Part shown: positions 1-64,000 of the stretch, piece after piece
Numbering within the stretch: the first letter of the stretch is position 1
Layout of the letters: every line of letters begins with the position of its first letter
NCBI GenBank assembly: GCA_947165675.1
Contig: CAMVBJ010000015.1
Span: 1 to 64,000, forward strand
Reading direction: 5' to 3'
DNA: 64,000 bases
Origin: an uncultured Prevotellaceae bacterium
GTDB taxonomy: Bacteria > Bacteroidota > Bacteroidia > Bacteroidales > Muribaculaceae
The notes under the pieces: model-generated
The model's input: only the letters and a program-made list of their open reading frames with translations
Database searches by the model: none
Told to the model about the DNA's origin: nothing
Made by a program: the position numbers and the translations under genes

Positions 1-112
1 TCGTGTTCGACGGCGTGTAGTTGGCATAGGCCTCGACAGCAGCCTGCATGCCCAGGGCGCACATCATCGCCGCCACGAGGGCGAAGAGTCTAAAGAGTTG
101 TTTCTTGCTCAT
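1..112 (-). CDS. Secreted protein, N-terminal fragment (cut by window edge)
   Basis: The reverse strand begins with ATG at 112 and reads a short basic start (MSKKQ), a hydrophobic stretch and an AQA-like end (GMQAAVEAYA), which is a typical signal peptide. The mature start resembles Bacteroidales BspA/leucine-rich surface proteins that open with AYANYTPSNT. Only 37 residues are visible, so the product class is an inference from the N-terminus alone. The gene runs out of the window to the left. Confidence 0.6.
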   Translation of the reverse strand, partial: MSKKQLFRLFALVAAMMCALGMQAAVEAYANYTPSNT

Positions 113-323
113 AGTTATCGGGATTTATTGGTTAAATAAAATATTGTTGGCGATTCGGAGTATCTTGCGAGGTGTTGACCACAAAGATAATAACTTTTTT
201 CCAATTCTCATCATCGGTTTGCCCATTTCCCATCTCCCGTAGTCGCCTTATATATACTGAGATTTAACTAACATTTTTATTAACAACTAATTAACAACAA
301 ACAGACAAAACAGAGAGAAGACA

Positions 324-464
324 ATGAACAATTTACCAAAGTTAGTCATGGCCCTTTTCGGAATTTCTGCATTACTGGACATCGCAGAGAAGATCAAGAA
401 CTGGGTTGATGACAAAGACAAGAAAGAAGACGAGAAGAAAGAAGATGAACCGTCAGGTGTGTAG
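324..464 (+). CDS. Small hypothetical protein (46 aa)
   Basis: A 46-codon ORF starts with ATG at 324 after an A-rich, AGAGAGAAG-containing ribosome-binding context. It has one hydrophobic stretch (LVMALFGISALLDIA) followed by a highly charged Lys/Glu/Asp tail, which suggests a small membrane-associated or holin-like peptide. No family is recognised. It lies at the left edge of the accessory island, upstream of the DUF3871 gene. Just downstream (461-560) an out-of-frame stretch could encode a similar short peptide but has no ATG start. Confidence 0.45.
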   Translation: MNNLPKLVMALFGISALLDIAEKIKNWVDDKDKKEDEKKEDEPSGV

Positions 465-624
465 CTGTAAAGAAGAAATCAAAGACCAGCGATGCCATAG
501 ACGGTATTGTAATCGTATGCGAGACAATCGCTACGCTACTTAAGAATTCAAAAAACTGGTGAAGATTCTGGAAAAGCTCCGGGGTCCACCAAAGTAATTA
601 ACCATTTAACAACGACAAGAACAA

Positions 625-1656
625 ATGGAACAAACAACAATCATTCCGCCATCCTACCTCCCAATGGTAGTAGAGACGGAGCAAACAACAACTATCGGGG
701 AGACCATTATCGACGCTGAAATCATTACCGAAGATACCCGCTCCCCATTCATTGAGGCAAACTCCCAACCGACAACGAGGAGTGAGCTTATGAACGACTG
801 TATCATCCCCGTTTACGCTAAAGATAACGAGGTTTTGATCAGCCACAACCAATTTATCGAGGCCACTTACCAGGCAGCACGAGACTTCTATCAAGGAGAA
901 ACAATCGCCGAGCCTGAAATACGAGTGAGCCACATTATTCGCGGCAGAGTACCAGAAGCGATTAATAAACCTGCTTCACAGCTCCTGCCGGGAGACAAAA
1001 CCATGTACTGGGAACGGATGTGTTTCTGCATTGAGATACCTTCTTTATGGCAGGACATTAACGGAAACAGACTTAACCTTTCCATCTGTGGGGTGAAATC
1101 CTACGGTATGGAGAACTTGAACGGACGACTGACGGCACAAAAATTCACTTTTGCTGTCGGATTCCAGAACAAGGCATGCTGTAACCTTTGCCTTTGGACT
1201 GACGGTTACAAGCAAGACCAACGAGCAATGAGCACCGCCGAGATCTATCGTGGTGTTCTTGAGCTGTTGCAACAATACGACTGGGCCAGACATATTCACC
1301 TGATGAAATCCTTGGGTGAAGTGAGCCTGAGCGAACATCAATTTGCATTACTGCTGGGACGGATGAGACTCTATAACTACCTTCCGACCTACAAGCAACG
1401 GACAGTACCCGAGCTGCTGATTACCGATTCTATGGTAAACAACATCGCTAAACAATATATCCGCGATGCCAACTTCAAGGCAAACGGAGAAGGCGAACTG
1501 AGCATGTGGAACTTTTTCAACCTCATGACTGGGGCTGTGAAGGGAAGTTACATCGATTCCTTCATCCAGCGCCAAGTAAATGCAACTGATATCGCTCTAG
1601 GCATTACTGCCACTCTTAAAGGAACGGATTCAACCTATTCCTGGTTCCTATCGTAA
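625..1656 (+). CDS. DUF3871 family protein
   Basis: The 343-residue product matches my memory of the DUF3871 family, common in Bacteroidetes plasmids, conjugative elements and islands. Recognisable segments are SPFIEAN near residue 41, NDCIIPVYAKDNE around residue 57, EPEIRVSHIIRGR around residue 95, and the central CGVKSYGMENL and GFQNKACCNLC segments. The function of the family is unknown; its conserved cysteines and constant linkage to mobile DNA suggest a role in element maintenance or replication, which is inference. The ATG at 625 is preceded by an AACGACAAGAACAA purine-rich region. A strong terminator follows at 1701. Confidence 0.85.
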   Translation: MEQTTIIPPSYLPMVVETEQTTTIGETIIDAEIITEDTRSPFIEANSQPTTRSELMNDCIIPVYAKDNEVLISHNQFIEATYQAARDFYQGETIAEPEIRVSHIIRGRVPEAINKPASQLLPGDKTMYWERMCFCIEIPSLWQDINGNRLNLSICGVKSYGMENLNGRLTAQKFTFAVGFQNKACCNLCLWTDGYKQDQRAMSTAEIYRGVLELLQQYDWARHIHLMKSLGEVSLSEHQFALLLGRMRLYNYLPTYKQRTVPELLITDSMVNNIAKQYIRDANFKANGEGELSMWNFFNLMTGAVKGSYIDSFIQRQVNATDIALGITATLKGTDSTYSWFLS

Positions 1657-1700
1657 ACCATTTTTGAAGCATAGAGGAACGACACCTCATGCTCCCGAAG

Positions 1701-1741
1701 AAGGGGCTTTCACCAAGATAACGGTGGAGGCTCCTTTTCTC
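1701..1741 (+). terminator. Intrinsic terminator after DUF3871 gene
   Basis: A 14-bp stem (arms 1701-1714 and 1723-1736, allowing G-U pairs) with an 8-base loop is followed by a T-rich TTCT tract. It closes the DUF3871 transcription unit before the next gene at 1783. Confidence 0.7.
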
Positions 1742-1782
1742 ATTTAACAACTTATCAAACAACATTTTAAAGAACTAGAAAA

Positions 1783-2796
1783 ATGAACAAGATTCAATCA
1801 TTTAAGAACGCTCAGGAATTCCAAGAACTATTCGGGATCCAAGAGCATAATAACGGCGTTAAGAACCGTAGAAACAAAATCCTGCTTGCCCTTTTGAAGA
1901 GTAAATCAGTTTGGGCTTATTGCAGGGAACGTGATGACTGGTCGTTATTGGCTATCAAGAGTATGGCTGAGATGAAGACCGCGTTAACGAAGATGATTGC
2001 AGAAGCCGGGGTTCATCAGGGCCTCGAATATACTGTAGTTTTGAACGGAACCACTTTTCACTCGGACACCTATGAGACAGATGCCTACAATGGTGTTCCT
2101 GAGGATGGTTCAATCGCTTTTGTCCGTTACATCAACCACGACAACAACGATGGAATTTTCAAGATGAAGGCTGGACGTTTTTTCGGCAAGCTCATCGATG
2201 AAACTAACATTGGCCAAGCACTTCCACAACAGGTTAAGACTTGGCTTTGTGAGGAGTTTTCACAAGACTGGCAGGTTTACATTGCTGGAACCTTGCCCAA
2301 CTACACCTTGCTTGTTGACCATGACTTCGCTGAGATCTATTCCGGTGAGGCTTGTTCTCCTGGAATGAACTCGTGTATGATTGACCGAGGTTTCCACAAT
2401 TTCTACCGTGACAGCGTGAAGGCTAAGGCTGCTCGACTTGTGGAAGATGACGGGATGATTCTTGCCCGCTGTATCATCTTTACCGAGGTACATGATGAAG
2501 ACGATAAGGTATGGCGTTTAGCTGAGAGACAATATGCTAAGGACCAGAGCGACATCCTTAAGAGAGCACTTGTAGATGCCCTTCTTGTAGATGCCCTTAT
2601 TAAAGCTGGAGAGATTGATGGATTTAAGCAGGTTGGAGCAGACTGTGGCAATTCAAGAGGTTTTGTTGATGTAGAAGGAAATTCACTTTCACATAAGAAG
2701 TTCTATATCGAATGTAACTTGGACTGGGGAGAATATGTACTGTTCTCAATCTCATACAATCCAGAAACTATAAAAAAGTATATAAAAAAGAAATAG
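1783..2796 (+). CDS. Hypothetical protein of mobile-element type (337 aa)
   Basis: The product is a soluble acidic protein without signal peptide or membrane segment. Its middle holds a segment ending in GMNSCMIDRG and, 30 residues on, EDDGMILARCIIF, a pattern I associate with uncharacterised phage and mobile-element proteins, although I cannot name the family. Codons at 2569-2598 are an exact 15-bp tandem duplication giving ALVDALLVDAL. It is preceded by its own ribosome-binding region and follows a terminator, so it is probably a single-gene unit. Base composition is AT-richer than the core region. Confidence 0.6.
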   Translation: MNKIQSFKNAQEFQELFGIQEHNNGVKNRRNKILLALLKSKSVWAYCRERDDWSLLAIKSMAEMKTALTKMIAEAGVHQGLEYTVVLNGTTFHSDTYETDAYNGVPEDGSIAFVRYINHDNNDGIFKMKAGRFFGKLIDETNIGQALPQQVKTWLCEEFSQDWQVYIAGTLPNYTLLVDHDFAEIYSGEACSPGMNSCMIDRGFHNFYRDSVKAKAARLVEDDGMILARCIIFTEVHDEDDKVWRLAERQYAKDQSDILKRALVDALLVDALIKAGEIDGFKQVGADCGNSRGFVDVEGNSLSHKKFYIECNLDWGEYVLFSISYNPETIKKYIKKK

Positions 2797-2892
2797 CAAA
2801 GAGAGTGAACTACCTGGAGTTACAATCCAAGGCTCAATCTCAATGCTAATCTGCCTGCAAAGATAACGTCATTTTTTAAATCAGCAGCAACA

Positions 2893-3102
2893 ATGGCACA
2901 GAAAATTAAAAAGATGACATTGAAGTATTGGAATTCCCTTAGCGACTCAAGCAAGAAAAGGGCGCTCCAGTACTGCTTCCCCATTCACAAGGCAATCGTT
3001 GAGATGCTGATGAATGAGAAACCTGACCTAAAGAGCGGATGGTGGCAGATGGTTTTCAAGAAAGTGAGAATCCCAGCCCCCGAAGCTATTACAAGACCGT
3101 AG
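2893..3102 (+). CDS. Small hypothetical protein (69 aa)
   Basis: This is a basic, Lys/Arg-rich 69-residue protein (MAQKIKKMTLKYWN start) with several tryptophans and no recognisable domain. ATG at 2893 follows a TCAGCAGCAACA context. It opens a tight run of small genes (2893-3687) ahead of the serine recombinase, typical of mobile-element accessory genes. Function is unknown. Confidence 0.5.
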   Translation: MAQKIKKMTLKYWNSLSDSSKKRALQYCFPIHKAIVEMLMNEKPDLKSGWWQMVFKKVRIPAPEAITRP

Positions 3103-3131
3103 TAAACAACACTTACTTAAATTGACGCATT

Positions 3132-3329
3132 ATGATTTTTACAGAAGAAGATCGACTGAGAGAATTACGTCTGGCACAGAAGGATATCTATAATGCCGGT
3201 AATCATCTCGTAAGTGCCGGACTGAGGTTACAAGGCACTAAGTATGAAAAGAGCTATGAGAGAATCCACAAGTCTCTCAATACTCTCAACCGGAAACTGA
3301 TCGCGGACATTAACAAGAGGAGGAAATGA
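3132..3329 (+). CDS. Small hypothetical protein (65 aa)
   Basis: This is a 65-residue helical, charged protein (MIFTEEDRLREL start, ADINKRRK end) that probably forms an alpha-helical hairpin. It lies 29 bp after the preceding gene and 1 bp before the next ATG at 3331, so it is likely co-transcribed with both. No family is recognised. Confidence 0.5.
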   Translation: MIFTEEDRLRELRLAQKDIYNAGNHLVSAGLRLQGTKYEKSYERIHKSLNTLNRKLIADINKRRK

Positions 3330-3330
3330 T

Positions 3331-3687
3331 ATGGACGAAGATTATAACAAGGAGATGGCTAATTACATCTTTAGCATCTTCAGAACCAATCCTTTTGTTG
3401 TAATGAGCTGGGGAATCAACCCGGCAAGCATTGAAGTTGTTGACCTGGGAGTGAAGTTCCATGTGCAAGGATTCAAGCACAAGGGATTCCTCCAGGTAGT
3501 TCTCAATGAAGGTGAAGATCTATTTGAAGTAACTCTCATTTCCGAAGAGGGAGAAACCGTGAACAGAATAGAACACATCTTCGTTGACAATCTGATTTCT
3601 ATTCTGGATAGTGAAATAGAGAAATGTGAAAACTACGAAGAACGCATTTCTCAAGAATACGGCATTATCACAGAAACTGAAAAATGA
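3331..3687 (+). CDS. Hypothetical protein (118 aa)
   Basis: The start ATG at 3331 follows the stop of the preceding gene by one base, with a GAGGAGG ribosome-binding sequence just inside that gene (3315-3321). The protein looks like a small alpha/beta domain (FRTNPFVVMSWGINP, then FHVQGFKHKGFLQVVLNEGEDLFEVTLI). This layout resembles small phage or island proteins, but I recognise no named family. Confidence 0.55.
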   Translation: MDEDYNKEMANYIFSIFRTNPFVVMSWGINPASIEVVDLGVKFHVQGFKHKGFLQVVLNEGEDLFEVTLISEEGETVNRIEHIFVDNLISILDSEIEKCENYEERISQEYGIITETEK

Positions 3688-3771
3688 GAGAAAGTGGGAT
3701 TTTCCAGGCAATTTTGGAGGGTCCCACTATTCTTGAACAATACTAAACGACGGTTTAATATATTTCAAACA

Positions 3772-4449
3772 ATGGATAATAATGCATATGTGGCTTATCT
3801 TAGAGTCTCGACACAACGGCAAGGTGTGTCAGGATTGGGATTACAAGCACAACAAGAAATTATCAGAAACTATCTTAGCGGAGAAGAACCGATAGCTGAA
3901 TTCGTGGAAATTGAATCAGGACGAAAAACACAGCGTCCCAAGCTACACGAGGCATTGGAACTCTGCAAGAAGATGAAGGCCACACTGATCGTCGCCAAAA
4001 TGGATCGACTATCAAGAAACGTGACCTTTACGAGCCAGCTTTTGGATTCGGGCATAGAAATCGTATTCTGTGACTTTCCAAGAGCAAATAGATTGGTACT
4101 AACGATTATCGCAGCCATCAGTGAATATGAGGCTGGATTGATCCGTCAGCGTACCAGAGCGGCCCTACAAGTGAAAAAGGAACAAGGATGTCAACTTGGT
4201 AAACCTGAAAACTTAACGGGCAATATGGAAAAAGCTATCTCGAACAGCCGGCAGACGAACCAGGAGAAGGCGGCTAACAACCCTCACAATAAACGAGCCG
4301 TTGCAATGCTGAAGATCCTTGTGCGAGAGACCAATAACCTGAGCGAGATGGCCAGAACACTTAATAACGAAGGATTCACGACCAGCAGAGGAGGCAAATT
4401 CACCGCAAAGCAGGTCTCGATCCTCATTAACCGATATCAACTAAGATGA
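3772..4449 (+). CDS. Serine recombinase (resolvase/invertase family)
   Basis: The N-terminus carries the resolvase catalytic motif YLRVSTQRQ with the nucleophilic serine at residue 13, followed by the family segments GLGLQAQQ and LIVAKMDRLSRN, in which the arginine cluster is intact. The C-terminal about 75 residues (NNLSEMARTLNNEGFTTSRGG) form the small HTH domain of this 225-residue class. The ATG at 3772 was chosen because the motif begins immediately after it; the frame is open from 3694 but the upstream 26 residues do not fit the family. It probably catalyses excision or inversion for the mobile segment. The stop overlaps the next start (ATGA at 4446). Confidence 0.9.
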   Translation: MDNNAYVAYLRVSTQRQGVSGLGLQAQQEIIRNYLSGEEPIAEFVEIESGRKTQRPKLHEALELCKKMKATLIVAKMDRLSRNVTFTSQLLDSGIEIVFCDFPRANRLVLTIIAAISEYEAGLIRQRTRAALQVKKEQGCQLGKPENLTGNMEKAISNSRQTNQEKAANNPHNKRAVAMLKILVRETNNLSEMARTLNNEGFTTSRGGKFTAKQVSILINRYQLR

Positions 4450-4667
4450 TTAAGACTATTAAAGAATTACTGAATGAATGGTGGGCAGGAAACACTACCA
4501 CCAAAATGCCCATCCCCACAATCTACACATATGAGGTCAACGTGGATGGCAAGACAATCACAATCGAGAGCATGAGCAGAAGTCGGATGTATGTTCACTA
4601 CATGGCAAGGAAGAAATATCCCAACGCCAGATACATCTGGGTAGTCAGTCGAAAGAGACAATACTGA
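4446..4667 (+). CDS. Small hypothetical protein (73 aa), coupled to recombinase
   Basis: The start codon overlaps the recombinase stop (ATGA), so translation is probably coupled. The product is a 73-residue basic protein with a predicted beta-hairpin (TYEVNVDGKTITIES) and a C-terminal Arg/Lys-rich helix (ARKKYPNARYIWVVSRKRQY), like small DNA-binding accessory proteins. A recombination directionality or accessory role is only a guess from position. Confidence 0.55.
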   Translation: MIKTIKELLNEWWAGNTTTKMPIPTIYTYEVNVDGKTITIESMSRSRMYVHYMARKKYPNARYIWVVSRKRQY

Positions 4668-4741
4668 CTGAGGGCTCTATCACAGCTTTAGACGATTGAT
4701 TATTCCACGATACCCAAGTGGTGTGAGGACTATAATGAGAG

Positions 4742-4773
4742 AAACGGCAAGTTTGAAGCCGTTTTTCTTTTTG
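4742..4773 (+). terminator. Intrinsic terminator after recombinase operon
   Basis: A 7-bp stem AAACGGC/GCCGTTT (4742-4748 and 4758-4764) is followed by TTCTTTTT. It separates the recombinase operon from the downstream nuclease cassette. Confidence 0.65.
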
Positions 4774-4803
4774 GCGGTGAGGTTAGTGGCGGTTGTGTTA
4801 TTG

Positions 4804-4822
4804 CAAATGGATGAAATGGATG
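4804..4822 (+). repeat. Dispersed direct-repeat motif, copy A
   Basis: The 19-base word CAAATGGATGAAATGGATG occurs here. It is identical at 11393-11411 (copy C), differs by one base at 6378-6396 (copy B), and its core reappears at 18969-18985 (copy D). Each copy lies after the last gene of one group and before the promoter of the next. It contains two ATGGATG half-repeats. Confidence 0.6.
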
Positions 4823-4880
4823 TTTGAGAAATGGGAGTATGGTATTATTTTTGTAAACGATGGAAATAAACGCACATGCG

Positions 4881-4912
4881 TTTTTAAATGTGCTTTATTT
4901 TTCTTATATTTG
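4881..4912 (+). promoter_or_regulatory. Bacteroidetes promoter of nuclease cassette
   Basis: The -7 box TATATTTG lies at 4905-4912, with a T-run at 4881-4885 in the -33 position 20 bp upstream. The segment CATGCGTTT just before the spacer is shared with the promoter at 6458-6489, so the two cassettes appear to have homologous promoters. Confidence 0.65.
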
Positions 4913-4918
4913 CAAAGG

Positions 4919-5080
4919 CATATTGTCAATATGGCCTGTCGCATGGCAACTTCTCAAAAGTAAAATCCAGGCCAAGGCATGTGACCACGATGTTCGTTTC
5001 ATGTGAGTGGCATATCGTTATTCGTTGCAAAGCGGTCGAGAGCTCATCGGTAGGATAACGATTAGTCTGCTCACATTTTT
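4919..5080 (+). ncRNA. Structured leader RNA 1 (homologous to 6496-6735)
   Basis: Transcription from the 4905 promoter would give about 200 untranslated bases. Visible pairings are CATATTG/CAATATG (4919-4933), GGCCTG/CAGGCC (4933-4938 with 4968-4973), and a closing stem GTGAG/CTCAC (5003-5007 with 5070-5074) followed by TTTTT (5076-5080). Inside it, ATCGTTAT pairs with ATAACGAT. The inner 41 bases (5018-5058) match 34 of 41 positions in the second leader. It ends like an intrinsic terminator 43 bases before the nuclease ATG, so it may be an attenuator or a separate small RNA. No named family is recognised. Confidence 0.55.
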
Positions 5081-5123
5081 CGGACACTTAAAATTGACAT
5101 AAACAATTAAATAACAATATATT

Positions 5124-5597
5124 ATGGCAACAAAATCTGATGTACCTGCAAAGCAGGCATTTATTAATTATTTGCAGAATCATGGCTTTGATAATCCCCA
5201 GGTCATGGCACAACCGGCTGACATCATGGCCAAGAAAGGTGATGAAACTTGGTATTTTGAGATAAAGATGACAGGGAGGAAGCAGGGTGAGAGCTACTTT
5301 GGAGCGGCAACTCTGACCGAATGGGAACAAGCGTTTAAAACACCTGAAACATTCCGATTTGTCATTGCGCGAAAAATCGGTGATGGCGAATTTGAATTTA
5401 AGTGCTACAAACCCGAAGACTTTATGGAGTACTCGACTATTCCTCCATTCAAGATCTTTTTCAATGTTAAGTTATCAGACGATAACGATGCCAAGAAGCC
5501 CAAGAAGAAAAGGACAGGCGAGAATGCTGCCGTCCGCTTGACTAAAGATAAATTTGGTGAGTTGAACAAGCTCTTCAAGAAACTGAAGCAAAGCTGA
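5124..5597 (+). CDS. Stand-alone DUF3883/Mrr-like PD-(D/E)XK nuclease
   Basis: This 157-residue protein has the arrangement PAD(33)IMAKKGDETWYFE(46)IK(48), the D...ExK signature of restriction-endonuclease-fold enzymes, followed by LTEWEQA and FRFVIARKIGDGEFEF as in DUF3883-type domains. The C-terminal about 45 residues are Lys-rich (KKPKKKRTG), suited to nucleic-acid binding. DUF3883 is usually one domain of large restriction or defence proteins; a free-standing form with a long folded leader is unusual. ATG at 5124 follows an AT-rich Bacteroidetes-type start region. The next gene begins 56 bp later, possibly in the same operon. Confidence 0.6.
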   Translation: MATKSDVPAKQAFINYLQNHGFDNPQVMAQPADIMAKKGDETWYFEIKMTGRKQGESYFGAATLTEWEQAFKTPETFRFVIARKIGDGEFEFKCYKPEDFMEYSTIPPFKIFFNVKLSDDNDAKKPKKKRTGENAAVRLTKDKFGELNKLFKKLKQS

Positions 5598-5653
5598 TTC
5601 TACCTTTTCTAGTAAGGCAATAGGATCGATATATGATTATCAAATGACAGAAT

Positions 5654-6325
5654 ATGATGATTGAGTTACGGGATGATGACATACAGCGTATTGAGTATGA
5701 GATAATCAGGGTGTACAATGACGGCAGGGCGTGTGATTACACCCAGAACGGGAGCCTGCTTGAGGTGCGCAAGAGGATGATCAACAAGCGGGCACTGGCT
5801 CGGCAAGAGGAGTTGCTGCGCCATATCATCGCATTTAATGACGCTCTGACCGAGGCTCTGCGCAAAATGTACGACAGGGCTTGCAGCGTCTGGGAGGCTA
5901 TGAGGAATCAACTCGATGCTGGCGAACAAGCCGATTTGACGGCAAAATGCTACCTTGGTCATGAATATCCCGCGCTTCATCCGTTGCAAGGCGATGACCG
6001 GGAGGACTTGTGGGATGCGCTGTGCGACAGCGGATGGAATCCACTGTATATTGACGGGGTGACTTTGCCAACGCTTTGTTTCAAAAACAGTTCATCACAT
6101 CACTCTTACACCTTCGACGGCCTCATCGGCATGGACTGCCCACCTCCCAACTGGAACGAGGGCCTGGATCGAGAACTCACCAAGGACCTGCACCTCACGA
6201 GTGCCTTCCACCACCTGTTCGACCACACCATGTTCGCCATCACCGACTTCATCTACGTCCGCGACTTCGACACCGAAATCAACCTCAACATCAACAAATC
6301 AGTCACGCCTGGTGAGAACCGATAA
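5654..6325 (+). CDS. Hypothetical protein (223 aa), possible partner of the nuclease
   Basis: The protein has an N-terminal helical half rich in Arg/Glu (about residues 1-100) and a C-terminal half rich in His, Asp and aromatic residues (LTSAFHHLFDHTMFAITDF, DFDTEINLNINK). No family is recognised. ATG at 5654 is followed directly by a second ATG at 5657, either of which may be used. Composition changes from AT-rich to GC-rich around codon 150, hinting at a mosaic origin. It ends 50 bp before direct-repeat copy B and belongs to the cassette started by leader RNA 1. Confidence 0.55.
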   Translation: MMIELRDDDIQRIEYEIIRVYNDGRACDYTQNGSLLEVRKRMINKRALARQEELLRHIIAFNDALTEALRKMYDRACSVWEAMRNQLDAGEQADLTAKCYLGHEYPALHPLQGDDREDLWDALCDSGWNPLYIDGVTLPTLCFKNSSSHHSYTFDGLIGMDCPPPNWNEGLDRELTKDLHLTSAFHHLFDHTMFAITDFIYVRDFDTEINLNINKSVTPGENR

Positions 6326-6377
6326 GAGAACCCACAGAACGCACTGGCGGAAAAGTCGTCCCGCCTGCATGTCGTTT

Positions 6378-6396
6378 CAAATGGATGATATGGATG
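6378..6396 (+). repeat. Dispersed direct-repeat motif, copy B
   Basis: This copy reads CAAATGGATGATATGGATG, one base different from copies A and C. It lies between the end of the first nuclease cassette (6325) and the promoter of the second (6458). Confidence 0.6.
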
Positions 6397-6457
6397 ATGG
6401 TGGTGCGATAGATTAAAGTTATATTTGTGACTAATAATTAAAAAAGTCGCTCATGCG

Positions 6458-6489
6458 TTTGTGCTTACGCGAAATTCTTTTTATATTTG
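6458..6489 (+). promoter_or_regulatory. Canonical Bacteroidetes promoter of DUF2075/helicase operon
   Basis: TTTG (-33) at 6458-6461 and TATATTTG (-7) at 6482-6489 are separated by exactly 20 bp, the consensus Bacteroidetes spacing. The start site would fall near 6496, leaving an untranslated leader of about 265 bases. Confidence 0.75.
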
Positions 6490-6495
6490 CGACGT

Positions 6496-6735
6496 CATTA
6501 CCTATCAATAGTAATGGCAGGACATAGTAGAAGGTAGCGTTTGGCTATTCCGTGTCTGTGAATCTCGACAACTCACAAAGCAACAGGAATAATGTAACGC
6601 CATCCTTAGTGTATGACTATATGTGTGAAATCACTATACATATTGTTAGACTAAGGTGTGAGCGACTTTTCATTATTCGTTGCAAGGCAGTCGAGAGCCC
6701 ACAGATAGAATAAAGTCAAGTTGGCTCACATTTTT
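6496..6735 (+). ncRNA. Structured leader RNA 2 (homologous to 4919-5080)
   Basis: The transcribed region contains an initial hairpin CATTA-CTA/TAG-TAATG (6496-6516), a long interrupted stem between 6533-6551 and 6586-6605 (GCGTT and TATTCC pairing with GGAATA and AACGC), a stem CCTTAGT/ACTAAGG (6604-6610 with 6650-6656), and a terminal domain closed by GTGAGC/GCTCAC (6658-6663 with 6724-6729) followed by TTTTT (6731-6735). The terminal domain shares a 41-base core (6673-6713) with leader 1. It stops 25 bases before the ATG. It could act as an attenuator or as a separate RNA. Confidence 0.6.
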
Positions 6736-6760
6736 AGAAACCTTTAATAACATTTGCATT

Positions 6761-9034
6761 ATGATTAAATCCAATCGAGTGGTTTATGCCGAAACACTAG
6801 GGACATTTAAACGTCAACTCAAGAAAGGTGATTTTGTGAAGATAATGGAGGAAAGATCACAAGAATGTGGCGTTTCGGTCAATCCCAGCCAGATAAAAGC
6901 CTGGAATGACTATCACCGTTTATTGCCTATTCTCAAGGACTTACCTGATGATATCATTGTCGGGTTTGAATATCAAGTGCCTGTAGGTGGCCGAATTGAT
7001 TTTATTATATTTGGACATGATGTTAATAACAAACCGAATGCAGTTCAAATAGAAGTAAAGCAATGGAGCAATGAGAACGTAAATACAGTTTATAGTCACT
7101 ATGCGTTTGAAGTGGAGGTCGATGGATATGCAAACTCTAAATTAGTTTCTCACCCATCTGAGCAAGTAAGTGAATATCAGAACCACCTATTGAATTATAT
7201 AGATGCTTTTTCATCGGACTCAATCCACTTATCAGGATTGGTATATTGCTATAACTACAAACGAAATCATAGTAAAACAGATTTAATCTCAGCTGATTAT
7301 AAACAACTTATAGATGAATATCCAATTTATTGTGAGGAGGATTCTTCAAAACTGAATCAATTCTTGTCAAATCTTATGTGTAAAGGAAATGGTGAGGACG
7401 TTTTCGAATCAGTCATCACCAGTAAGTGGAAACCCACGAAAAGATTGCAAGACGCTGTTGCTAACATGTTTGATGGTAAGCCCGAATTTAGTTTAGTGGG
7501 AGAGCAACTTACAGCATTTAATGCGATTTTGGGTGCAATTAAGAATACGCCAAAAGATCAGAAGGTTGCTGTTATCGTTAAAGGAGGTCCTGGTACAGGA
7601 AAAAGCGTAATCGCCATGAGGCTTGTATCCGCTTTGGCAAAAGAATGTGAATTTGCATATTATGTTACAAGGTCATCAAGTCTTCGCAAGGGCTTCAAGA
7701 AGATATTAAAAAAACTAGACATTAACAATAAAGGCGTTAATGATTTTATTAAAAACACATTCGATTTTAAGCCAAACTCTTATGACGAGAATGAAGTGAA
7801 TGCAATTATTGTTGATGAAGCCCATCGAATTGAAAAGTCTTCTAACTGGTACGCTCAAGGAAAGAATCAGAAGGGTCGTGATATCTACAACAACACTTTT
7901 CTCTCACAGATTATGTCACTGCTCTACACCGCACGTGTCAGTGTCTTCTTTGTCGATGACCTTCAATGTATTAAACAGACTAACATTGGAACCAGCATTG
8001 CAATTCGAGAAGCAGCCGAGAATTATTCCAAACGACTAGAAGAGGAAATTAATGACTTCACCAATAACGAAGGACATGAGGGTGGCATCGCGAATATCAA
8101 GGCCAAGATAATAAAGCGAACCCGCGAAAAAGATGCTGCATACTCCCGTGGCAATACTATTTTCGCAGAACAAAAAAGCAACAAAATCACAGAACTGAAC
8201 AGTCAATTGCATGATGCTTACACACAGTTAGAATTGATTCAACGACAGACAACAATAGATAAGATACCCGTCTTCGAGATCGAGCTGCCAGACCAGTTCC
8301 GTTGTAATGGATCGGATAATTATCTGGATTGGCTTAATGATGTAATCAATAATGGTTGTAGAAAAAAGCATCGATTAGACCCTTCTCAATATGAATTTGA
8401 TGTTTTTGATACACCTCAAGCTCTATATGAAAAAGTTAAATCGCTTGATGACTATGCAAAGATAGTTCGGGATTTAAAATTCAATTCAGCAAAAGAATTA
8501 AGACAATATATTTGTAAAGTACTAAAATTCAAGCCAAAGCAAACGGCCCGTTTGGCGGCTGGTTGGTGCTGGGATTGGAAAAATGAACTTGCTCCAAATG
8601 GTGATTTGTTAAAGGAAGTTGTCATTGAAGGTTCTGATTGGAATGGCGTACCTTTCACAAAATTTGAAATGCCATGGGAAACCAAGGCAAAGCCAAGAGG
8701 AGATTTTAAATATCATTATGCAGACAATGCCGAATTATGGGCAAACCAACCAGAAGGTATTAATCAAGTTGGATGCATTTTTTCAATGCAAGGCTGGGAG
8801 CTGGATTATGTGGGTATTATTATTGGCCCAGATTTGGTCTATGATAAGGAGAATGATTGTTTGGTGGCAAATAAGGATGGAGGGACGCATGATGTAGACC
8901 TTGATGATGTGAATTTTGATTCATATGTCAAAAACATATATCGTGTATTGCTGACTCGCGGTAAAAAAGGTTGTTTTATCTTCTGCTGTGACCCAGAAGT
9001 TGGCAAGTATTTTAAACGCTGTATGAACCTATAG
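6761..9034 (+). CDS. Nuclease-DUF2075 ATPase/helicase-like protein
   Basis: The 757-residue protein has an N-terminal PD-(D/E)XK-like region (GGRID(80)FIIFG then QIE(98)VK(100)QW) and a DUF2075-type P-loop domain with Walker A GGPGTGKS (275-282) and Walker B IIVDEAH (349-355). A coiled, charged insert occupies about residues 430-500, and the C-terminus has helicase-like segments (PDQFRCNGSDNYLDWL, GCIFSMQGWELDYVGIIIG, YRVLLTRGKKGCFIF). DUF2075 proteins occur in bacterial defence loci. ATG at 6761 was chosen because the open frame back to 6680 runs through the structured leader. The next gene starts 3 bp after the stop, so the two are coupled. Confidence 0.8.
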   Translation: MIKSNRVVYAETLGTFKRQLKKGDFVKIMEERSQECGVSVNPSQIKAWNDYHRLLPILKDLPDDIIVGFEYQVPVGGRIDFIIFGHDVNNKPNAVQIEVKQWSNENVNTVYSHYAFEVEVDGYANSKLVSHPSEQVSEYQNHLLNYIDAFSSDSIHLSGLVYCYNYKRNHSKTDLISADYKQLIDEYPIYCEEDSSKLNQFLSNLMCKGNGEDVFESVITSKWKPTKRLQDAVANMFDGKPEFSLVGEQLTAFNAILGAIKNTPKDQKVAVIVKGGPGTGKSVIAMRLVSALAKECEFAYYVTRSSSLRKGFKKILKKLDINNKGVNDFIKNTFDFKPNSYDENEVNAIIVDEAHRIEKSSNWYAQGKNQKGRDIYNNTFLSQIMSLLYTARVSVFFVDDLQCIKQTNIGTSIAIREAAENYSKRLEEEINDFTNNEGHEGGIANIKAKIIKRTREKDAAYSRGNTIFAEQKSNKITELNSQLHDAYTQLELIQRQTTIDKIPVFEIELPDQFRCNGSDNYLDWLNDVINNGCRKKHRLDPSQYEFDVFDTPQALYEKVKSLDDYAKIVRDLKFNSAKELRQYICKVLKFKPKQTARLAAGWCWDWKNELAPNGDLLKEVVIEGSDWNGVPFTKFEMPWETKAKPRGDFKYHYADNAELWANQPEGINQVGCIFSMQGWELDYVGIIIGPDLVYDKENDCLVANKDGGTHDVDLDDVNFDSYVKNIYRVLLTRGKKGCFIFCCDPEVGKYFKRCMNL

Positions 9035-9037
9035 AAT

Positions 9038-10663
9038 ATGGTTTTTGAGGAATACAAAGACAGTTTATTAGATTATCTGAATCAGGAAAAGATTCTGATG
9101 GAGAGAGATATCGAACTCCATCAGGATCTTCCTGATGAGGAAAAGGTAGAGCAGGGATATCTAATTCCTGCCTGTAGGATTACGAATCATTTGGATGATT
9201 CATACGAATTAACGGCTACTGAGAATAATTCTAAACTGAGGGCTGGTGATAAAGTGACTTTGGTTTGCGAAGACGGTAGCACAATCAAAGGCGTTACTAT
9301 TATTGAAAACTTTTTCAATCGTATCAGCATTGCGACAGAAAAGACGCTGGACAAAGAAAAAGAATATGAGATTCTTGTGACCGAAGCAGTTTTGTTAGAT
9401 CCGTTAATCAATCTGATTGAAGGTCTGGAGAATGGTGCTCCTGGTTCTTTTTATTTAGAGGAATTATGTGGGGCCGAACTGCCCGAAGAGCAGGGATGCT
9501 ACCCCATCGACATAGGCAGTGTTTTTGTGCCTCCAAGATTAAATGAGGCTCAGTTGAGCGCTGTTGATAAAGCATTGAACCGTCCGTCGTTACATTGTAT
9601 TCAAGGGCCTCCGGGTACAGGCAAGACCGATGTTTTAGCAACTATTGCACGTATCTTTAGCGAGAAAGGTAAGGAAGTACTTGTCATAAGTAATACTCAT
9701 CAAGCGGTTAATAATGCACTGAATGCCGTCGCTCAATATCCTGTTCCCGTGGTTAAGATAGGCGAAACACTAAAGGCACAGGAACTTGATGACAGAATTC
9801 AGAAAGAGAAAACATTTGGGGCATACTTGCGGACAAGAAAAGGGAAAAAAAGATCACGGAATGCAAAAGGTGCCATCGTGGGCATGACTCTTCATGGGGC
9901 AATCATCAACTTGGGGCTTCGTAGTAGTGGCTTTTCACCAAGTATCGTTCTTGTTGATGAAGCGGGGCAAATTCCTCTTACCTTTGGTTCTGCAATTGGA
10001 ACCTTTGGTTCTGGTAGCGTCATATTTATTGGTGACGATAGGCAAATGCCACCCATCTTCCATCCCGAATTAAAAGGCGATGAATTGTCTGTTAGCGTGT
10101 TTAGTCATGTGGCTGATATGTATCCCGATTTTAAAACCGTTTTGGATACAACTTATCGAATGAACACAGAGATCACAGACTTTATTAACAAGCACTTCTA
10201 TGAGCCTTATGGCATCTCACTGAAGAGCCTCAGGGAACCTAAATTCACTGATAGTATTGAAGTGAAGTCTCTTCCTTCAGCACCGGATTCACCATGGGAG
10301 GATTATAATCCCGAAGAGGCGGTAATTGTGGCGGACTACGCACTTCAGTATGTAAAGAAAGGATTAGAGGTTGCTGTCGTTACCCCTTTCAGGAAACAAG
10401 TTAATTGCATCCGCGGCTTGATTGCCGATTTATTCGAGACCAACAACATGCAAGATCGAGTCCCGCTCGTTGATACAGTTGAGCGATTACAAGGACAGAG
10501 TGTAGATGTTATCATCATTTCAACATCGGCAAGCAATCCTCAGTATTACCACAATATTGAGTCATTCATTCTTGAACGCCATCGCATGAATGTCATGTGC
10601 TCAAGAGCGAAAGATAAGGTGATCTTTGTGAAAAATGACATCGTGGACTTAGATAGAATGTAG
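9038..10663 (+). CDS. UPF1-like superfamily 1 helicase
   Basis: This 541-residue protein has an N-terminal OB/beta-barrel-like region (residues 1-165; GDKVTLVCEDGSTIKGVTII) and an SF1B helicase core: Q-like motif NEAQLSAVDKAL, Walker A GPPGTGKT (190-197), Walker B LVDEAGQ (305-311), motif III IGDDRQMPP (331-339), a TTYRMN segment, motif V VERLQGQSVDVIIIS and motif VI HRMNVMCSRAKDKV. All catalytic motifs look intact. It follows the DUF2075 protein by 3 bp and probably works with it; the pair resembles nuclease/helicase defence modules. Confidence 0.85.
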   Translation: MVFEEYKDSLLDYLNQEKILMERDIELHQDLPDEEKVEQGYLIPACRITNHLDDSYELTATENNSKLRAGDKVTLVCEDGSTIKGVTIIENFFNRISIATEKTLDKEKEYEILVTEAVLLDPLINLIEGLENGAPGSFYLEELCGAELPEEQGCYPIDIGSVFVPPRLNEAQLSAVDKALNRPSLHCIQGPPGTGKTDVLATIARIFSEKGKEVLVISNTHQAVNNALNAVAQYPVPVVKIGETLKAQELDDRIQKEKTFGAYLRTRKGKKRSRNAKGAIVGMTLHGAIINLGLRSSGFSPSIVLVDEAGQIPLTFGSAIGTFGSGSVIFIGDDRQMPPIFHPELKGDELSVSVFSHVADMYPDFKTVLDTTYRMNTEITDFINKHFYEPYGISLKSLREPKFTDSIEVKSLPSAPDSPWEDYNPEEAVIVADYALQYVKKGLEVAVVTPFRKQVNCIRGLIADLFETNNMQDRVPLVDTVERLQGQSVDVIIISTSASNPQYYHNIESFILERHRMNVMCSRAKDKVIFVKNDIVDLDRM

Positions 10664-10730
10664 TCGATCCTTGTTTTTATAATGGCTTCATAATGTGAAT
10701 ATCTAACAAGAACAAATTTAGAAATAGGTT

Positions 10731-11348
10731 ATGGCACAGATTGAATTTGACAAGGCGGTAGAAATGGCCACGAGGTATATTGCTGGCAAGGAGCGTGTTC
10801 CTCGCTATTTGGTCAAATCGGTTGTTTATGACGACGCTGATGAGTCGTATTTATCCTTGGATGACGAGTCTATAGAATTATTCAAGGCTTGGAAACACGA
10901 CATTGAAGCGGACAATTTTGATTATACTTTTGAGGAATGGCTGAATGATGTTCGGCATGAAGAGTATGACCCTGGCATTTTAGGTGGTTTTGAGTCACGT
11001 CGCATCATTGATATTGACTTGGAGAACCCTAAGTACTTTGTGCGGTTCACTCTTGACTTTTTGTATTGTGACGAATCAGGTGATCGGACGTTAAGAAGTA
11101 AAGTCGTCGGTGTCAATTTACCCGATGAGGCGTATGCAAAGTTGCTCGCGTGGAGGCTGCATGATACCCATTTCACGTTTAACCGCCTCTTTCTCGTAGA
11201 TAAGGAAATCCACGAGAATCTCGTGTACTACTTTGAAAGCAATTATGCGAACGGTAAGTACTGGTATGAGTTTCAGCGTCCATATCTTGTCGAGATGACT
11301 GAGATCAATGAAGATGCCGATGCAATATTGGCGGCACCACAAGGTTGA
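10731..11348 (+). CDS. Hypothetical protein (205 aa), third gene of helicase cassette
   Basis: The product is an acidic soluble protein with many Asp/Glu and aromatic residues (DYTFEEWLNDVRHEEYDPG, YFVRFTLDFLYCDESGD). It has no signal peptide or membrane segment, and I recognise no family. It lies 67 bp after the helicase and just before a strong terminator, so it closes the cassette that began with leader RNA 2. A role linked to the DUF2075/helicase pair is suggested only by position. Confidence 0.6.
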   Translation: MAQIEFDKAVEMATRYIAGKERVPRYLVKSVVYDDADESYLSLDDESIELFKAWKHDIEADNFDYTFEEWLNDVRHEEYDPGILGGFESRRIIDIDLENPKYFVRFTLDFLYCDESGDRTLRSKVVGVNLPDEAYAKLLAWRLHDTHFTFNRLFLVDKEIHENLVYYFESNYANGKYWYEFQRPYLVEMTEINEDADAILAAPQG

Positions 11349-11369
11349 CCATATTACATGACTGAATTC

Positions 11370-11434
11370 CCTCACCTAACCGTTGGATGTTTCAAATGGA
11401 TGAAATGGATGATGGTTGGGTGAGGTTTTTTTTA
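11370..11434 (+). terminator. Terminator containing repeat copy C in its loop
   Basis: CCTCACCTAACC (11370-11381) pairs with GGTTGGGTGAGG (11414-11425), followed by eight T residues. The 32-base loop holds the dispersed 19-base repeat (11393-11411) identical to copy A. It ends the DUF2075/helicase cassette. Confidence 0.75.
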
Positions 11435-11508
11435 TAGTTTTGTTGAGCCGAAAGGCGTGTGTTGATAATAGTCGATAGTATAAACTTATAAATGTAGAGG
11501 ATATCATT

Positions 11509-11682
11509 ATGAAATTCAAACTTTTTACTGGAACGAGCGAACAAGTAGAGCGTGCCATCGAGCGATTCTTTAATGAGGGCGAGAGTAAGTCTATCTCTTC
11601 GGTCTCTGTAGGCGGAAGCGACAAGAACAATGTAGTGGTCGGTATTCTTTATCATTACAGTAACTATAGCAGCATTTATTAA
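11509..11682 (+). CDS. Small hypothetical protein (57 aa)
   Basis: A 57-codon ORF with ATG at 11509 follows an AGAGGATATC ribosome-binding region. The sequence (MKFKLFTGTSEQVERAIERF, then VVVGILYHYS) resembles small mobile-element proteins of about 60 residues with an FTG...E..INxF...... VVGILYxY pattern. Function is unknown. A second small gene follows 21 bp later. Confidence 0.55.
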   Translation: MKFKLFTGTSEQVERAIERFFNEGESKSISSVSVGGSDKNNVVVGILYHYSNYSSIY

Positions 11683-11703
11683 GTCGCGATAAGATCTGGG
11701 ATT

Positions 11704-11883
11704 ATGACCAAGGAGTTGTATCGAGTGAAGTATCGTATCGAGGGACCGGCATCGGCGACCAATGCCTCGGCAACGGTGATGCTCTATTCGGCAAGTGAGA
11801 GTGAGGCCATCTATGAACTGAAGAGGCGGGGGACCATCGGAAGCGACAAGACGGTGATCATCCTCGAGATCACCAGTGCGTGA
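11704..11883 (+). CDS. Small hypothetical protein (59 aa)
   Basis: A 59-codon ORF with ATG at 11704 lies 21 bp after the previous small gene. It reads as a beta-alpha-beta fold (YRVKYRIEGPASATNASATVM, then SEAIYELKRRG, then KTVIILEITSA). No family is recognised. The pair 11509/11704 forms a small two-gene unit before the AAA ATPase leader. Confidence 0.5.
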   Translation: MTKELYRVKYRIEGPASATNASATVMLYSASESEAIYELKRRGTIGSDKTVIILEITSA

Positions 11884-12025
11884 GTTGAGACCACACTCGG
11901 GCCATGCATGGATGCCGTCTTAGATTAAGGTGGCAGGATATTTTGGGGTCAAGACTAGCAAAATTATCGTAAATTGCTGATATATTGCGATTTATCTACC
12001 GATTAACAATTGTTAATGCTGAAAA

Positions 12026-12057
12026 TTTGGAAAATTCAGAGATTTGACATAATTTTG
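12026..12057 (+). promoter_or_regulatory. Canonical Bacteroidetes promoter of AAA ATPase operon
   Basis: TTTG (12026-12029) and TAATTTTG (12050-12057) are separated by exactly 20 bp. The predicted start near 12064 leaves about 345 untranslated bases before the ATPase ATG at 12411. Confidence 0.7.
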
Positions 12058-12063
12058 CACTGC

Positions 12064-12350
12064 TTTTTCGGAAAAGTGAAACGAGTTCTTTGAGTTAATT
12101 TGTAATAATATGAAGCATCCAGAGACGGCTTAGGTGCTGCTCCAACCGAGCGCGAGTCATGAACGCCACGGTGGGAAAATTGATGTGAATTATTAGAGTT
12201 TATCAACTTAATAATTAAAAATGATTTATGACAAAATTTCAAGACATTCTGGTAACTAATTGTGTGGGGACCCTCGTGGTCTCCGCAGCAAGCGCTGCAC
12301 ACCTTTCATAACGTAGGTGTCCTAGGGAAAAATACCTATCGGGTATTACT
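12064..12350 (+). ncRNA. Structured leader RNA 3 before AAA ATPase
   Basis: Clear pairings are CCG-GCG/CGC-CGG (12146-12171), AATTATTA/TAATAATT (12188-12216), and a compact three-way junction closed by GTGT/ACAC (12262-12265 with 12299-12302), which encloses GGGGACC/GGTCTCC and GCAGC/GCTGC hairpins. A hairpin AATACC/GGTATT follows at 12331-12347. It shares no obvious sequence with leaders 1 and 2. The region 11884-12410 contains no convincing coding gene. No named RNA family is recognised. Confidence 0.55.
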
Positions 12351-12410
12351 GCATTTATAATGTTAAATTAATAATAAATATTACAAACACATTATATAAT
12401 ATATATAAAC

Positions 12411-14213
12411 ATGGCAAATCAGAACAAAGACAACAAGAAAATCACTGTAGAGAACTGTCCCAACACCCTTGAAGAACTGGAAAGCATGACCCTCGATCCC
12501 GAAATGGCCGAACTCGAGGACGATGAGCAGGAAGACTTGGCCCCCACCTCGTTCCAAACCGACAAAGAGCCGACCACGCTGCTCGAGGCCATCGACAACG
12601 TGAACATCGTGCTCGACAACATGAAAGACGGCCTCTGGATGTTTGACTGCTCCTACTGCCATGGCAACAACATCGATTATCTGGTGAGCCGCTTGCACAT
12701 CACCCCCATCCAAGCCGCCTTGTTCAGCCTCTGCGTCGAACTGAGCCCCAACAGCATCACCTATAGTGACCTAGCATGCCAACTCAACTTGTCCAAGGCC
12801 CGTGCCATGGCGCTTGCCCCCCATCTCGACGGCCTCGTGCGCGACCGCCTCATGAAGATGGAGAAGGATTTCAATGGCCGCTTGTGCTACAATGTGCCTT
12901 TCCACACCATCAGGGTGCTGACGACGGATTCAGATTTTCAGCCCCCACGCCGCAAGGTCAAGAACGATGAGGACTTGTTGGATTACTTCCACGGCTATCT
13001 GAATGAAGTGCAGGGCGAGGGTCTCAGCCACATGCTGATACAAGAGGAGGTAGAAGCTCTGCTCGACGAGAACAAGGGTCTGCACATCGTCGAAGAAATC
13101 AACAAGATCGACCTTGACGAGAGGGACCGCATGCTGCTGTTATTCGTCTGCGAGCGGCTGGTTGTTGAACGCGAGAACGAGTTCACCATGTTTGATCTGG
13201 ATGACTTGTACCCCAACAGGGGCGAATTCCAAAAGGCAAGGGATGACTTCAGGGGTGGCACTCACAACTTGATACGCGCAGGCTTGCTGGAGCACACTTG
13301 TAACAACGGCATCGTCAATCCCGATGTTCTCACCTTGTCGCAGGCGGCTCGCAAGACACTGCTCTCGGACATCAAAATGGCAGTTGCGTCAGAGAACGTG
13401 AGCGGACTGGTCGCTGCCAAGAGTCTGCAAGCCAAGGAGCTCTTCTACAGCGAGAAGGTGGCCAAGCAGGTGGACGGATTGCGGCTCTTCCTCGAACGCA
13501 AGAAGTACAAGGAGATCATGAAACGACTGGGCGAACGCTTCCACCGCGGAGGGCTCACGGTCCTCTTGCACGGCGGACCGGGCACTGGCAAGACCGAGAC
13601 CGTTTATCAACTGGCTCGACAGACAGGGCGCGACATCATGGCCGTTGACATGTCAAGCATCAAGAGCAAGTGGGTCGGCGAGACTGAGCAGAACATCAAG
13701 GCACTGTTCGACCGTTACCGCGCCATCGTCAAGAAGTACAAGGTGGCACCGATACTGCTCTTCAACGAGGCCGACGCCATCTTCGGGGTGCGCATGTCGG
13801 GAGCCACTCGGTCGGTTGACAAAATGATGAACTCCATGCAGAACATCATCCTTCAAGAGATGGAGACGCTCGACGGCATCTTGATAGCCACCACCAACTT
13901 GACCGAGAACCTTGACAAGGCCTTCGATCGTCGCTTCCTCTACAGGATTGAGTTTGAGCGACCCGACAAGAGCGTGAGAGCACGCATCTGGCACCAAATG
14001 ATGCCCGAGCTGGAGGAGCACGAGTGCGAGGCGCTGGCCGAGCGCTTCGACCTGAGCGGTGGGCAAATCGAGAATGTGGCCCGCAAGTTTGCCATCAACT
14101 CGATCCTCTACGGGGAACCCACAGCCAAGCGCCTCGAGAACTTGACCGAACTCTGCTCCGAGGAGAACCAAGGCCGTTCCAACGGATTCCACCGTGTCGG
14201 CTTCGTGGCATGA
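12411..14213 (+). CDS. AAA ATPase with N-terminal helical regulatory region
   Basis: This 600-residue protein has a long N-terminal region with winged-helix-like segments (ITYSDLACQLNLSKARAMAL, about residues 116-135) and a C-terminal AAA domain: Walker A GGPGTGKT (388-395), KSKWVGETEQN pore-loop/second-region motif, Walker B variant ILLFNEADAI (448-457), sensor ATTNL and arginine finger region FDRRFLYRIEF. In Walker B an Asn stands where Asp is usual; from memory this FNEAD form is common in this Bacteroidetes ATPase group. It probably remodels a protein partner. Composition is GC-richer than neighbouring island genes. Confidence 0.8.
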   Translation: MANQNKDNKKITVENCPNTLEELESMTLDPEMAELEDDEQEDLAPTSFQTDKEPTTLLEAIDNVNIVLDNMKDGLWMFDCSYCHGNNIDYLVSRLHITPIQAALFSLCVELSPNSITYSDLACQLNLSKARAMALAPHLDGLVRDRLMKMEKDFNGRLCYNVPFHTIRVLTTDSDFQPPRRKVKNDEDLLDYFHGYLNEVQGEGLSHMLIQEEVEALLDENKGLHIVEEINKIDLDERDRMLLLFVCERLVVERENEFTMFDLDDLYPNRGEFQKARDDFRGGTHNLIRAGLLEHTCNNGIVNPDVLTLSQAARKTLLSDIKMAVASENVSGLVAAKSLQAKELFYSEKVAKQVDGLRLFLERKKYKEIMKRLGERFHRGGLTVLLHGGPGTGKTETVYQLARQTGRDIMAVDMSSIKSKWVGETEQNIKALFDRYRAIVKKYKVAPILLFNEADAIFGVRMSGATRSVDKMMNSMQNIILQEMETLDGILIATTNLTENLDKAFDRRFLYRIEFERPDKSVRARIWHQMMPELEEHECEALAERFDLSGGQIENVARKFAINSILYGEPTAKRLENLTELCSEENQGRSNGFHRVGFVA

Positions 14214-14270
14214 TGATTCGAGAATAATGAAGTGATTACTAATCTGTTGAAGCATATAACCAATTTAACT

Positions 14271-14480
14271 ATGATGATTACCATTAAGAATAGCAATCCG
14301 TATCTGATGTACCGCATTCACAACTATTTCCACAACAAGGGTGTGCAGTGCATGCTCTGCAACGACGACACCGAGGTCTCGCTCTTCGGACTTGACCACG
14401 ATGAGGTTGAACTCTTGCTGGCCGCTTTCACCAAGCACTTCCACTTGAAACCGGCCACAACGCTCGCCATGGCCTCATGA
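14271..14480 (+). CDS. Small hypothetical protein (69 aa), AAA ATPase operon
   Basis: ATG at 14271 (ATGATGATT) was chosen; the frame is open to a GTG at 14232. The 69-residue product (SNPYLMYRIHNYFHNKGVQC, then DDTEVSLFGLDHDEVELLLAAF) looks like a small ferredoxin-like fold. It follows the ATPase by 57 bp and precedes an inverted repeat, so it is probably its operon partner. Function is unknown. Confidence 0.55.
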   Translation: MMITIKNSNPYLMYRIHNYFHNKGVQCMLCNDDTEVSLFGLDHDEVELLLAAFTKHFHLKPATTLAMAS

Positions 14481-14513
14481 GCGATGGCCTATAAGCATTA
14501 ACCTATTCGCTTC

Positions 14514-14543
14514 GCTTGGCGGTGAAATCTATCGCCGCCAAGC
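14514..14543 (+). terminator. Hairpin after AAA ATPase operon
   Basis: GCTTGGCGG (14514-14522) pairs with CCGCCAAGC (14535-14543). No U-tract follows (ATTAAAAA), so it may act as a transcript-end or mRNA-stabilising hairpin rather than a strict intrinsic terminator. Confidence 0.5.
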
Positions 14544-14559
14544 ATTAAAAACCAAGAAG

Positions 14560-14937
14560 ATGATTGAACGGGACAGATGCCCTCACGGCAAACACGGCAG
14601 GCATATAGAAAGCAATGAGGATTTGGTGTTCGAGACAATTATTCACACACACGATCCCATGCCTTTTAAAACTCCGACGTTAGTTCAAGTGAAAGTCATG
14701 GAGGGCACAGATTCGAAGCGTGTCATCCAATGGTATGAAGATAACGGCTACATCTTGACAGATAGTTCAGCGGGCACGACGAAGTTTTATTTCTTCGGTG
14801 AGTGGTTCGAAATCACAGCAACTGATTACTACTTTGTGAAGAAGACGGCACTGAGCGAATGGGAGAAGGAGAAACATGGAATTATTCAATCATTACAAAT
14901 AAGGGATAAATATGATTCAGGTGAGAAAGACGGATGA
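14560..14937 (+). CDS. Hypothetical protein (125 aa)
   Basis: The 125-residue product begins MIERDRCPHGKHGRH and contains a compact alpha/beta stretch (GYILTDSSAGTTKFYFFGEWFEITATDYYF). Its C-terminus overlaps the next ORF by 26 bp. No family is recognised. The Cys/His-rich start could bind a metal, but this is speculative. Confidence 0.5.
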   Translation: MIERDRCPHGKHGRHIESNEDLVFETIIHTHDPMPFKTPTLVQVKVMEGTDSKRVIQWYEDNGYILTDSSAGTTKFYFFGEWFEITATDYYFVKKTALSEWEKEKHGIIQSLQIRDKYDSGEKDG

Positions 14938-15343
14938 CGTGAAGGCCACTGGCACTGGCGCTGCCGACGTGGAAGCGTGGACGATAGGTGACGTGTATCA
15001 GAACCGCGAAATGATCTTGGCTCATCCCGAGCAATTTGGCGGAATCGTCACAAAATTTGTTGCTGGTGGCCTTGGGGCTTGTGCCCAACGAGACGTGACC
15101 ATCGCTGAGTTGGCACGCTGCTGGCAGCACGACGAATTCCGATGCAAGTGTCCCGAATGTGGCCATGAGACAGTGATCTATTTTTTTGCAGGACGTGTCA
15201 ACAGTGGTGGCTATTGGGAAATCCGTGTCTATTGCCCCGAGTGTGATTGCGGGTACAGCATCCGCGACCCTCAAGGGCTTCGCAATTGGACCGTCATGAG
15301 AGACATCCTCAAGGCAGAGTCAACAAAGAGTCAAACACATTAA
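14912..15343 (+). CDS. Zinc-ribbon hypothetical protein (143 aa)
   Basis: The C-terminal half carries two paired cysteine motifs, CKCPECGHE and YCPECDCGYS, about 30 residues apart, which is a classic zinc-ribbon arrangement. The N-terminal half (WTIGDVYQNREMILAHPEQFGG) may be a small helical domain. The ORF overlaps the preceding gene by 26 bp and the FGase-like gene starts 18 bp after it, so they are likely co-transcribed. Its function is unknown; nucleic-acid or protein binding is possible. Confidence 0.55.
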   Translation: MIQVRKTDDVKATGTGAADVEAWTIGDVYQNREMILAHPEQFGGIVTKFVAGGLGACAQRDVTIAELARCWQHDEFRCKCPECGHETVIYFFAGRVNSGGYWEIRVYCPECDCGYSIRDPQGLRNWTVMRDILKAESTKSQTH

Positions 15344-15361
15344 AAACGACATATTATTCAG

Positions 15362-16060
15362 ATGAGAAACATCGTTTTGAACATACCTCATGCCAGTGTC
15401 AATGGCATATTCAGCAACGAGTTGGGGCGCTGGACCATCAATCCGCACTTCGTCAATGACCATGTGCGCCGTTGGACCGATTGGTTTACCGACATGCTGT
15501 TCGCCTCCCGAGATCCACGTATCACGAGTGTGGTCTTCCCTTACTCGCGCTATGTCTGTGACGTGGAGCGAGTGGAGAATGATCCACGGGACGCAGAGGG
15601 CCAGGGCATCATCTACACCCAAAGCGGGGGATACCAGCGTGGAGAAATAGACGGGAAGACCAGGGAACGGCTGCTTGCCCTTCGACGCAGCCATCTGGAG
15701 GAACTCACCCGCCATCTGAGCGAGGATAGTCTGTTGATCGACTGCCATTCGTTCCCGAGTGACATCGCCAATGTGGACATCTGCATCGGCTTTAACAACG
15801 ACTGGAGTTATGACGGCTGCACGGTCGATCTCATCAAGCGGATGTTTGAGAAAAGCGGTTACCGCGTCGCGCTCAATAACCCCTACTCAGGCTCCATCAC
15901 GCCACTGGCTGAGTTCCCCTACAAGTCGGTGATGATCGAGGTCAACAAGCGGGTATATATGGACGTGGATCTCATATTGCTTAATCGCAACTCCCGCCAA
16001 TGGATGCGCTGGTTCGGCTGCCTCAATCGGATTTACAACGCCTTGCTGAACCAGAAGTAA
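15362..16060 (+). CDS. N-formylglutamate amidohydrolase-like protein
   Basis: The 232-residue protein opens with NIPHAS, then has DHVRRWTDWFTD, VVFPYSRYVCDVERVEND, LIDCHSFPSD and an EVNKRVYM segment; these are the metal-binding and catalytic segments of the N-formylglutamate amidohydrolase (FGase) family. Family members remove formyl or acyl groups from amino acids and relate to zinc carboxypeptidases. Here it sits in an island with a zinc-ribbon protein rather than a histidine pathway, so its substrate is probably different. ATG at 15362 follows an AT-rich leader. Confidence 0.75.
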   Translation: MRNIVLNIPHASVNGIFSNELGRWTINPHFVNDHVRRWTDWFTDMLFASRDPRITSVVFPYSRYVCDVERVENDPRDAEGQGIIYTQSGGYQRGEIDGKTRERLLALRRSHLEELTRHLSEDSLLIDCHSFPSDIANVDICIGFNNDWSYDGCTVDLIKRMFEKSGYRVALNNPYSGSITPLAEFPYKSVMIEVNKRVYMDVDLILLNRNSRQWMRWFGCLNRIYNALLNQK

Positions 16061-16176
16061 AAGTCTTTTTGTTGATCATTAGTATCCACTCGTTTTCAAG
16101 ATCATACGCCGAGAGAGAACCATGCGTTACTGTGTGTTGCTCCTGTCTCATTACAAATAAAAATCAGAGATACATC

Positions 16177-16710
16177 ATGAAGTTTCAATTATTAGACTTG
16201 CCGTTTTGCAAAAAGTTAAGAGAAAATGGCTTAACTCAAGTGCAAATAATTCAAACAAAAAGGGATAGTCAGACAGAAATACGATCATTTCTATCAAATC
16301 ATGGTATAACAAAAAATATCCCAAAGACAGAAAAAGCTTTCTTATGTGAGTACAATAATAACGAGATTAAAGAAATTGTCGGTATTTTTTCATTTTCAGA
16401 TGAGGATATAAGAACAAAGATTCCAAATATCGGAAATGACCCAATATCGAGAAATTATCATAGGCTATGCCTTTTAGTAATAGACCATCGATTAATAGTA
16501 AAGTCTTTTTTATCACGTGCTTTCATGATAATCTTTCCGTTGATGATAGATAAGGACGATTCTTCAGAAGTGTTTTGGTTTTATTATGACGGTATATTAT
16601 ATAGTAGAGTAACTGAAAGTCTTGCAAAGAATCATCCCTATTACATGTTCAAACAAGAATCAGACTATTTTGCTGATATGATTATTAAATTGATGACTAA
16701 TAAGAAGTGA
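16177..16710 (+). CDS. Hypothetical protein (177 aa)
   Basis: ATG at 16177 (MKFQLLDLPFCKKL) was selected; the frame is open back to 16000 but that part overlaps the FGase gene and has different composition. The gene is strikingly AT-rich compared with its neighbours, which suggests separate acquisition. The protein is alpha/beta with a central IVGIFSFSDEDIR and a hydrophobic AFMIIFPLMIDKD. No family is recognised. The stop is 1 bp before the ATG of the WG-repeat gene. Confidence 0.55.
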   Translation: MKFQLLDLPFCKKLRENGLTQVQIIQTKRDSQTEIRSFLSNHGITKNIPKTEKAFLCEYNNNEIKEIVGIFSFSDEDIRTKIPNIGNDPISRNYHRLCLLVIDHRLIVKSFLSRAFMIIFPLMIDKDDSSEVFWFYYDGILYSRVTESLAKNHPYYMFKQESDYFADMIIKLMTNKK

Positions 16711-16711
16711 A

Positions 16712-17545
16712 ATGAAGATCAATGACATTCAGTTGCAGACGGCAGCACAAATGAACGAGAGATGCTTATACAGGATGTGGCATGACTGGGTTCCAGGGAG
16801 AGATGGTGAGACAGGTCACTTTGTGGAGTGCGTTATTCCAGATCCCATCATAGCTCAAGAGTATCTCGAAGCGAATCGCCCTTTTGAGGAGGACATAGAT
16901 GGATGGCCATTATATCGTCATCTTTATACGCGTGACCAAGTGGATGACTACAAGAAGAAAGTGAGTCAATTCAGAGAAATGCATCTCGATATGCGGGACC
17001 AGATTGTGACTGCCTGCGACGGCAAGGTCGGCTTGAAAGATGTCACGGGCAAGATTATTGTACCTTCAATCTTTGACGACATTCCTGAACGGTATTCTTG
17101 TCTGAACAGAGACAGGGGTTTTCATATACCCGTGATCAAAGATGGTAGGTATTACCTATACGACCTAGTTACTGGGAAAGTTCAGACCGATGGTTATGAC
17201 CGCATTTACCGGTATTTTGGCGGTTATCTAGACTATTATGTGGTTCAACAGGATGGTTCGCTGGGCATTCTTAATGCTAATGAGCTGGAAGTTCCAGCCA
17301 TCATGGACGAGATTTATGAGATGCAAGATTCTGACGGATGCATCCCGTTTGAGAAAGATGGTAAATGGGGAGTTTACCAGTTAGGAGTATACGCACCACC
17401 AATCTTTGAACGGCTTGAGGTATGGAGCGAGGACTATGTCAAAGTCTGGCTCAATGGCAAGCAAGGCTGGGTGGACACTAAAGGGCGATTCACAATGGAC
17501 AAGAACGAAGCCTGCATTGGCAGTTGGTATGACGCATATAAATAA
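16712..17545 (+). CDS. WG-repeat protein (277 aa)
   Basis: The C-terminal two thirds contains repeated beta units of WG-repeat type: GKVGLKDVTGKIIVPSIFDD, GRYYLYDLVTG, GSLGILNANELEVPAIMDEI, GKWGVYQLG and GKQGWVDTKG. WG repeats form beta-propeller-like scaffolds and are frequent in Bacteroidetes. The N-terminal about 90 residues (CLYRMWHDWVPGRDG) are unrecognised. There is no signal peptide, so it is probably cytoplasmic. It follows the 177-aa gene by one base and is likely co-translated. Confidence 0.7.
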   Translation: MKINDIQLQTAAQMNERCLYRMWHDWVPGRDGETGHFVECVIPDPIIAQEYLEANRPFEEDIDGWPLYRHLYTRDQVDDYKKKVSQFREMHLDMRDQIVTACDGKVGLKDVTGKIIVPSIFDDIPERYSCLNRDRGFHIPVIKDGRYYLYDLVTGKVQTDGYDRIYRYFGGYLDYYVVQQDGSLGILNANELEVPAIMDEIYEMQDSDGCIPFEKDGKWGVYQLGVYAPPIFERLEVWSEDYVKVWLNGKQGWVDTKGRFTMDKNEACIGSWYDAYK

Positions 17546-17585
17546 TAATAATAACATATAGAATTAGGTTATGACTAATTATAAA

Positions 17586-18150
17586 GGCAATGATATAGAT
17601 GTTAAATTCTCGTTCATCAAGTTATCTTATTATAATATATAGGTGAACGTCGTTTAAAAACAGCATTTATATTATTATATATAGTTAAGCGATTATGTTT
17701 GAATTAATTAAAACTGTAGATGGATTGGACGATATTTATTCGTCAACTTCTTTTTCTTATAAATGTATTTCTGATATATGTGACTTGGGTACGGATGCTT
17801 GGATTAGATACTTCAACAATATCAATGATCATTCGGATAATGCTAAGTTCGTCATCAATGGTGAAGAAAACTCATTAGGCGGAATTTCGACTATTTCTAT
17901 CTATGTAAAAAATAGTGACAATACTTATAATGTTTATCGGTACTATGGTAAATTAATTGTCGACAGAATGACGCGTGATAACGTAAGGCATGACGTTCTT
18001 ACAAATATAGATGACATCATTCTTGAATTGAGAGAGTTTTTAAATAAAAACGAATCAACTAATGAACAAAGTGACTTATAGTCATATAGAATTTGTAGTC
18101 AGAAATGGCTGCATTCATTAGACATTTAGGCCAACTGCTATATCATTACC
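17586..18150 (+). mobile_element. 565-bp non-autonomous IS1595-type element with one cargo gene
   Basis: The left end GGCAATGATATAGATGTT (17586-17603) and the reversed right end (18129-18150, reading GGTAATGATATAGCAGTTGG) match the terminal repeats of the transposon at 20480-22903. The flanking 8-mers are ATTATAAA (17578-17585) and ATTATCAA (18151-18158), 7 of 8 identical. No transposase lies inside; the only gene is 17695-18081. The inner right end also shares ATTCATTAGA sequence with the other element. It is probably mobilised in trans. Confidence 0.65.
17695..18081 (+). CDS. Hypothetical cargo protein of the 565-bp element (128 aa)
   Basis: ATG at 17695 follows an AT-rich start region. 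The protein reads as a small alpha/beta domain with an Asp/Asn/Tyr-rich surface (STSFSYKCISDICDLG, then ISTISIYVKNSDNTYNVYRYYG) and a C-terminal acidic helix. I recognise no family. It fills most of the space between the two terminal repeats, so it is the sole passenger of a transposase-less element. It is AT-rich compared with the core genes. Confidence 0.55.
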   Translation: MFELIKTVDGLDDIYSSTSFSYKCISDICDLGTDAWIRYFNNINDHSDNAKFVINGEENSLGGISTISIYVKNSDNTYNVYRYYGKLIVDRMTRDNVRHDVLTNIDDIILELREFLNKNESTNEQSDL

Positions 18151-18280
18151 ATTATCAATTACCGACCCGGCCGGTGTGTGTGATTCGTTATGGGAATACT
18201 CGGACGGGGTGTGTCGTGAAGTACAATAATGAATTGCAAAGAAATACCGACCAGAGGTTGCTTTTTACGTTTTTTTGTTG

Positions 18281-18288
18281 TATATTTG
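18281..18288 (+). promoter_or_regulatory. -7 box of regulator-like gene
   Basis: TATATTTG at 18281-18288 has GTTG (18257-18260) 20 bp upstream, matching the Bacteroidetes promoter pattern. The gene start is at 18333. Confidence 0.6.
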
Positions 18289-18332
18289 TTGTGAAGAAGG
18301 AATTTGTAAAGAACTATTTAAAGCACTAAAGT

Positions 18333-18899
18333 ATGATATTACCTCGATACATTGTATTTTGGATGGAGAAGCAGTGCGGACGCAAGATTGTTCGTTCGGC
18401 CGACTGTGACTACCTTGCGCTCGACATTGAGTCTGTCACTGGAGAGCACATTGGCGTCAACACCATCAAGAGGCTGTTGGGCTTCATCAAGGAGAACCGA
18501 AACACACGCATGACCACGCTCGATATCGTTGCCCGCTATTTGGGATGTGAGACGTGGGAACAACTGGAGAAGTACAAATCCAGATACATCGGGTCTCGAT
18601 TCTCGATGAAACGCGAGGAAATCATGGTGCGCCAACTTGAACAAGGACAGCGTGTCGAGATTCATTACCCTCCCATGCGTAGGCTCATCATCGAGTATCA
18701 GGGCGATTGCCACTTTACCATTATTGAGAGCGAAAACAGCAAACTGGCTGTTGGAGATCAAATACTACTCACACACATCATCGAAATGTACCCTCTCTGG
18801 GTCAGCGAAGTCATCCGCGATGGTCAATCCCTCGGCGCCTTCACAACAGGAGATAGCCTCATCTACCACAGGCTCCTCCCGCCCGAGAGCAACAAGTGA
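18333..18899 (+). CDS. Probable regulator with N-terminal helical DNA-binding-like domain
   Basis: The first about 75 residues (DYLALDIESVTGEHIGVNTIKRLLGF, then TLDIVARYLGCETWEQLEKY) follow a pattern I know from Bacteroidetes regulators in which TLKRLxGF is followed by TLDxLAxYLGF.SWExF. The C-terminal part (RLIIEYQGDCHFTIIESENSKLAVGD) is a beta-rich domain. A regulatory role is inferred from this pattern. It has its own canonical promoter and could control neighbouring island genes. Direct-repeat copy D lies 70 bp downstream. Confidence 0.6.
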   Translation: MILPRYIVFWMEKQCGRKIVRSADCDYLALDIESVTGEHIGVNTIKRLLGFIKENRNTRMTTLDIVARYLGCETWEQLEKYKSRYIGSRFSMKREEIMVRQLEQGQRVEIHYPPMRRLIIEYQGDCHFTIIESENSKLAVGDQILLTHIIEMYPLWVSEVIRDGQSLGAFTTGDSLIYHRLLPPESNK

Positions 18900-18968
18900 T
18901 ATAATCCCAGGCCAATACGCTTGTCGATGCGGAGGCGAAATCGTTTATTCTCAAGCCATTGAACCAGT

Positions 18969-18985
18969 ATGGATGATATGGATGA
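18969..18985 (+). repeat. Dispersed direct-repeat motif, copy D
   Basis: ATGGATGATATGGATGA is the core of the motif seen at 4804, 6378 and 11393. It lies directly upstream of the promoter at 19017-19024. Confidence 0.5.
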
Positions 18986-19016
18986 AAATACTCATTGCTC
19001 ACCGTAAGAAATACAG

Positions 19017-19024
19017 TATATTTG
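19017..19024 (+). promoter_or_regulatory. -7 box upstream of 19089 gene
   Basis: TATATTTG at 19017-19024 has TTG (18995-18997) in the -33 region about 19 bp upstream. It would drive 19089-20390 as an operon. Confidence 0.55.
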
Positions 19025-19088
19025 CAAAGAACAAAGTGTTTAAGCAAACGATATGGATTCACAAAATCATACGTTATGACAGATTCTG

Positions 19089-19562
19089 ATGAGTAGTCGC
19101 AGGGCAAGGAGAAACACGCCGAATGAATCAAACAATATGATGGACAAGAAGAACAAAGCACAGATGGAACCATCCGACAGCGACGAACAGTGGGACGACG
19201 ACTGGAGTGAGTTGTGGGAATACATCCGTATGTCGGGACAAACAACCGGCCTCGGTTACGACATTCATGTCGATAACAACAAGGCATACCAGACCTACGC
19301 CCACGAATTATGGCTGTATGTCAGTTGCGATGGAATCAAAATCCCGGTTACTATCGAGGATCAGCCCAAGGTCAAATGTGTTGTGGATGAAGATAAATAT
19401 GACTTCTCACGAGTGTTTGATTTCATCCGCATCAACAAATGGCTACTCATCAATCTGGCAAACAGGAAAACCAACGAGCACATATTCTTCCGTTTGCTAA
19501 AGCGTGTAGATGATGGCACAAAACTAGATGATTCATCGCTGAGCGGGGACGACTTGCACTGA
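19089..19562 (+). CDS. Hypothetical protein (157 aa, or 141 from second start)
   Basis: The ORF starts at ATG 19089; an internal ATGATG at 19137 is an equally good start. The protein is acidic and Trp-rich (DSDEQWDDDWSELWEYIRMSG) followed by a beta-rich region (HELWLYVSCDGIKIPVTIED). No signal peptide or known domain is seen. It is the first of three closely spaced genes running to 20390. Confidence 0.5.
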   Translation: MSSRRARRNTPNESNNMMDKKNKAQMEPSDSDEQWDDDWSELWEYIRMSGQTTGLGYDIHVDNNKAYQTYAHELWLYVSCDGIKIPVTIEDQPKVKCVVDEDKYDFSRVFDFIRINKWLLINLANRKTNEHIFFRLLKRVDDGTKLDDSSLSGDDLH

Positions 19563-19624
19563 ATAGTAGATGAAATCGACAGTAGCAAAGAGTAAATTAA
19601 TAACAATTAAAACATAACTTGATT

Positions 19625-19870
19625 ATGGCATATTTGAAAGAAGACGGCAGCTTGGACATCGAGCGCATTAATAGTCTGCCTTTAAGAGAGTTCATGGACG
19701 CTATGGCAGACTTGACACAAGAACAAGTTCAAGAATATCTCTCGAAACTTCCAATTGACGAATCCAATGAGCCTATGGTGGCAACAAAGGTTGATTGGCC
19801 TATTGAAGAAGAATGGGTAGATGCTAAAGAGTTTCGTAATAATCAGAGGAAAAAGTATGGGATTAAATGA
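19625..19870 (+). CDS. Small acidic protein (81 aa), possible antitoxin-like partner
   Basis: ATG at 19625 (MAYLKEDGSLDIERINSLPL) is preferred over an upstream TTG. The protein has an N-terminal DGSLDIERINSLPL segment, then LTQEQVQEYLSKLPIDES, and an unstructured acidic C-terminus. Its 3' end overlaps the next gene by 14 bp. The size, acidity and overlap resemble antitoxin genes, but I have no family match and offer this only as a possibility. Confidence 0.5.
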   Translation: MAYLKEDGSLDIERINSLPLREFMDAMADLTQEQVQEYLSKLPIDESNEPMVATKVDWPIEEEWVDAKEFRNNQRKKYGIK

Positions 19871-20390
19871 CGAACGGGGCTTGTTGATAGAAATGCCGTA
19901 TGAGCGAGGCGATTACATTTGCGTGGTAGATCAACACGCAAGGGACGCATACATGCATTTGGCAAAATTGTTGTTATACAAGGACACAACTCATGATGCT
20001 GATGCTTGGATAAATGACATCGTTAACAAATTCACTTTACCCGTGCTGACCGCAAAAGCCTTCGTCAGCACAGAAGCACGGGCAAGAATCATTTATAAAG
20101 GTTATATCGTGAACTTCTTTGGCTCGCAATTTGAAGACTATGATGAACAAATGGAAAACTTCTGTCATAGCGCCATCTGGGATATGGAAGCAAAGGCGAA
20201 AAAAGAAGGAGCAATAATCCCAAAACACGATGATATCGAGAAGTCAATCTCATCAGGCAAAAACATTATTATGGCATACGCCCAAGAAATCGCTAAAATC
20301 ACAAACGGAACCAAACATGCCCCTACAAACACAACCCTTCAAACAACCATCAGGACCGAAGCAAAACAATCCCTCGACATTGATGTCTAA
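19857..20390 (+). CDS. Hypothetical protein (177 aa) overlapping 19625 gene
   Basis: ATG at 19857 (MGLNDERGLLIEMPYERGDYIC) was chosen; the frame is open to 19821. The start lies inside the upstream gene in another frame, so the pair is translationally coupled. The protein is largely helical and ends in a Thr/Asn-rich tail. No domain is recognised. If the pair is a toxin-antitoxin unit this would be the larger member, which is a guess from layout only. Confidence 0.5.
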   Translation: MGLNDERGLLIEMPYERGDYICVVDQHARDAYMHLAKLLLYKDTTHDADAWINDIVNKFTLPVLTAKAFVSTEARARIIYKGYIVNFFGSQFEDYDEQMENFCHSAIWDMEAKAKKEGAIIPKHDDIEKSISSGKNIIMAYAQEIAKITNGTKHAPTNTTLQTTIRTEAKQSLDIDV

Positions 20391-20626
20391 TTCGCAAACA
20401 AAATGCAGCCCAAATTGGCCAAAAACATCGTTTTATTTTTCTGGAATCGCACTTTTTACCCCATTCCCAGAAAAATAAAGGCAATGATATAGAAGTTGGC
20501 CCATCATTTCCCGCGAAATTTGCCCAATCCTACCATTTTCTAGCATTTTTTAAGTAAAAATATTCCTGAAAGACTGGATAAATCGCGAACTTTGTATTAC
20601 TTTAATCAAAGACCGATAGAAGCGAT

Positions 20627-21605
20627 ATGAAGAACGTGGACTTTAGCAGATTCAATAACATCATTTCACTCACCTCCTATTTCAATACCAAGGAGAAATG
20701 CCAACAAGCCATCATCGATTCTCGTTGGAGCGACGGCGACGTGGTTTGCCCCTATTGTGGCGAACACCATTGCAGCAAGCGTAGCGATGGTCGCTTCCGT
20801 TGCAACCACTGCCTCAAGAACTTCTCTTGTCTCGTGGGCACTATCTTCGAGAACACCAAACTGCCTTTGATTAAGTGGTTCGTTGCCATGTACCTTATCA
20901 GCAGCCATAAGAAGGGTATTTCCTCCCATCAGTTGAGCCGTGACCTCGACATCACCCAAGCAAGCGCATGGTACATGTTGCAGAAAATCCGCTTGCTTTA
21001 TCCTCAGAGCGATGCGGAAGCCTTTGAGGGTGCTGTGGAGTGCGATGAGGTCTATATGCGGCAAGGAGAAGTGGAAGCACAAATCCATGAGAACGCCCCA
21101 TACCCAAGGTCGGTCAACGCTGACCAAGACTCCGGTGTTCGGCATGATGGAGCGCACCTACATCGAGGACGAGAAGGGTGACATCGTCCCCATGAGTTAC
21201 GTTCATGCATTTGTGGTTGAAAAGACTGACAAAGCCACCTTGCAGCCCATTATCAAGCAGTTCGTTGCCGAGGGTTCGACCGTGATTACCGATGAGTTGA
21301 ATGCCTACAATGGATTGTCCATGTTGGGCTATCGTCATGCCATGGTCAATCACGGTGCAGAGGAGTATGCCAATGGTGACATTTTCACCAACAGCATTGA
21401 GGGGTTTTGGTCGCATTTCCGCAGGATGATTACCGGATGCTACCATGATGTTAGCGATGAGCATCTGCAAGGCTACATCGATGAGGCAGTGTATCGTTGG
21501 AATACACGAAAAATGGACGAATCAGAGAGATTCGCCCACATGTTCGATATGTCAATCGGCATGATTGTCCGTTGGTCTGAGGTTAAGTTGTGCCAAGCGG
21601 CTTAA
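20627..21605 (+). pseudogene. IS1595-family transposase, split by a frameshift
   Basis: The first frame (20627-21181) carries the N-terminal zinc ribbon (CPYCGEHHC, then CNHCLKNF) and the first catalytic Asp in AVECDEVY. Homology then moves to the frame 20940-21605, which contains the second Asp in VITDELNAYNG and the NSIEGFWSHFRR motif where the third acidic position lies. The switch occurs near 21053-21062. A single ORF is usual for this family, so an inactivating one-base indel or a sequencing error is likeliest. The stop at 21603-21605 overlaps the 3' end of the convergent passenger ORF. Confidence 0.8.
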
Positions 21606-22036
21606 TAATCTGTTAAATCAACTTCTTCATCGTCATCGCTAACATATCCATCATTTAGATATTCATTCCACTCGTCAAGGCTCCAATCCGAGACCATTAT
21701 AACCCTATCTGCAAGTTCATGTAAGTCTCCATTTTTAAGATAATCATCTTAATTTGGTATCAAATTACGGTATATATCCCATTCCATATCAGCATTCCAC
21801 CAACGTTGGCACTTGGCGAGTCTGTCAACCGTTCTATTCCAATATTCGTCATCAAATCTATTTGATTGAGCATATTTACCTTTATCAAATGCTTTATGCT
21901 TGGCTCGTCTTATTAAAGATGTTGATACCTCGTTAATGCCCCTTCTTGGGCGTGTGCTTTCTCTCAGCACTCTTTTCACTGATTCACGAATTACTCTATG
22001 TAAATCCGATTCTGATAATCTAATTCTTCTCCTCAT
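21602..22036 (-). pseudogene. Transposon passenger gene (144 codons) with in-frame TAA
   Basis: From ATG at 22036 the frame reads 95 residues, starting with an IRLSESDLHRVIRESVKRVL helix, to a TAA at 21749-21751. The same frame then continues open for 48 more codons (DDYLKNGDLHELADR, SDWSLDEWNEYLNDG) to a stop at 21602-21604, exactly overlapping the transposase stop. The protein-like composition and tight convergent ending suggest an originally 144-residue product interrupted by a nonsense mutation. The 95-residue form may still be made. Function is unknown. Confidence 0.55.
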
Positions 22037-22142
22037 ATTCTAATCTATATTTTATTCTTTTATACTAATAAATACTTTGATAATCCGAAAAATAGTAGTA
22101 CATTTGCTGAAAAGAGATATTTATAGAGAAAAGAATAACAAC

Positions 22143-22826
22143 ATGGCTAAGAGAATAATAAAGTTGACGGAAAGCGAATTGAAAGCCATTCTAACTGAAA
22201 CAATAAATAGCATTCTTGTAGAAGCAAGTACGGAGTTTTATACTGTACCATCTGCAATCGCGTCCATTTCAGCTGATAATATCAATAGAGGAAAAGATTT
22301 ACAACCAAATAAGAACGGTGAGATTCGGAATGAATTGGATAGAAATATGAAGGCGCGTTCAATGATGAATCATGCATTGGCGTTATTCTTGATAAATCGG
22401 ATGGGGAATATCGAATTTTACTTCTTAAAATATGATGATGAAATCGGACAAAACACAGCGGTAAAGTTTCAGATGCAGGACATTAAGTCATTTAATGCTA
22501 ACGAAATCACATTTAGCGGATGTTTGACTAAAGGCTACAATAATGCTGTGCTAAACAAGGGCGCAGTAGTTAAATACGATTTTAATACCAAAGTATTTAG
22601 TCATTCAACTTGGGTTCAGAGAAACAAGAGGGATATGCCGATGGTATTCATAACTAAAGGGCAAAGTGGACAAAAGAATGTAGCGACACTTCATAGATTG
22701 TTGTTCTTGGTTGATGAATTTGGCAAAGCCAAAAAAGAGGCAATCGAATCCATGACCACCATGCAGACATTACAAGAGTTTTATGACACATTGATGCTTA
22801 TACTTCAAAAGATAACAGAAGAATAG
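22143..22826 (+). CDS. Transposon passenger protein (227 aa) with N-terminal tag helix
   Basis: ATG at 22143 (MAKRIIKLTESELKAILTET) is chosen; the frame is open to 22077. The first about 27 residues resemble the start of the convergent passenger protein (RIRLSESDLHRVIRESV), a motif I have seen on many unrelated hypothetical proteins of Bacteroidetes phages and elements. The rest (RSMMNHALALFLINRMGNIEFYF, MVFITKGQSGQKNVATLHRL) is an unrecognised alpha/beta domain. It ends 53 bp before the right terminal repeat. The gene is AT-rich. Confidence 0.6.
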   Translation: MAKRIIKLTESELKAILTETINSILVEASTEFYTVPSAIASISADNINRGKDLQPNKNGEIRNELDRNMKARSMMNHALALFLINRMGNIEFYFLKYDDEIGQNTAVKFQMQDIKSFNANEITFSGCLTKGYNNAVLNKGAVVKYDFNTKVFSHSTWVQRNKRDMPMVFITKGQSGQKNVATLHRLLFLVDEFGKAKKEAIESMTTMQTLQEFYDTLMLILQKITEE

Positions 22827-22984
22827 AGACATCTAACAACCATCAATGCAGCCATTTCTGACTGCATTCATTAGATATTTGGGCCAACTGCTATATCATT
22901 GCCAAAATAAAAGCATATATTGAAGATTCCAACCATCTATAATGATACGGTGCCTTGACTCAAATCAGGGCACTGTTCTAATTC

Positions 22985-23089
22985 TCATCCCACGAACAGG
23001 TCATTGAGTTTAACGTAGTTCTGGGCGGTCCATTCATATTCGCCTGGCGCGATGCCCTTGGTAGTGACCATGACTGTGTGAACGGTCTT
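22985..23089 (-). pseudogene. Remnant of archaeal-type AAA ATPase C-terminus
   Basis: The minus frame reads TVHTVMVTTKGIAPGEYEW and then TAQNYVKLNDLFVG before a stop at 22985-22987. The VMVTT.G...........Q....L.DLF pattern is the usual C-terminal end of the AAA ATPase (DUF234/archaeal ATPase-like) family. Upstream it is interrupted by a TAG at 23090-23092, and no longer frame is visible, so only about 34 codons survive. It borders the transposon insertion. Confidence 0.45.
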
Positions 23090-23195
23090 CTAGCATTCCA
23101 GTCCAAGAGTTATTCATTTTTTGTGCGCAAACAAGCCAAATGTCATTTTTTAGATAGATATGGCTGGTTTTATGCACATTTTTTCATCATAAAAA

Positions 23196-23237
23196 TCAGC
23201 CATTTTCGAGATTTTTTTGAAAACGGCTGACTTTTTT
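23196..23237. terminator. Bidirectional hairpin terminator
   Basis: TCAGCCATTTTC (23196-23207) pairs with GAAAACGGCTGA (23219-23230), flanked by A-run on the left and T-run on the right. The space 22904-23591 otherwise holds only the ATPase remnant and no convincing gene. Confidence 0.55.
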
Positions 23238-23591
23238 AAGATTGTAGCATTCATTATTCTTTGATTTCAAGGTAGATACCTTTTTAAAGAGCAAAAAAAA
23301 GAAGTAGCGACGTCAATGCTTCTCCAGCACTGATATCACTGCTTCGACCGGACTCGCTAATGAAGGTAACGGTGTAACGTCTTGAGGTTACGGTGTCACT
23401 CCAATGGGTCATCGTCCGTGATGGTGGTTGTCCATGCTGACTCCTCGCCAGCAGGTCCTTCTCCATCGTGTTACGTTTATATAGTTGTCGCCCCTCTCTG
23501 CCGCCAGCCTATTGATCTGTTGCCAGCGGTCCTCTCTCGGGGGCGTATATTTCTGTTATTTATAAGGGTTTTGAGCGTTATCTGACGGTCG

Positions 23592-24203
23592 TTAAATCGT
23601 GACGTTAAGGATTGATTCCAGGCGCGCTAACGATGATTGCCGTTGATGTCTGATCACGCTCACGTCGATTGAGGCCATCAGTGGTGCGATGCTGTTGCCC
23701 TTCAGATAGATCTTGTTGGCCCGCTTGAAGAGGGTCTGCATCTTTTGGTATCCAGTTCCACCTGCCAACGGAATGGGTGCCTTCTTCAATTTGAGGAACG
23801 CACAAATGCCTGCCAGGTCATCCAGAAGCCAATCTTCCATCATCTGCTCTACCCTGACGTGGCAGAACTCACTGATTCCAAGTTTCTTGACTTCTCGCTC
23901 AACCTTGTTCCAGTCAACCACGGGACGCTCAGCATATTCGAACACATCGGTATCATAACTGCAACATACCGCTGTCACCGCCATGCCTTTCTTCAATGCT
24001 TTCGGGCAAATATCGTTTTGGAGTTTGCCAACGATCTTATTGGTGTAGCGCGAGACACCGCGCAGGTTCCTCACTTCGCATGAGACGACCTCGGTTGTCG
24101 AATGTTCACGATAGAACTGAATGAGATGGTCAAAGAAGATTTTATCGGTGTCGCCTTCAACAAAGATCACCACATGGGGCTTATTGGGTCCTGTCTTCTT
24201 CAT
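23592..24203 (-). CDS. TOPRIM-domain nuclease-like protein, partner of ATPase
   Basis: The 203-residue protein begins with HVVIFVEGDTDKIFFDHL, in which the Glu at residue 16 fits the TOPRIM catalytic glutamate, followed by CSYDTDVFEY with the paired Asp of the DxD motif (about residues 84 and 86). TOPRIM domains are found in OLD-type nucleases and PARIS-like AriB proteins. ATG at 24203 lies 4 bases after the ATPase stop; the TTG at 24215 is less likely. The compact two-gene layout implies a joint complex, probably in phage or plasmid defence. Confidence 0.7.
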   Translation of the reverse strand: MKKTGPNKPHVVIFVEGDTDKIFFDHLIQFYREHSTTEVVSCEVRNLRGVSRYTNKIVGKLQNDICPKALKKGMAVTAVCCSYDTDVFEYAERPVVDWNKVEREVKKLGISEFCHVRVEQMMEDWLLDDLAGICAFLKLKKAPIPLAGGTGYQKMQTLFKRANKIYLKGNSIAPLMASIDVSVIRHQRQSSLARLESILNVTI

Positions 24204-24207
24204 ACCT

Positions 24208-25479
24208 TCACGCAAAATACTCGTTCAACATCTCATCATCGGCCTCGGCATCAAGCATCATGTCAAATAGGTATTCACCGATGGATACTTCCTCGGCTGA
24301 CGCCTGACGCAACACCTTATTGACCTTGCTGGGCTTGATGGCCTTGAATTCAGCAATACCTGAATGTGTGGGCAAGCCTAACTGGATATTGCTCGGCGAC
24401 AGATACTTGACCAAATAGGGGGAATGACTCGTCGTGATGACCTTGGTATTACCCGCAAGTTCGGTAACGACTTGTAGCAGATTTTGCAACAGTCGTGGAT
24501 GTACAGAGTTTTCCAATTCCTCGAACATGAGCAGGTCTACATGGTTGAGGCTGGCTGCCAACGACATGGTCAAGACAAACAAGATTTTCTTGCTGCCGGT
24601 TGACACATTGTTGATGCTGGTGTACTGGTTATTGTAGCGTTCCTTGACACGGATATCAAAGTATGTGTTTGGGAGTTGGAATGGCACATCTGTCTTCGGT
24701 GACAAGTCCACCTGGACCGGCTCAAAATCCTCAATGTTGGGCAACAGGTCAACGATGGTGTTCTTCAGCAACTCATACTTGTCCACATCAAGTTGGCGGA
24801 GGCTGTTGATGAAGAAGCCGATTTCACCAGGCTTGGGAAAGGACACACTGTACCCTCCAGAGCCCGAGGCTGGATATGGTGAACTGAAAATACCATCAGG
24901 ATTGTCCAGAGTATTCACACGCTTGACGTTCATCGACCTTATGGCCTTAACCACGTCCAGATAGAACAGCCCATCCATATTCAACAGTTTATCCATGACA
25001 AGGGTGCCACGATCAACCAGAACCTCTTTGTTGCAGCGTCCCTTAGGCGTGGCAATGATATACGCGAGTTCAGTGGCCTCGCGCTTGATATAGGCTTTGT
25101 ACTTGAGCTCGGAGGCTTGCTTCAATTTCAGGGTCTCGCTCACCACCCTACTCCCTTGATCTTTACCATTTGTCCTGGCCCACTCAAACGAAAAGCCATA
25201 AACAAACTCCGTGTCACCCGTGCAGCCCTCCATCTCAAACGAGAAGGGAGCATCCTCCATTGACTTATTGATGGGAATCACGTTGCGCGTTGACATCATC
25301 TTGAGCCTGATATCGCTCTGAGCCGCCATGAACTGCACAGCGAACTCGATGGCGACAAGGAAGTTGCTCTTACCATAATTGTTGGGAGCGACAAGGGCCG
25401 TCAGCTTCTCCATGGGAATCTCAACATCCTTAATATTGGTGATTCCGCCAACCTTGATTTTCTTAATCGATATCTTCAT
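24208..25479 (-). CDS. SMC/ABC-type AAA ATPase (OLD/PARIS AriA-like)
   Basis: The 423-residue ATPase shows Walker A APNNYGKSN (31-39), ABC-like signature STGSKKILF, Walker B DLLMFEELENSVHPRLLQNL and the switch histidine TTSHSPY. This is the AAA_21/AAA_15-like fold of OLD, RloA and AriA proteins. ATG at 25479 (MKISIKKIKVGG) was selected because the domain begins there; the frame is open to 25605 but that part has atypical composition. With the adjacent TOPRIM gene it forms a candidate defence pair similar in layout to PARIS or split OLD systems. Confidence 0.8.
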   Translation of the reverse strand: MKISIKKIKVGGITNIKDVEIPMEKLTALVAPNNYGKSNFLVAIEFAVQFMAAQSDIRLKMMSTRNVIPINKSMEDAPFSFEMEGCTGDTEFVYGFSFEWARTNGKDQGSRVVSETLKLKQASELKYKAYIKREATELAYIIATPKGRCNKEVLVDRGTLVMDKLLNMDGLFYLDVVKAIRSMNVKRVNTLDNPDGIFSSPYPASGSGGYSVSFPKPGEIGFFINSLRQLDVDKYELLKNTIVDLLPNIEDFEPVQVDLSPKTDVPFQLPNTYFDIRVKERYNNQYTSINNVSTGSKKILFVLTMSLAASLNHVDLLMFEELENSVHPRLLQNLLQVVTELAGNTKVITTSHSPYLVKYLSPSNIQLGLPTHSGIAEFKAIKPSKVNKVLRQASAEEVSIGEYLFDMMLDAEADDEMLNEYFA

Positions 25480-25601
25480 AATGTCGAAATATTTGCGTTT
25501 TGACCGCAAAAATAGCCTATTTTTTGCTATTTTCAAAAGAAAACGCAACAAATCGTTGCGTTTTCCACAAATTCTTCTCTTCACAACATCAGGTATTAGT
25601 A

Positions 25602-26960
25602 TCAACTTGCAATTGACTTGACGAAATCATACACCAACTCAAGTTTCTCGGCATCGAGATTCTCAAGAGCAGTGATGATGTCAACCTTGGTGTCTTTCCC
25701 GTTCCACTTGCCAAGTTCAAGTTTCTGTGTATCGTTCCCCACCTCGATGTAGGGCTTCATGCTCTGATAGTCCTTGTGCCCCGTGCATGACATGACAACG
25801 GCAGGTGGTATTCCAAATGCCAGAGAGCAGCACACAAACGTGCGACGACCGTCATGGCAACCAATGATTTCATAGAACTTATGAACCTCATCGTACCGTT
25901 TCGTGCCAATGAAGTAAGTGTTGACGACTTCCCTTTCGATGCCGGCCTGCTCTGCCGCAATTTTGATATAGTCATTCAACTTCTGGCTTGACGGCACTGG
26001 GAATAGACTACCATCGGATGACTTGTAGTTGGAGTACTTGTCGATAATCTCCCGCGCATAATCAATAATCGGTATCGTAATTGGAGTCGAGGTCTTCTTG
26101 GTGTAGAGTTCAATGCCACGGCTTGTGATATTGGCCCGTTTGAGTTGAGCAAGATCAGAATAGCGCAACGAGGTGAACGCCATGAAACAGAACATGTCGC
26201 GAGCCTTATCCAGATAGTTATGCTCGGGCGCAAACTTGAAGTGATAGAACTGCATCAACTCCTGGAACGTCAGGAAAGTCACATTCTTCTTGGTGACGGT
26301 CAGATGAATTTGACTGTCAATCGCGCTCTCGTTGACTGGATAGCCGTTGGCCTTCATCCAGCGAAGGAACGACTTCAAAAACCGGAACTGCTTGGTAATC
26401 GTGCGATTCTTATAATTGTTCTTGACATACCAATCCTTGAGTTCAATCATCTTGTCCTTGTCAAGGGTCTCAAGAGAAACGGTAGGATCACACTGGGTCA
26501 AGTGCTTCCACACCTGTTCATACTTGTAATGCACAGCGCTCGTCCAATCGCGTTCCTTTTTGCCCGACGCGAGGAAGTCGTCAAAAATCTCCTTGAGCGG
26601 CTTTACCTGTGGCTCTTCTTCCATGTCCTCGACCCGGCCGACCTTCTCGTTCACGAGTTCACGCAGTTCGTCTGGTTCTGGCATAATATCCTTGAGCCCG
26701 TACTCAACAAAGGACTCCTTGATGGCCACAAGGAACTCGTCAATCCGATCGTTAATAACTCGCGACGGTATTCTCTTCTGGCCGACGACATGAGTTGAAC
26801 CACGCACAGGCCGCTGCGAGTCAGCATTCCATTTTGATGGGTCAGCATGCAACCCGATAGAGAAGCCGACCTCCGATCTCTTTTTGTTCCATCTTACACG
26901 CACCACCACCTGATTGCGATGGTTCAGGAATGTCCTGCAATTAAATTTAATCTCCTTCAT
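25602..26960 (-). CDS. Tyrosine recombinase / phage-type integrase
   Basis: This 452-residue protein has the Bacteroidetes integrase layout: an N-terminal arm-binding region (RVRWNKKRSEVGFSIGLHADP), a core-binding domain (about residues 118-215), and a catalytic domain with Arg266 (SLRYSDL), Lys288 or Lys289, His369-x-x-Arg372 (CHDGRR), His395 (CTGHKDY) and nucleophilic Tyr404 (MKPYIEV). All catalytic residues are present. It lies at the right edge of the accessory island and probably integrated it. Its stop is about 120 bp from the ATPase start. Confidence 0.9.
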   Translation of the reverse strand: MKEIKFNCRTFLNHRNQVVVRVRWNKKRSEVGFSIGLHADPSKWNADSQRPVRGSTHVVGQKRIPSRVINDRIDEFLVAIKESFVEYGLKDIMPEPDELRELVNEKVGRVEDMEEEPQVKPLKEIFDDFLASGKKERDWTSAVHYKYEQVWKHLTQCDPTVSLETLDKDKMIELKDWYVKNNYKNRTITKQFRFLKSFLRWMKANGYPVNESAIDSQIHLTVTKKNVTFLTFQELMQFYHFKFAPEHNYLDKARDMFCFMAFTSLRYSDLAQLKRANITSRGIELYTKKTSTPITIPIIDYAREIIDKYSNYKSSDGSLFPVPSSQKLNDYIKIAAEQAGIEREVVNTYFIGTKRYDEVHKFYEIIGCHDGRRTFVCCSLAFGIPPAVVMSCTGHKDYQSMKPYIEVGNDTQKLELGKWNGKDTKVDIITALENLDAEKLELVYDFVKSIAS

Positions 26961-27009
26961 AATAACTTTAATTATATATTTTCTGCAAAATTACAATGCC
27001 TCAAAATAA

Positions 27010-27090
27010 TACGCAAATTATTGAGTAACAATAAATTAGCACGATACGATAAGACATCACAAGACATCTTATGACACGATAACGCCATTA
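27010..27090. other. Candidate attachment / integrase-binding region
   Basis: Just upstream of the integrase start are an inverted repeat TTATTG/CAATAA (27018-27034) and iterated words (ACGATAAGACAT, CACAAGACAT, ATAAGA/TCTTAT, ACGATAAC) between 27047 and 27083. Clustered short repeats beside an integrase suggest arm-type binding sites, but no matching att copy is seen at the left end. The rest of 26961-27192 shows nothing else. Confidence 0.3.
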
Positions 27091-27192
27091 TGCCGACCAC
27101 TTCATCCGACAAGTTTCCATCGAAGACGTGCACGTCAAATTCGCATGACTTTGAGTAAAAAGAAACGCTGGGTCGCGTCGGTGCGCAAGGTT

Positions 27193-27393
27193 GCTTTTTT
27201 GGGGGGTACATTGATTCCCCCCTTTTACGGGATAACGGGGTATAAATCGAGATGAATAGAATCGATAGCTTAATCTAAGCAACTGACGATCTGAACATTA
27301 ACGACTCTATCCGTGTCGGATCATATTGCTCCAAAATGCGCTATGCTCCACAATTCAAAAATAAGCGACTGATTTTCAGCCGCTTATTTTTTA
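27193..27393. repeat. 200-bp direct repeat, copy 1
   Basis: This stretch is almost identical to 28443-28643. It starts with a hairpin GGGGGG/CCCCCC flanked by T-runs, continues through a shared AT/GC mixed region, and ends with a hairpin AAATAAGCG...CGCTTATTT that acts as a terminator for the minus-strand lipoprotein gene 13 bp away. Differences are a few single bases and the T-run length. Confidence 0.8.
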
Positions 27394-27405
27394 TTTCATT
27401 GGTTG

Positions 27406-28317
27406 CTAATTCTGCGAGACGCGCACAGCACGTATTGCGAAACCGTTGAAGCGGTTGAAGTTGAAGCAGTTGTACACGTTAAACGAATAGAAGTTCAGGA
27501 GGTAGGCATCGGCGGTGTTGTACGAGCAGAGCGAGCGCGACCAATAGCGACCGACCGAGCCCACGTTGCTGAGCGACTCGCACCAGCGGTAGCCGGCGGC
27601 GGGCAAGAAGATGGTGTTGCCATTCGGCCCGGTACCCAACTGACCGTTCACGCCGTTGCGCTGCGTCCACTGCCAAGAACAGCAATTTACCAACTCTTCA
27701 ATCTGGTCACTGGTCGGCATGCGCCAATACGGGTTCCAATTGACGTAAGCCGCATCGTCCTCGGGATCCAATTCGGTCTTGCCGTCTCCTTCAATAGTCG
27801 GAAATGACGAATAATCATATTTCGTCAACTGCCAATACCCGTTATTATCATAGTAACACCACTTGTAGGTGCTACTGTCGTAGTAATCCTTAGGAGAGGT
27901 CTCGCCCCAGGCGAAGTGGTCGCCGTACTCTTCTGGGCTGCTGGCACCGACGTTGCACGTAGCCCACAGCGTGCCGCTGGGCAACCCTAAGTCAACATAT
28001 TCATGATCTATGGCAGGTACCTCGAAAGTCTGCTCAACCGTATCACTATTCTGTAAATTGATGCCATAGCCGTAACCCGACACCACAATGGTCTGTTGCT
28101 TGTAGGTTTGAGTAATTGTGTAAGGAAGAATTGTTTCAATACCATTAACGTATGCTTTATAGGCATTGGCGCATGTTGCTGTGATTTCATAGTTCTCGTC
28201 CATTGCAAAAACGGGAGCCTCAGCTATGGGCGTTGGCTCATCATCACTACATGATGTAAGAGATGCCAATCCTGCAACAAAAGACAGTAATATAAATATT
28301 ATCTTAACTGTTTTCAT
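27406..28317 (-). CDS. DUF1566/Fib-succ-major-type lipoprotein
   Basis: The N-terminus (MKTVKIIFILLSF, then ASLTSC) is a lipoprotein signal peptide with the lipid-modified Cys in LTSC, followed by an Asp/Glu/Pro-rich linker. The body has DLGLPSGTLWATCNVGAS, YGDHFAWGETSPK, PYWRMPTSDQIEEL and a C-terminal GFAIRAVRVSQN, the hallmarks of the Fibrobacter succinogenes major paralogous (DUF1566-like) domain. It is probably surface exposed; its ligand is unknown. ATG at 28317 is chosen over 28329. It is bracketed by two 200-bp direct repeats. Confidence 0.8.
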   Translation of the reverse strand: MKTVKIIFILLSFVAGLASLTSCSDDEPTPIAEAPVFAMDENYEITATCANAYKAYVNGIETILPYTITQTYKQQTIVVSGYGYGINLQNSDTVEQTFEVPAIDHEYVDLGLPSGTLWATCNVGASSPEEYGDHFAWGETSPKDYYDSSTYKWCYYDNNGYWQLTKYDYSSFPTIEGDGKTELDPEDDAAYVNWNPYWRMPTSDQIEELVNCCSWQWTQRNGVNGQLGTGPNGNTIFLPAAGYRWCESLSNVGSVGRYWSRSLCSYNTADAYLLNFYSFNVYNCFNFNRFNGFAIRAVRVSQN

Positions 28318-28382
28318 ATTGTGAATCATTAAACTGTGAATTCAAATTAAGTGATATCTCGTTTATATATCATTGTGCATTG

Positions 28383-28390
28383 CAAAGGTA
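28383..28390 (-). promoter_or_regulatory. -7 box of lipoprotein gene
   Basis: On the minus strand TACCTTTG (28390-28383) matches the Bacteroidetes -7 consensus and lies 66 bases before the lipoprotein ATG. Confidence 0.55.
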
Positions 28391-28442
28391 TGAAAAATAT
28401 TGCTAAACATTTCATTATCTCAACTTTTTCGGTGGTTATCTC

Positions 28443-28643
28443 GCTTTTTGGGGGGTACATTGATTCCCCCCTTTTACGGGATAACGGGGTATAAATCGAG
28501 ATGAATAGAATCGATAGCTCAATCTAAGCAACTGACGATCTGAACATTAACGACTCTATCCGTGTCGGACCATATTGCTCCAAAATGCGCTATGCTCCAC
28601 AACCAATCAAATAAGCGACTGAAATTCAGCCGCTTATTTTTGT
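28443..28643. repeat. 200-bp direct repeat, copy 2
   Basis: This is the second copy of the 27193-27393 repeat, in the same orientation, 1250 bp apart, upstream of the lipoprotein gene. It ends in the same AAATAAGCG/CGCTTATTT terminator-like hairpin followed by TTTTT. The space to the riboswitch (28644-28800) shows no gene. Confidence 0.8.
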
Positions 28644-28809
28644 TTACACTGGGTGCGCCATCCGATGTACTATTGTTACTATATTTCGAAACATGCTTTG
28701 GTTACTCATTATTATAATTGGGGGAGTGATGAGGGGGTAGATTTTATTTGGTATTTTTTTCAGAAGAGTTAATTTTCTTGGGTTTTATTGTTTTTATTAA
28801 AAAAAGCAG

Positions 28810-28817
28810 TACCTTTG
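28810..28817 (+). promoter_or_regulatory. -7 box upstream of cobalamin riboswitch
   Basis: TACCTTTG at 28810-28817 matches the Bacteroidetes -7 consensus. Transcription would start close to 28825, just before the riboswitch aptamer. Confidence 0.6.
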
Positions 28818-28830
28818 CAGCGCTTAAAAT

Positions 28831-29003
28831 GGTAATCGTGTGGTTGTGAACCACATTGATGAAAGGGAATCCGGTGAGAATCCGGAACTGTACCTGCAGC
28901 TGTAATCCCCTTTAACACAGGGTCTGCTTACGTCAATGCCACTGGCCGAGATCAAGGCTGGGAAGGCAAGCGGACTGGGGAAAAGTCAGAAGACCTGCCA
29001 TCG
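28831..29003 (+). promoter_or_regulatory. Cobalamin riboswitch
   Basis: The segment contains the invariant aptamer words AAGGGAATCCGGTGAGAATC, GGAACTGTACC, GCAGCTGTAATCC, GCCACTGGC, GGGAAGGC and AGTCAGAAGACCTGCC in order. These are the conserved core and B12-box elements of the cobalamin riboswitch. A downstream hairpin (GTTAG-TTTTA/TAAAAC-TAAC, about 29011-29035) may belong to the expression platform. It lies upstream of the first BtuB-like receptor and probably represses the receptor/CbiK/receptor operon when B12 is abundant. Confidence 0.93.
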
Positions 29004-29090
29004 CTTTAGGAGTTAGGTTTTAGCTTAAAACTAACAACTGAAAACTTAAAAAGTACGCTCACTCAGGAACAGGTGTGACGGAATGCAGAC

Positions 29091-31247
29091 ATGAAAAGAA
29101 AACAACAACTGACAGCGGCAATAGTGCTGTCTTTATGCATGACTAATGCAGTCAATGCACAACAGGTTGACATCTGGCGACAGGACAGTCTGCCAGAGGT
29201 GGTTGTAACGGGTACTGGAACGCGGCACCTGTTAAAAGATGCGCCCGTACAGACCGAGGTCATCACCAGCAAGATGTTGCAAAACTATGCTGGCAAGAGC
29301 ATCGAGGATATACTGAGCGGGCTCACGGCTTCTTTTGCCTTTGGTGAGGATGACATGGGCTCACAGATGCAGTTGGGTGGCTTGGGAAACAGCTACATCC
29401 TGATTCTGATTGACGGCAAGCGCATCCACGGTGATGTGGGCGGGCAGAATGAGTTGTCACTCATTGACCCTCAAAATATCGAGAAAATCGAGATCGTGAA
29501 GGGAGCGTCGAGCGCCCTGTATGGTTCGGATGCCATTGCGGGTGTGGTCAACATCATTACGCGCAAGCATCATGAGCAGGGCGTGCTCGTCGAGAACACG
29601 ACTCGCCTGGGCAGCTATGGTGACGTGAGGCAGCACAACGGTTTGGCGTTGAACTACGGTAAACTGAGCAGTTACACCAACTTCCAGCTGCAACACAGCG
29701 ACGGCTGGCAGAACACGACCGTAGAGCATACCGAGGGCTCTGAACCGCCGATTACAGACTCCCGCAACAAGACCGTGAACCGCCACACCAACTGGCAGGT
29801 CGCCGAGCGGTTGACCTATCGTCCCGTCAAGGATGTGGAACTGTATGCCGATGGCACCTTGTACTGGAAACGCATCTACCGCGTGAGTGGCCGTCATCCA
29901 CACTATGATGTCAAGACATGGGACATGGAGTACCACAACGGGTCGGCATCCGTGGGCGGCAAGTGGCAGCGCAACAAGACCGATTTCATCTCGCTTGATG
30001 TGGACTGGAACCGTCACGCTTACTATTATTATTACACGGCAACGACCCTTGTCGAGGACTATGACAAGAGCGCTGGCACGCCCTACTACCCCTATTTTCC
30101 CTATCTTCCTGACCAAAAAGAGCTGCAAAGCGACCAGCAGCGCACCATGGCCACCCTCAAGGGCGTGTTCACATTACCGTACAGCAACATCCTGAGCACA
30201 GGCTTGGAATTCCGCTATGACTGGCTCCATGCACCCACGCGCGTCAAGGGAGGCAAGGCCAGTGACTGGACAGCCGCCGTGTATGTTCAAGACGAGTTCA
30301 ATCCCGTCCACAATGTCAATATCACTGCCGGCCTGCGATTTAACAAGAATCAGCAATTTGGCATTCGGCTCACGCCCAAGTTGTCTGCCATGTGGAAACC
30401 AGGCAACGCCTGGCGGTTGCGCGCGACATGGAGTCAAGGATTCAAGACGCCCGCCATCCGTGAGCTGTTCTACCGCTATGTGCGACAGATGAGTGGCACC
30501 TACCTCTATCTGGGCAATACCAACCTCAAGCCTCAATCAAGCAACTATTTCTCGGTAAGCGGCGAATATGGCTGGCGTGGCTTGAACGTGACGGTGACAG
30601 GTTATTATAATAGAGTCAAAGACATGATTGCTCTGGTGACGATCCCCAACTATCAAGCGCCCGACGAATACATCATCCAGTATGACCCCGTGAAGACCCG
30701 CCAGTACCAGAACATTGAGGATGCCAAGACCTGTGGCATCGACGTGAACGTGAATTACCAGTGGCGAGAATTCACCTTTGGCCTGGGTTACAGCTACCTG
30801 GACACCGATGCCAACCAATATGACACCAATCATGACAAAATGCACAAAGTCACCATTGACGGCACCGCCCACCACAAGGGCAACTGGTTTGCCACTTGGG
30901 GTCACCGCTTCTCGGCCGACTACCGTCTGGGGCTGGGCGTCTATGGTCGCATGTCAAGCACGCGTTATTACCAGGACGACGGCAACGGCAAGGGCTACCA
31001 GACGTGGCGCCTGTCCACGACCCACGACATCGGTCACTCCAAGTCCTTCACTTGGCGTATCGAAGCAGGTGTCGATAACATCTTTAACTATTGTGACCGC
31101 ACGCCCCACGGCTTGCACCTGGGCACGACGACGCCAGGCCGCACGGGATATGTGTCACTGACCATCCGCTTCAATCAAGGTAAGAAACTTTCAAATAAAT
31201 ATAAGTCTAATTTTAATTCTAAACAACAAAACAATGATGAAGATTAA
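29091..31247 (+). CDS. btuB: TonB-dependent receptor, BtuB-like (first)
   Basis: This 718-residue outer-membrane receptor has a signal peptide (MKRKQQLTAAIVLSLC, then NAVNAQQ), a TonB-box region (LPEVVVTGTGT), a plug domain (DAPVQTEVITSKML, LGNSYILILIDGKRI, SSALYGSDAIAGVVNIITR) and a beta-barrel ending in VSLTIRFN with a short Asn/Lys-rich tail. Position after a cobalamin riboswitch supports uptake of B12 or other corrinoids. The 3' end overlaps the CbiK start by 14 bp. Confidence 0.88.
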   Translation: MKRKQQLTAAIVLSLCMTNAVNAQQVDIWRQDSLPEVVVTGTGTRHLLKDAPVQTEVITSKMLQNYAGKSIEDILSGLTASFAFGEDDMGSQMQLGGLGNSYILILIDGKRIHGDVGGQNELSLIDPQNIEKIEIVKGASSALYGSDAIAGVVNIITRKHHEQGVLVENTTRLGSYGDVRQHNGLALNYGKLSSYTNFQLQHSDGWQNTTVEHTEGSEPPITDSRNKTVNRHTNWQVAERLTYRPVKDVELYADGTLYWKRIYRVSGRHPHYDVKTWDMEYHNGSASVGGKWQRNKTDFISLDVDWNRHAYYYYYTATTLVEDYDKSAGTPYYPYFPYLPDQKELQSDQQRTMATLKGVFTLPYSNILSTGLEFRYDWLHAPTRVKGGKASDWTAAVYVQDEFNPVHNVNITAGLRFNKNQQFGIRLTPKLSAMWKPGNAWRLRATWSQGFKTPAIRELFYRYVRQMSGTYLYLGNTNLKPQSSNYFSVSGEYGWRGLNVTVTGYYNRVKDMIALVTIPNYQAPDEYIIQYDPVKTRQYQNIEDAKTCGIDVNVNYQWREFTFGLGYSYLDTDANQYDTNHDKMHKVTIDGTAHHKGNWFATWGHRFSADYRLGLGVYGRMSSTRYYQDDGNGKGYQTWRLSTTHDIGHSKSFTWRIEAGVDNIFNYCDRTPHGLHLGTTTPGRTGYVSLTIRFNQGKKLSNKYKSNFNSKQQNNDED

Positions 31248-32328
31248 ATCTTTATTGATTGCCATGATGGCAATCTGCTTGACCATGGGCTTCACTTCGT
31301 GCAAAGACGACAAGGACGATCCCATTGAGAACAATTACACCATTTACCAGAAAGCCGTAACCCAGACGGTTAAGTCCCAGAAGAAGAGCGACAAGGTTAT
31401 CCTGCTGGTTGCCTTTGGTTCGACCTGGGAACAGGCTTACAACGCATTTGATGCCACCGTTGACGCTTACAAGAAGGCGTTCCCCGGTTATGACGTATTC
31501 CTGTCATTCTCATCAGCCATCTGCATCAACCGTGCAGCTGCCGGTGAGAACGTTGATCCCCGCAACTTCTATGCTCCCCCCTTCTGGCTCAACGCCTTTG
31601 CCGAGGCTGAGTACATGGAAATCGTTGTTCAATCGTTGCAGGTGATTCCTGGTGAGGAATATACCCGCGTGATCAACTACATCAAGGACTTTGCCAACAA
31701 CTCCAACGGCGACATCAGCGACAAGTATCTGTCGATCGTTGACCTCAAGCTGGGTGTACCCCTGTTGCAGGATGCCGAAAGCGACGTTAATCTGGTAGCT
31801 AGCGAGCTGAACAAGCTCTACAGCAAGCAGGCCAGCGAGGGTGTTGTTGCCTTTATGGGCCACGGCAACCCCGACTCTTACGATACCTACAAGGCCAACA
31901 TTCGTTACACCCAGCTCGAAGAAGCCCTCCAGCAGTTCAACCAGAATTACTTTGTGGGAACGGTTGACATGATTGGCAACTTCAAGACCAACGTTTATGC
32001 CCGTATGCTCGCTGCCGGTATCACCAGCGGTAAGGTATATTGCCACCCCCTGATGTCGATCGACGGTGACCACGGTCACAACGACATGGCAGGTGACGAT
32101 GATGACAACTGGGACGGCGCAAAGTTCACCCCCAACGATGAGGGTGAGGTTGAGGACACTTCCTGGAAGATGTACTTCCACCACATGGGCTATGAGTGCA
32201 ACAACTCAACCATGATCGAGAAAGGTCTGCTGGAGCTCCCGACCATCCGTCAAGTGTGGATGAACCACACCAAGGACGCTATCAATGGTGAGCCCCTTGA
32301 CTTCTATCACAGCAAGAATCCCGAGTGA
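31234..32328 (+). CDS. cbiK: Lipoprotein CbiK-type cobaltochelatase
   Basis: The 364-residue protein starts with a lipoprotein signal (SLLIAMMAICLTMGF, then TSC23), followed by an acidic linker and a CbiK/class II chelatase fold: KVILLVAFGSTWEQAY (54-69), FMGHGNPDSYDTY with His210, VYCHPLMSIDGDHGHNDMAGDD with His271, His280 and His282. CbiK inserts cobalt into sirohydrochlorin in the anaerobic B12 pathway and is normally cytoplasmic. Here the Cys-anchored form must act outside the cytoplasm, between two BtuB-like receptors, so tetrapyrrole metal handling at the envelope is likely. ATG at 31234 or 31237. Confidence 0.88.
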   Translation: MMKIKSLLIAMMAICLTMGFTSCKDDKDDPIENNYTIYQKAVTQTVKSQKKSDKVILLVAFGSTWEQAYNAFDATVDAYKKAFPGYDVFLSFSSAICINRAAAGENVDPRNFYAPPFWLNAFAEAEYMEIVVQSLQVIPGEEYTRVINYIKDFANNSNGDISDKYLSIVDLKLGVPLLQDAESDVNLVASELNKLYSKQASEGVVAFMGHGNPDSYDTYKANIRYTQLEEALQQFNQNYFVGTVDMIGNFKTNVYARMLAAGITSGKVYCHPLMSIDGDHGHNDMAGDDDDNWDGAKFTPNDEGEVEDTSWKMYFHHMGYECNNSTMIEKGLLELPTIRQVWMNHTKDAINGEPLDFYHSKNPE

Positions 32329-32340
32329 TAAGACAATCTT

Positions 32341-32380
32341 TTAGGGTCTTTAAGGACTTTAAAGACTTTAAAGACCCTAA
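32341..32380. repeat. Palindromic intergenic hairpin between cbiK and second receptor
   Basis: TTAGGGTCTTTAA (32341-32353) pairs with TTAAAGACCCTAA (32368-32380); the loop repeats the word GACTTTAAAG. It is one of several word-repeat inverted repeats in this region. Confidence 0.6.
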
Positions 32381-32391
32381 CACTTAAATGA

Positions 32392-34458
32392 ATGAATAAG
32401 AAACTAATGATTATCGCAGTGGCACTCCTGAGCTGGAGTGCCGCTGTTTCCCAAATCCACAAGATGGAACGCAGCGACTCATCGATGATGGGCCGCAGCT
32501 ACACCTTAAATCCTGTGGTGGTAACCGGTTCGGGGCACCATCAGCGCTTGAAATCCACCGCTACACCCGTGCATGTATTGAGCAGTCAGGAAATCAAGGA
32601 ACAAGGTATTACCACACTCGATGGAGCGCTCACACGCATGATGCCTCAAGTATCCATGTCTCCCAACTCGATGGGCACATTCCTGCGACTTAACGGCCTT
32701 GGCAACAAGTACATTCTGATACTGATAAATGGTCAAAAGTTAACGGGTGACATTTCTAACAATGTCGATCTTAACCGCATCAACATGGCTCGTGTGAAAC
32801 GCATCGAGGTGCTTGACGGCGCAGCATCGTCGCTCTATGGCTCGGATGCTATTGCAGGTGTCATCAATATTATCACCGACCAGCCTACTCGCGACTTGGT
32901 GAGCGTGACCAGCGACACACGAGTGTCAGGTCATGGTCAATTCACCGAAAACATCGCACTGGATATCTTCAAGAACGGTTTTGGTTCTTACACTTCATTC
33001 TCACGTGACCAAGCCGACAGTTACCGTATCAATGATGTGGAGTTTGTCAAGGGTTCCGACACCGAGACCCAACCGACGATTGCTCCTTTCTTCACCGGCT
33101 ATCGTTCCAATTTGGTAGGCCAGAAGTTCACCTATGCCCCCAATGAGCACTTGGCATTGAATGCCGGCATCGATTATTCCTACAAGATCACCGACCGCCC
33201 CAATACCCGCAAGGACATCACGGGCGGCACGGACTATGAGATGCGTTACAAGGGACTGCGCTGGAACGTGGGCGGCATCTACAAGTTCACGAGCCGCAAC
33301 TCATTGCAGGCCGACTTCACGGTGGACCGCTTCCGTTACGGCAAGCAGTATGACGTGGCCACCAAGACCTACGCTATCGACGATTATGTGCAATCCAAGA
33401 AGCAGCGCTCCATGGAAGCCCAGTTGAAGGCCATCTTAGGGTTGATGAACAACTCGACAACCATCCTGGGTGCTGACTGGCGCAAGGATTACCTGACCGC
33501 CACCTCGGGCAATATCAACCAGAATGCCTATACTGCAGCCGCGTTTGCCCAGCACGAGATGACCTTCTTTGACCGCTTGACGGCTACCGTGGGTTTGCGC
33601 TTGACTTACCACGAGACCTTCAACTGGCATCTCACGCCCAAGGCTACGTTGATGTATGCGCCAGGCAACTTCCGCCTGCGCGCCACCTACTCTGCTGGAT
33701 TCCGCGCCCCGGGTCTTGACGAGTTGTATTACCACTATTTCTCGGTAAACCGTGGCAAGGCTCAAATCATCTTTGGCAACAAGGAATTGAAGCCCGAGAA
33801 GAGCAATTACTTCTCGCTCAACGCTGAATACCGCACCAACCTGATCGCCGTGAGCGTGACTGGGTTCATGAACCGCATCAACGACATGGTGATCCGTCAA
33901 AATATCGACGTGGATGCCACTTCACTGGCTATGCTCCAGAGCGAGTTCCCCGAGATGACTCCCGACCAGGCCCAGAAACTTGAACGCTACTCGCTGTACA
34001 AGAACAGTGACAAGGGTGATGTCAAGGGTGTACAGGTCAACGTGTCGGCCAATCTGTTCCAGGGCTTCAACCTGTCGGCCAACTACGTTTACACCTATGC
34101 CCGTTCTTACAGTGATGAGAAATGGACACCGCTGGAACGCAGCATCCGCCATGCCGCCACCGTCGCCGCCAACTATTACCATAGCTGGGGCAACTACGGA
34201 CTGAACGTGAACGTCAATGGACGCTTGCAGTCCAAGACCTATTATCCCGACTATGAGGACGCCCCGGGCTACGGCATCTGGAACCTGAACACAAGGCACT
34301 CGATCAACGGTATAAAGCACCTGTACTTGGAGCCGAGCATCGGTATCGACAACATCTTCAACAAGGTGGATCGCCGCATCGACTCCAGCAATCGCAAGTA
34401 TGCCCTCTACTCTCCGGGGCGCATGCTCGTCATCGGACTCAAATTGAAAATTAAGTAA
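32392..34458 (+). CDS. TonB-dependent receptor, BtuB-like (second)
   Basis: This 688-residue receptor has a signal peptide (MNKKLMIIAVALLSW, then AAVSQ), TonB-box-like NPVVVTGSG, plug motifs (ATPVHVLSSQEIKEQG, LNGLGNKYILILINGQKL, SSLYGSDAIAGVINIIT) and a barrel ending in YALYSPGRMLVIGLKLKIK. It resembles the first receptor in the plug but differs in the barrel. It lies 63 bp after cbiK in the same direction, so it is likely in the riboswitch operon and may import a related corrinoid or tetrapyrrole. Confidence 0.85.
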   Translation: MNKKLMIIAVALLSWSAAVSQIHKMERSDSSMMGRSYTLNPVVVTGSGHHQRLKSTATPVHVLSSQEIKEQGITTLDGALTRMMPQVSMSPNSMGTFLRLNGLGNKYILILINGQKLTGDISNNVDLNRINMARVKRIEVLDGAASSLYGSDAIAGVINIITDQPTRDLVSVTSDTRVSGHGQFTENIALDIFKNGFGSYTSFSRDQADSYRINDVEFVKGSDTETQPTIAPFFTGYRSNLVGQKFTYAPNEHLALNAGIDYSYKITDRPNTRKDITGGTDYEMRYKGLRWNVGGIYKFTSRNSLQADFTVDRFRYGKQYDVATKTYAIDDYVQSKKQRSMEAQLKAILGLMNNSTTILGADWRKDYLTATSGNINQNAYTAAAFAQHEMTFFDRLTATVGLRLTYHETFNWHLTPKATLMYAPGNFRLRATYSAGFRAPGLDELYYHYFSVNRGKAQIIFGNKELKPEKSNYFSLNAEYRTNLIAVSVTGFMNRINDMVIRQNIDVDATSLAMLQSEFPEMTPDQAQKLERYSLYKNSDKGDVKGVQVNVSANLFQGFNLSANYVYTYARSYSDEKWTPLERSIRHAATVAANYYHSWGNYGLNVNVNGRLQSKTYYPDYEDAPGYGIWNLNTRHSINGIKHLYLEPSIGIDNIFNKVDRRIDSSNRKYALYSPGRMLVIGLKLKIK

Positions 34459-34476
34459 CCTTATATTTCTTTCATG

Positions 34477-34512
34477 ATGGAGGTTTATCGTGAGATACGC
34501 CTCCATTTTTTT
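34477..34512 (+). terminator. Intrinsic terminator after second receptor
   Basis: ATGGAGG (34477-34483) pairs with CCTCCAT (34500-34506), followed by TTTTTTTG. It ends the receptor/CbiK/receptor transcript. The remainder to 34745 shows no gene. Confidence 0.75.
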
Positions 34513-34745
34513 GTTTCGTCAACACGGTACATCACTACACAGTGAGTCTCACGCTAAGCCGCCAGTCAAGGCCAGCGGCCTTGTCAAGGTCTATGACCTT
34601 TTCCTATCAAAAACGATCAACACCGGACACGCCAAGCGATGCTAAACAACTGAGTATCAGAGATTGTCTTTTTTTGCTAAATACTTGTGCTGAAAACACG
34701 AAAAAGTTTCAGGGTCAACTGCTATATCGTTTCTTTTAATTTTAT

Positions 34746-34753
34746 TATCTTTG
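34746..34753 (+). promoter_or_regulatory. -7 box immediately before corrin operon start
   Basis: TATCTTTG at 34746-34753 fits the -7 consensus and ends only 8 bases before the ATG at 34762. A start about 7 bases downstream would give a nearly leaderless mRNA. Confidence 0.55.
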
Positions 34754-34761
34754 CAGTTGAT

Positions 34762-36162
34762 ATGGGAAAGATCATTGTAGCAGGCATCGGGCCTGGCAGC
34801 CAGTCAGACATCACCCCGGCAGTGCTTGACGCAGTGCGCGGGGCTGATGCTATTGTAGGATATAAATACTACTTCCAGTTCATCAAGCAGCACGTGAGAG
34901 AGGGTGCCGATTGTATCGACACGGGTATGAAACGCGAACGTGACCGCGCACAGCAGGCCTTTGAGCTGGCCGAGCAGGGCAAGACGGTCGTGGTCATCTC
35001 GTCGGGCGATGCGGGCATCTATGGCATGACACCGCTCATCTATGAGATGAAACGTGAGCGTGGCTCGGATGTGGAAATCCAGTCATTGTCTGGCATATCG
35101 GCCTTCCAGAAAGCCGCCTCGCTGTTAGGAGCCCCCATCGGGCACGACCTGTGCATCATCTCGCTGAGCGACTTGATGACGCCATGGGAAGTTATCGAGC
35201 GCCGCATCAAGGCTGCCGCCGTGGGTGACTTTGTCACAGCCATCTATAACCCTAAGTCCAATGGCCGCTACTGGCAACTCTACCGCTTGGTGGAACTATT
35301 CATGCAGCAACGGTCGGCCGAGACCCCTGTCGGCTATGTTCGCCAGGCAGGACGCGATGAACAGGAAATCAAAGTAACCACGCTGGGTGAATTTGACCCC
35401 GAAGACGTTGACATGTTCACTGTGATTCTCATCGGCAACTCACAGTCCTACATCAGCAACGGCCTCATCGTCACGCCCCGTGGCTACTACCGCGAGCAAC
35501 AAGACCAAGAACTCAAGCCTGGGCAGCAAATCATGATTCAATCGTTCCGTACCATCGAGAGCGAGCTACGCAACCAGGATATTCCACTGGATCACAAGTG
35601 GGCACTGCTGCACGCCATCCACACGACAGCCGACTTTGAGATGGAACGCATCCTCTATACCGATGACCATGCCGTAGAAAGGCTCTATAACAAGGTTGTC
35701 AATGGAGAGTTGAAGACCATTGTGACCGACGTGACGATGGTGACCAGCGGCATCCGCAAGGGGGCCCTGGCACGATTAGGCGTTGAGGCAAAATGCTACC
35801 TAAGCGATCCACGAGTGGCTGAGATGGCTTCATCACAAGGCATCACCCGCACCCAGGCAGGCATCCGCCTTGCCGTCGAGGAGCATCCTGGCGCACTATT
35901 CGCCTTTGGCAACGCGCCGACAGCATTAATGGAACTTTGCGACCTCATCCGCAAGGGCAAGGCGTATCCCGCAGGCATTATTGCGGCTCCTGTCGGCTTT
36001 GTCCACGTGCGCGAGTCCAAGCACATGGTCAAGCCCTTTAAGGAGATTCCCAAGGTCATAGTCGAGGGACGCAAGGGAGGCAGCAACCTGGCTGCCACGC
36101 TGTGTAACGCCATCCTGACCCTTGACGATGCCGAGCAACTCAAGCCAGGACGAGACCTTTGA
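34762..36162 (+). CDS. cobJ: CbiH-CbiC fusion (precorrin-3B C17-methyltransferase / precorrin-8X methylmutase)
   Basis: Residues 1 to about 245 are a SAM-dependent tetrapyrrole methylase (MGKIIVAGIGPGSQSDITP, VISSGDAGIYGM, AIYNPKSNGRYWQL) of CbiH/CobJ type, which contracts the ring. From about residue 255 the CbiC/CobH methylmutase follows (SFRTIESEL, HAIHTTADFEMERIL, TDVTMVTSGIRKG, AIIAAPVGFVHVRESK-like region). Fusion of these steps is known in Bacteroidetes. ATG at 34762 is selected because the methylase motif starts there. It is the first gene of the corrin cluster. Confidence 0.9.
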   Translation: MGKIIVAGIGPGSQSDITPAVLDAVRGADAIVGYKYYFQFIKQHVREGADCIDTGMKRERDRAQQAFELAEQGKTVVVISSGDAGIYGMTPLIYEMKRERGSDVEIQSLSGISAFQKAASLLGAPIGHDLCIISLSDLMTPWEVIERRIKAAAVGDFVTAIYNPKSNGRYWQLYRLVELFMQQRSAETPVGYVRQAGRDEQEIKVTTLGEFDPEDVDMFTVILIGNSQSYISNGLIVTPRGYYREQQDQELKPGQQIMIQSFRTIESELRNQDIPLDHKWALLHAIHTTADFEMERILYTDDHAVERLYNKVVNGELKTIVTDVTMVTSGIRKGALARLGVEAKCYLSDPRVAEMASSQGITRTQAGIRLAVEEHPGALFAFGNAPTALMELCDLIRKGKAYPAGIIAAPVGFVHVRESKHMVKPFKEIPKVIVEGRKGGSNLAATLCNAILTLDDAEQLKPGRDL

Positions 36163-36170
36163 CACTCAAT

Positions 36171-36300
36171 CAAACAACATTTTTTCAAACAACCATAACA
36201 ACTATGAACAACACAAACAACAATAATAATATATAAGTGGTTTCTGTTGTTATTTGTTGTTCATGTTGTTTGACTGAAAAGGTAGTTGTTTGAACAATAA
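36171..36300. repeat. AAC-word inverted-repeat intergenic region
   Basis: Left words built from CAAACAAC and AACAAC face right words built from GTTGTT (for example CAAACAAC against GTTGTTTG at 36170-36293). The stretch could form a long imperfect hairpin between the first and second corrin genes. No gene is present. Confidence 0.5.
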
Positions 36301-36314
36301 AAATAAAGAATGAT

Positions 36315-37502
36315 ATGAAGTTCTATGTGATTGGCATTTCTGATGCGCCGAGGCCTTTTTTCCCGCCTGAGGTGCTGGATATGATTCGTCAGGGAAGGAT
36401 TTTCTCGGGTGGCAAGCGTCACTACGGGCTTGTCGCGCCCTATCTGCCTGATGGTTCAACATGGATTGACATCACCGTGCCACTGGATGCAGTCTTTAAG
36501 CAGTATCACGACGAGGTGGTGGTGTTTGCCAGCGGAGACCCCTTGTTTTTCGGGTTTGCCAACACCATCAAGCGCAAGATGCCTGATGCCGAGATAATCC
36601 TCTACCCCACTTTCAATTCCTTACAAACGCTGGCCCATCGCCTGGTGTTGCCTTACCACGACATGCGCATTGTTTCGCTCACGGGGCGCCCTTGGCCAGA
36701 GTTGGACAGAGCGCTTATTGAACGTGCCAATAAAATAGGCGTTCTCACCGACCGCGAGCACACGCCAGCCGCCATTGCCCGCCGTATGCTGGATTATGGC
36801 TACGACAATTACACGATGCACGTGGGTGAGCACTTGGGCAACCCCAAGAAGGAACATATCACGACCTTGACACTCGAACAGGCTGTAGAACACGATTTTG
36901 ACTATCCCAATTGTCTGATTCTGTGTGGCCACACCACGACGAGACCCTTCGGTATTCCCGAGAGCGAGTTTGCACTGTTAAATGGCCGAGAGAAGATGAT
37001 CACCAAGGCCCCTATCCGGCTATTGACACTTCAGGCGATGGAATTGCAGCAGAAAAGCGTGTTGTGGGACATCGGTTTCTGCACCGGAAGCGTGTCCATC
37101 GAGGCCCGTCTGCAATTCCCGCACCTGCACGTTGAGGCCTTTGAGATAAGGCCCGAATGTGAGGCTTTGATACACGAGAACAGCCGTCGCCATGGCGCTC
37201 CCGGCATCAACGTCCACATGGGGGATTTTCTTGAGGCCAATATAAAAGACCTGCCACGTCCTGATGCCGTGTTCATCGGTGGTCATGGCGGAAAGCTCAA
37301 AGAAATCATGACTAAGGTGCTGACGGTACTGACCAACGATGGCATTATCGTGATGAACAGCGTCACCTCGCCGATGGTACACACCGACAGCCACCAACTG
37401 TTTAACGAGGCGTGCCAGGAGTTGGGACTCACCCAAGACCAGCCCACAAGCATTATCTTGAATGACAACAACCCAATCGAAATATTGAAATGCAGAAGAT
37501 AG
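36315..37502 (+). CDS. cbiE: CbiE-CbiT (CobL) precorrin-6Y methylase / decarboxylase
   Basis: The N-terminal about 200 residues are a CbiE methylase (FYVIGISDAPRPFFPPEVL, FASGDPLFFGFA, HVGEHLGNPKKEH). The C-terminal part is CbiT, a Rossmann SAM methyltransferase/decarboxylase (VLWDIGFCTGSVSIEA, AFEIRPECEALIHEN, DAVFIGGHGGKL). Together they perform the C5/C15 methylations and the C12 acetate decarboxylation. Length (395 aa) is normal for CobL. The next gene starts 13 bp before this stop, so they are co-translated. Confidence 0.9.
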   Translation: MKFYVIGISDAPRPFFPPEVLDMIRQGRIFSGGKRHYGLVAPYLPDGSTWIDITVPLDAVFKQYHDEVVVFASGDPLFFGFANTIKRKMPDAEIILYPTFNSLQTLAHRLVLPYHDMRIVSLTGRPWPELDRALIERANKIGVLTDREHTPAAIARRMLDYGYDNYTMHVGEHLGNPKKEHITTLTLEQAVEHDFDYPNCLILCGHTTTRPFGIPESEFALLNGREKMITKAPIRLLTLQAMELQQKSVLWDIGFCTGSVSIEARLQFPHLHVEAFEIRPECEALIHENSRRHGAPGINVHMGDFLEANIKDLPRPDAVFIGGHGGKLKEIMTKVLTVLTNDGIIVMNSVTSPMVHTDSHQLFNEACQELGLTQDQPTSIILNDNNPIEILKCRR

Positions 37503-39265
37503 CCATCATACCCATCAGCGACGAAGGTCGCCATTCAGCCGAAACACTCCAGCAAGAGTTTCAGGCTTCAGTCATCAAACGCACCGAGGTTGCTAAACGA
37601 TGGAAGGACTTTGACGCCTACATCTTCATTGGCGCTATGGGCATCTGCGTGCGTACGATAGCCCCCTTCATCGAGGACAAGCACACTGACCCAGCCGTCA
37701 TCTGTGTGGACAGTATGGGCAACCACGTCATTTCGGTTTTATCTGGTCATGTGGGGGGCGCCAACGACCTGACTAAACAAGTGGCCTCGACCTTGGGTGC
37801 CCAACCCGTCATCACGACCCAGAGCGACAATGCTGGACTGTGGGCATTGGATACGTTGGAAGAGCGCTTTAACTGGCCTATTGCCAGCGAAGACGACATG
37901 AATACTTGTATCTTCGCCTTTGTTAACCGGAAGCCCACGGCTTTGTTGATGGAGGTGCGTGACAAGGGAACCGATTATCTGGAGAAGACGCTTCCTGAAC
38001 ACGTCACCATCATCAACGACCTCAGCGAAGCTGACCCCAAGAAATACCGTTTGCTCATCATGGTGACACCTTTCCGCCGTTATGCGCCTGAAGGAATGTT
38101 GTCCTTGCACTTCGTTCCTATGGTGGGCACTATCGGCTTTGGTCTGGCCCATCACCCCGATGACTATAAGTTTATCTATGACCAAATGGACGAGGCCTTA
38201 GCTGAATGGGGCATCTTACCCTGCGCTTGCCGTTATTGCACGATTGACGTCAAGTCTGATGAACCTTTTGTGCAATTATTAAAAGAAGGGTATAACGAGA
38301 AGGTTGAATTCTTCACTGCCGAGCAACTGGCTGCCGTCGAGGTGCCCAACCCGAGCAAGACGGTCGAGAAGCACGTGGGCACGCCCAGCGTGTGTGAAGC
38401 CGCTGCCATCTTGGGTTCCAACAACGGAAAATTAATTGTTCCCAAAATCAAGGGCAAGAATTTCACTGTAGCCCTTGCCATTGATTATCAATACCTGCGC
38501 AATCAGGAAGGATTCATCGAGATCGTGGGTGCAGGACCTGGCGACCCCGACCTGGTCTCGGTGCGAGGCCGCAAGATGCTGGAACGGGCCGACCTCATCC
38601 TGTATGCGGGTTCACTCGTGCCACGCGAATTGACCCTGTGTGCCAAGCCGGGTGCCGTCGTTCGCAGTTCGGCTGGCATGAATCTGGAGGAACAGTGCGA
38701 GTTAATGAAGGAGTTCTATGACCAGGGACGGTTTATCGTGCGCCTTCACACGGGCGATCCGTGCATTTTTGGAGCGATACAGGAGCAGATGGCCTTTTTT
38801 GACCAACACAATATGCGTTACCACATCACGCCGGGCATCTCGTCATTTCTTGCCGCAGCAGCCGAGTTGAGGAGCCAATTCACCATCCCCGAGCGCACGC
38901 AGACCATCATCCTCACCCGTGGCGAGGGACGCACGCCCATGCCCGAGAAGGAGCAATTGCACTTGCTGGCGCGCAGCCAGAGCACGATGTGCATCTTCTT
39001 GAGCGCCGCTATTGTCGATGACGTGCAACGGGAACTGCTCATGGAGTACCCTGAGGATACTCCTGTAGCTGCCTGTTACCACCTCACATGGCCCGACCAG
39101 CGCATCTACCGTGGTGTGTTGAAAGACCTGGCTAAGATTGTCCACGACAATAACCTCACGCTCACGACAATGCTTGTTGTGGGCGAGGCCATCGACAACC
39201 GCAAGGGTTTGTCAGAACTGTACAACAAGCATTTTACTCATCTTTTTCGCAAGGGCGAAAAGTAG
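37490..39265 (+). CDS. cobM: CbiG-CbiF fusion (cobalt-precorrin-5A hydrolase / precorrin-4 C11-methyltransferase)
   Basis: Residues 1 to about 340 form CbiG (IFIGAMGICVRTIAPF, VLSGHVGGANDLT, PCACRYCTI-type linker region, VPKIKGKNFTVALA), which opens the ring lactone. From about 345 a CbiF/CobM methylase follows (IEIVGAGPGDPDLVSVRG, LHTGDPCIFGAIQEQ, TPGISSFLAAAAEL, LTWPDQRIYRG). The fused order matches the pathway order. The start overlaps cbiET by 13 bp. The presence of CbiG supports the anaerobic route. Confidence 0.9.
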   Translation: MQKIAIIPISDEGRHSAETLQQEFQASVIKRTEVAKRWKDFDAYIFIGAMGICVRTIAPFIEDKHTDPAVICVDSMGNHVISVLSGHVGGANDLTKQVASTLGAQPVITTQSDNAGLWALDTLEERFNWPIASEDDMNTCIFAFVNRKPTALLMEVRDKGTDYLEKTLPEHVTIINDLSEADPKKYRLLIMVTPFRRYAPEGMLSLHFVPMVGTIGFGLAHHPDDYKFIYDQMDEALAEWGILPCACRYCTIDVKSDEPFVQLLKEGYNEKVEFFTAEQLAAVEVPNPSKTVEKHVGTPSVCEAAAILGSNNGKLIVPKIKGKNFTVALAIDYQYLRNQEGFIEIVGAGPGDPDLVSVRGRKMLERADLILYAGSLVPRELTLCAKPGAVVRSSAGMNLEEQCELMKEFYDQGRFIVRLHTGDPCIFGAIQEQMAFFDQHNMRYHITPGISSFLAAAAELRSQFTIPERTQTIILTRGEGRTPMPEKEQLHLLARSQSTMCIFLSAAIVDDVQRELLMEYPEDTPVAACYHLTWPDQRIYRGVLKDLAKIVHDNNLTLTTMLVVGEAIDNRKGLSELYNKHFTHLFRKGEK

Positions 39266-39422
39266 TCGCTAGTCACTAGTCGATAGTCGATAGTCAATAG
39301 TTGCCATCTGGACACTGGATTTCATAAACTATAGACTATAGACTAAATATCTAAAGACCAAAGACTTACGACTGAAAACTAAAGACTCACGACTAGCGAC
39401 TAGTGACTAAAAACTAAGAATT
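39266..39422. repeat. TAGTC-word inverted-repeat intergenic region
   Basis: The left part repeats TAGTCGCTAGTCACTAGTCG-like words and the right part carries the complementary GACTAGCGACTAGTGACTAA, so the 157 bases can fold into a long hairpin. No gene is present between the CbiG-CbiF and CbiJ-CbiD genes. Confidence 0.5.
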
Positions 39423-41210
39423 ATGATTCTCGTACTGGGTGGAACGACTGAGGGCCGCGTTGCGGCTAAGGTGCTCGATGAATCGGGCGCCGCTTACTGG
39501 TATTCCACCCGAGGCGAGCTGCAAGACATCCAGTTGGCTCATGGCATCCGCCTTACCGGAGGCATGGAGGTGCATGAAATGGAAGCGTTCTGCCACGAGC
39601 ATGACATACGCTTGCTGGTGGATGCTGCTCACCCGTTTGCCGAAGCATTGCACCGCAATGTAGTGAAACTCGCCAGCAGCATGGGTATTCCTGTCATCCG
39701 CTATGACCGCATCTATCCGCCTCACGACCATGACCTCGTGTGGTGCCGCGACTATGAAGATGCCATGCAGCAACTCGGCAAGCATGGTATCACCAGGTTA
39801 CTGGCCCTGACAGGCGTGAACACCATTACCAAGTTGAAGCCCTATTGGCAGGGGCATGAATGCTGGTTCCGCATCCTTCATCGCGAGGAGTCATTGGAAA
39901 AAGTCCAAAAAGAAGGTTTTCCTGATGATCACCTCGTTTACTATGAGCAAGACGATACCACTAACCTCATTGAGCGGTTGCAGCCTCAAGCCATCATCAC
40001 CAAGGAGAGTGGCACAAGTGGCGGCTTTATCGAGAAAATAGAAGCCACACGAGCAGCGGGTGTGAAAGCGTTTGTCGTGATGCGCCCCGACTATCCGTCA
40101 TTGCCAGGTGTGACGATTGAGCATGTGAACGGTCCTTACGGACTGCGACGAGCAGTAGAACGGTTGGTGCCCGAGTTTTACCCATTACACAGCGGACTGA
40201 CCACAGGCACATGTGCCACGGCAGCCGCCATTGCTGCCACACGGCGACTACTCACGGGCGAAACACCGCCTCAAGTGCCTGTCATTCTCCCTGATGGAGA
40301 GACCATCCATGTGGCGGTGCAATTTGGGGAAAATTATGCTGCTGTCATCAAGGTCTCGGGCGACGACCCCGATGTGACCAATGGCATCGAGATACGTGCC
40401 AGTGTGGAAGAGAGTGACACATTTGAGATCCACGGTGGCGAGGGCGTGGGACGGTTCACCGTGCCTGGCTTTGATTACCCGCCTGGCGAGCCCGCCATCA
40501 ACAAGGCACCGCGACAGATGATGCGTGACAACATCAAGGAAAACGTGAGCATCACCATCAGCGTGCCCCAGGGAGCCGCCATTGCCCGCCGCACGTTCAA
40601 TCCACGGCTGGGCATCGAGGGAGGCATCAGCATCATCGGCGTGTCGGGCATCGTGAAGCCCTTCAGCGAGGAGGCCTTTATCGGCAGCATCCGCAAGTGC
40701 ATGCAGGTGGCACAGGCGTCGGGCAGCGACCGCGTGGTCATCAACAGCGGCGGCAAGAGCGAGCGCTTTGTCAAGGCATTGTACCCCGACCTGCCCCAGC
40801 AGGCCTTTGTGGAATATGGCAACTACATCGGCGAGACATTGAAAATCGCCAGCGAACTCGATATCAAGAACGTCACCCTGGGCGTGATGTTGGGCAAGGC
40901 CGTCAAGCTCGCGGCCGGCAACCTTGACACCCACAGCCGCCACACAACTATGGACAAGGCATTTATCTCCCAAATGCTCCACGAGGCAGGCATCGACATC
41001 GACCTGAGCGACCTCACCCTCGCCCGCGAACTGTGGGACCGCATCCCTCAAGAGAAACTGCAAGACTTTGCCACCGTCGTCATCACCCACTGCACCCGCC
41101 ACTGCACTCCTCTACTCCCCAACGGCCACCTCACTCTCCTCCTCATCACCGACACCGGCACCATCTATTCAGTCAGCAAGGCCAACCATAAAAATAGCTC
41201 AAGCATTTGA
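39423..41210 (+). CDS. cbiD: CbiJ-CbiD fusion (cobalt-precorrin-6A reductase / precorrin-5B C1-methyltransferase)
   Basis: Residues 1 to about 245 are CbiJ/CobK (ILVLGGTTEGRVAAKVLDE, VDAAHPFAEALHRN, LALTGVNTI, KESGTSGG), the NADH-dependent reductase. The rest is CbiD (HSGLTTGTCATAAAIAA, GDDPDVTNGIEIRA, PAINKAPRQMMRDNI, GIEGGISIIGVSGIVKP, SGGKSERFVK), the anaerobic-pathway C1 methylase. Both domains look complete. The 3' end overlaps a hairpin shared with the convergent BspA-like gene. Confidence 0.9.
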   Translation: MILVLGGTTEGRVAAKVLDESGAAYWYSTRGELQDIQLAHGIRLTGGMEVHEMEAFCHEHDIRLLVDAAHPFAEALHRNVVKLASSMGIPVIRYDRIYPPHDHDLVWCRDYEDAMQQLGKHGITRLLALTGVNTITKLKPYWQGHECWFRILHREESLEKVQKEGFPDDHLVYYEQDDTTNLIERLQPQAIITKESGTSGGFIEKIEATRAAGVKAFVVMRPDYPSLPGVTIEHVNGPYGLRRAVERLVPEFYPLHSGLTTGTCATAAAIAATRRLLTGETPPQVPVILPDGETIHVAVQFGENYAAVIKVSGDDPDVTNGIEIRASVEESDTFEIHGGEGVGRFTVPGFDYPPGEPAINKAPRQMMRDNIKENVSITISVPQGAAIARRTFNPRLGIEGGISIIGVSGIVKPFSEEAFIGSIRKCMQVAQASGSDRVVINSGGKSERFVKALYPDLPQQAFVEYGNYIGETLKIASELDIKNVTLGVMLGKAVKLAAGNLDTHSRHTTMDKAFISQMLHEAGIDIDLSDLTLARELWDRIPQEKLQDFATVVITHCTRHCTPLLPNGHLTLLLITDTGTIYSVSKANHKNSSSI

Positions 41211-41224
41211 TGACACTTGAGCTA
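41195..41224. terminator. Bidirectional hairpin between cbiD and surface protein gene
   Basis: TAGCTCAAG (41195-41203) pairs with CTTGAGCTA (41216-41224). It overlaps the last codons of cbiD and lies 25 bp from the convergent gene stop at 41250. Confidence 0.55.
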
Positions 41225-41249
41225 CTTGAGGTATTATCCCGATTTACAA

Positions 41250-43151
41250 TTAATTTTCTCCGCTCAGCAAGGTGTCAATCAGGGCTGTCACGTCATTGAT
41301 TGCAATCGTGCCATCCTGGCTGCAGTCAGCAGCGGCTACATTGATACCCGTGCCATCGCCACTCAGCAAGTAATCGATTAAAGCAGTCACATCGTTAATC
41401 GCCACCTTACCATCGTCGTTCACGTCGCCCAACAGGAAAGGATCATCACCAGTGTCGATACCCTCAATATGCTGGAAGTTACTCCATCCCTCGGCGCTCT
41501 GGTAGAGTTCCACACTGCGCATGGGCACATATAGAGTAGCATTCTGATAAACCGCATCAGTAAAGTAGCTGCCACTGTTTGGCGGTGTGGTTGCAAGGCA
41601 TGTCACCCGAGTGATGCCTGTGATGCTGCTAAAAGCGCTGGGACGAATTTCGACAAGCGTCGAGGGTAATTCCACCTCGGTAATAGAAGTAACCTCACGC
41701 GCTGCTTGGTTGGCAATGACGGTCACGCCCTCCGGTACTCGGAGCACGCTTTGCTGCCAACCGTTGGGAACTCCCACCAAGGCAGTCAGTCCATAGATCT
41801 CATCCCCATCGGCACGTCCCTTCTCAGGCTTGACAGTATAGCCCCCAGTAGCATAGAGGCATCCATCAAAGGTAGAGAAGTATTCACTGCCCTCGGCCAC
41901 GTTAAATGCAGTCAACGACGTGGCACCCACGCAGGGGTTACCAGTGATGGTAGTCACCGTCGTGGGAATAGTGACCGTTCTTAGGTTTGTACAGCGGAAG
42001 TAGGCATTCATGATAATGGTCTGCATACCTTCAGGCAGATAGGCTGTTGTGAGCGGGCAACGGGTGAAGGCAGCTCCATCAATTTCCTCAAGCATACCGT
42101 TGCTGGTGACAGACGTAAGATTTATACACTGGCTGAATGCCTGACGACCCACATACTTGACATTCTTGAGGTTGATGCTGGTGAACGGGTTATCTTGGAG
42201 TGAGCAGCTGTCGAGTTTGACCATCGTGCTGGGCAAGTTCACACTGGTCAGGGAGCAGCTACCGAAGCACATCATGCCTATCTCCTCCATGCCTTCAGGC
42301 AGGGTAAGGCTGGTAAGGTTGGTGCAATAAAAGAACACATGGCGACCCAGTTTTTTCATACCTTGAGGCAATGTAACACTACTCACCTGGCTATTACTGA
42401 AACAGCTATTGCCGATCTCACAATCTGGATTTGGGATGTTCACCTTGGTAAGCAGAGTTCCGTAGAAGGCACCCTTGCCAATGCTTGTGATGCCAGCATG
42501 GAAATTCACTGTTTTGAGTGTGGGATTACCGCGGAAAGCATAATCGCCAATCTCGGTAATCTGTTCTGGAATGGTGATTGAGGTGAGATAGGTCGTACCG
42601 CTGGCGCTGAACTGTGTGGGTTTAGCTCCAGGTGCAGCAATAATCTTGGTCTTCTCCTTATTAGTGAGCATCGTGTAGGAGACGTTGCCTTGAGTAGAGA
42701 CCAAGTGTGCAAAATATGGGTTGTCGGCCAAGACGGTCATTCCAGCCAGTTTATTGTCGCTGAACGCTGTTTCGGCAATGAACTGTAGGGTAGTTGGCAT
42801 CTTCAATGAGCCCATCTCGGTGAAGGAGAATGCTCCCTCATCGATGAAGATGATGCCCTCAGGCAACTGTAGGATGGCTTGTTCATTGAGAGTGCACTTG
42901 TAGAACGCATTGGCGCCAATGCCCACCACATCATAGGACACACCATTGTAAGTCACCGTGGTCTTGAAATCCGCCGAAACGAGGTTGCTATAGCCAGCCC
43001 CGCTCTCGGAATTACTCTTGGGAATAATCTGCACCTTATTATTGGTGCCTTCGATCACTTCATACTTGAATTTACCTGAAATGAACTGAGTCTGTGCCTG
43101 TGCACACAACACAAGCAAACAGATTGACAAAAGGGTAAAATAACGTTTCAT
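41250..43151 (-). CDS. BspA-like leucine-rich-repeat surface protein with dockerin-like tail
   Basis: The 633-residue protein has a signal peptide (MKRYFTLLSICLLVLCAQAQ), then many LRR_5 repeats (YDVVGIGANAFYKC, ITSIGKGAFYG, EEIGMMCFGSCSLTSVNLPS and similar). At the C-terminus are two dockerin-type calcium-binding repeats (GDVNDDGKVAINDVTALIDY and CSQDGTIAINDVTALIDTLL). BspA-like proteins act in adhesion or substrate binding at the cell surface. It sits convergent to the corrin operon, apparently unrelated to B12. Confidence 0.88.
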   Translation of the reverse strand: MKRYFTLLSICLLVLCAQAQTQFISGKFKYEVIEGTNNKVQIIPKSNSESGAGYSNLVSADFKTTVTYNGVSYDVVGIGANAFYKCTLNEQAILQLPEGIIFIDEGAFSFTEMGSLKMPTTLQFIAETAFSDNKLAGMTVLADNPYFAHLVSTQGNVSYTMLTNKEKTKIIAAPGAKPTQFSASGTTYLTSITIPEQITEIGDYAFRGNPTLKTVNFHAGITSIGKGAFYGTLLTKVNIPNPDCEIGNSCFSNSQVSSVTLPQGMKKLGRHVFFYCTNLTSLTLPEGMEEIGMMCFGSCSLTSVNLPSTMVKLDSCSLQDNPFTSINLKNVKYVGRQAFSQCINLTSVTSNGMLEEIDGAAFTRCPLTTAYLPEGMQTIIMNAYFRCTNLRTVTIPTTVTTITGNPCVGATSLTAFNVAEGSEYFSTFDGCLYATGGYTVKPEKGRADGDEIYGLTALVGVPNGWQQSVLRVPEGVTVIANQAAREVTSITEVELPSTLVEIRPSAFSSITGITRVTCLATTPPNSGSYFTDAVYQNATLYVPMRSVELYQSAEGWSNFQHIEGIDTGDDPFLLGDVNDDGKVAINDVTALIDYLLSGDGTGINVAAADCSQDGTIAINDVTALIDTLLSGEN

Positions 43152-43245
43152 TTTGGCTTCATAAGGTAGGTTCTATAAATACTATTCCAAGCCATGTGGA
43201 GAGCAGAACCTATTAAACCCTCTGGAATGGCTTGTCTTTATTTTA

Positions 43246-43253
43246 CAAAGTTA
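43246..43253 (-). promoter_or_regulatory. -7 box of BspA-like gene
   Basis: TAACTTTG on the minus strand (43253-43246) fits the -7 consensus, 94 bases before the ATG at 43151. Apart from this box and the hairpin at 43476, the gap 43152-43577 has no gene. Confidence 0.5.
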
Positions 43254-43475
43254 CATCTTTTAATTTATAAAACGATTTTGCTTCCGCTTTTTAAGAATTA
43301 TTAATATAATCTGGCACACTTGCAACTTTTCATCAAAATAGCCCAATCAAAACTAAACCGCTAAAACTTAATAAAGCATGTGATTGATGATTCATGAAGG
43401 CGGTTACTCATAGGAGGTCTTGCGGCAGTTACCCTGTGTTTGGGCCAACGTCAAATAAATCGCGAATGCGTTATT

Positions 43476-43559
43476 GAAAACAAGAAATACAAGAAGTACA
43501 ATCTATAAATCCGATTGACAACCGATTTATTATTTGTATTTCTTGTACTTCTTGTTTTC
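43476..43559 (-). terminator. Long hairpin terminator after btuC
   Basis: Two 26-base arms (43476-43501 and 43534-43559), built from the words CAAGAAATA and CAAGAAGTA, pair with only two mismatches; an inner TAAATC/GATTTA pairing extends the stem. On the minus strand it lies 18 bases past the btuC stop. Confidence 0.65.
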
Positions 43560-43577
43560 CTTTTTTTTGTTGTGGAG

Positions 43578-44612
43578 TTACTCGACGGTGGTCTTGCGGC
43601 GGTGGTAGAGGACGTAGATGATGATGGGGGCGCCGACGAGGGCGGTGACACTGTTGACGGGCATGGCGCCCTCGAAGCCGGGGGCACGGGCTGTCAGATT
43701 GCAGATTAACGCCAGGGCGGCGCCACACAGGGCGGTGGCGGGTAGCAGGCGCGTGTGGTCGCTGGTGCGGAAGATGCCGCGCGCCAGGTGGGGCACGGCC
43801 ATGCCGATAAACATGATGGGACCGCAATAGGCGGTGACGATAGCTACCAGCGTGCCCGAGCACACGATGATCCAGGTGCGGGCCCGTGCCACGTTCACGC
43901 CCAGGTTGGCGGCATAGCGATCGCCCAGCAGCATGGCGTTCAACGGCTTGACAAGCAGGAAACTCAAGGGCAACAGGATGCACATGAGCACGACAAAGAG
44001 AATCATCTCGTCGCCCGAAACCCGGGAGAACGAGCCCAATCCCCACACGACGAAGGCCTTAACATCCTCCTCGGGACTCAGGAACTTCAACACACCGATG
44101 ATGGCAGTAGCCAGGTAACCGATCATCACACCGATAATCAACAGCGTGACATTGCCGCGCACCTTGCCCGAAATCCACACAATCAACATCATCACAGCCA
44201 GCGCTCCCACGATGGCAGCGATGGAAACTGCTGCATCACCCAGGTAGCCCAAACTGCTTAACGCTACCCCACCCAACTGACCAGACAGCAGCACGACAAA
44301 GGCGACACCCAGGCTGGCGCCATTGGAGATACCCAGTATGGACGGACCTGCCAGCGGATTGTGAAAGATGGTCTGCATCATCAGTCCGCTCACGGCCAGT
44401 CCAGCTCCCGCCACGATGGCGGTGAGTACCTGGGGCAAGCGTGAACTGAGGATGATATTGGTCCAGATCTCGTTGTCGCCGCCCTGGCCCAGGAGTATCC
44501 GACAGATGTCACCCACGGGAATTTTGACCGAACCGATCAGGAGGTTAACAACCACCATCACCAGGATGGCGACAACCAGTGCAAGCATCAACGGCAGTGT
44601 ACGTTTCATCAA
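43578..44612 (-). CDS. btuC: BtuC/FecCD-type ABC transporter permease
   Basis: This 344-residue protein is rich in membrane segments and shows the FecCD family landmarks: LPQVLTAIVAGAGLAVSGLM, QTIFHNPLAGPSILGISNGA, GLGSFS, and the C-terminal AVPHLARGIFRTSDHTRLLP coupling helix region. It is the inner-membrane channel of a corrinoid (or iron-chelate) importer. It follows btuF by 115 bp in the same direction; the B12 neighbourhood supports corrinoid uptake. No ATPase gene follows. Confidence 0.85.
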   Translation of the reverse strand: MMKRTLPLMLALVVAILVMVVVNLLIGSVKIPVGDICRILLGQGGDNEIWTNIILSSRLPQVLTAIVAGAGLAVSGLMMQTIFHNPLAGPSILGISNGASLGVAFVVLLSGQLGGVALSSLGYLGDAAVSIAAIVGALAVMMLIVWISGKVRGNVTLLIIGVMIGYLATAIIGVLKFLSPEEDVKAFVVWGLGSFSRVSGDEMILFVVLMCILLPLSFLLVKPLNAMLLGDRYAANLGVNVARARTWIIVCSGTLVAIVTAYCGPIMFIGMAVPHLARGIFRTSDHTRLLPATALCGAALALICNLTARAPGFEGAMPVNSVTALVGAPIIIYVLYHRRKTTVE

Positions 44613-44621
44613 TTAAAAAAG

Positions 44622-44712
44622 AAAATAAATACAATCAATACTGTGACATCAACACACTATTTTGACTGCTCGAATAACAATTCAATTGTATTTATTGTTA
44701 TTATTTTTGTTT
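44622..44712. repeat. AT-rich inverted-repeat intergenic region between btuF and btuC
   Basis: AATAAATACAAT (44630-44641 region) faces ATTGTATTTATT (44686-44698 region), with further A-rich and T-rich words outside. It can form a long hairpin between the two transporter genes. Confidence 0.45.
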
Positions 44713-44727
44713 TGAAGTTATTAGAGT

Positions 44728-45828
44728 TTATTTGAGCAGGCGGTAGAAGGTGGGCTGGTAGTCCTTCTCGACCAGCTCGGGGTGGAAGATGGCGACAAAG
44801 TCCTTGAGGAGCACGTCGGGCTTGACAGGGGCTATCTCGTAATAAGGCGTCTGCTTCATGTTGCAGTAGATGACTTTCTTCTCCTTGAAGGCCTTGAGCA
44901 TCTCGTTGCGAGGCTCAGAGGCTTTTAATGCCTCATAAGAGAAATCGCCCTGATAGCTGTTGAGGATGCGCCAGTAGTCGGCATTTGCCGACAGGGCATA
45001 CATCTTCTCGAACTCCAGGTCCTCGCCCGAGGTCTCGTCGTCGTTGATCACATAGTCGGCACCCGCGTCGCGGAAGATCTGCGCCAGATAGTTCTTGCCG
45101 CCCACGGCATGCCAGTTGCCGTAATGCATCTCGCCACTGGTGACCGTGGGACGCTGCTCGACCTTGGCAGCTTTCTCCTTCAACTCATTGTAGCGCTTCT
45201 CGATACCTGCAAAGATTCCGGCCGCTTCTTTTTCCTTGCCAATGAACATACCGATGAACTTGATCCACTCGGCTTGTCCCAGCGGGTCCAGCTCCTTGTA
45301 GCCCAAGTGAGGAATGAGCGTGATGCCGATTTCCTTGATGGCATCATAGCCACCACGCTTGGATGGCGAGATGAAAATGACATCAGGATTGGCAGCCATC
45401 ACCACCTCGGGGTCAAATTCGCCTTCCATGCCTATCTTGACGATACGGCCATCCTTGACACGGGCCTTGATGTCGGTGTCAAAAAGGTTTTTGGTGCCCG
45501 TGATACCCTTGACCACGTCATGGGCATCAAGGATGGTGAAGTTGGATAGCTGCAACGCTGTCATGCAGATGGTGCGCTCGATGGGCACTTTGACCTTGGT
45601 ATATCCCTCGGGCACAGCAACATCGGCATCATGGACCAGTGCAAAATGGTCTTTCTTGCCCACGTCAACTAACCGAATGTTGGCCGAATCCCTGACACTG
45701 AATCCTGTAGCGTACTTCACGGCCACCTCTTCCATCGAATCGGCACCCGATATAGACTGCTTGTCACCTTGAGACGAACATGCACACAATAGTACTAAAA
45801 CTGAAATAATTCCAAATAATCTCTTCAT
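44728..45828 (-). CDS. btuF: BtuF-type periplasmic corrinoid-binding lipoprotein
   Basis: The 366-residue protein begins with a lipoprotein signal (MKRLFGIISVLVLLCAC) and has the class III substrate-binding fold: VPIERTICMTALQLSNFTILD, AANPDVIFISP, LIPHLGYKELDPLGQAEWIKF, EMHYGNWHAVGGKNYLAQIFRDAGADY. Members deliver B12 or iron chelates to BtuC/FecCD permeases. The genomic setting among cobalamin genes supports B12. It is the first gene of the btuF-btuC unit. The ATG at 45828 has a -7 box 29 bases upstream. Confidence 0.82.
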   Translation of the reverse strand: MKRLFGIISVLVLLCACSSQGDKQSISGADSMEEVAVKYATGFSVRDSANIRLVDVGKKDHFALVHDADVAVPEGYTKVKVPIERTICMTALQLSNFTILDAHDVVKGITGTKNLFDTDIKARVKDGRIVKIGMEGEFDPEVVMAANPDVIFISPSKRGGYDAIKEIGITLIPHLGYKELDPLGQAEWIKFIGMFIGKEKEAAGIFAGIEKRYNELKEKAAKVEQRPTVTSGEMHYGNWHAVGGKNYLAQIFRDAGADYVINDDETSGEDLEFEKMYALSANADYWRILNSYQGDFSYEALKASEPRNEMLKAFKEKKVIYCNMKQTPYYEIAPVKPDVLLKDFVAIFHPELVEKDYQPTFYRLLK

Positions 45829-45856
45829 TCTTAATTCTGTATCTTATTTTTCACTG

Positions 45857-45864
45857 CAAAGGTA
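45857..45864 (-). promoter_or_regulatory. -7 box of btuF
   Basis: TACCTTTG on the minus strand (45864-45857) matches the consensus -7 box. No cobalamin aptamer words are seen between it and the gene. Confidence 0.55.
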
Positions 45865-45904
45865 CTACTTTTTTAGGGGATAAGGAGGATATTTGGTTAG
45901 GCTT

Positions 45905-46056
45905 TTTTAGGCTGTAGGTTATAGGCTATAGGCTGTAGGTTATAGGTTATAGGCTTTAGCTGAAAGCTGAAAGCTGACAACTGAAAGCTGACAACTGAAA
46001 ACTGAAAAACTGAAAACTGAAAAACTGAAAACTGACAACTGTCAACTGAAAACTTC
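45905..46056. repeat. Composite word repeat (TAGGCTGTAGG / CTGAAAACTGA)
   Basis: The left half iterates TAGGCTGTAGGTTATAGG-like words; the right half iterates CTGAAAGCTGA, CTGACAACTGA and CTGAAAACTGA. The same composite appears at 48045-48138. It separates divergent btuF and cobS. Confidence 0.6.
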
Positions 46057-46060
46057 TTTG

Positions 46061-46068
46061 TACCTTTG
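46061..46068 (+). promoter_or_regulatory. -7 box 5 bases before cobS start
   Basis: TACCTTTG at 46061-46068 is followed by the cobS ATG at 46074, so transcription would begin at or very near the start codon (leaderless mRNA). Confidence 0.5.
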
Positions 46069-46073
46069 CACCA

Positions 46074-46859
46074 ATGGAAGAGACATCAGTAAAAACGAGG
46101 TGGTTTGATACTCCATGGGCCGCGTTGATCTTCTTCACGAGGCTGCCATGGTGGCGCATTTACCAACCACCTCAAGCAAGTTATAAAGCCGTCGTTGAGT
46201 TCTGGCCCATGACTGGCTGGCTCACGGGCGGAGCAATGGCTGCAACACTATTCCTTGGCAGTATGGTCCTGCCGTGGCCTGTGGCCGTGATTGCAGCGAT
46301 TGTCGTGAGGCTGCTCGTCACGGGGGCGTTGCATGAGGACGGGCTTGCCGACTTCATGGACGGCTTTGGCGGTGGAGGAGACCGTGCCCGTATTCTGGCC
46401 ATCATGAAGGATTCACACATCGGCACCTACGGCGTGTTAGGACTCATCCTCTACATGATGCTATTGGGGGCAACACTCTACAGCTTGCCACCGACCGTTG
46501 CGGCACTCACGGTTCTTGCAGCCGACCCGTTCTCCAAGATGGTTGCCAGCCAGCTGATCAACATGCTCCCTTACGCCCGCCGCGAGGAAGAAGCCAAGAA
46601 CAGGACCATCTACCGCAAGCCCAGCCTGGCTGCTGGGCTGAGCCTGACTGTCCAGGGCTTGTTGCCCATGGCACTGATGATCGGGATGACGGGCATCAGT
46701 TGGTATTTAGTAATCGCCCTACCCGCCCTGGTGATGTATTTCCTATACCTGCTCATGCTGCGCAAGCTACAAGGTTACACGGGCGACTGTTGTGGAGCCG
46801 TGTGCCTGCTGGTGGAACTGGCGGTGTATCTTGTGGTTTGCTCACAGCAACTGTTGTGA
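46074..46859 (+). CDS. cobS: Adenosylcobinamide-GDP ribazoletransferase (CobS)
   Basis: This 261-residue polytopic membrane protein shows CobS landmarks: FFTRLPWWR near the N-terminus, TGALHEDGLADFMDGFGGGG with its acidic metal-binding cluster, ARILAIMKDSHIGTYGVLGL, and C-terminal LQGYTGDCCGAVCLL. CobS joins adenosylcobinamide-GDP to alpha-ribazole in the last steps of B12 assembly at the inner membrane. It begins the lower-pathway group cobS-cobC-cobU-cobT. Confidence 0.93.
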   Translation: MEETSVKTRWFDTPWAALIFFTRLPWWRIYQPPQASYKAVVEFWPMTGWLTGGAMAATLFLGSMVLPWPVAVIAAIVVRLLVTGALHEDGLADFMDGFGGGGDRARILAIMKDSHIGTYGVLGLILYMMLLGATLYSLPPTVAALTVLAADPFSKMVASQLINMLPYARREEEAKNRTIYRKPSLAAGLSLTVQGLLPMALMIGMTGISWYLVIALPALVMYFLYLLMLRKLQGYTGDCCGAVCLLVELAVYLVVCSQQLL

Positions 46860-46905
46860 AGAGTGGTAACACGTATATATTAAACAACAATAAATACAAC
46901 AAGCA

Positions 46906-46970
46906 CAAATCGTTAGTCACTAGTCAAAAAGTCACTAGTCTCTAACTAATGGCTGACGATTAACGACTAT
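46906..46970. repeat. TAGTCACTAGTC word repeat before cobC
   Basis: Iterated TAGTCACTAGTC and GACTAAC-like words resemble the repeat at 39266-39422. It lies directly upstream of the cobC ATG. Confidence 0.45.
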
Positions 46971-46972
46971 AT

Positions 46973-47506
46973 ATGATGGAAGTTGTATTGATTAGACATA
47001 CCAGCGTTGATGTCCCCAAGGGGACTTGCTACGGCTGGACCGACGTCCCCGTGAGAGCGACCTTTGAGCAAGAGGCCGAGATGACGCGCCAGTCATTGCA
47101 ACAATTCCTGCCGTTTGACAAGGTGTTTTCATCGCCATTGACCCGCGCCCGCATGTTGGCTGCCCACTGTGGCTATCCACAAGCCCAGACCGACGAGCGG
47201 TTGAAGGAGATGAACATGGGCCAATGGGAGATGCAGCTTTATGACGAAATACAGGATCCCCACCTGCAAGAGTGGTACGATGACTATATCCATCAGCCCA
47301 CAACGGGTGGCGAAAGCTTCATGCAGCAATACCAGCGGGTATCGGCGTTCCTCGATGAGCTCAAGGGCAAGCCCTACCAGCGTGTCGCAATCTTTGCCCA
47401 TGCCGGAGTGCTCATCAGTGCAGGCATTCATGCCGGGCTCTACCAGTGGGACAATGCCTGGAGCAACCTGACCGATTACGGAGGCTTTATTATCATTCAC
47501 ATTTAA
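46973..47506 (+). CDS. cobC: Alpha-ribazole phosphatase-like histidine phosphatase (CobC)
   Basis: This 177-residue histidine-phosphatase has the catalytic LIRHTSVDVPKGTCYGWTD motif, the second basic segment SSPLTRARMLA, LKEMNMGQWEM and the second histidine in AIFAHAGVLIS. The variant RHTS, with GTCYGW following, is typical of CobC, which dephosphorylates alpha-ribazole 5-phosphate or adenosylcobalamin phosphate. It lies between cobS and cobU, supporting this role. Start ATG 46973, with a second Met at 46976. Confidence 0.88.
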   Translation: MMEVVLIRHTSVDVPKGTCYGWTDVPVRATFEQEAEMTRQSLQQFLPFDKVFSSPLTRARMLAAHCGYPQAQTDERLKEMNMGQWEMQLYDEIQDPHLQEWYDDYIHQPTTGGESFMQQYQRVSAFLDELKGKPYQRVAIFAHAGVLISAGIHAGLYQWDNAWSNLTDYGGFIIIHI

Positions 47507-47550
47507 CGGCCGTGGCATAGCCGCGCCCCACAAAACACGACACCATAGCA

Positions 47551-48054
47551 ATGAGCAAGATCATTCTGATTACCGGAGGACAACGCTCGGGCAAGAGCAG
47601 CCATGCCGAGCGGTTGGCATTGAGCCTGAGCGACAATCCCGTCTATGTAGCCACCGCCCATGTATGGGACGAAGAGTTCCGCGAGAGGGTGCGCCGCCAT
47701 CAGGAGCGACGCGGCCCCCAGTGGACTAACATCGAGGAGGAAAAATACCTGAGCCGCCACGACCTGACAGGCCGTGTGGCAGTCATCGACTGCGTGACAC
47801 TGTGGCTCACCAATTTCTTCTTTGAGAACCAGGACGTTGACAAGACGTTACAGGCCGTGAAGGAGGAGTTTGACCGCTTTACCGCCCGTGACGCGACCTA
47901 TATCTTTGTGACCAACGAGATCGGCAGCGGCGGCGTGAGCGTGGATGCCGTGCAACGACGTTTCACCGACCTGCAAGGCTGGATGAACCAGTACATCGCC
48001 AGCCGTGCCGACGAGGTCATCCTCATGGTCTCGGGCATCCCTTTTAGGCCGTAG
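47551..48054 (+). CDS. cobU: Adenosylcobinamide kinase / guanylyltransferase (CobU)
   Basis: The 167-residue enzyme has the CobU P-loop GGQRSGKSSHAERLA, the VYVATAHVWDEEF segment, the RRHQERRGPQW stretch with the guanylylated-histidine region, VIDCVTLWLTNFFF, and VTNEIGSGGV. It phosphorylates adenosylcobinamide and adds GMP to form AdoCbi-GDP, the CobS substrate. It lies 45 bp after cobC. Confidence 0.93.
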   Translation: MSKIILITGGQRSGKSSHAERLALSLSDNPVYVATAHVWDEEFRERVRRHQERRGPQWTNIEEEKYLSRHDLTGRVAVIDCVTLWLTNFFFENQDVDKTLQAVKEEFDRFTARDATYIFVTNEIGSGGVSVDAVQRRFTDLQGWMNQYIASRADEVILMVSGIPFRP

Positions 48055-48138
48055 GTTTTAGGCTGTAGGCTGTAGGCAATAGGCGTTAGGCGTTAGGCGT
48101 TAGCTGACAACTGAAAACTGAAAACTGAAAACTGAAAA
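48045..48138. repeat. Composite word repeat (TAGGC / CTGAAAACTGA) before cobT
   Basis: This stretch iterates TAGGCTGTAGG and GCGTTAGGCGTTAG words, then CTGAAAACTGA words. It has the same two-part structure as 45905-46056 and lies between cobU and cobT. Confidence 0.6.
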
Positions 48139-48140
48139 CA

Positions 48141-49184
48141 ATGATACAATTCCAAATACAACACACCGACAAGTCGCTGGAACAGCGCATACAAGAAAAA
48201 ATCGACCATCTGAACAAACCTAAAGGGTCGCTGGGCCGACTGGAGGAGTTGGCGATGCAGATCTGCCTCATCCAGCACACCTTGACGCCCTCCCTCAACC
48301 ATCCATGCCACCTGCTGCTGGGGGGCGACCACGGCATCGAGCGCGAGGGCGTGAGCGTGTCACCCCGCGAGGTCACCTGGCAACAGATGATCAACTTCAC
48401 CCGTGGGGGTGGTGGCGTGAACATGTTCTGCCGCCAGCACGGTTTTGACCTGCGCATTGTGGATGTGGGCGTGGACTATGACCTGAGTGGCGTTGAGGGC
48501 ATTATCGACCGCAAGATAGCCCGCGGCACGCGCAATTTCCTGCATGAGCCAGCCATGAGCCAGCAAGAGTTCGACCGTGCCATCCAATCGGGCTGTGACC
48601 TCGTGGACGAGTGCGCCAGCCAGGGGTGCCAGGTGCTGGGCATCGGCGAGATGGGCATTGCCAACACCTCGCCGTCAAGCATCTGGATGAGCCTGTTCGG
48701 TAACATCCCGCTCGACGATTGCATAGGCGCCGGGGCTGGCCTCGACAACCCCGGCATCCAACACAAGCGCCAGATACTTGCCCAAGCATTGCAACATTAC
48801 CATGAGACCATGGAACACACGACTGAAAACGCCATCCGCTACTTTGGCGGTTTTGAGATGGTGACGGCTATCGGGGCGATGCTAAGGGGAGCCGAAAGAC
48901 ACCTTGTCGTGCTCATCGACGGCTTTATCATGACGGCCTGTGCCATCGCTGCCATCCGCCTCTACCCCGCCGTCCAGGACTACATGATCTTCACCCACTG
49001 TGGTGACGAGAGCGGTCACCGCCGCATGCTCGACATCGTCCATGCCAAACCCATCCTCAACCTGGGACTGCGTCTTGGCGAAGGCACCGGTGCCCTGTGC
49101 GCCTACCCCATCATCGCATCATCCGTGCACATGATCAACGAGATGAACAACTTCGACACTGCACACATCACCAAGTACTTCTAG
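48141..49184 (+). CDS. cobT: Nicotinate-nucleotide dimethylbenzimidazole phosphoribosyltransferase (CobT)
   Basis: This 347-residue protein matches CobT from end to end: KIDHLNKPKGSLGRLEELA at the N-terminus, LLLGGDHGIEREGVSVSPREV, INFTRGGGGVNMFCRQHG, GIGEMGIANTSPSS, and LNLGLRLGEGTGALCAYPI, where Glu in GEGTGA is the catalytic base region. It makes alpha-ribazole phosphate from the lower-ligand base. Length and motifs are normal. It ends 15 bp from the convergent receptor gene. Confidence 0.93.
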   Translation: MIQFQIQHTDKSLEQRIQEKIDHLNKPKGSLGRLEELAMQICLIQHTLTPSLNHPCHLLLGGDHGIEREGVSVSPREVTWQQMINFTRGGGGVNMFCRQHGFDLRIVDVGVDYDLSGVEGIIDRKIARGTRNFLHEPAMSQQEFDRAIQSGCDLVDECASQGCQVLGIGEMGIANTSPSSIWMSLFGNIPLDDCIGAGAGLDNPGIQHKRQILAQALQHYHETMEHTTENAIRYFGGFEMVTAIGAMLRGAERHLVVLIDGFIMTACAIAAIRLYPAVQDYMIFTHCGDESGHRRMLDIVHAKPILNLGLRLGEGTGALCAYPIIASSVHMINEMNNFDTAHITKYF

Positions 49185-49199
49185 CACTGCTGCGGGGCG

Positions 49200-51761
49200 C
49201 TACCTGATGTCTTTAATCTCATTGTAGTTCTGCGAACCGTTTTTCAGGACATTGAAGTCATGGCTCTTGCCGCCCGAGAATTTCCATCTCAATGAGAGTT
49301 CAATGCTCTGAACTGGTGTGGTATAGTCATAAGTCACCTTGTAGCCGTTAGCCTGTTTGTCATACTTGCGGCGGTCGCCCAGCGCACAAAATGAGAGCGT
49401 CAACTGCAACTTGTCCTTGCACATGGACTTATATATCTGCCCCCAGATTTCCCACACGGTAAAGAGGGTGCGGTCATAGGTCTTGTACGTCGGTTCACAG
49501 AAGAAATTCAGCATACCGCCCCAGCCGTGCCTGAAATTGAAGTTGTTGTACATGAGATAGTAAGGGCGCAACCTCGTGTTCTTATAGTAAACACCGCCAA
49601 TAGTCACGTCCTCACACTCAATCCAAAGCCTGCCAGACAACTTCATCGTCCATGGTTTAATTGGGTTCCAATTGACCTCGGCAATCAAGCCATAGGCATC
49701 TTGAGCAGGCAGATTGACAAAGATGGTATAAAACAAGTCGGAAGCCACAGTGCTTTGCCTGGTTTCCCAATAAATGGTATTGTTGGTTCTGGCATATGCG
49801 GCATTCAGATTCAGCAGATTGCCGAACAGGGAAGCGCCCGCAAGGACCATATCGCCCGTTTGGGCCTTCAAGTCGGGGTTACCGACAGTGTAGTTGTAGG
49901 CGTCAGTCCACCGTATGGTGGAGGAGATGGCAGAATAAGGTATATCGCCAAGCGTGCGCTTGTAACTAAGCATCAGCGAATGCTTACCCTTTCCATCCAG
50001 CGGCATCATCAATTGTACCGTGGGATTGATGCCCCATTGGGTGTCAGAGGAAGTTATGCCATCGTCCAAAGTCTCGTACCAGATCCTATTCAACTGGAAA
50101 TTGGCACCTGCACTATATTGGATTCTCCAAATTTGGCCTTTGGCTGAAGCATAAAACAGCGGTGTCAATCCACTCGTATGAGTCGGTATCAGGCTTGTCT
50201 GGAAGCGGTCGGCATTGTCTGTAGAACCAACTGTCGGGTTATATCTTGATGTGATATATCGCACCGAGGCACCGCAATTCCATATCAGTTTGGGACCATG
50301 GGGAATGGTCGCATCCACCGAGAACTTGTACATGTTTAGTGAGGTCTTATCCTCAGACACGCTTGAAGAATTCTGATTGTATGCATAGTGGGACTTGCTG
50401 CGCGACTGACGGTTGTAATAGTCACCAATCATCTCCAACGTGGACCCTCGCTGGCCAAATGCAGTGCTATACTTCAATGTAACCTCTTGATCCAGGACAT
50501 TATTCCTTGTATCGACCCAGGAGATACCTGCCTCGCCCTTGTCCACGGTATTGACCCTGTTCTTGAATGACTGGATGGCATAACTTGCGCCAAACGAACT
50601 TTTCTCGTTCAGTTGCTGCGTGAGACTCAATCGGTTACGGAAATTATGCCCATTAATCTTTTGCTTCTCACGCATTGCCGTGAGTTGATCCGTTGCTTGG
50701 TTCAAGATCGACTGTTTTGCCGTCTCTTGATATTGAAACCAGTGCATTGACAGGTTGTCATAGATGTTCAAGTTCTTGTGTCGGTAGTAGATGACGCCAC
50801 CCAGGCTCTCATCGTCAATGCCATTCTTCCCAAACTGATATCTAGTGCTTCCGCTCAGGGACCCATAATACCCGTCCTGGGAAGGCCGTAGCAGCGTGAT
50901 TTCAATCGTGCCACCCGCATCTGCGGCATTCTGCTTGACTGCCGCGAGATAGTTGACTTTCACTTTGTCAATCATGTCGGCAGGTATGCTCTTGAGTTCG
51001 TCCTTCGATGTGAGTTTCACGCCATCGACATAAATCTCGCTCACCTCCAGGCCGTTGATTTTGTAACTGTCTTTTTCTATGCTGACGCCTGGAAGAAAAG
51101 CCAATGCGTCTGATGCCTGTTTGCCTTTGGTAATATCCGATGAACGGAGGTTTATCGTGTATCCCGTGGCATTGTGATGGATTCTGGAGCCCTCGATGGT
51201 GATATTACCGAGTGCAAACTGGTCAGGTTGCATCTTGATGGTGCCCACGTTGTCGCGGGCACACAGGCGATAGGCGGTCTTGTAGCCGACGTATGTAATG
51301 CGGGCTACAACCTTGCCGTGGTCATTGGGGATGACAAACCGGCCGCTCTCGCCCGTCACTCCGCCGCCCACCATCGTCGAGTCGGCGGGATCGAGCAAGG
51401 TGACATTGGCATAGGGCAACGGCAGGTTGTTCTCGTCAATCACCATGCCCTTGAGGTGGTGTTCGGTCTTATGGACACATTCCACATAGATTTCGCCCTT
51501 CTCGCCCTCACTCATGCGGATGGGATAGAAACCGATCATCTGGCGGATAGCCTCGGGCACAGGCTTATTCTTGATATGAGTGGTTATCGTAAAGTCCTCC
51601 AGTTCATTATAGAGGAAGTAGATGGTATAGTCGCGGGATTCTTCGGCCAACTGGCGTAAGGCGTCGGCAATCGACACGTCACGGTAGTTACGGGTCACGT
51701 GATGGGCCTGTGCTGCGACGAGAGTCATGCAGCACGCAATGAATACGATGGCTTTTCTCAT
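49200..51761 (-). CDS. Outer-membrane receptor with STN domain, transducer-type (first of three)
   Basis: The 853-residue protein has a signal peptide (MRKAIVFIACCMTLV, then AAQAHH), an STN signalling domain (DVSIADALRQLAEESRDYTI, EDFTITTHIKNKPVPEAIRQ), a carboxypeptidase-like domain (PLPYANVTLLDPADSTMVGG), a plug-like region (YKINGLEVSEIYVDGVKL) and an outer-membrane beta-barrel. ATG at 51761 lies 5 bases after the anti-sigma stop. Paired with its ECF sigma and anti-sigma genes it is probably a surface-signalling receptor. The ligand is unknown. Confidence 0.85.
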   Translation of the reverse strand: MRKAIVFIACCMTLVAAQAHHVTRNYRDVSIADALRQLAEESRDYTIYFLYNELEDFTITTHIKNKPVPEAIRQMIGFYPIRMSEGEKGEIYVECVHKTEHHLKGMVIDENNLPLPYANVTLLDPADSTMVGGGVTGESGRFVIPNDHGKVVARITYVGYKTAYRLCARDNVGTIKMQPDQFALGNITIEGSRIHHNATGYTINLRSSDITKGKQASDALAFLPGVSIEKDSYKINGLEVSEIYVDGVKLTSKDELKSIPADMIDKVKVNYLAAVKQNAADAGGTIEITLLRPSQDGYYGSLSGSTRYQFGKNGIDDESLGGVIYYRHKNLNIYDNLSMHWFQYQETAKQSILNQATDQLTAMREKQKINGHNFRNRLSLTQQLNEKSSFGASYAIQSFKNRVNTVDKGEAGISWVDTRNNVLDQEVTLKYSTAFGQRGSTLEMIGDYYNRQSRSKSHYAYNQNSSSVSEDKTSLNMYKFSVDATIPHGPKLIWNCGASVRYITSRYNPTVGSTDNADRFQTSLIPTHTSGLTPLFYASAKGQIWRIQYSAGANFQLNRIWYETLDDGITSSDTQWGINPTVQLMMPLDGKGKHSLMLSYKRTLGDIPYSAISSTIRWTDAYNYTVGNPDLKAQTGDMVLAGASLFGNLLNLNAAYARTNNTIYWETRQSTVASDLFYTIFVNLPAQDAYGLIAEVNWNPIKPWTMKLSGRLWIECEDVTIGGVYYKNTRLRPYYLMYNNFNFRHGWGGMLNFFCEPTYKTYDRTLFTVWEIWGQIYKSMCKDKLQLTLSFCALGDRRKYDKQANGYKVTYDYTTPVQSIELSLRWKFSGGKSHDFNVLKNGSQNYNEIKDIR

Positions 51762-51765
51762 GGTC

Positions 51766-52443
51766 TTAATACACAATTAATTGGTTTCCTGTCCGTTCAA
51801 TGGTCACACTCTCAAAGTGGCTCATGTCCTCCAGCACTTTTTCCAGGCCGTCATTCTTATTCCATACAAAATGGAAACGCAGGCCCTGGGCTTCCTCGTT
51901 CTGGAACTCGACCGTCATGCCATAATAGGCGGCCATCTCACTGAGCATCTGCTCGAGCGGCGTGTTGTCATATACCACGGGTGCCACATCCTGAACAGCC
52001 GTCGTATCGGTCACGGTTGTCCTGTCAGGTGCCGCCGCTGCATCGCTCGTGCTTGTGGTAACGATGTTTTCGGTCTTTGGTTTGGAGGAATCAGTGGCGG
52101 TGATGTGGCGTACGGTGTAAACCGTTGCCCATGCGATGCCCGACATCATCAGCACGCCGAGCACGGTAGCCGCCACTTTCAGCCACAAGCGCTCACGATG
52201 TTGCGGTGCCAAATGTGTTTGCTCAAATTGTTTCCAGGCCTTGTCCGTGTCCACGAGCCGACTAAGGCTACGCTGGCTGCGGCGAGCACGGGCCACCTGA
52301 GTGAGGTGGTGGTAAAACTCGCGCGTTGCCTCGTCACGGTTCACGGCATCCATGATTTCTTGTTCGCTGTAACGCTCTGGGTGGTCGAGCATTGCCAGCA
52401 GACGGTCGATGTTGTTGTTAGTTTCCATTGCGGTGGGTGTCAT
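51766..52443 (-). CDS. Anti-sigma factor with DUF4974-like C-terminal domain (first)
   Basis: The 225-residue protein has a cytoplasmic helical N-terminus (about 1-85), one membrane segment (LWLKVAATVLGVLMMSGIAW), a Thr/Ala-rich linker, and a C-terminal periplasmic domain (PLEQMLSEMAAYYGMTVEFQ, FESVTIERTGNQLIVY) like the DUF4974/FecR C-terminal domain. The start overlaps the sigma stop by one base (TAATG). It should hold the ECF sigma until the receptor signals. Confidence 0.8.
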   Translation of the reverse strand: MTPTAMETNNNIDRLLAMLDHPERYSEQEIMDAVNRDEATREFYHHLTQVARARRSQRSLSRLVDTDKAWKQFEQTHLAPQHRERLWLKVAATVLGVLMMSGIAWATVYTVRHITATDSSKPKTENIVTTSTSDAAAAPDRTTVTDTTAVQDVAPVVYDNTPLEQMLSEMAAYYGMTVEFQNEEAQGLRFHFVWNKNDGLEKVLEDMSHFESVTIERTGNQLIVY

Positions 52444-52925
52444 TAGATGAATAATTTAATACGGCTGATGCACTGACGCAGATACTTATAGACGGTTCCC
52501 ACGCTCATGTCAAGACGGGTGGCGATTTGCTGGAAGGTCAACTCCTCGTCAAAGCGCAGGCGGAAGATGGTACGTTGCGGTTCCTCGATATGATTATCGA
52601 CGATGGCGTTGATCTGTTCAAGTTCGGCCATCATTTCATCGATCGGGCACGGCTCATCGGCCTCGTCAAGCGGATGGAGGTGCTTGAAGCGCTCCCTTAT
52701 CTGCATGTTCCTGATGTGGTTCATGCAGCGATTGCGCACGGCACTCATCAGGTAGGCCTCGGTCTTGCTGCCCGTCATCTGGTAATCATTTTCCAGCAGG
52801 CGGGCAAACACGTCCTGGGCCACGTCTTGGGCCTCGGCATCATCATGCAGCAAGGTTCTGGCCAGATGTATCATCTTGCCGTAATGTTGCCTGAACAGCC
52901 CCTCGAGTATGCTATTGTCATTCAT
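52443..52925 (-). CDS. ECF sigma-70 factor (first)
   Basis: The 160-residue protein shows sigma region 2 (LARTLLHDDAEAQDVAQDVFARL) and region 4 with its HTH (RFDEELTFQQIATRLDMSVGTVYKYLRQC). This is the FecI-like ECF type common in Bacteroidetes. It is the first gene of the operon sigma / anti-sigma / receptor. A promoter with the shared palindromic element lies at 53004-53048. Confidence 0.9.
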   Translation of the reverse strand: MNDNSILEGLFRQHYGKMIHLARTLLHDDAEAQDVAQDVFARLLENDYQMTGSKTEAYLMSAVRNRCMNHIRNMQIRERFKHLHPLDEADEPCPIDEMMAELEQINAIVDNHIEEPQRTIFRLRFDEELTFQQIATRLDMSVGTVYKYLRQCISRIKLFI

Positions 52926-53003
52926 GTCAGTGTCTTCGTTCTATATTAATGACACATCAACCGTAGGTTTTTTCACACTTAGATAATTTTTTTTAAACGA
53001 TGG

Positions 53004-53048
53004 CAAAATTACCCAACAAACGCGACACATGCAATCCCCCCAATGGGT
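53004..53048 (-). promoter_or_regulatory. Promoter and palindromic element of first sigma operon
   Basis: On the minus strand the -7 box TAATTTTG (53011-53004) has TTG (53034-53032) exactly 20 bp upstream. Directly upstream of that is ACCCATTGGG (53048-53039), a one-base-shorter form of the element at 60050 and 62321. Confidence 0.6.
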
Positions 53049-53054
53049 AAATAA

Positions 53055-53088
53055 TCAGCCGAGGGCCTATCGTTTCGTCCTCGGCTGA
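53055..53088. terminator. Hairpin terminator between receptor and sigma operon
   Basis: TCAGCCGAGG (53055-53064) pairs with CCTCGGCTGA (53079-53088). The same hairpin is found at 60067-60100 in the equivalent position downstream of another receptor. Confidence 0.6.
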
Positions 53089-53115
53089 CCATAGTATAGA
53101 AATTACTAGTATAAA

Positions 53116-55701
53116 TTAGAAACTGCCTGTGTCAGAGTCCTTATTTCGCAGTTTACGATCTATCTTAATACTCTTACCTGTAGAGAAGTCGTAACTGAAA
53201 CCGAGGACAAACATTGACTTATTGTCATCAATCCAGGTCTTGTATGTACTTTGCAGAATGCTTGTCGGCATGCTATAGCCGGAATAGCGTGAGCGGGTGA
53301 ATATCCAATAGTCAGCGGCGAAGATGCGCCAGTTCTTGTTTTGCCAAAAAATTTGTAGGTGAGATTTGTTCTCGCCGGCATCCAGTGTGGATCCATTGAG
53401 GCGTTTTGACACGATGTTCCCTACATAGGAGGCTCCCCAGTTGCCCTTCCGGAACTGAATGGCATAGTAGAGCGGTGCCCACGTATGATGGTAGTGTCCG
53501 ATAATGGGGCTACTGACCGTTTGACGAGAGACGTAGCCCCGAATGGCCACCGTCAGCACCTGACTCTTAAAGGGGCTAATGACCAACATGTATGACCCAC
53601 CCAAATCACTGCTATAGTTGGCATTTTCGTTAGTGCCCACAATATATTGCAGGCCGTTAATCTCTTGCTGGGTATAATAGCGGTTGATAGGAGAATCGGA
53701 ATATGAATAGTATAGTCCAACTTGGGTCTGTAGCCAGCTAAGGTTCCACTTGTGGATAAATTCTGACCGATAAGTGTTATAACTTTTCAGATACGGGTTG
53801 CCAATTCTCAGCACTCCAGGAATGACGAGGCTGGCATTGTTGCTGAGTTGTGAGATAGGGGGCGTATTCGATTTTGACGAGGTAACCCACTGAAGGCTCA
53901 TCGTCTTTGATAGATTAGTACTCAGGATGAGTTTTGGTGTGAAGAGCCAATGAGAGTCGTGAGCATCAGTATTGTCTTGGGTCACTTGTGTGGCTCCTGC
54001 ACCGATACGGTACATCAATTTTCCGAGATTGCCACTATACTCGGCATACATATAGTGCTGATAACTGGCAGATGAGTATTCATAGTCCTCATAGCCTGAA
54101 AGCACGTTGCTGATGGTGGCATTCGAGCGTCCGAACGATCCGCGATAGCCCAGGCTCAGGTTGCCCTTTTCCCATTTCTTAGTATAAGCCAATTCACCAA
54201 TAAAGGAGTACTTGTTGTTCTGCTGCTCTTGGTTGTCTGACAGCCATACCTCACCGTCGCTGACGGCCGTCTCCTCAGCCCAGTTCTTTCTGCTGTTGTG
54301 ATAATAGGTGCCCACGAGGTCGATCGACAGTTCTTGATTTTTAGGCAGCGTTTTCTGGACATACACGTTCAGGTCTGGACCAAATGTGTTCATGCGGCTG
54401 CCAAATTCGCCTTTCCCCGCAACTGAGGTGTTAAGTGTTGATGTGTTTTGGATATCACTCTGTCCATCGCTATGCCTGTGGCTGAAGTGGGGCGTTGCCA
54501 CAATCTGTACCGCTATGTCGTCAGATTTGTTGTAGGTGTACTTAATGACGGGGTCGTTCCAAGTATAGCCGAATTTGTCGTGGGTCTTTTTTTGATAGTT
54601 GTAATGAACAGGAGACGCTGGTGCTGCGTCGTCGGGAAGGTACCTTTGCAGTGTATAGTCGTAAGTCTGCTCACCAAAGCGCTTTGAATAGTCTCTCATG
54701 TTGAACGAATAAGAGAGTGAAAACTGATGGTTGCCCGAAGTCAGGTTCAGGTAAGCCTCATCGTTTGTAAAGCCCGTCGTGAAGGCTGTACTTGCCTCGA
54801 TGCCTGCATTGATGCCAGTCTCCATCCGCTTGGTAATCACGTTGATGAGTGTGCCGGCATCGGCATAGCGGGCAGGAGGGATGTTGTAATATTCCACCCT
54901 TGAGATTTTATTGGCAGGAATGCCCTTCAGGTCAATGTCTGAGGCTGCTATGCCATTGATCAGTATCTTCACACTGCCGCCGTCCATGCGCTGAATCTTA
55001 TTGCTTACCAAATCAATCTTCAGATCTTCAACGTGTTCCAGCAGGTCACGGACATTGCGGGCTTGCCTTATTTGCTCAATAGTGAAGGTATGGACTGACT
55101 TATCCACATAGTTCATGATACGGGTACCTTCTACCGTCACACCGTTGATGATATACTCAGCAGGTCGCATCTGGATAGTGCCCACGTTGTCGCGGCTGCA
55201 CAGGCGATAGGCGGTCTTGTAGCCGACGTAGGTGATGCGGGCGATGACCTTGCCGTGGTCGTTGGGGATGACGAAGCGGCCACACTCGTTGGTCACACCG
55301 CCACCCACCATCGTCGAGTCGGCAGGGTTGAGCAGTGTGACGTTGGCATAGGGCAGTGGCAGCTTGTTCTCGTCAACCACCAGCCCCTTGAGGTGGTGCT
55401 CGGTCTTGTGAATGCATTCCACATAGATATCGTTGTTATCACCCAGGATCATCTGGATGGGATAAAAACCTATGATCTGGCGAATGGCATCAGGAACAGG
55501 TTTGTTCTTGACATGGGTGGTAACAGTGAAGTCTTCCAGTTCGTTGTAGATAAACACGATCTTGTGGTTGCCGGTCTGCTGCTGGATATACTTCAGCGCG
55601 TCGCTCATCGACACGTTCTGGAAGTTACGGGTTATGCGCTGCGCTGTAGCCGTTTCTGCCATGGCACATATCAACAATATGATGATTATAATTTGTCTCA
55701 T
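53116..55701 (-). CDS. Outer-membrane receptor with STN domain (second of three)
   Basis: The 861-residue receptor has a signal peptide (MRQIIIIILLICAMA, then ETATAQ), STN domain (NVSMSDALKYIQQQTGNHKI), and carboxypeptidase-like domain ending at DNVGTIQMRP. It then has a plug (KIQRMDGGSVKILINGIAAS) and barrel of the OMP_b-brl type. The first about 190 residues are nearly identical to the receptor at 56181. It follows the small secreted gene in the same direction and is probably co-transcribed with sigma 2. Ligand unknown. Confidence 0.83.
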   Translation of the reverse strand: MRQIIIIILLICAMAETATAQRITRNFQNVSMSDALKYIQQQTGNHKIVFIYNELEDFTVTTHVKNKPVPDAIRQIIGFYPIQMILGDNNDIYVECIHKTEHHLKGLVVDENKLPLPYANVTLLNPADSTMVGGGVTNECGRFVIPNDHGKVIARITYVGYKTAYRLCSRDNVGTIQMRPAEYIINGVTVEGTRIMNYVDKSVHTFTIEQIRQARNVRDLLEHVEDLKIDLVSNKIQRMDGGSVKILINGIAASDIDLKGIPANKISRVEYYNIPPARYADAGTLINVITKRMETGINAGIEASTAFTTGFTNDEAYLNLTSGNHQFSLSYSFNMRDYSKRFGEQTYDYTLQRYLPDDAAPASPVHYNYQKKTHDKFGYTWNDPVIKYTYNKSDDIAVQIVATPHFSHRHSDGQSDIQNTSTLNTSVAGKGEFGSRMNTFGPDLNVYVQKTLPKNQELSIDLVGTYYHNSRKNWAEETAVSDGEVWLSDNQEQQNNKYSFIGELAYTKKWEKGNLSLGYRGSFGRSNATISNVLSGYEDYEYSSASYQHYMYAEYSGNLGKLMYRIGAGATQVTQDNTDAHDSHWLFTPKLILSTNLSKTMSLQWVTSSKSNTPPISQLSNNASLVIPGVLRIGNPYLKSYNTYRSEFIHKWNLSWLQTQVGLYYSYSDSPINRYYTQQEINGLQYIVGTNENANYSSDLGGSYMLVISPFKSQVLTVAIRGYVSRQTVSSPIIGHYHHTWAPLYYAIQFRKGNWGASYVGNIVSKRLNGSTLDAGENKSHLQIFWQNKNWRIFAADYWIFTRSRYSGYSMPTSILQSTYKTWIDDNKSMFVLGFSYDFSTGKSIKIDRKLRNKDSDTGSF

Positions 55702-55786
55702 CTATTCTCGTATTATTCTTGGTAAAGGCAGGCAGCATCAGTGTCAAGTCTATCAGCTGCCTGCCGAAAGAAGCTATTTATTTTCA

Positions 55787-56158
55787 TTACAGGCGGTTGC
55801 GCTCGTCTTGGTTATATTGTCCGTCTTTTGTGAAATCAGTTTGCCCTAGTCGTTTCAATCCGTAGGCTCCAAAGTGGTAGTAGCCATTCACTAGGCAATC
55901 ATCATTCATTACCAAAGTGTCAACCGTAGTTTGATAGCCTGCTGAAGTGATCGTAATTGTCGCCCAATTCTCATGAAACTCCATCGTGAAAGCAGAGTCG
56001 GTGAACTGATGACAGACTTCATCTCCTGCCTTGTTGGTTAGACAAACTGTATAAGGATGTGCTTGACCATCACAGAAAAACACACCTCCATGAATACCGT
56101 CAATAGCTTCAAGATTCAGCATGGCCAATGCCAAAAATATAAATATAAGATGTTTCAT
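55787..56158 (-). CDS. Small secreted protein (123 aa) between receptors
   Basis: ATG at 56158 (MKHLIFIFLALAMLNLEAID) gives a signal peptide; the longer frame to 56260 overlaps the upstream receptor and is rejected. The mature part (GGVFFCDGQAHPYTVCLTNK, HENWATITITSAGYQTTVD) looks like a small beta-sandwich. Its last residues, QDERNRL, are the same as the end of the preceding receptor, which suggests its 3' end was copied from there. It lies 85 bp upstream of the second receptor. Confidence 0.6.
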   Translation of the reverse strand: MKHLIFIFLALAMLNLEAIDGIHGGVFFCDGQAHPYTVCLTNKAGDEVCHQFTDSAFTMEFHENWATITITSAGYQTTVDTLVMNDDCLVNGYYHFGAYGLKRLGQTDFTKDGQYNQDERNRL

Positions 56159-56180
56159 AATCGTTTTAATTAATACTTTT

Positions 56181-58733
56181 TTATAATCGGTTGCGCTCGT
56201 CTTGACCGGCGTGGCTGCCCTTGTAGCGGCTGCGGGTGGCATTGAATTTCCAAGAGACACTTAACTGGAAATACTGGTTATCGCGATAGACATCACCATC
56301 ATTACAGTAATTGATGCCCTCATAAACCAGGCCACGCTCTTTGGTTGTATAAAAGAGGTCGTTCACTCTAGCGGCTACATTAAGACTCTTGTCTTTCAGG
56401 AAACTCTTGCTAAGTCTGAGATTGATAGAGCCGTATGTCTTCTTATTCACGTACATTGATTTATAACCTGGCGTCAAACTGGCTTGAACATTGAAGCGCC
56501 ATGAGTATGGCAGACTAAGAGTATTGTCAAACGTGAAACTGGACACAAGCCCTTTCCAGTTGTGGGCAGGGTCGATACCTATAGCTTCCAAGTCAACATC
56601 CATGATGTAAAAATTTGCTGAGTAATTCATCTGCCAAATACCGACTTTGGGCGAGAAGTTCAAAGTCATCGAATAGTAATTTCCTGATGGCCAAGTCCTG
56701 AAATCCATCAGCATCACACCAGGATGGTTCACATCATCATATGCGCTTTGAAAACTTGTATAGCCGTTTTTCATGCGGGTGTAGGCCACTTGAGCATATA
56801 TCCACTTCCATGACGATTCCCATGCAATTCCTTGTTGCGTTTGTGGTTGCAGGAAAGGGTTGCCGGTTTCATAGTAATACTTACCGCGATAAGTGATGGA
56901 TGACTTCAAGATATCATACGGTGGATTGAAACGGTAAACCTGATATGATAATGAATGGCTCCAGTCTCCATCTTGATAAGATACACTCAACTGTGGAATG
57001 AACACATGATAGTCGGGACTCATTTCCTCCATTCGTTTTCCATTGACATCATAGTGCGTCAACTCGTTCTGCCACCTCAAGCCGGCATCAAACGAGAATT
57101 TCTTGACTTGCGCGCTATAGTTGGCATACAGGGACCATGTGCTGGTTTGCTGGTGCGTGCGGTTATCAGCAGAGAAACCACTCTGCTTGAAATTGCTGTG
57201 GCGGTTTACATTGGTCACCTCTTCACCAAAAGTCAACTGACCTGTTGGGACAGGGGCCGTGATTGTAAGTTTTTCAGCCACAAGATGATTTTTAGTCTTG
57301 GTGGTGCTTGTCGCAACGATTTCTTTACTGGTTGATGACATCATCTGTGAACTGCTCGTTCCACCATAATAGTCAGCGCTGAAATCAATTTTCCATTTTC
57401 CGAATTCGCCTATATAGTAAGCGTTGACGCTATGATCCGGTCTTGGCTTACGGGTTGTTATGGTAGTGGTGTGCCCGTCCTCAATAAGTTCTGAGTCACG
57501 CCACACGCGATCATCTTCTTCATCAGTTGTTCTGACGTTGCCGATATTCGTATCAAAAGTATAAGTCAAACCCAACGAATGTTTCTCACTAATGTCCCAG
57601 TTCCATCCGATATCAGTGGAATTAAATCTGAATTGACTGTAGGCTCTGCGGACTCTTTCGTAGTTCCAAGTATTTGATGTAATCAGTTCTTCCTTTCCCC
57701 CATTGTAGAAATAGTTAGTTCCTTTGCGCAAGGATTCGCGTACGAAGAAATCCATACCGCTTTTTAGACGGTAATTGAGTGAGAAGCTTGCCCACCCAGA
57801 CGATTTATTGGCCTTGCGATAAGTGAGGGCAACATTTCCGCTCAAACCTTCGCCTTGTTTCTTGATGGTTTTGAGACGGATGACTGACTTGACGTCCTGA
57901 CCGTATTCTGGGCCAGGGTTAGTGATGATTTCTGCTGAGAGGATTTCATCGGCCCGATAGCGGTCGAGTTCAGAGGCGTCACGCACTTTCTTGTTGTTGA
58001 TATAGATTTCAGGCGTGCCATGGCCTGCAATGGTACCGTCCGCCATCATCAAGGGCAAGTGGGTCAGCATCTCAGTCACTGAGCCGAATTGCTCCAACAC
58101 AGTGCCCTGCACATTTGCCAGCAAACCACGATCGGTTGGGCGGGTTAATCGCTTGGAACCCTTAACTGTCACACCGTTCAGGGTAAAGTTGTCGGGCTGC
58201 ATCTTGATGGTGCCGACGTTATCGCGGGCGCACAGTCGATGCTCGGTTTTGTAGCCGACGTAGGTGATGCGTGCGATGACCTTGCCGTGGTCATTGGGGA
58301 TAACGAAGCGGCCACTCTCGTTAGTCACACCGCCACCCACCATCGTCGAGTCTGCAGGGTTGAGCAGGGTGACGTTAGCGTACGGTAGCGGCAGATTGTT
58401 CTCATCAACCACCAGACCCTTGAGGTGATGCTCGGTCTTTTGGATGCACTCCACATAGATATCGTTGTTATCACCCTGGATCATCTGGATAGGATAGAAA
58501 CCTATGATCTGGCGAATGGCATCAGGAACAGGTTTGTTCTTGATGTTTGTGGTAACAGTAAAATCCTCCAACTCGTTGTAGATAAACACGATCTTGTGGT
58601 TGCCGGTCTGTTGCTGGATATACTTCAGCGCGTCGCTCATCGACACGTTCTGGAAGTTGCGGGTGATGCGCTGCGCGTGTGCTATGCCTGCCAAGGAGCA
58701 CAGCAATAATATCATGGTAAATAGTCTTTTCAT
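56181..58733 (-). CDS. Outer-membrane receptor with STN domain (third of three)
   Basis: This is an 850-residue receptor with signal peptide (MKRLFTMILLLCSLAGIAHA), STN domain, carboxypeptidase-like domain (LPLPYANVTLLNPADSTMVG) and plug (PEIYINNKKVRDASELDRYR). The C-terminal barrel ends in the outer-membrane tail SHAGQDERNRL. ATG at 58733 overlaps the anti-sigma stop (TGATG). It is the direct partner of anti-sigma 2 and sigma 2. The first about 190 residues are almost identical to the second receptor at protein and DNA level. Confidence 0.85.
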   Translation of the reverse strand: MKRLFTMILLLCSLAGIAHAQRITRNFQNVSMSDALKYIQQQTGNHKIVFIYNELEDFTVTTNIKNKPVPDAIRQIIGFYPIQMIQGDNNDIYVECIQKTEHHLKGLVVDENNLPLPYANVTLLNPADSTMVGGGVTNESGRFVIPNDHGKVIARITYVGYKTEHRLCARDNVGTIKMQPDNFTLNGVTVKGSKRLTRPTDRGLLANVQGTVLEQFGSVTEMLTHLPLMMADGTIAGHGTPEIYINNKKVRDASELDRYRADEILSAEIITNPGPEYGQDVKSVIRLKTIKKQGEGLSGNVALTYRKANKSSGWASFSLNYRLKSGMDFFVRESLRKGTNYFYNGGKEELITSNTWNYERVRRAYSQFRFNSTDIGWNWDISEKHSLGLTYTFDTNIGNVRTTDEEDDRVWRDSELIEDGHTTTITTRKPRPDHSVNAYYIGEFGKWKIDFSADYYGGTSSSQMMSSTSKEIVATSTTKTKNHLVAEKLTITAPVPTGQLTFGEEVTNVNRHSNFKQSGFSADNRTHQQTSTWSLYANYSAQVKKFSFDAGLRWQNELTHYDVNGKRMEEMSPDYHVFIPQLSVSYQDGDWSHSLSYQVYRFNPPYDILKSSITYRGKYYYETGNPFLQPQTQQGIAWESSWKWIYAQVAYTRMKNGYTSFQSAYDDVNHPGVMLMDFRTWPSGNYYSMTLNFSPKVGIWQMNYSANFYIMDVDLEAIGIDPAHNWKGLVSSFTFDNTLSLPYSWRFNVQASLTPGYKSMYVNKKTYGSINLRLSKSFLKDKSLNVAARVNDLFYTTKERGLVYEGINYCNDGDVYRDNQYFQLSVSWKFNATRSRYKGSHAGQDERNRL

Positions 58734-59395
58734 CACTTGCCCTCCTGTGCTGATTCAACAATGAGTTTGTTACCCTCACGAGAGATGCTGAGCGACTCGA
58801 AGTGGGACAGCATGTCCACGACCATGTCGAGAGAATAGTCCGGCTCCCACTCATAATAGAGACGCAACGAGCGTACATCGTCGCTGCGGTATTCCACGTT
58901 AACGTGGTAATAGGCAGCGAGTTCGTTCAGCATCTGCTCCAGCAGCACGTTATCATAAAGCCGAGGCTCGGCCATGACAGTTAGCGTGTCGGTCGCTTGT
59001 TCGGTAGCCTCTGGAGTAGCGTCGGCGGTGACGGCAGGGGCTTCAGTCTTGACAGCGGCGGTCTCCTCTGTAGTCTGCTTTTGCAGGCCGAAGAAACCTG
59101 TCTTGACGGCAGCGTATGAGACTCCGAAGAGAATCAAAGCGATAGCGGCGGTCGCTGCCACCTTGCGCCACATGGGGATGATGGTGGCACGAGGACGTTG
59201 TGACTGGGCCAGACGTTGCCATTCGGCATCGATGGCCTCCCCGCTCACCTCGGGCGAGGGGGCGGTGCTCTTGACTTTCGCCATCAGGGTATAAAGTTCA
59301 CGGCACTCATCATCGGCAAGAATCTCTTGCCATTGTGCCTCGCTGTAACGCTCGGGCTGCTCCAGCATCTGGAATAGTAAATCGGTCTTGTTCAT
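58733..59395 (-). CDS. Anti-sigma factor with DUF4974-like C-terminal domain (second)
   Basis: The 220-residue protein has a helical N-terminal sigma-binding region, one membrane segment (AATAAIALILFGVSYAAV), a linker rich in Ala/Thr/Glu, and a C-terminal periplasmic domain (LLEQMLNELAAYYHVNVEYR, FESLSISREGNKLIVES) similar to the first anti-sigma. Its stop overlaps the receptor start by one base. The gene begins about 60 bp after sigma 2. Confidence 0.8.
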   Translation of the reverse strand: MNKTDLLFQMLEQPERYSEAQWQEILADDECRELYTLMAKVKSTAPSPEVSGEAIDAEWQRLAQSQRPRATIIPMWRKVAATAAIALILFGVSYAAVKTGFFGLQKQTTEETAAVKTEAPAVTADATPEATEQATDTLTVMAEPRLYDNVLLEQMLNELAAYYHVNVEYRSDDVRSLRLYYEWEPDYSLDMVVDMLSHFESLSISREGNKLIVESAQEGK

Positions 59396-59456
59396 TGCTG
59401 CTTAGTTTTAAGTCTCAAGTTGTAAGTTTTAAGTTGGCATCTGCCCTTCTTACACC

Positions 59457-59951
59457 TCAATAGTCTGTTAGCGTTTGACGTAATTGACGGAGTGCGCTGT
59501 GAAGGTGCTTGTAGATGGTGGTATGGCTCACACCCAGGCGCCGAGCGACCTCAGTCAAGGCCACCCCCTCATGAAAATGCAGGCGTATCACCTCTCGGCA
59601 CACAGGAGGCACCAGAGCATCGATGCCCTTGCTGAGCACTTCAATTTCGCGCTCAAGGTCCTCGGGCGATGTCTGTTCCGCTACCGTGTCGGGAATGAAG
59701 TACTGCTGCAACTGGGCATGCAGCCGGCGGTCACGCATCACATTCAAGCACTGGTTGCGCACGCATGACAACAGAAAAGGCAAGACGGTCGTTTCACGCA
59801 GTTCCGTTTGTTCCACAAGCAACTTGGCAAAGACGTCGTGCACTACGTCCTTGCTGTCGTCATCGTCGTGCAACAGCAGGTAAGCCAGCCGATGCATCGC
59901 ACTGTAATGTTGCCTGAACAGCCGTTCGATATGTCTTTCTCTGTCTGTCAT
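59457..59951 (-). CDS. ECF sigma-70 factor (second)
   Basis: The 164-residue protein has sigma region 2 (HRLAYLLLHDDDDSKDVVHD, VFAKLL) and region 4 HTH (HFHEGVALTEVARRLGVSHT). ATG at 59951 (MTDRERHIERLF) is preferred over the GTG at 59966. It starts the operon sigma 2 / anti-sigma 2 / receptor 3 / small secreted protein / receptor 2. Its promoter region at 60017-60060 carries the shared palindromic element. Confidence 0.88.
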   Translation of the reverse strand: MTDRERHIERLFRQHYSAMHRLAYLLLHDDDDSKDVVHDVFAKLLVEQTELRETTVLPFLLSCVRNQCLNVMRDRRLHAQLQQYFIPDTVAEQTSPEDLEREIEVLSKGIDALVPPVCREVIRLHFHEGVALTEVARRLGVSHTTIYKHLHSALRQLRQTLTDY

Positions 59952-60016
59952 ACACTCTATATACACACAGAAACCGATTTTTTAAACCCCAAACGGATTT
60001 TTTTTTAATCACGCGA

Positions 60017-60060
60017 CAAAATTACCCATCAATCCCCACACCCACAACCCCCAAATGGGT
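60017..60060 (-). promoter_or_regulatory. Promoter and palindromic element of second sigma operon
   Basis: On the minus strand TAATTTTG (60024-60017) has TTG (60047-60045) exactly 20 bp upstream, and ACCCATTTGGG (60060-60050) lies directly above it. The same arrangement occurs at 53004-53048 and 62289-62332. Confidence 0.65.
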
Positions 60061-60066
60061 GAATAG

Positions 60067-60100
60067 TCAGCCGAGGGCGACATGACGTACCCTCGGCTGA
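60067..60100. terminator. Hairpin terminator after 60167 receptor
   Basis: TCAGCCGAGGG (60067-60077) pairs with CCCTCGGCTGA (60090-60100). It matches the hairpin at 53055-53088. Confidence 0.6.
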
Positions 60101-60128
60101 CCACGGTATCGAAGAAGCTATTTAGGTC

Positions 60129-60166
60129 TTATAGGCGGTTGCGCTCGTCTTGGCCAGCATGGCTGC
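60129..60166 (-). other. Out-of-frame remnant of a receptor C-terminal tail
   Basis: Just past the stop of the 60167 receptor, another minus-strand frame reads SSHAGQDERNRL followed by a stop. This is the same tail that ends the receptor at 56181 and the small protein at 55787. It is untranslated here and looks like a recombination scar. Confidence 0.5.
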
Positions 60167-62257
60167 TCAAAGCAGTCCTCTATCTTTGTTCTTCTCGTCG
60201 TCAAATTTTGATTGGTTCTTGACCTTGAAGCGCTTGTCGTTGTTCAGACGGAATCCCACCCTCAACAGGATGAGGTTGTCATAGGTCTTCAGGTTCAGGC
60301 ATTGATGTTCCTGATAGAAATCAGTGTTGATGGCGCGCTGCTGATTTTCCCTCACGCCTAAGCGGATGGGAGGAATATAGGTGAGCGAGACATTGATCCG
60401 GTCGTGCCACAAGGTCTTGTGTAAAGAGAGATACCATAGGTCCTGTTCCCGCTGTTCACATCCTTGGAGCATGGGCACCTTGCGCATTGAGCGTGAATAC
60501 CCCACCTCGATCCGCGTCTTGAGCGGGTTGATGTAATAGGACAAGTCACTACTGAACATCAGGTTATTGGCGTGGTTTTTATCGGTATTCCAACTGATGT
60601 TCTCATGGGAGAACTGGATTGAGTTGCTCCATGTGAGGTGCTTATTGATGCTCCAGTCGTGCATCATCAAGAACGTGATTGAAGAATGCTTAGCATTAAC
60701 AAATGATTGCCGATATACCCCGTTTTCAAAGCTATAGTACTCGTTGATAGCATGCTTGGAGAATCGATAATTGCCCAGCAAGACAAGATTCTGCCACAGA
60801 ACAGCCTGCAGGTTCAACTCTTGTTGCAAGTCAGGTTTCAACCATGGGTTCCCCACAAAGGTCATCCGCTCGTCCAAGCTGTAGCCGATGGGTGACAACT
60901 GATATAGTTTGGGATAATCCATCCTTGAAGAGTAGTCAGCGCTGAACTGCAAGTTCGGTGAAGGAATATAGTTGAGCGAAGCCGTCGGTAGCAGTTGATT
61001 GTAGGTGTCGGAAGTGACCTTGTCACCAATATGGATGGACTCAAAAGCCAGCCCTACACGTCCACTCAACTTGTCGTTAAACGCATAGTCGAGATAGGAG
61101 AACACATTTTGCCTGTTCTCATCCGATTTTGAGCCAGGGATGTTGCGCTGGGCAAATCGGTAGAAAGCCCAAGTGCCAGAGTACCCGAAATCCATTGAGA
61201 GCTTGTCAACTGGGCTATAAACCACATCGACGGTCCCCTTGTAATAGTCCTTCTTGTGTGTGGAATAGACATCAGTCAGCAGGGTCTCATTCATCAAGTA
61301 GGCATTGCGGTTATCGGTCTTGAAGTAGTTGTAACTCACGTCGGCATACAGCGACCACCTCTTGCTCAGGGCGCAATTATAGATCAACGACAACTTGTAG
61401 TCATTGGTTTTAACTCGGTTATCAGTTGCCTCAGTGAAATTATCGGTAGATGTTCCCGTGTAGTCATAATGTGCCGAGTGGCTGCCATTGTCATGGAGAT
61501 ACTGTGAGCGCAGTGACAGTGTCTGATTGCTGGCTATTTTCAAGTCCAGTCCGACACTGGCCACATGAGTATTGTTGCGGTTATGGTCATTGGGATTGTC
61601 GGCGGTGTATTCCTTGCTGGACATGCCCGATAAATCCTTGTAGGACTTGCTATTAGAAATGGGGTAATTCCATCTAATATGGCCATAGACATAGCCAACA
61701 TTAAAGTTCCATTTCTTGTCGGTGTGTGAGTACTGGATGTTGGGCTGCTCGTTGACAATATCATCATCACCGTTATTGCCAGGCGAGAATATGGTGAAGT
61801 TGTTGATGGCCAAACCATTGCCAATATAATCATTCTTCAATTTGATGTCGATGGCATATTTGTACCCAGCTATAACATACCTGCCAGGCAATTCATGAAT
61901 GATCTCAATTTCCTTGACCCGCTTGGGGTCGATGGCTCTAACATAATCATAGTCTCGCTCCTGGCCGTCAACCCTGATGAGAACCCTCTTGTCGTTTTTA
62001 ACACTGACACTCGATGTCAATTGGTCACACTTCACACCAGGCAGCAGGTTCATGATGTCAAGCACATTGGTCATCCCCTTACGGTGGTTCTCGGTGATCT
62101 TGAACACATCTCCCTTGGCATTGTGTTTAATCAGGCTCTCAGTGAACACCAGTTCGGGAAGCGTTACCTCCATGATGGAATCCTGCCCATTTTGTCCAAA
62201 GGAAGCGACGTATAAACCCACAAGCATTAGAAATAAACATAAGTTTCTCATAATCAT
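60167..62257 (-). CDS. Outer-membrane receptor without STN domain
   Basis: This 696-residue protein has a signal peptide (MRNLCLFLMLVGLYVASFGQ), a plug-like region (MNLLPGVKCDQLTSSVSVKN, RVLIRVDGQERDYDYVRAID) and a barrel of OMP_b-brl type; it lacks the N-terminal STN and carboxypeptidase-like modules of its neighbours. ATG at 62257, with an alternative at 62251. A promoter with the ACCCAAATGGGT element lies at 62289-62332, so it is regulated like the sigma operons. It ends DEKNKDRGLL, immediately before a tail remnant. Confidence 0.8.
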   Translation of the reverse strand: MIMRNLCLFLMLVGLYVASFGQNGQDSIMEVTLPELVFTESLIKHNAKGDVFKITENHRKGMTNVLDIMNLLPGVKCDQLTSSVSVKNDKRVLIRVDGQERDYDYVRAIDPKRVKEIEIIHELPGRYVIAGYKYAIDIKLKNDYIGNGLAINNFTIFSPGNNGDDDIVNEQPNIQYSHTDKKWNFNVGYVYGHIRWNYPISNSKSYKDLSGMSSKEYTADNPNDHNRNNTHVASVGLDLKIASNQTLSLRSQYLHDNGSHSAHYDYTGTSTDNFTEATDNRVKTNDYKLSLIYNCALSKRWSLYADVSYNYFKTDNRNAYLMNETLLTDVYSTHKKDYYKGTVDVVYSPVDKLSMDFGYSGTWAFYRFAQRNIPGSKSDENRQNVFSYLDYAFNDKLSGRVGLAFESIHIGDKVTSDTYNQLLPTASLNYIPSPNLQFSADYSSRMDYPKLYQLSPIGYSLDERMTFVGNPWLKPDLQQELNLQAVLWQNLVLLGNYRFSKHAINEYYSFENGVYRQSFVNAKHSSITFLMMHDWSINKHLTWSNSIQFSHENISWNTDKNHANNLMFSSDLSYYINPLKTRIEVGYSRSMRKVPMLQGCEQREQDLWYLSLHKTLWHDRINVSLTYIPPIRLGVRENQQRAINTDFYQEHQCLNLKTYDNLILLRVGFRLNNDKRFKVKNQSKFDDEKNKDRGLL

Positions 62258-62288
62258 TGATTTAATAGTGACACGTATTTTATTAATG

Positions 62289-62332
62289 CAAAATTAACTG
62301 GTTCGATAAGGGGGTGCAATACCCAAATGGGT
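62289..62332 (-). promoter_or_regulatory. Promoter and perfect palindromic element of 60167 receptor
   Basis: On the minus strand TAATTTTG (62296-62289) has TTG (62319-62317) exactly 20 bp upstream. Abutting it is the perfect palindrome ACCCAAATGGGT (62332-62321). Confidence 0.65.
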
Positions 62333-62374
62333 GTTTCTATCACCCACTTGGAAAGAAGTCTTGCAAAAAAAGGA

Positions 62375-62575
62375 TTACTCGCAATCATCGAGGATGTCAC
62401 CCGGGGTACAATCCAGAGCGTGACTGATGGCATCGAAGGTGGAGAAGCGGATGGCTCAGGCTTTACCAGTCTTGAGAATTGAAAGATTAGCGATGGTTAT
62501 GCCAATGTGATCGCTCAGTTCGTTGAGGGACATCTTGCGTTGCGCCATCATGACATCAAGATGAACGATAATCAT
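62375..62575 (-). pseudogene. XRE/YozG-type HTH regulator broken by in-frame TGA
   Basis: From ATG at 62575 the frame reads MIIVHLDVMMAQRKMSLNEL and IGITIANLSILKTGKA, then TGA (62456-62458), then continues AIRFSTFDAISHALDCTPGD to a TAA at 62375. This is a small Cro/C1-like HTH of YozG type, in which an Arg normally follows KTGKA, so a CGA-to-TGA change is likely. The DUF2975 gene that usually accompanies it lies directly upstream (62589). Confidence 0.7.
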
Positions 62576-62588
62576 CACCACGAAGCGT

Positions 62589-63071
62589 TTAGATGGTTAA
62601 TTGCTGTTCCTGAGCGGCATCATACGCCACTTTATACAGTTGAGCCACAATGAGTACAATTAAGGTATAGACAAAGAAATCAGAGGACAACGCAACATTC
62701 ATCTCGCTGGTCTCAGAGCATGCCTGGCCCACGTTGTCGCACAAGAAAGCATAGATGGGCACCACTATTGACAAGGCCCACATCAGTCTCACGTTGGCTC
62801 GATTGAAAATCTGCCCGTCACGCAGGTACTTGAGGATATTGACCACAAAAGCAACAAATAAACCCATCAAGACAAGTATGGAAACCCGCTGGGCAATGAA
62901 AATGGCTAACTTCAGCCCGATGCGTGGTGAATCCCAATTAATGACACCAGGACCGCTACCCGTCGTGAGAACATAATAGGACTGATAGCACAAGAAGACC
63001 AAACCGAGGACAACAACAACCAGTGCCGCATAACACAACCCCTTAAGCACCTTGATGGATAACTGACTCAT
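62589..63071 (-). CDS. DUF2975 membrane protein
   Basis: The 160-residue protein has four predicted membrane segments (AALVVVVLGLVFLCYQSYY, FIAQRVSILVLMGLFVAFVV, ALSIVVPIYAFLC, FFVYTLIVLIVAQLYKVAYD) and the conserved middle LKYLRDGQIFNRANVRLM of DUF2975. Such proteins are typically next to a YozG-type HTH regulator, and here that partner follows 13 bp downstream but is interrupted. Function is unknown. A TATATTTG promoter box lies 36 bp upstream. Confidence 0.8.
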   Translation of the reverse strand: MSQLSIKVLKGLCYAALVVVVLGLVFLCYQSYYVLTTGSGPGVINWDSPRIGLKLAIFIAQRVSILVLMGLFVAFVVNILKYLRDGQIFNRANVRLMWALSIVVPIYAFLCDNVGQACSETSEMNVALSSDFFVYTLIVLIVAQLYKVAYDAAQEQQLTI

Positions 63072-63106
63072 AACTTGATAAGATTAAATGGTTCATAAAA
63101 CAGTGG

Positions 63107-63114
63107 CAAATATA
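63107..63114 (-). promoter_or_regulatory. -7 box of DUF2975 gene
   Basis: TATATTTG on the minus strand (63114-63107) fits the consensus; the gene starts at 63071. Confidence 0.55.
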
Positions 63115-63152
63115 CAATGATTTATTGAAAAACGATAAATATTTACTACATT

Positions 63153-64000
63153 TTAAGAAAATTTAATCATTAGGGTACAATAGAGAACTGTCAGCAGGAT
63201 CATGAGGAGTTCGGCAAGGCGGTTGATGCGAGTGGCGGTGCGCATGTCGGCGGTCGTCAATGGGCGGTCGTTGGTGCCGATGTAGGGCTTGTCAAACAGC
63301 TCGCCATAGTAGTAGTGCGGACCGCCAAAGCGGCAGTCCAGTATGCCCGCCAAGGCGGCCTCGGGGTAGCCACTGTTGGGGCTCGCATGACGGTGGCCGT
63401 TTTTCAAGACAAATTTCACGAGCGACCAACGGCCCGAAGCGATGACCATGAGCAAGGCGGTCAAGCGCGCGGGGACGAAGCCCGCCACGTCGTCGATGCG
63501 GGCAGCCCAGCAGCCAAAGTCCTTGTAGCGCTCGGTGCGGTAGCCAACCATCGAGTCGAGCGTGTTGACCATCTTGTAGGCCATCATGCCGGGTGTACCC
63601 AGCAGGGCGAACCAGAAGAGCGGCGCTATCACGCCATCGTTCAGGTTCTCGGCCAGCGTCTCGAGGGCAGCGGTGCGCACCTCCTGGGCCGTCAGTCGTG
63701 ACGTGTCACGCCCCACGATGCGCGCCACCTGGCGGCGTCCCTCGTCCAGCGAGCGATCCAGCGCCAGGAACACCTCCCTCACCTCACGGATGAGCGTCGT
63801 CCCCGCCAGGCAGTAGAAGACGATGACCGTGTCCAGCACGAGCCATAATATTGCATGGGGAATCGATCGCTTCAAGCCCCACACGGCAAGGTAGACCAGC
63901 ACAATGAGGGCAACGGCCATCACGGCACCCTTGGCCATGCGGTGAGTGCCCCGGTTCAGGCAGCGTTCACCCCACGAGATCATTTTGCCGAAGCCCACGA
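63153..64000 (-). CDS. cbiB: Adenosylcobinamide-phosphate synthase CbiB, 5' end cut by window
   Basis: The visible 282 codons include VGFGKMISWGE near the true N-terminus, GLKRSIPHAILWLVLDTVIV, ARIVGRDTSRLTAQEVRTAA, LETLAENLNDGVIAPLFWFA, NTLDSMVGYRTERYKDFG, and SPNSGYPEAALAGIL. These are the conserved CbiB/CobD membrane-protein motifs. It attaches aminopropanol phosphate to cobyric acid. About 20-30 N-terminal residues lie beyond the right edge. The GTG at 63998 is internal, not a start. It adds another B12 gene on this side of the signalling cluster. Confidence 0.92.
   Translation of the reverse strand, partial: VGFGKMISWGERCLNRGTHRMAKGAVMAVALIVLVYLAVWGLKRSIPHAILWLVLDTVIVFYCLAGTTLIREVREVFLALDRSLDEGRRQVARIVGRDTSRLTAQEVRTAALETLAENLNDGVIAPLFWFALLGTPGMMAYKMVNTLDSMVGYRTERYKDFGCWAARIDDVAGFVPARLTALLMVIASGRWSLVKFVLKNGHRHASPNSGYPEAALAGILDCRFGGPHYYYGELFDKPYIGTNDRPLTTADMRTATRINRLAELLMILLTVLYCTLMIKFS

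Follow-up and report, generated by a model that had tools for sequence, protein, structure and literature searches.

A putative two-state leader RNA present in many copies per genome ahead of surface-protein and accessory genes in Bacteroidia

The window analysed here, a stretch of 64,000 nucleotides from an uncultured Prevotellaceae bacterium (contig CAMVBJ010000015.1), holds on its plus strand two similar RNA-like domains, copy a (5003-5080) and copy b (6658-6735), each of which is followed by an open reading frame (ORF) on the same strand, starting 42 nt downstream of copy a and 24 nt downstream of copy b. The first gene behind copy a (5124..5597, +) encodes a protein of 157 aa with no family match and no relative in the other 294 genomes searched. 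The first gene behind copy b (6761..9034, +) encodes a Schlafen-group-3 helicase-domain protein (PF09848, 6.1e-69), and is directly followed by an ORF for a UPF1/IGHMBP2-type helicase (9038-10663), for which PADLOC reports a likeness to MkoA. Upstream of the domains lie the promoter -7-like sites TATATTTG of copy a (4905..4912, +) and of copy b (6482..6489, +), and a serine recombinase (Resolvase, PF00239) is encoded at 3694-4449, 0.55 kb upstream of copy a, with a likeness to the Mpi and XisF families that falls far below the cut-offs. Further along the window, a SAM-I/IV riboswitch match (RF01725, 48 bits; 12110-12220) precedes an ORF for an AAA ATPase (12411-14210) with a likeness to IetA in PADLOC, and a Cobalamin riboswitch (RF00174, 87.8 bits) is found at 28824-29016.

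Gapless alignment of copies a and b gave 60 identical positions out of 78, with a best 41-base core (5018-5058 versus 6673-6713) identical at 34 positions, exactly as had been claimed in the original prediction that drew attention to these domains. Recomputation by alignment and folding also recovered the claimed outer stems (GTGAG/CTCAC in copy a, GTGAGC/GCTCAC in copy b), the inner stems (ATCGTTAT/ATAACGAT in copy a, TTATTC/GAATAA in copy b), and the TTTTT after each domain, and the same holds for the placement of each domain after a promoter-like site and before a same-strand ORF. The folding of each domain beats 200/200 shuffles (z -3.7 for copy a and -3.5 for copy b). When copy a was compared with all positions on both strands of the window, the runner-up matched at 38 of 78 positions, and a 24-nt consensus core, allowing up to three mismatches, was located at only two sites in the window (none expected, from 100 shuffles) and at only the same two sites in the 3.12-Mb genome. 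A chance repeat is ruled out by the core identity, the score of the runner-up, and the shuffles.

Copy b is a complete element of approximately 200 nt (6533..6736, +; 99.8 bits and E 6.9e-18 with the full model R2, described below), in which a 5' half (6533-6654) is complementary to the 3' domain. Copy a consists only of the 3' terminator-like domain (5002..5081, +; 19.5 bits with the full model), lacks such a half, and has a 5' part unrelated to that of copy b (local score 16.0, matched by 155/500 shuffles). Two folds can be drawn for the complete element, all of whose parts lie on the plus strand. In the two-hairpin fold, a 5' hairpin, HP5 (6537..6600), is closed by the outer stem GCGTT (6537-6541) / AACGC (6596-6600), and a terminator-like 3' hairpin, HP3 (6658..6735), which is the second domain of the original prediction, is formed with strand B (6655..6664) paired to strand C (GCTCACAT, 6724..6731) and is followed by the T-run (6731..6735). 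In the other fold, a long rod, the 5' half pairs with the 3' half: arm X (6553..6560) with X' (6700-6707), arm Y (TCTCGAC, 6563..6569), which forms the loop of HP5, with Y' (6690-6696), arm Z (6580..6594) with Z' (about 6671-6683), and strand A (6598..6610), the antiterminator side, with the stretch holding B, in copy b partly by means of a copy-specific stem (CCTTAG). Strand B is therefore shared, its partner being A in the rod and C in the terminator. For copy a, the prediction is the terminator state, with B paired at 0.97 to the downstream and at 0.00 to the upstream side; for copy b it is the rod, with values of 0.79 upstream and 0.00 downstream. The two copies thus illustrate both predicted states. 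Rather than standing alone as a terminator hairpin, the 3' domain is one half of a two-state element. Immediately before the promoter of copy b, at 6442-6453, B and the bases that follow it recur in part as their reverse complement, and the same holds for a third copy, L009; this arrangement was not noticed in the other leaders read.

This third copy, which belongs to a genome of the same taxonomic family, was the only one judged real on reading among the nine loci outside this genome that a 24-nt pattern retrieved from 297 genomes, a first search of little power, since a backwards control pattern matched four genomes. A model built from the three 3' domains (a, b, and L009), R1, matched at E <= 1 in 32/393 genomes of the order, some of them with three to five matches. 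By reading, the matches with E below 0.1 have a further 5' part in common, which in many of them comprises a promoter-like site, a small hairpin, GACATA, and then AAAGCGTT with a hairpin; the loops of this 5' hairpin and of the 3' hairpin are reverse complements of each other (e.g., CTGGAC and GTCCAG). Rows at E 0.2-0.9 were mixed, as L035, L036, and L040 looked real and five others looked like chance. The full model, R2, identified 13 copies in this genome, with E up to 0.002, as well as 1-24 copies each in 17/41 genomes of the order (this genome is counted in here, as it is in a tally of 6/41), and matches in 5/9 genomes of the class outside the order, but in 0/31 genomes of other classes. 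A broader scan of the phylum revealed the element in at least 44/395 genomes, one of them outside the class, a figure which is a floor because only six candidates per genome were scored. The titles of R2-matching loci, mostly metagenome bins, include Alistipes, Odoribacter, Prevotellaceae, Paludibacteraceae, Flavobacteriales, and Chitinophagales; L073 comes from the complete genome of Alistipes sp. dk3624, and L087 from a metagenome bin of Alistipes senegalensis. One complete element (L057) is located on a 44-kb IMG/VR contig; BLAST of the copy a region against phages and plasmids returned no match, and neither did the exact core pattern in viral contigs. Tandem elements occur at L050, L110, and L135. 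Taken as a family, the element is a leader of about 160-200 letters, found many times per genome before surface-protein and accessory genes in Bacteroidia. The original prediction had proposed that a common structured RNA would be supported by many homologues with covarying stems in front of genes, and such homologues have been found.

The counts given below depend on how the elements were collected. From the 36-row match list, L034, L037, L038, L039, and L041 were dropped as chance on reading, together with the second rows in L009, L012, L017, L018, and L032, and the R1 matches in two genomes without a locus (G655 and G407) were left out. Set A4 does not include copy a or L056, which has the same score as L013 from the same genome. 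A collection based on the A:B pattern provided at least 80 loci, and set A5 holds 82 rows from 78/81 sources (L091, L127, and L137 gave none). The counts of A:B pairing on A5 are not independent, because its sequences were chosen for a conserved A:B hairpin and fitted to the rod. Its two reverse-strand rows were excluded from the tests of T-run, promoter, ORF, own-genome B strands, and duplex energy, and retained in the B-pairing count of 123 sequences. Since L095 (A5) is the same element as L055 (A4), the 133 elements represent 132 distinct ones, and L095 was left out of set A6. First genes were sought behind 122 elements, nine of which gave none (two contig ends, three with a second element next, and four with no qualifying ATG ORF).

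The evidence for the rod comes from the complementarity of the two halves within each copy. The duplex of matched 5' and 3' halves has an energy of -37.6 kcal/mol, versus -18.6 kcal/mol for halves mismatched between genomes, and the own partner is the best one in 36/41 elements; a second set of 80 elements, collected with the short A:B pattern and overlapping the first in one element (L095), yielded -38.5 versus -18.0 kcal/mol, with the own partner best in 70/80. This copy-specific complementarity, lost in mismatched pairs, led to the rejection of plain terminators as the whole explanation. Both folds were scored for covariation on 41 elements aligned with MAFFT without regard to structure. 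On it, 89.2% of the cells of the rod are paired and its covariation reaches 0.549 versus 0.237 in shuffles, none of the 500 being as high; one of the five measures used, the number of pair types, was matched in 21/500 shuffles. Every pair of X and of Y is altered on both sides in some of the 41 rows, and across the family arm Y is 99.0% paired, with changes on both sides in 7/7 pairs. By reading, the sequences of X and Z vary between copies, even within one genome. The halves are reverse complements of each other that are maintained by compensatory change. At one A:B position the commonest pair is U-G (29/41), which fits an RNA rather than a DNA structure. The initial idea, a simple loop-loop pseudoknot, gave way to the rod once the nested order of X, Z, and A:B had become apparent.

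On the same 41 rows, the two-hairpin fold is 86.9% paired, with a covariation of 0.328 versus 0.210 in shuffles (0/500 as high) that drops to 0.08-0.12 when the fold is slid by one to three columns. Its local helices are paired in 91.8% (HP5 apical), 86.6% (B:C), 80.4% (HP3 mid), 95.4% (HP3 apical), and 86.0% (HP5 outer) of the cases. A segment cross test supports HP5 (z -4.0, -5.5, and -8.3) and B:C (-7.7), and provides no signal for HP3 mid (-1.3), HP3 apical (0.5), or S1:C (0.2). The shuffles leave the relatedness among elements in place, and the segments without signal indicate that relatedness alone is not sufficient everywhere to produce one. Despite the null cross test, HP3 mid and HP3 apical are backed by column counts; in the latter, pair 213:224, which lies outside the counted rod helices, is C-G in 19/41 elements and U-A in 18/41.

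Two exclusive folds that share strands should leave a pattern of covariation with two partners, and this pattern is observed at several positions. In 33/41 elements (13.4 expected), column 50 of HP5 is complementary to its rod partner as well as to its local one, as G-C-C, U-A-A, or A-U-U, and double pairing was also found for column 49 (20/30, 5.5 expected) and column 51 (35/41, 27.5 expected). Within B, a score as high as that of column 174 was reached in 0/500 shuffles and one as high as that of column 175 in 1/500; the excess over shuffles is weak in columns 173 and 179, and the other four hardly vary and add nothing. The columns shared by HP5 and A (100-102) gave little, with 80, 21, and 500 of 500 shuffles as high. 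In the 41-row alignment, 25/41 elements have at least 6/8 B positions paired with A and at least 6/8 paired with C. Of the copies of this genome, 12/13, with nine different B strands, entered a permutation test; here B fits its own A and its own C, with only 0 and 2 of 5000 permutations as good, respectively. The copy left out, L213, has neither a good C nor a T-run. Strand B is thus complementary to two mutually exclusive partners, A and C, as is required of an attenuator.

The energetics bear on the direction that such a switch would take. Across 121 elements, the full element is more stable than its separately folded halves by a mean of 13.3 kcal/mol (the smallest gain being 0.1), the 3' half by itself reaching -27.8 kcal/mol. 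B is paired upstream in 122/123 sequences at full length and in 123/123 before C exists. In these calculations, the terminator fold is almost never populated at equilibrium, which implies that switching would need a factor or kinetics, and that transcription should normally read through, with termination as the event under regulation. A T-run was detected, by a permissive rule, in 126/133 elements, a count that is partly selected because the models include the T-run columns. The promoter-like sequence TAnnTTTG occurs upstream of 89/132 elements, versus 9/132 after one shuffle per stretch. A same-strand ORF starts within 330 nt in 109/115 cases, versus 45/115 for the divergent-side control, and the median distance from the element to the ATG is 53 nt (113/122 elements with a first gene). 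A terminator-like hairpin and then a T-run are therefore placed ahead of the first gene, the second feature to be expected of an attenuator.

The genes behind the element are diverse. In this genome, 8/13 copies precede BspA-type LRR proteins (PF13306; 10/13 were scanned), and the remaining first genes encode the Schlafen-type helicase, a Big_2 protein, an unassigned protein whose start looks export-like, and, by reading, one lipoprotein-like and one small protein. Among 112 first-gene proteins of the family, 64 show an export-signal-like N-terminus according to a rough rule, and 176 Pfam families are represented, the commonest being LRR_5 and LRR_8 (8 each), with ResIII in 7 and Por_Secre_tail in 5. 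First genes for restriction, helicase, methylase, or nuclease functions amount to roughly 17-20/112 (estimated by reading, and not as an exact union), their largest families being ResIII (7/112, Pfam) and PbeA-like proteins (6/112, PADLOC). The first genes that appear to be exported are, again by reading, 9/11 in genome G317 and about 4/9 in G315. The target genes have no common pathway that would suggest a ligand. In at least eight loci (L024, L027, L032, L062, L072, L077, L120, and L230), the first gene was read as encoding a small HTH-like protein (HIGxLI...WLA), with no Pfam match in the case of L077, and a similar-looking small protein of ~70 aa lies behind L216 and L227, in two different genomes.

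According to these data, the element is probably a cis-acting attenuator, in which the rod (antiterminator) and the two-hairpin terminator fold would be mutually exclusive, a proposal drawn from sequence and its covariation. In the rod state, B would be held by A upstream and transcription would read on into the gene; in the two-hairpin state, B would pair with C, and HP3 together with the T-run would stop transcription. Somewhat more tentatively, it can be proposed that the family constitutes an undescribed Bacteroidia class of signal-responsive leader RNA, in which four arms re-pair between the two-hairpin terminator and the rod, the copy-specific arms prevent cross-pairing among up to two dozen copies, one cell-wide signal gates many envelope and accessory genes, and a truncated copy such as a, once terminated, may act in trans on b. 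An alternative which is unlikely, albeit not far-fetched, is that the rod represents the sole working fold—a leader hairpin that would stabilise the mRNA, undergo cleavage by an RNase III-type enzyme, or bind a protein—and the terminator-like hairpin a by-product. The rod is indeed strongly favoured at equilibrium and is the better conserved fold, but the B:C, HP5 apical, and HP3 apical pairs also covary, pair 213:224 alternates between C-G and U-A outside the counted rod helices, several shared positions covary three ways, and the T-run is widespread.

The remaining explanations depart further from the attenuator. A free-standing small RNA acting in trans, for which the downstream gene would be incidental, would account for the element having its own promoter-like site and T-run, and a terminated transcript of copy a could pair with the 5' arm of copy b at -31.3 kcal/mol (-39.5 for the own 3' half of b). 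However, this explanation is improbable, given the excess of same-strand gene starts over the divergent side and the variation of X and Z between copies, unlike a common seed. Moreover, the edge of copy a is small: it is the best of 13 foreign 3' halves on the 5' arm of b, but only slightly, the other twelve ranging from -17.4 to -29.7 kcal/mol, and any action of copy a on b in trans is a matter of speculation. The original prediction had read the two domains as a regulator belonging to a family of defence cassettes; both copies of the window do have neighbouring genes that are, or are suspected to be, of the nuclease/helicase type, and PLD+SNF2, Mrr-helicase, DNA-methylase, and T5orf172-type genes are found behind other copies. 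Such specificity is nevertheless very hard to reconcile with the export-like start of 64/112 first genes, the BspA-type LRR proteins behind 8/13 copies here, and the apparently exported genes of G317 and G315, restriction, helicase, methylase, and nuclease genes being a minority. The common structured RNA is supported, and its tie to defence is not. Equally remote is the notion of a DNA element (an invertible promoter, an attC-like site, a REP or a MITE) with palindromes misread as RNA. It could draw on the long palindromes, the serine recombinase near copy a, and the partial inverted B copy upstream of the promoter in b and L009, yet U-G pairs are found inside covarying helices, the elements have a single strand orientation, towards the gene, a T-run follows, and the arm sequences vary between copies. 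The recombinase and the inverted copy of B also prompted consideration of a DNA inversion site, attC, and retron a1/a2, none of which was supported.

A leader RNA with strong covariation, carried by approximately two fifths of the sampled genomes of the order in up to 24 copies and with no Rfam match, points to a common signal over surface proteins (BspA-type LRR proteins and lipoproteins) and some restriction systems in Bacteroidia. The copy-specific sequences of its arms might in addition provide a naturally occurring set of RNA switches without cross-reaction.

Known RNAs were sought in Rfam, a search that had also been proposed in the original prediction: no covariance model of Rfam 15 matched above its gathering threshold over the element in the window and 76 loci. 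With E up to 1 allowed, a single match far below threshold coincides with an element: mir-466 (E 0.71), opposite the element of L036 on the other strand. The DUF805 RNA (RF03081), listed in Rfam as cis-regulatory, lies ~40 nt downstream of the element and before the gene in L029 (1389-1457, -) and L054 (2380-2445, +), the latter with a second copy of this RNA 1 kb further on; it is a separate model of 68 positions that adjoins the element and is not within it, and was seen beside it in 2/76 scanned loci. By reading, many other elements are separated from their gene by an additional small hairpin whose loop is of the GGGA type.

RfaH with its ops site, and UpxY, exert leader control of surface and horizontally acquired operons. 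The element resembles these systems in that surface and accessory operons would be controlled through the leader, but, unlike them, it seemingly does not need a dedicated NusG paralogue. The element-rich genomes G308 (9 copies) and G315 (11 copies) have one NusG-domain gene each, as do the carriers G299, G314, G323, and G325, and a NusG-paralogue partner was discarded because no association was found across 38 of the 41 genomes. Within the parts of the literature searched that were available (including PMC9723704, PMC7366714, and PMC8040213), no published account of the element was found. HMP2_4205 of Bacteroidetes, one of the candidate structured RNAs of human microbiomes, is described as palindromic, 132 bp long, and near TPR genes (PMC8040213); it is like the element in being palindromic, terminator-like, and from Bacteroidetes, a comparison by description only, in which the two may or may not overlap. 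Flavo-1 RNA is reported as a structured RNA of Bacteroidota at 5' transcribed regions (PMC9723704). At the gathering threshold, Flavo-1 had no match in the scanned loci, including L092 and L114 from Flavobacteriales.

Transcription attenuators, such as the trp-type, T-box, and terminator riboswitches, rely on a competing terminator and antiterminator. T-box and riboswitch models of Rfam had no match in the scanned elements, and no short ORF was noticed by eye in the leaders read; the element does have conserved positions. It has in common with attenuators the leader position, one strand with two partners, the terminator-like 3' hairpin with a T-run, and the exclusive folds. Unlike in attenuators, the arms of both hairpins can exchange here, and the resulting rod would span the whole element, while its arms vary from copy to copy and its target genes are functionally diverse.
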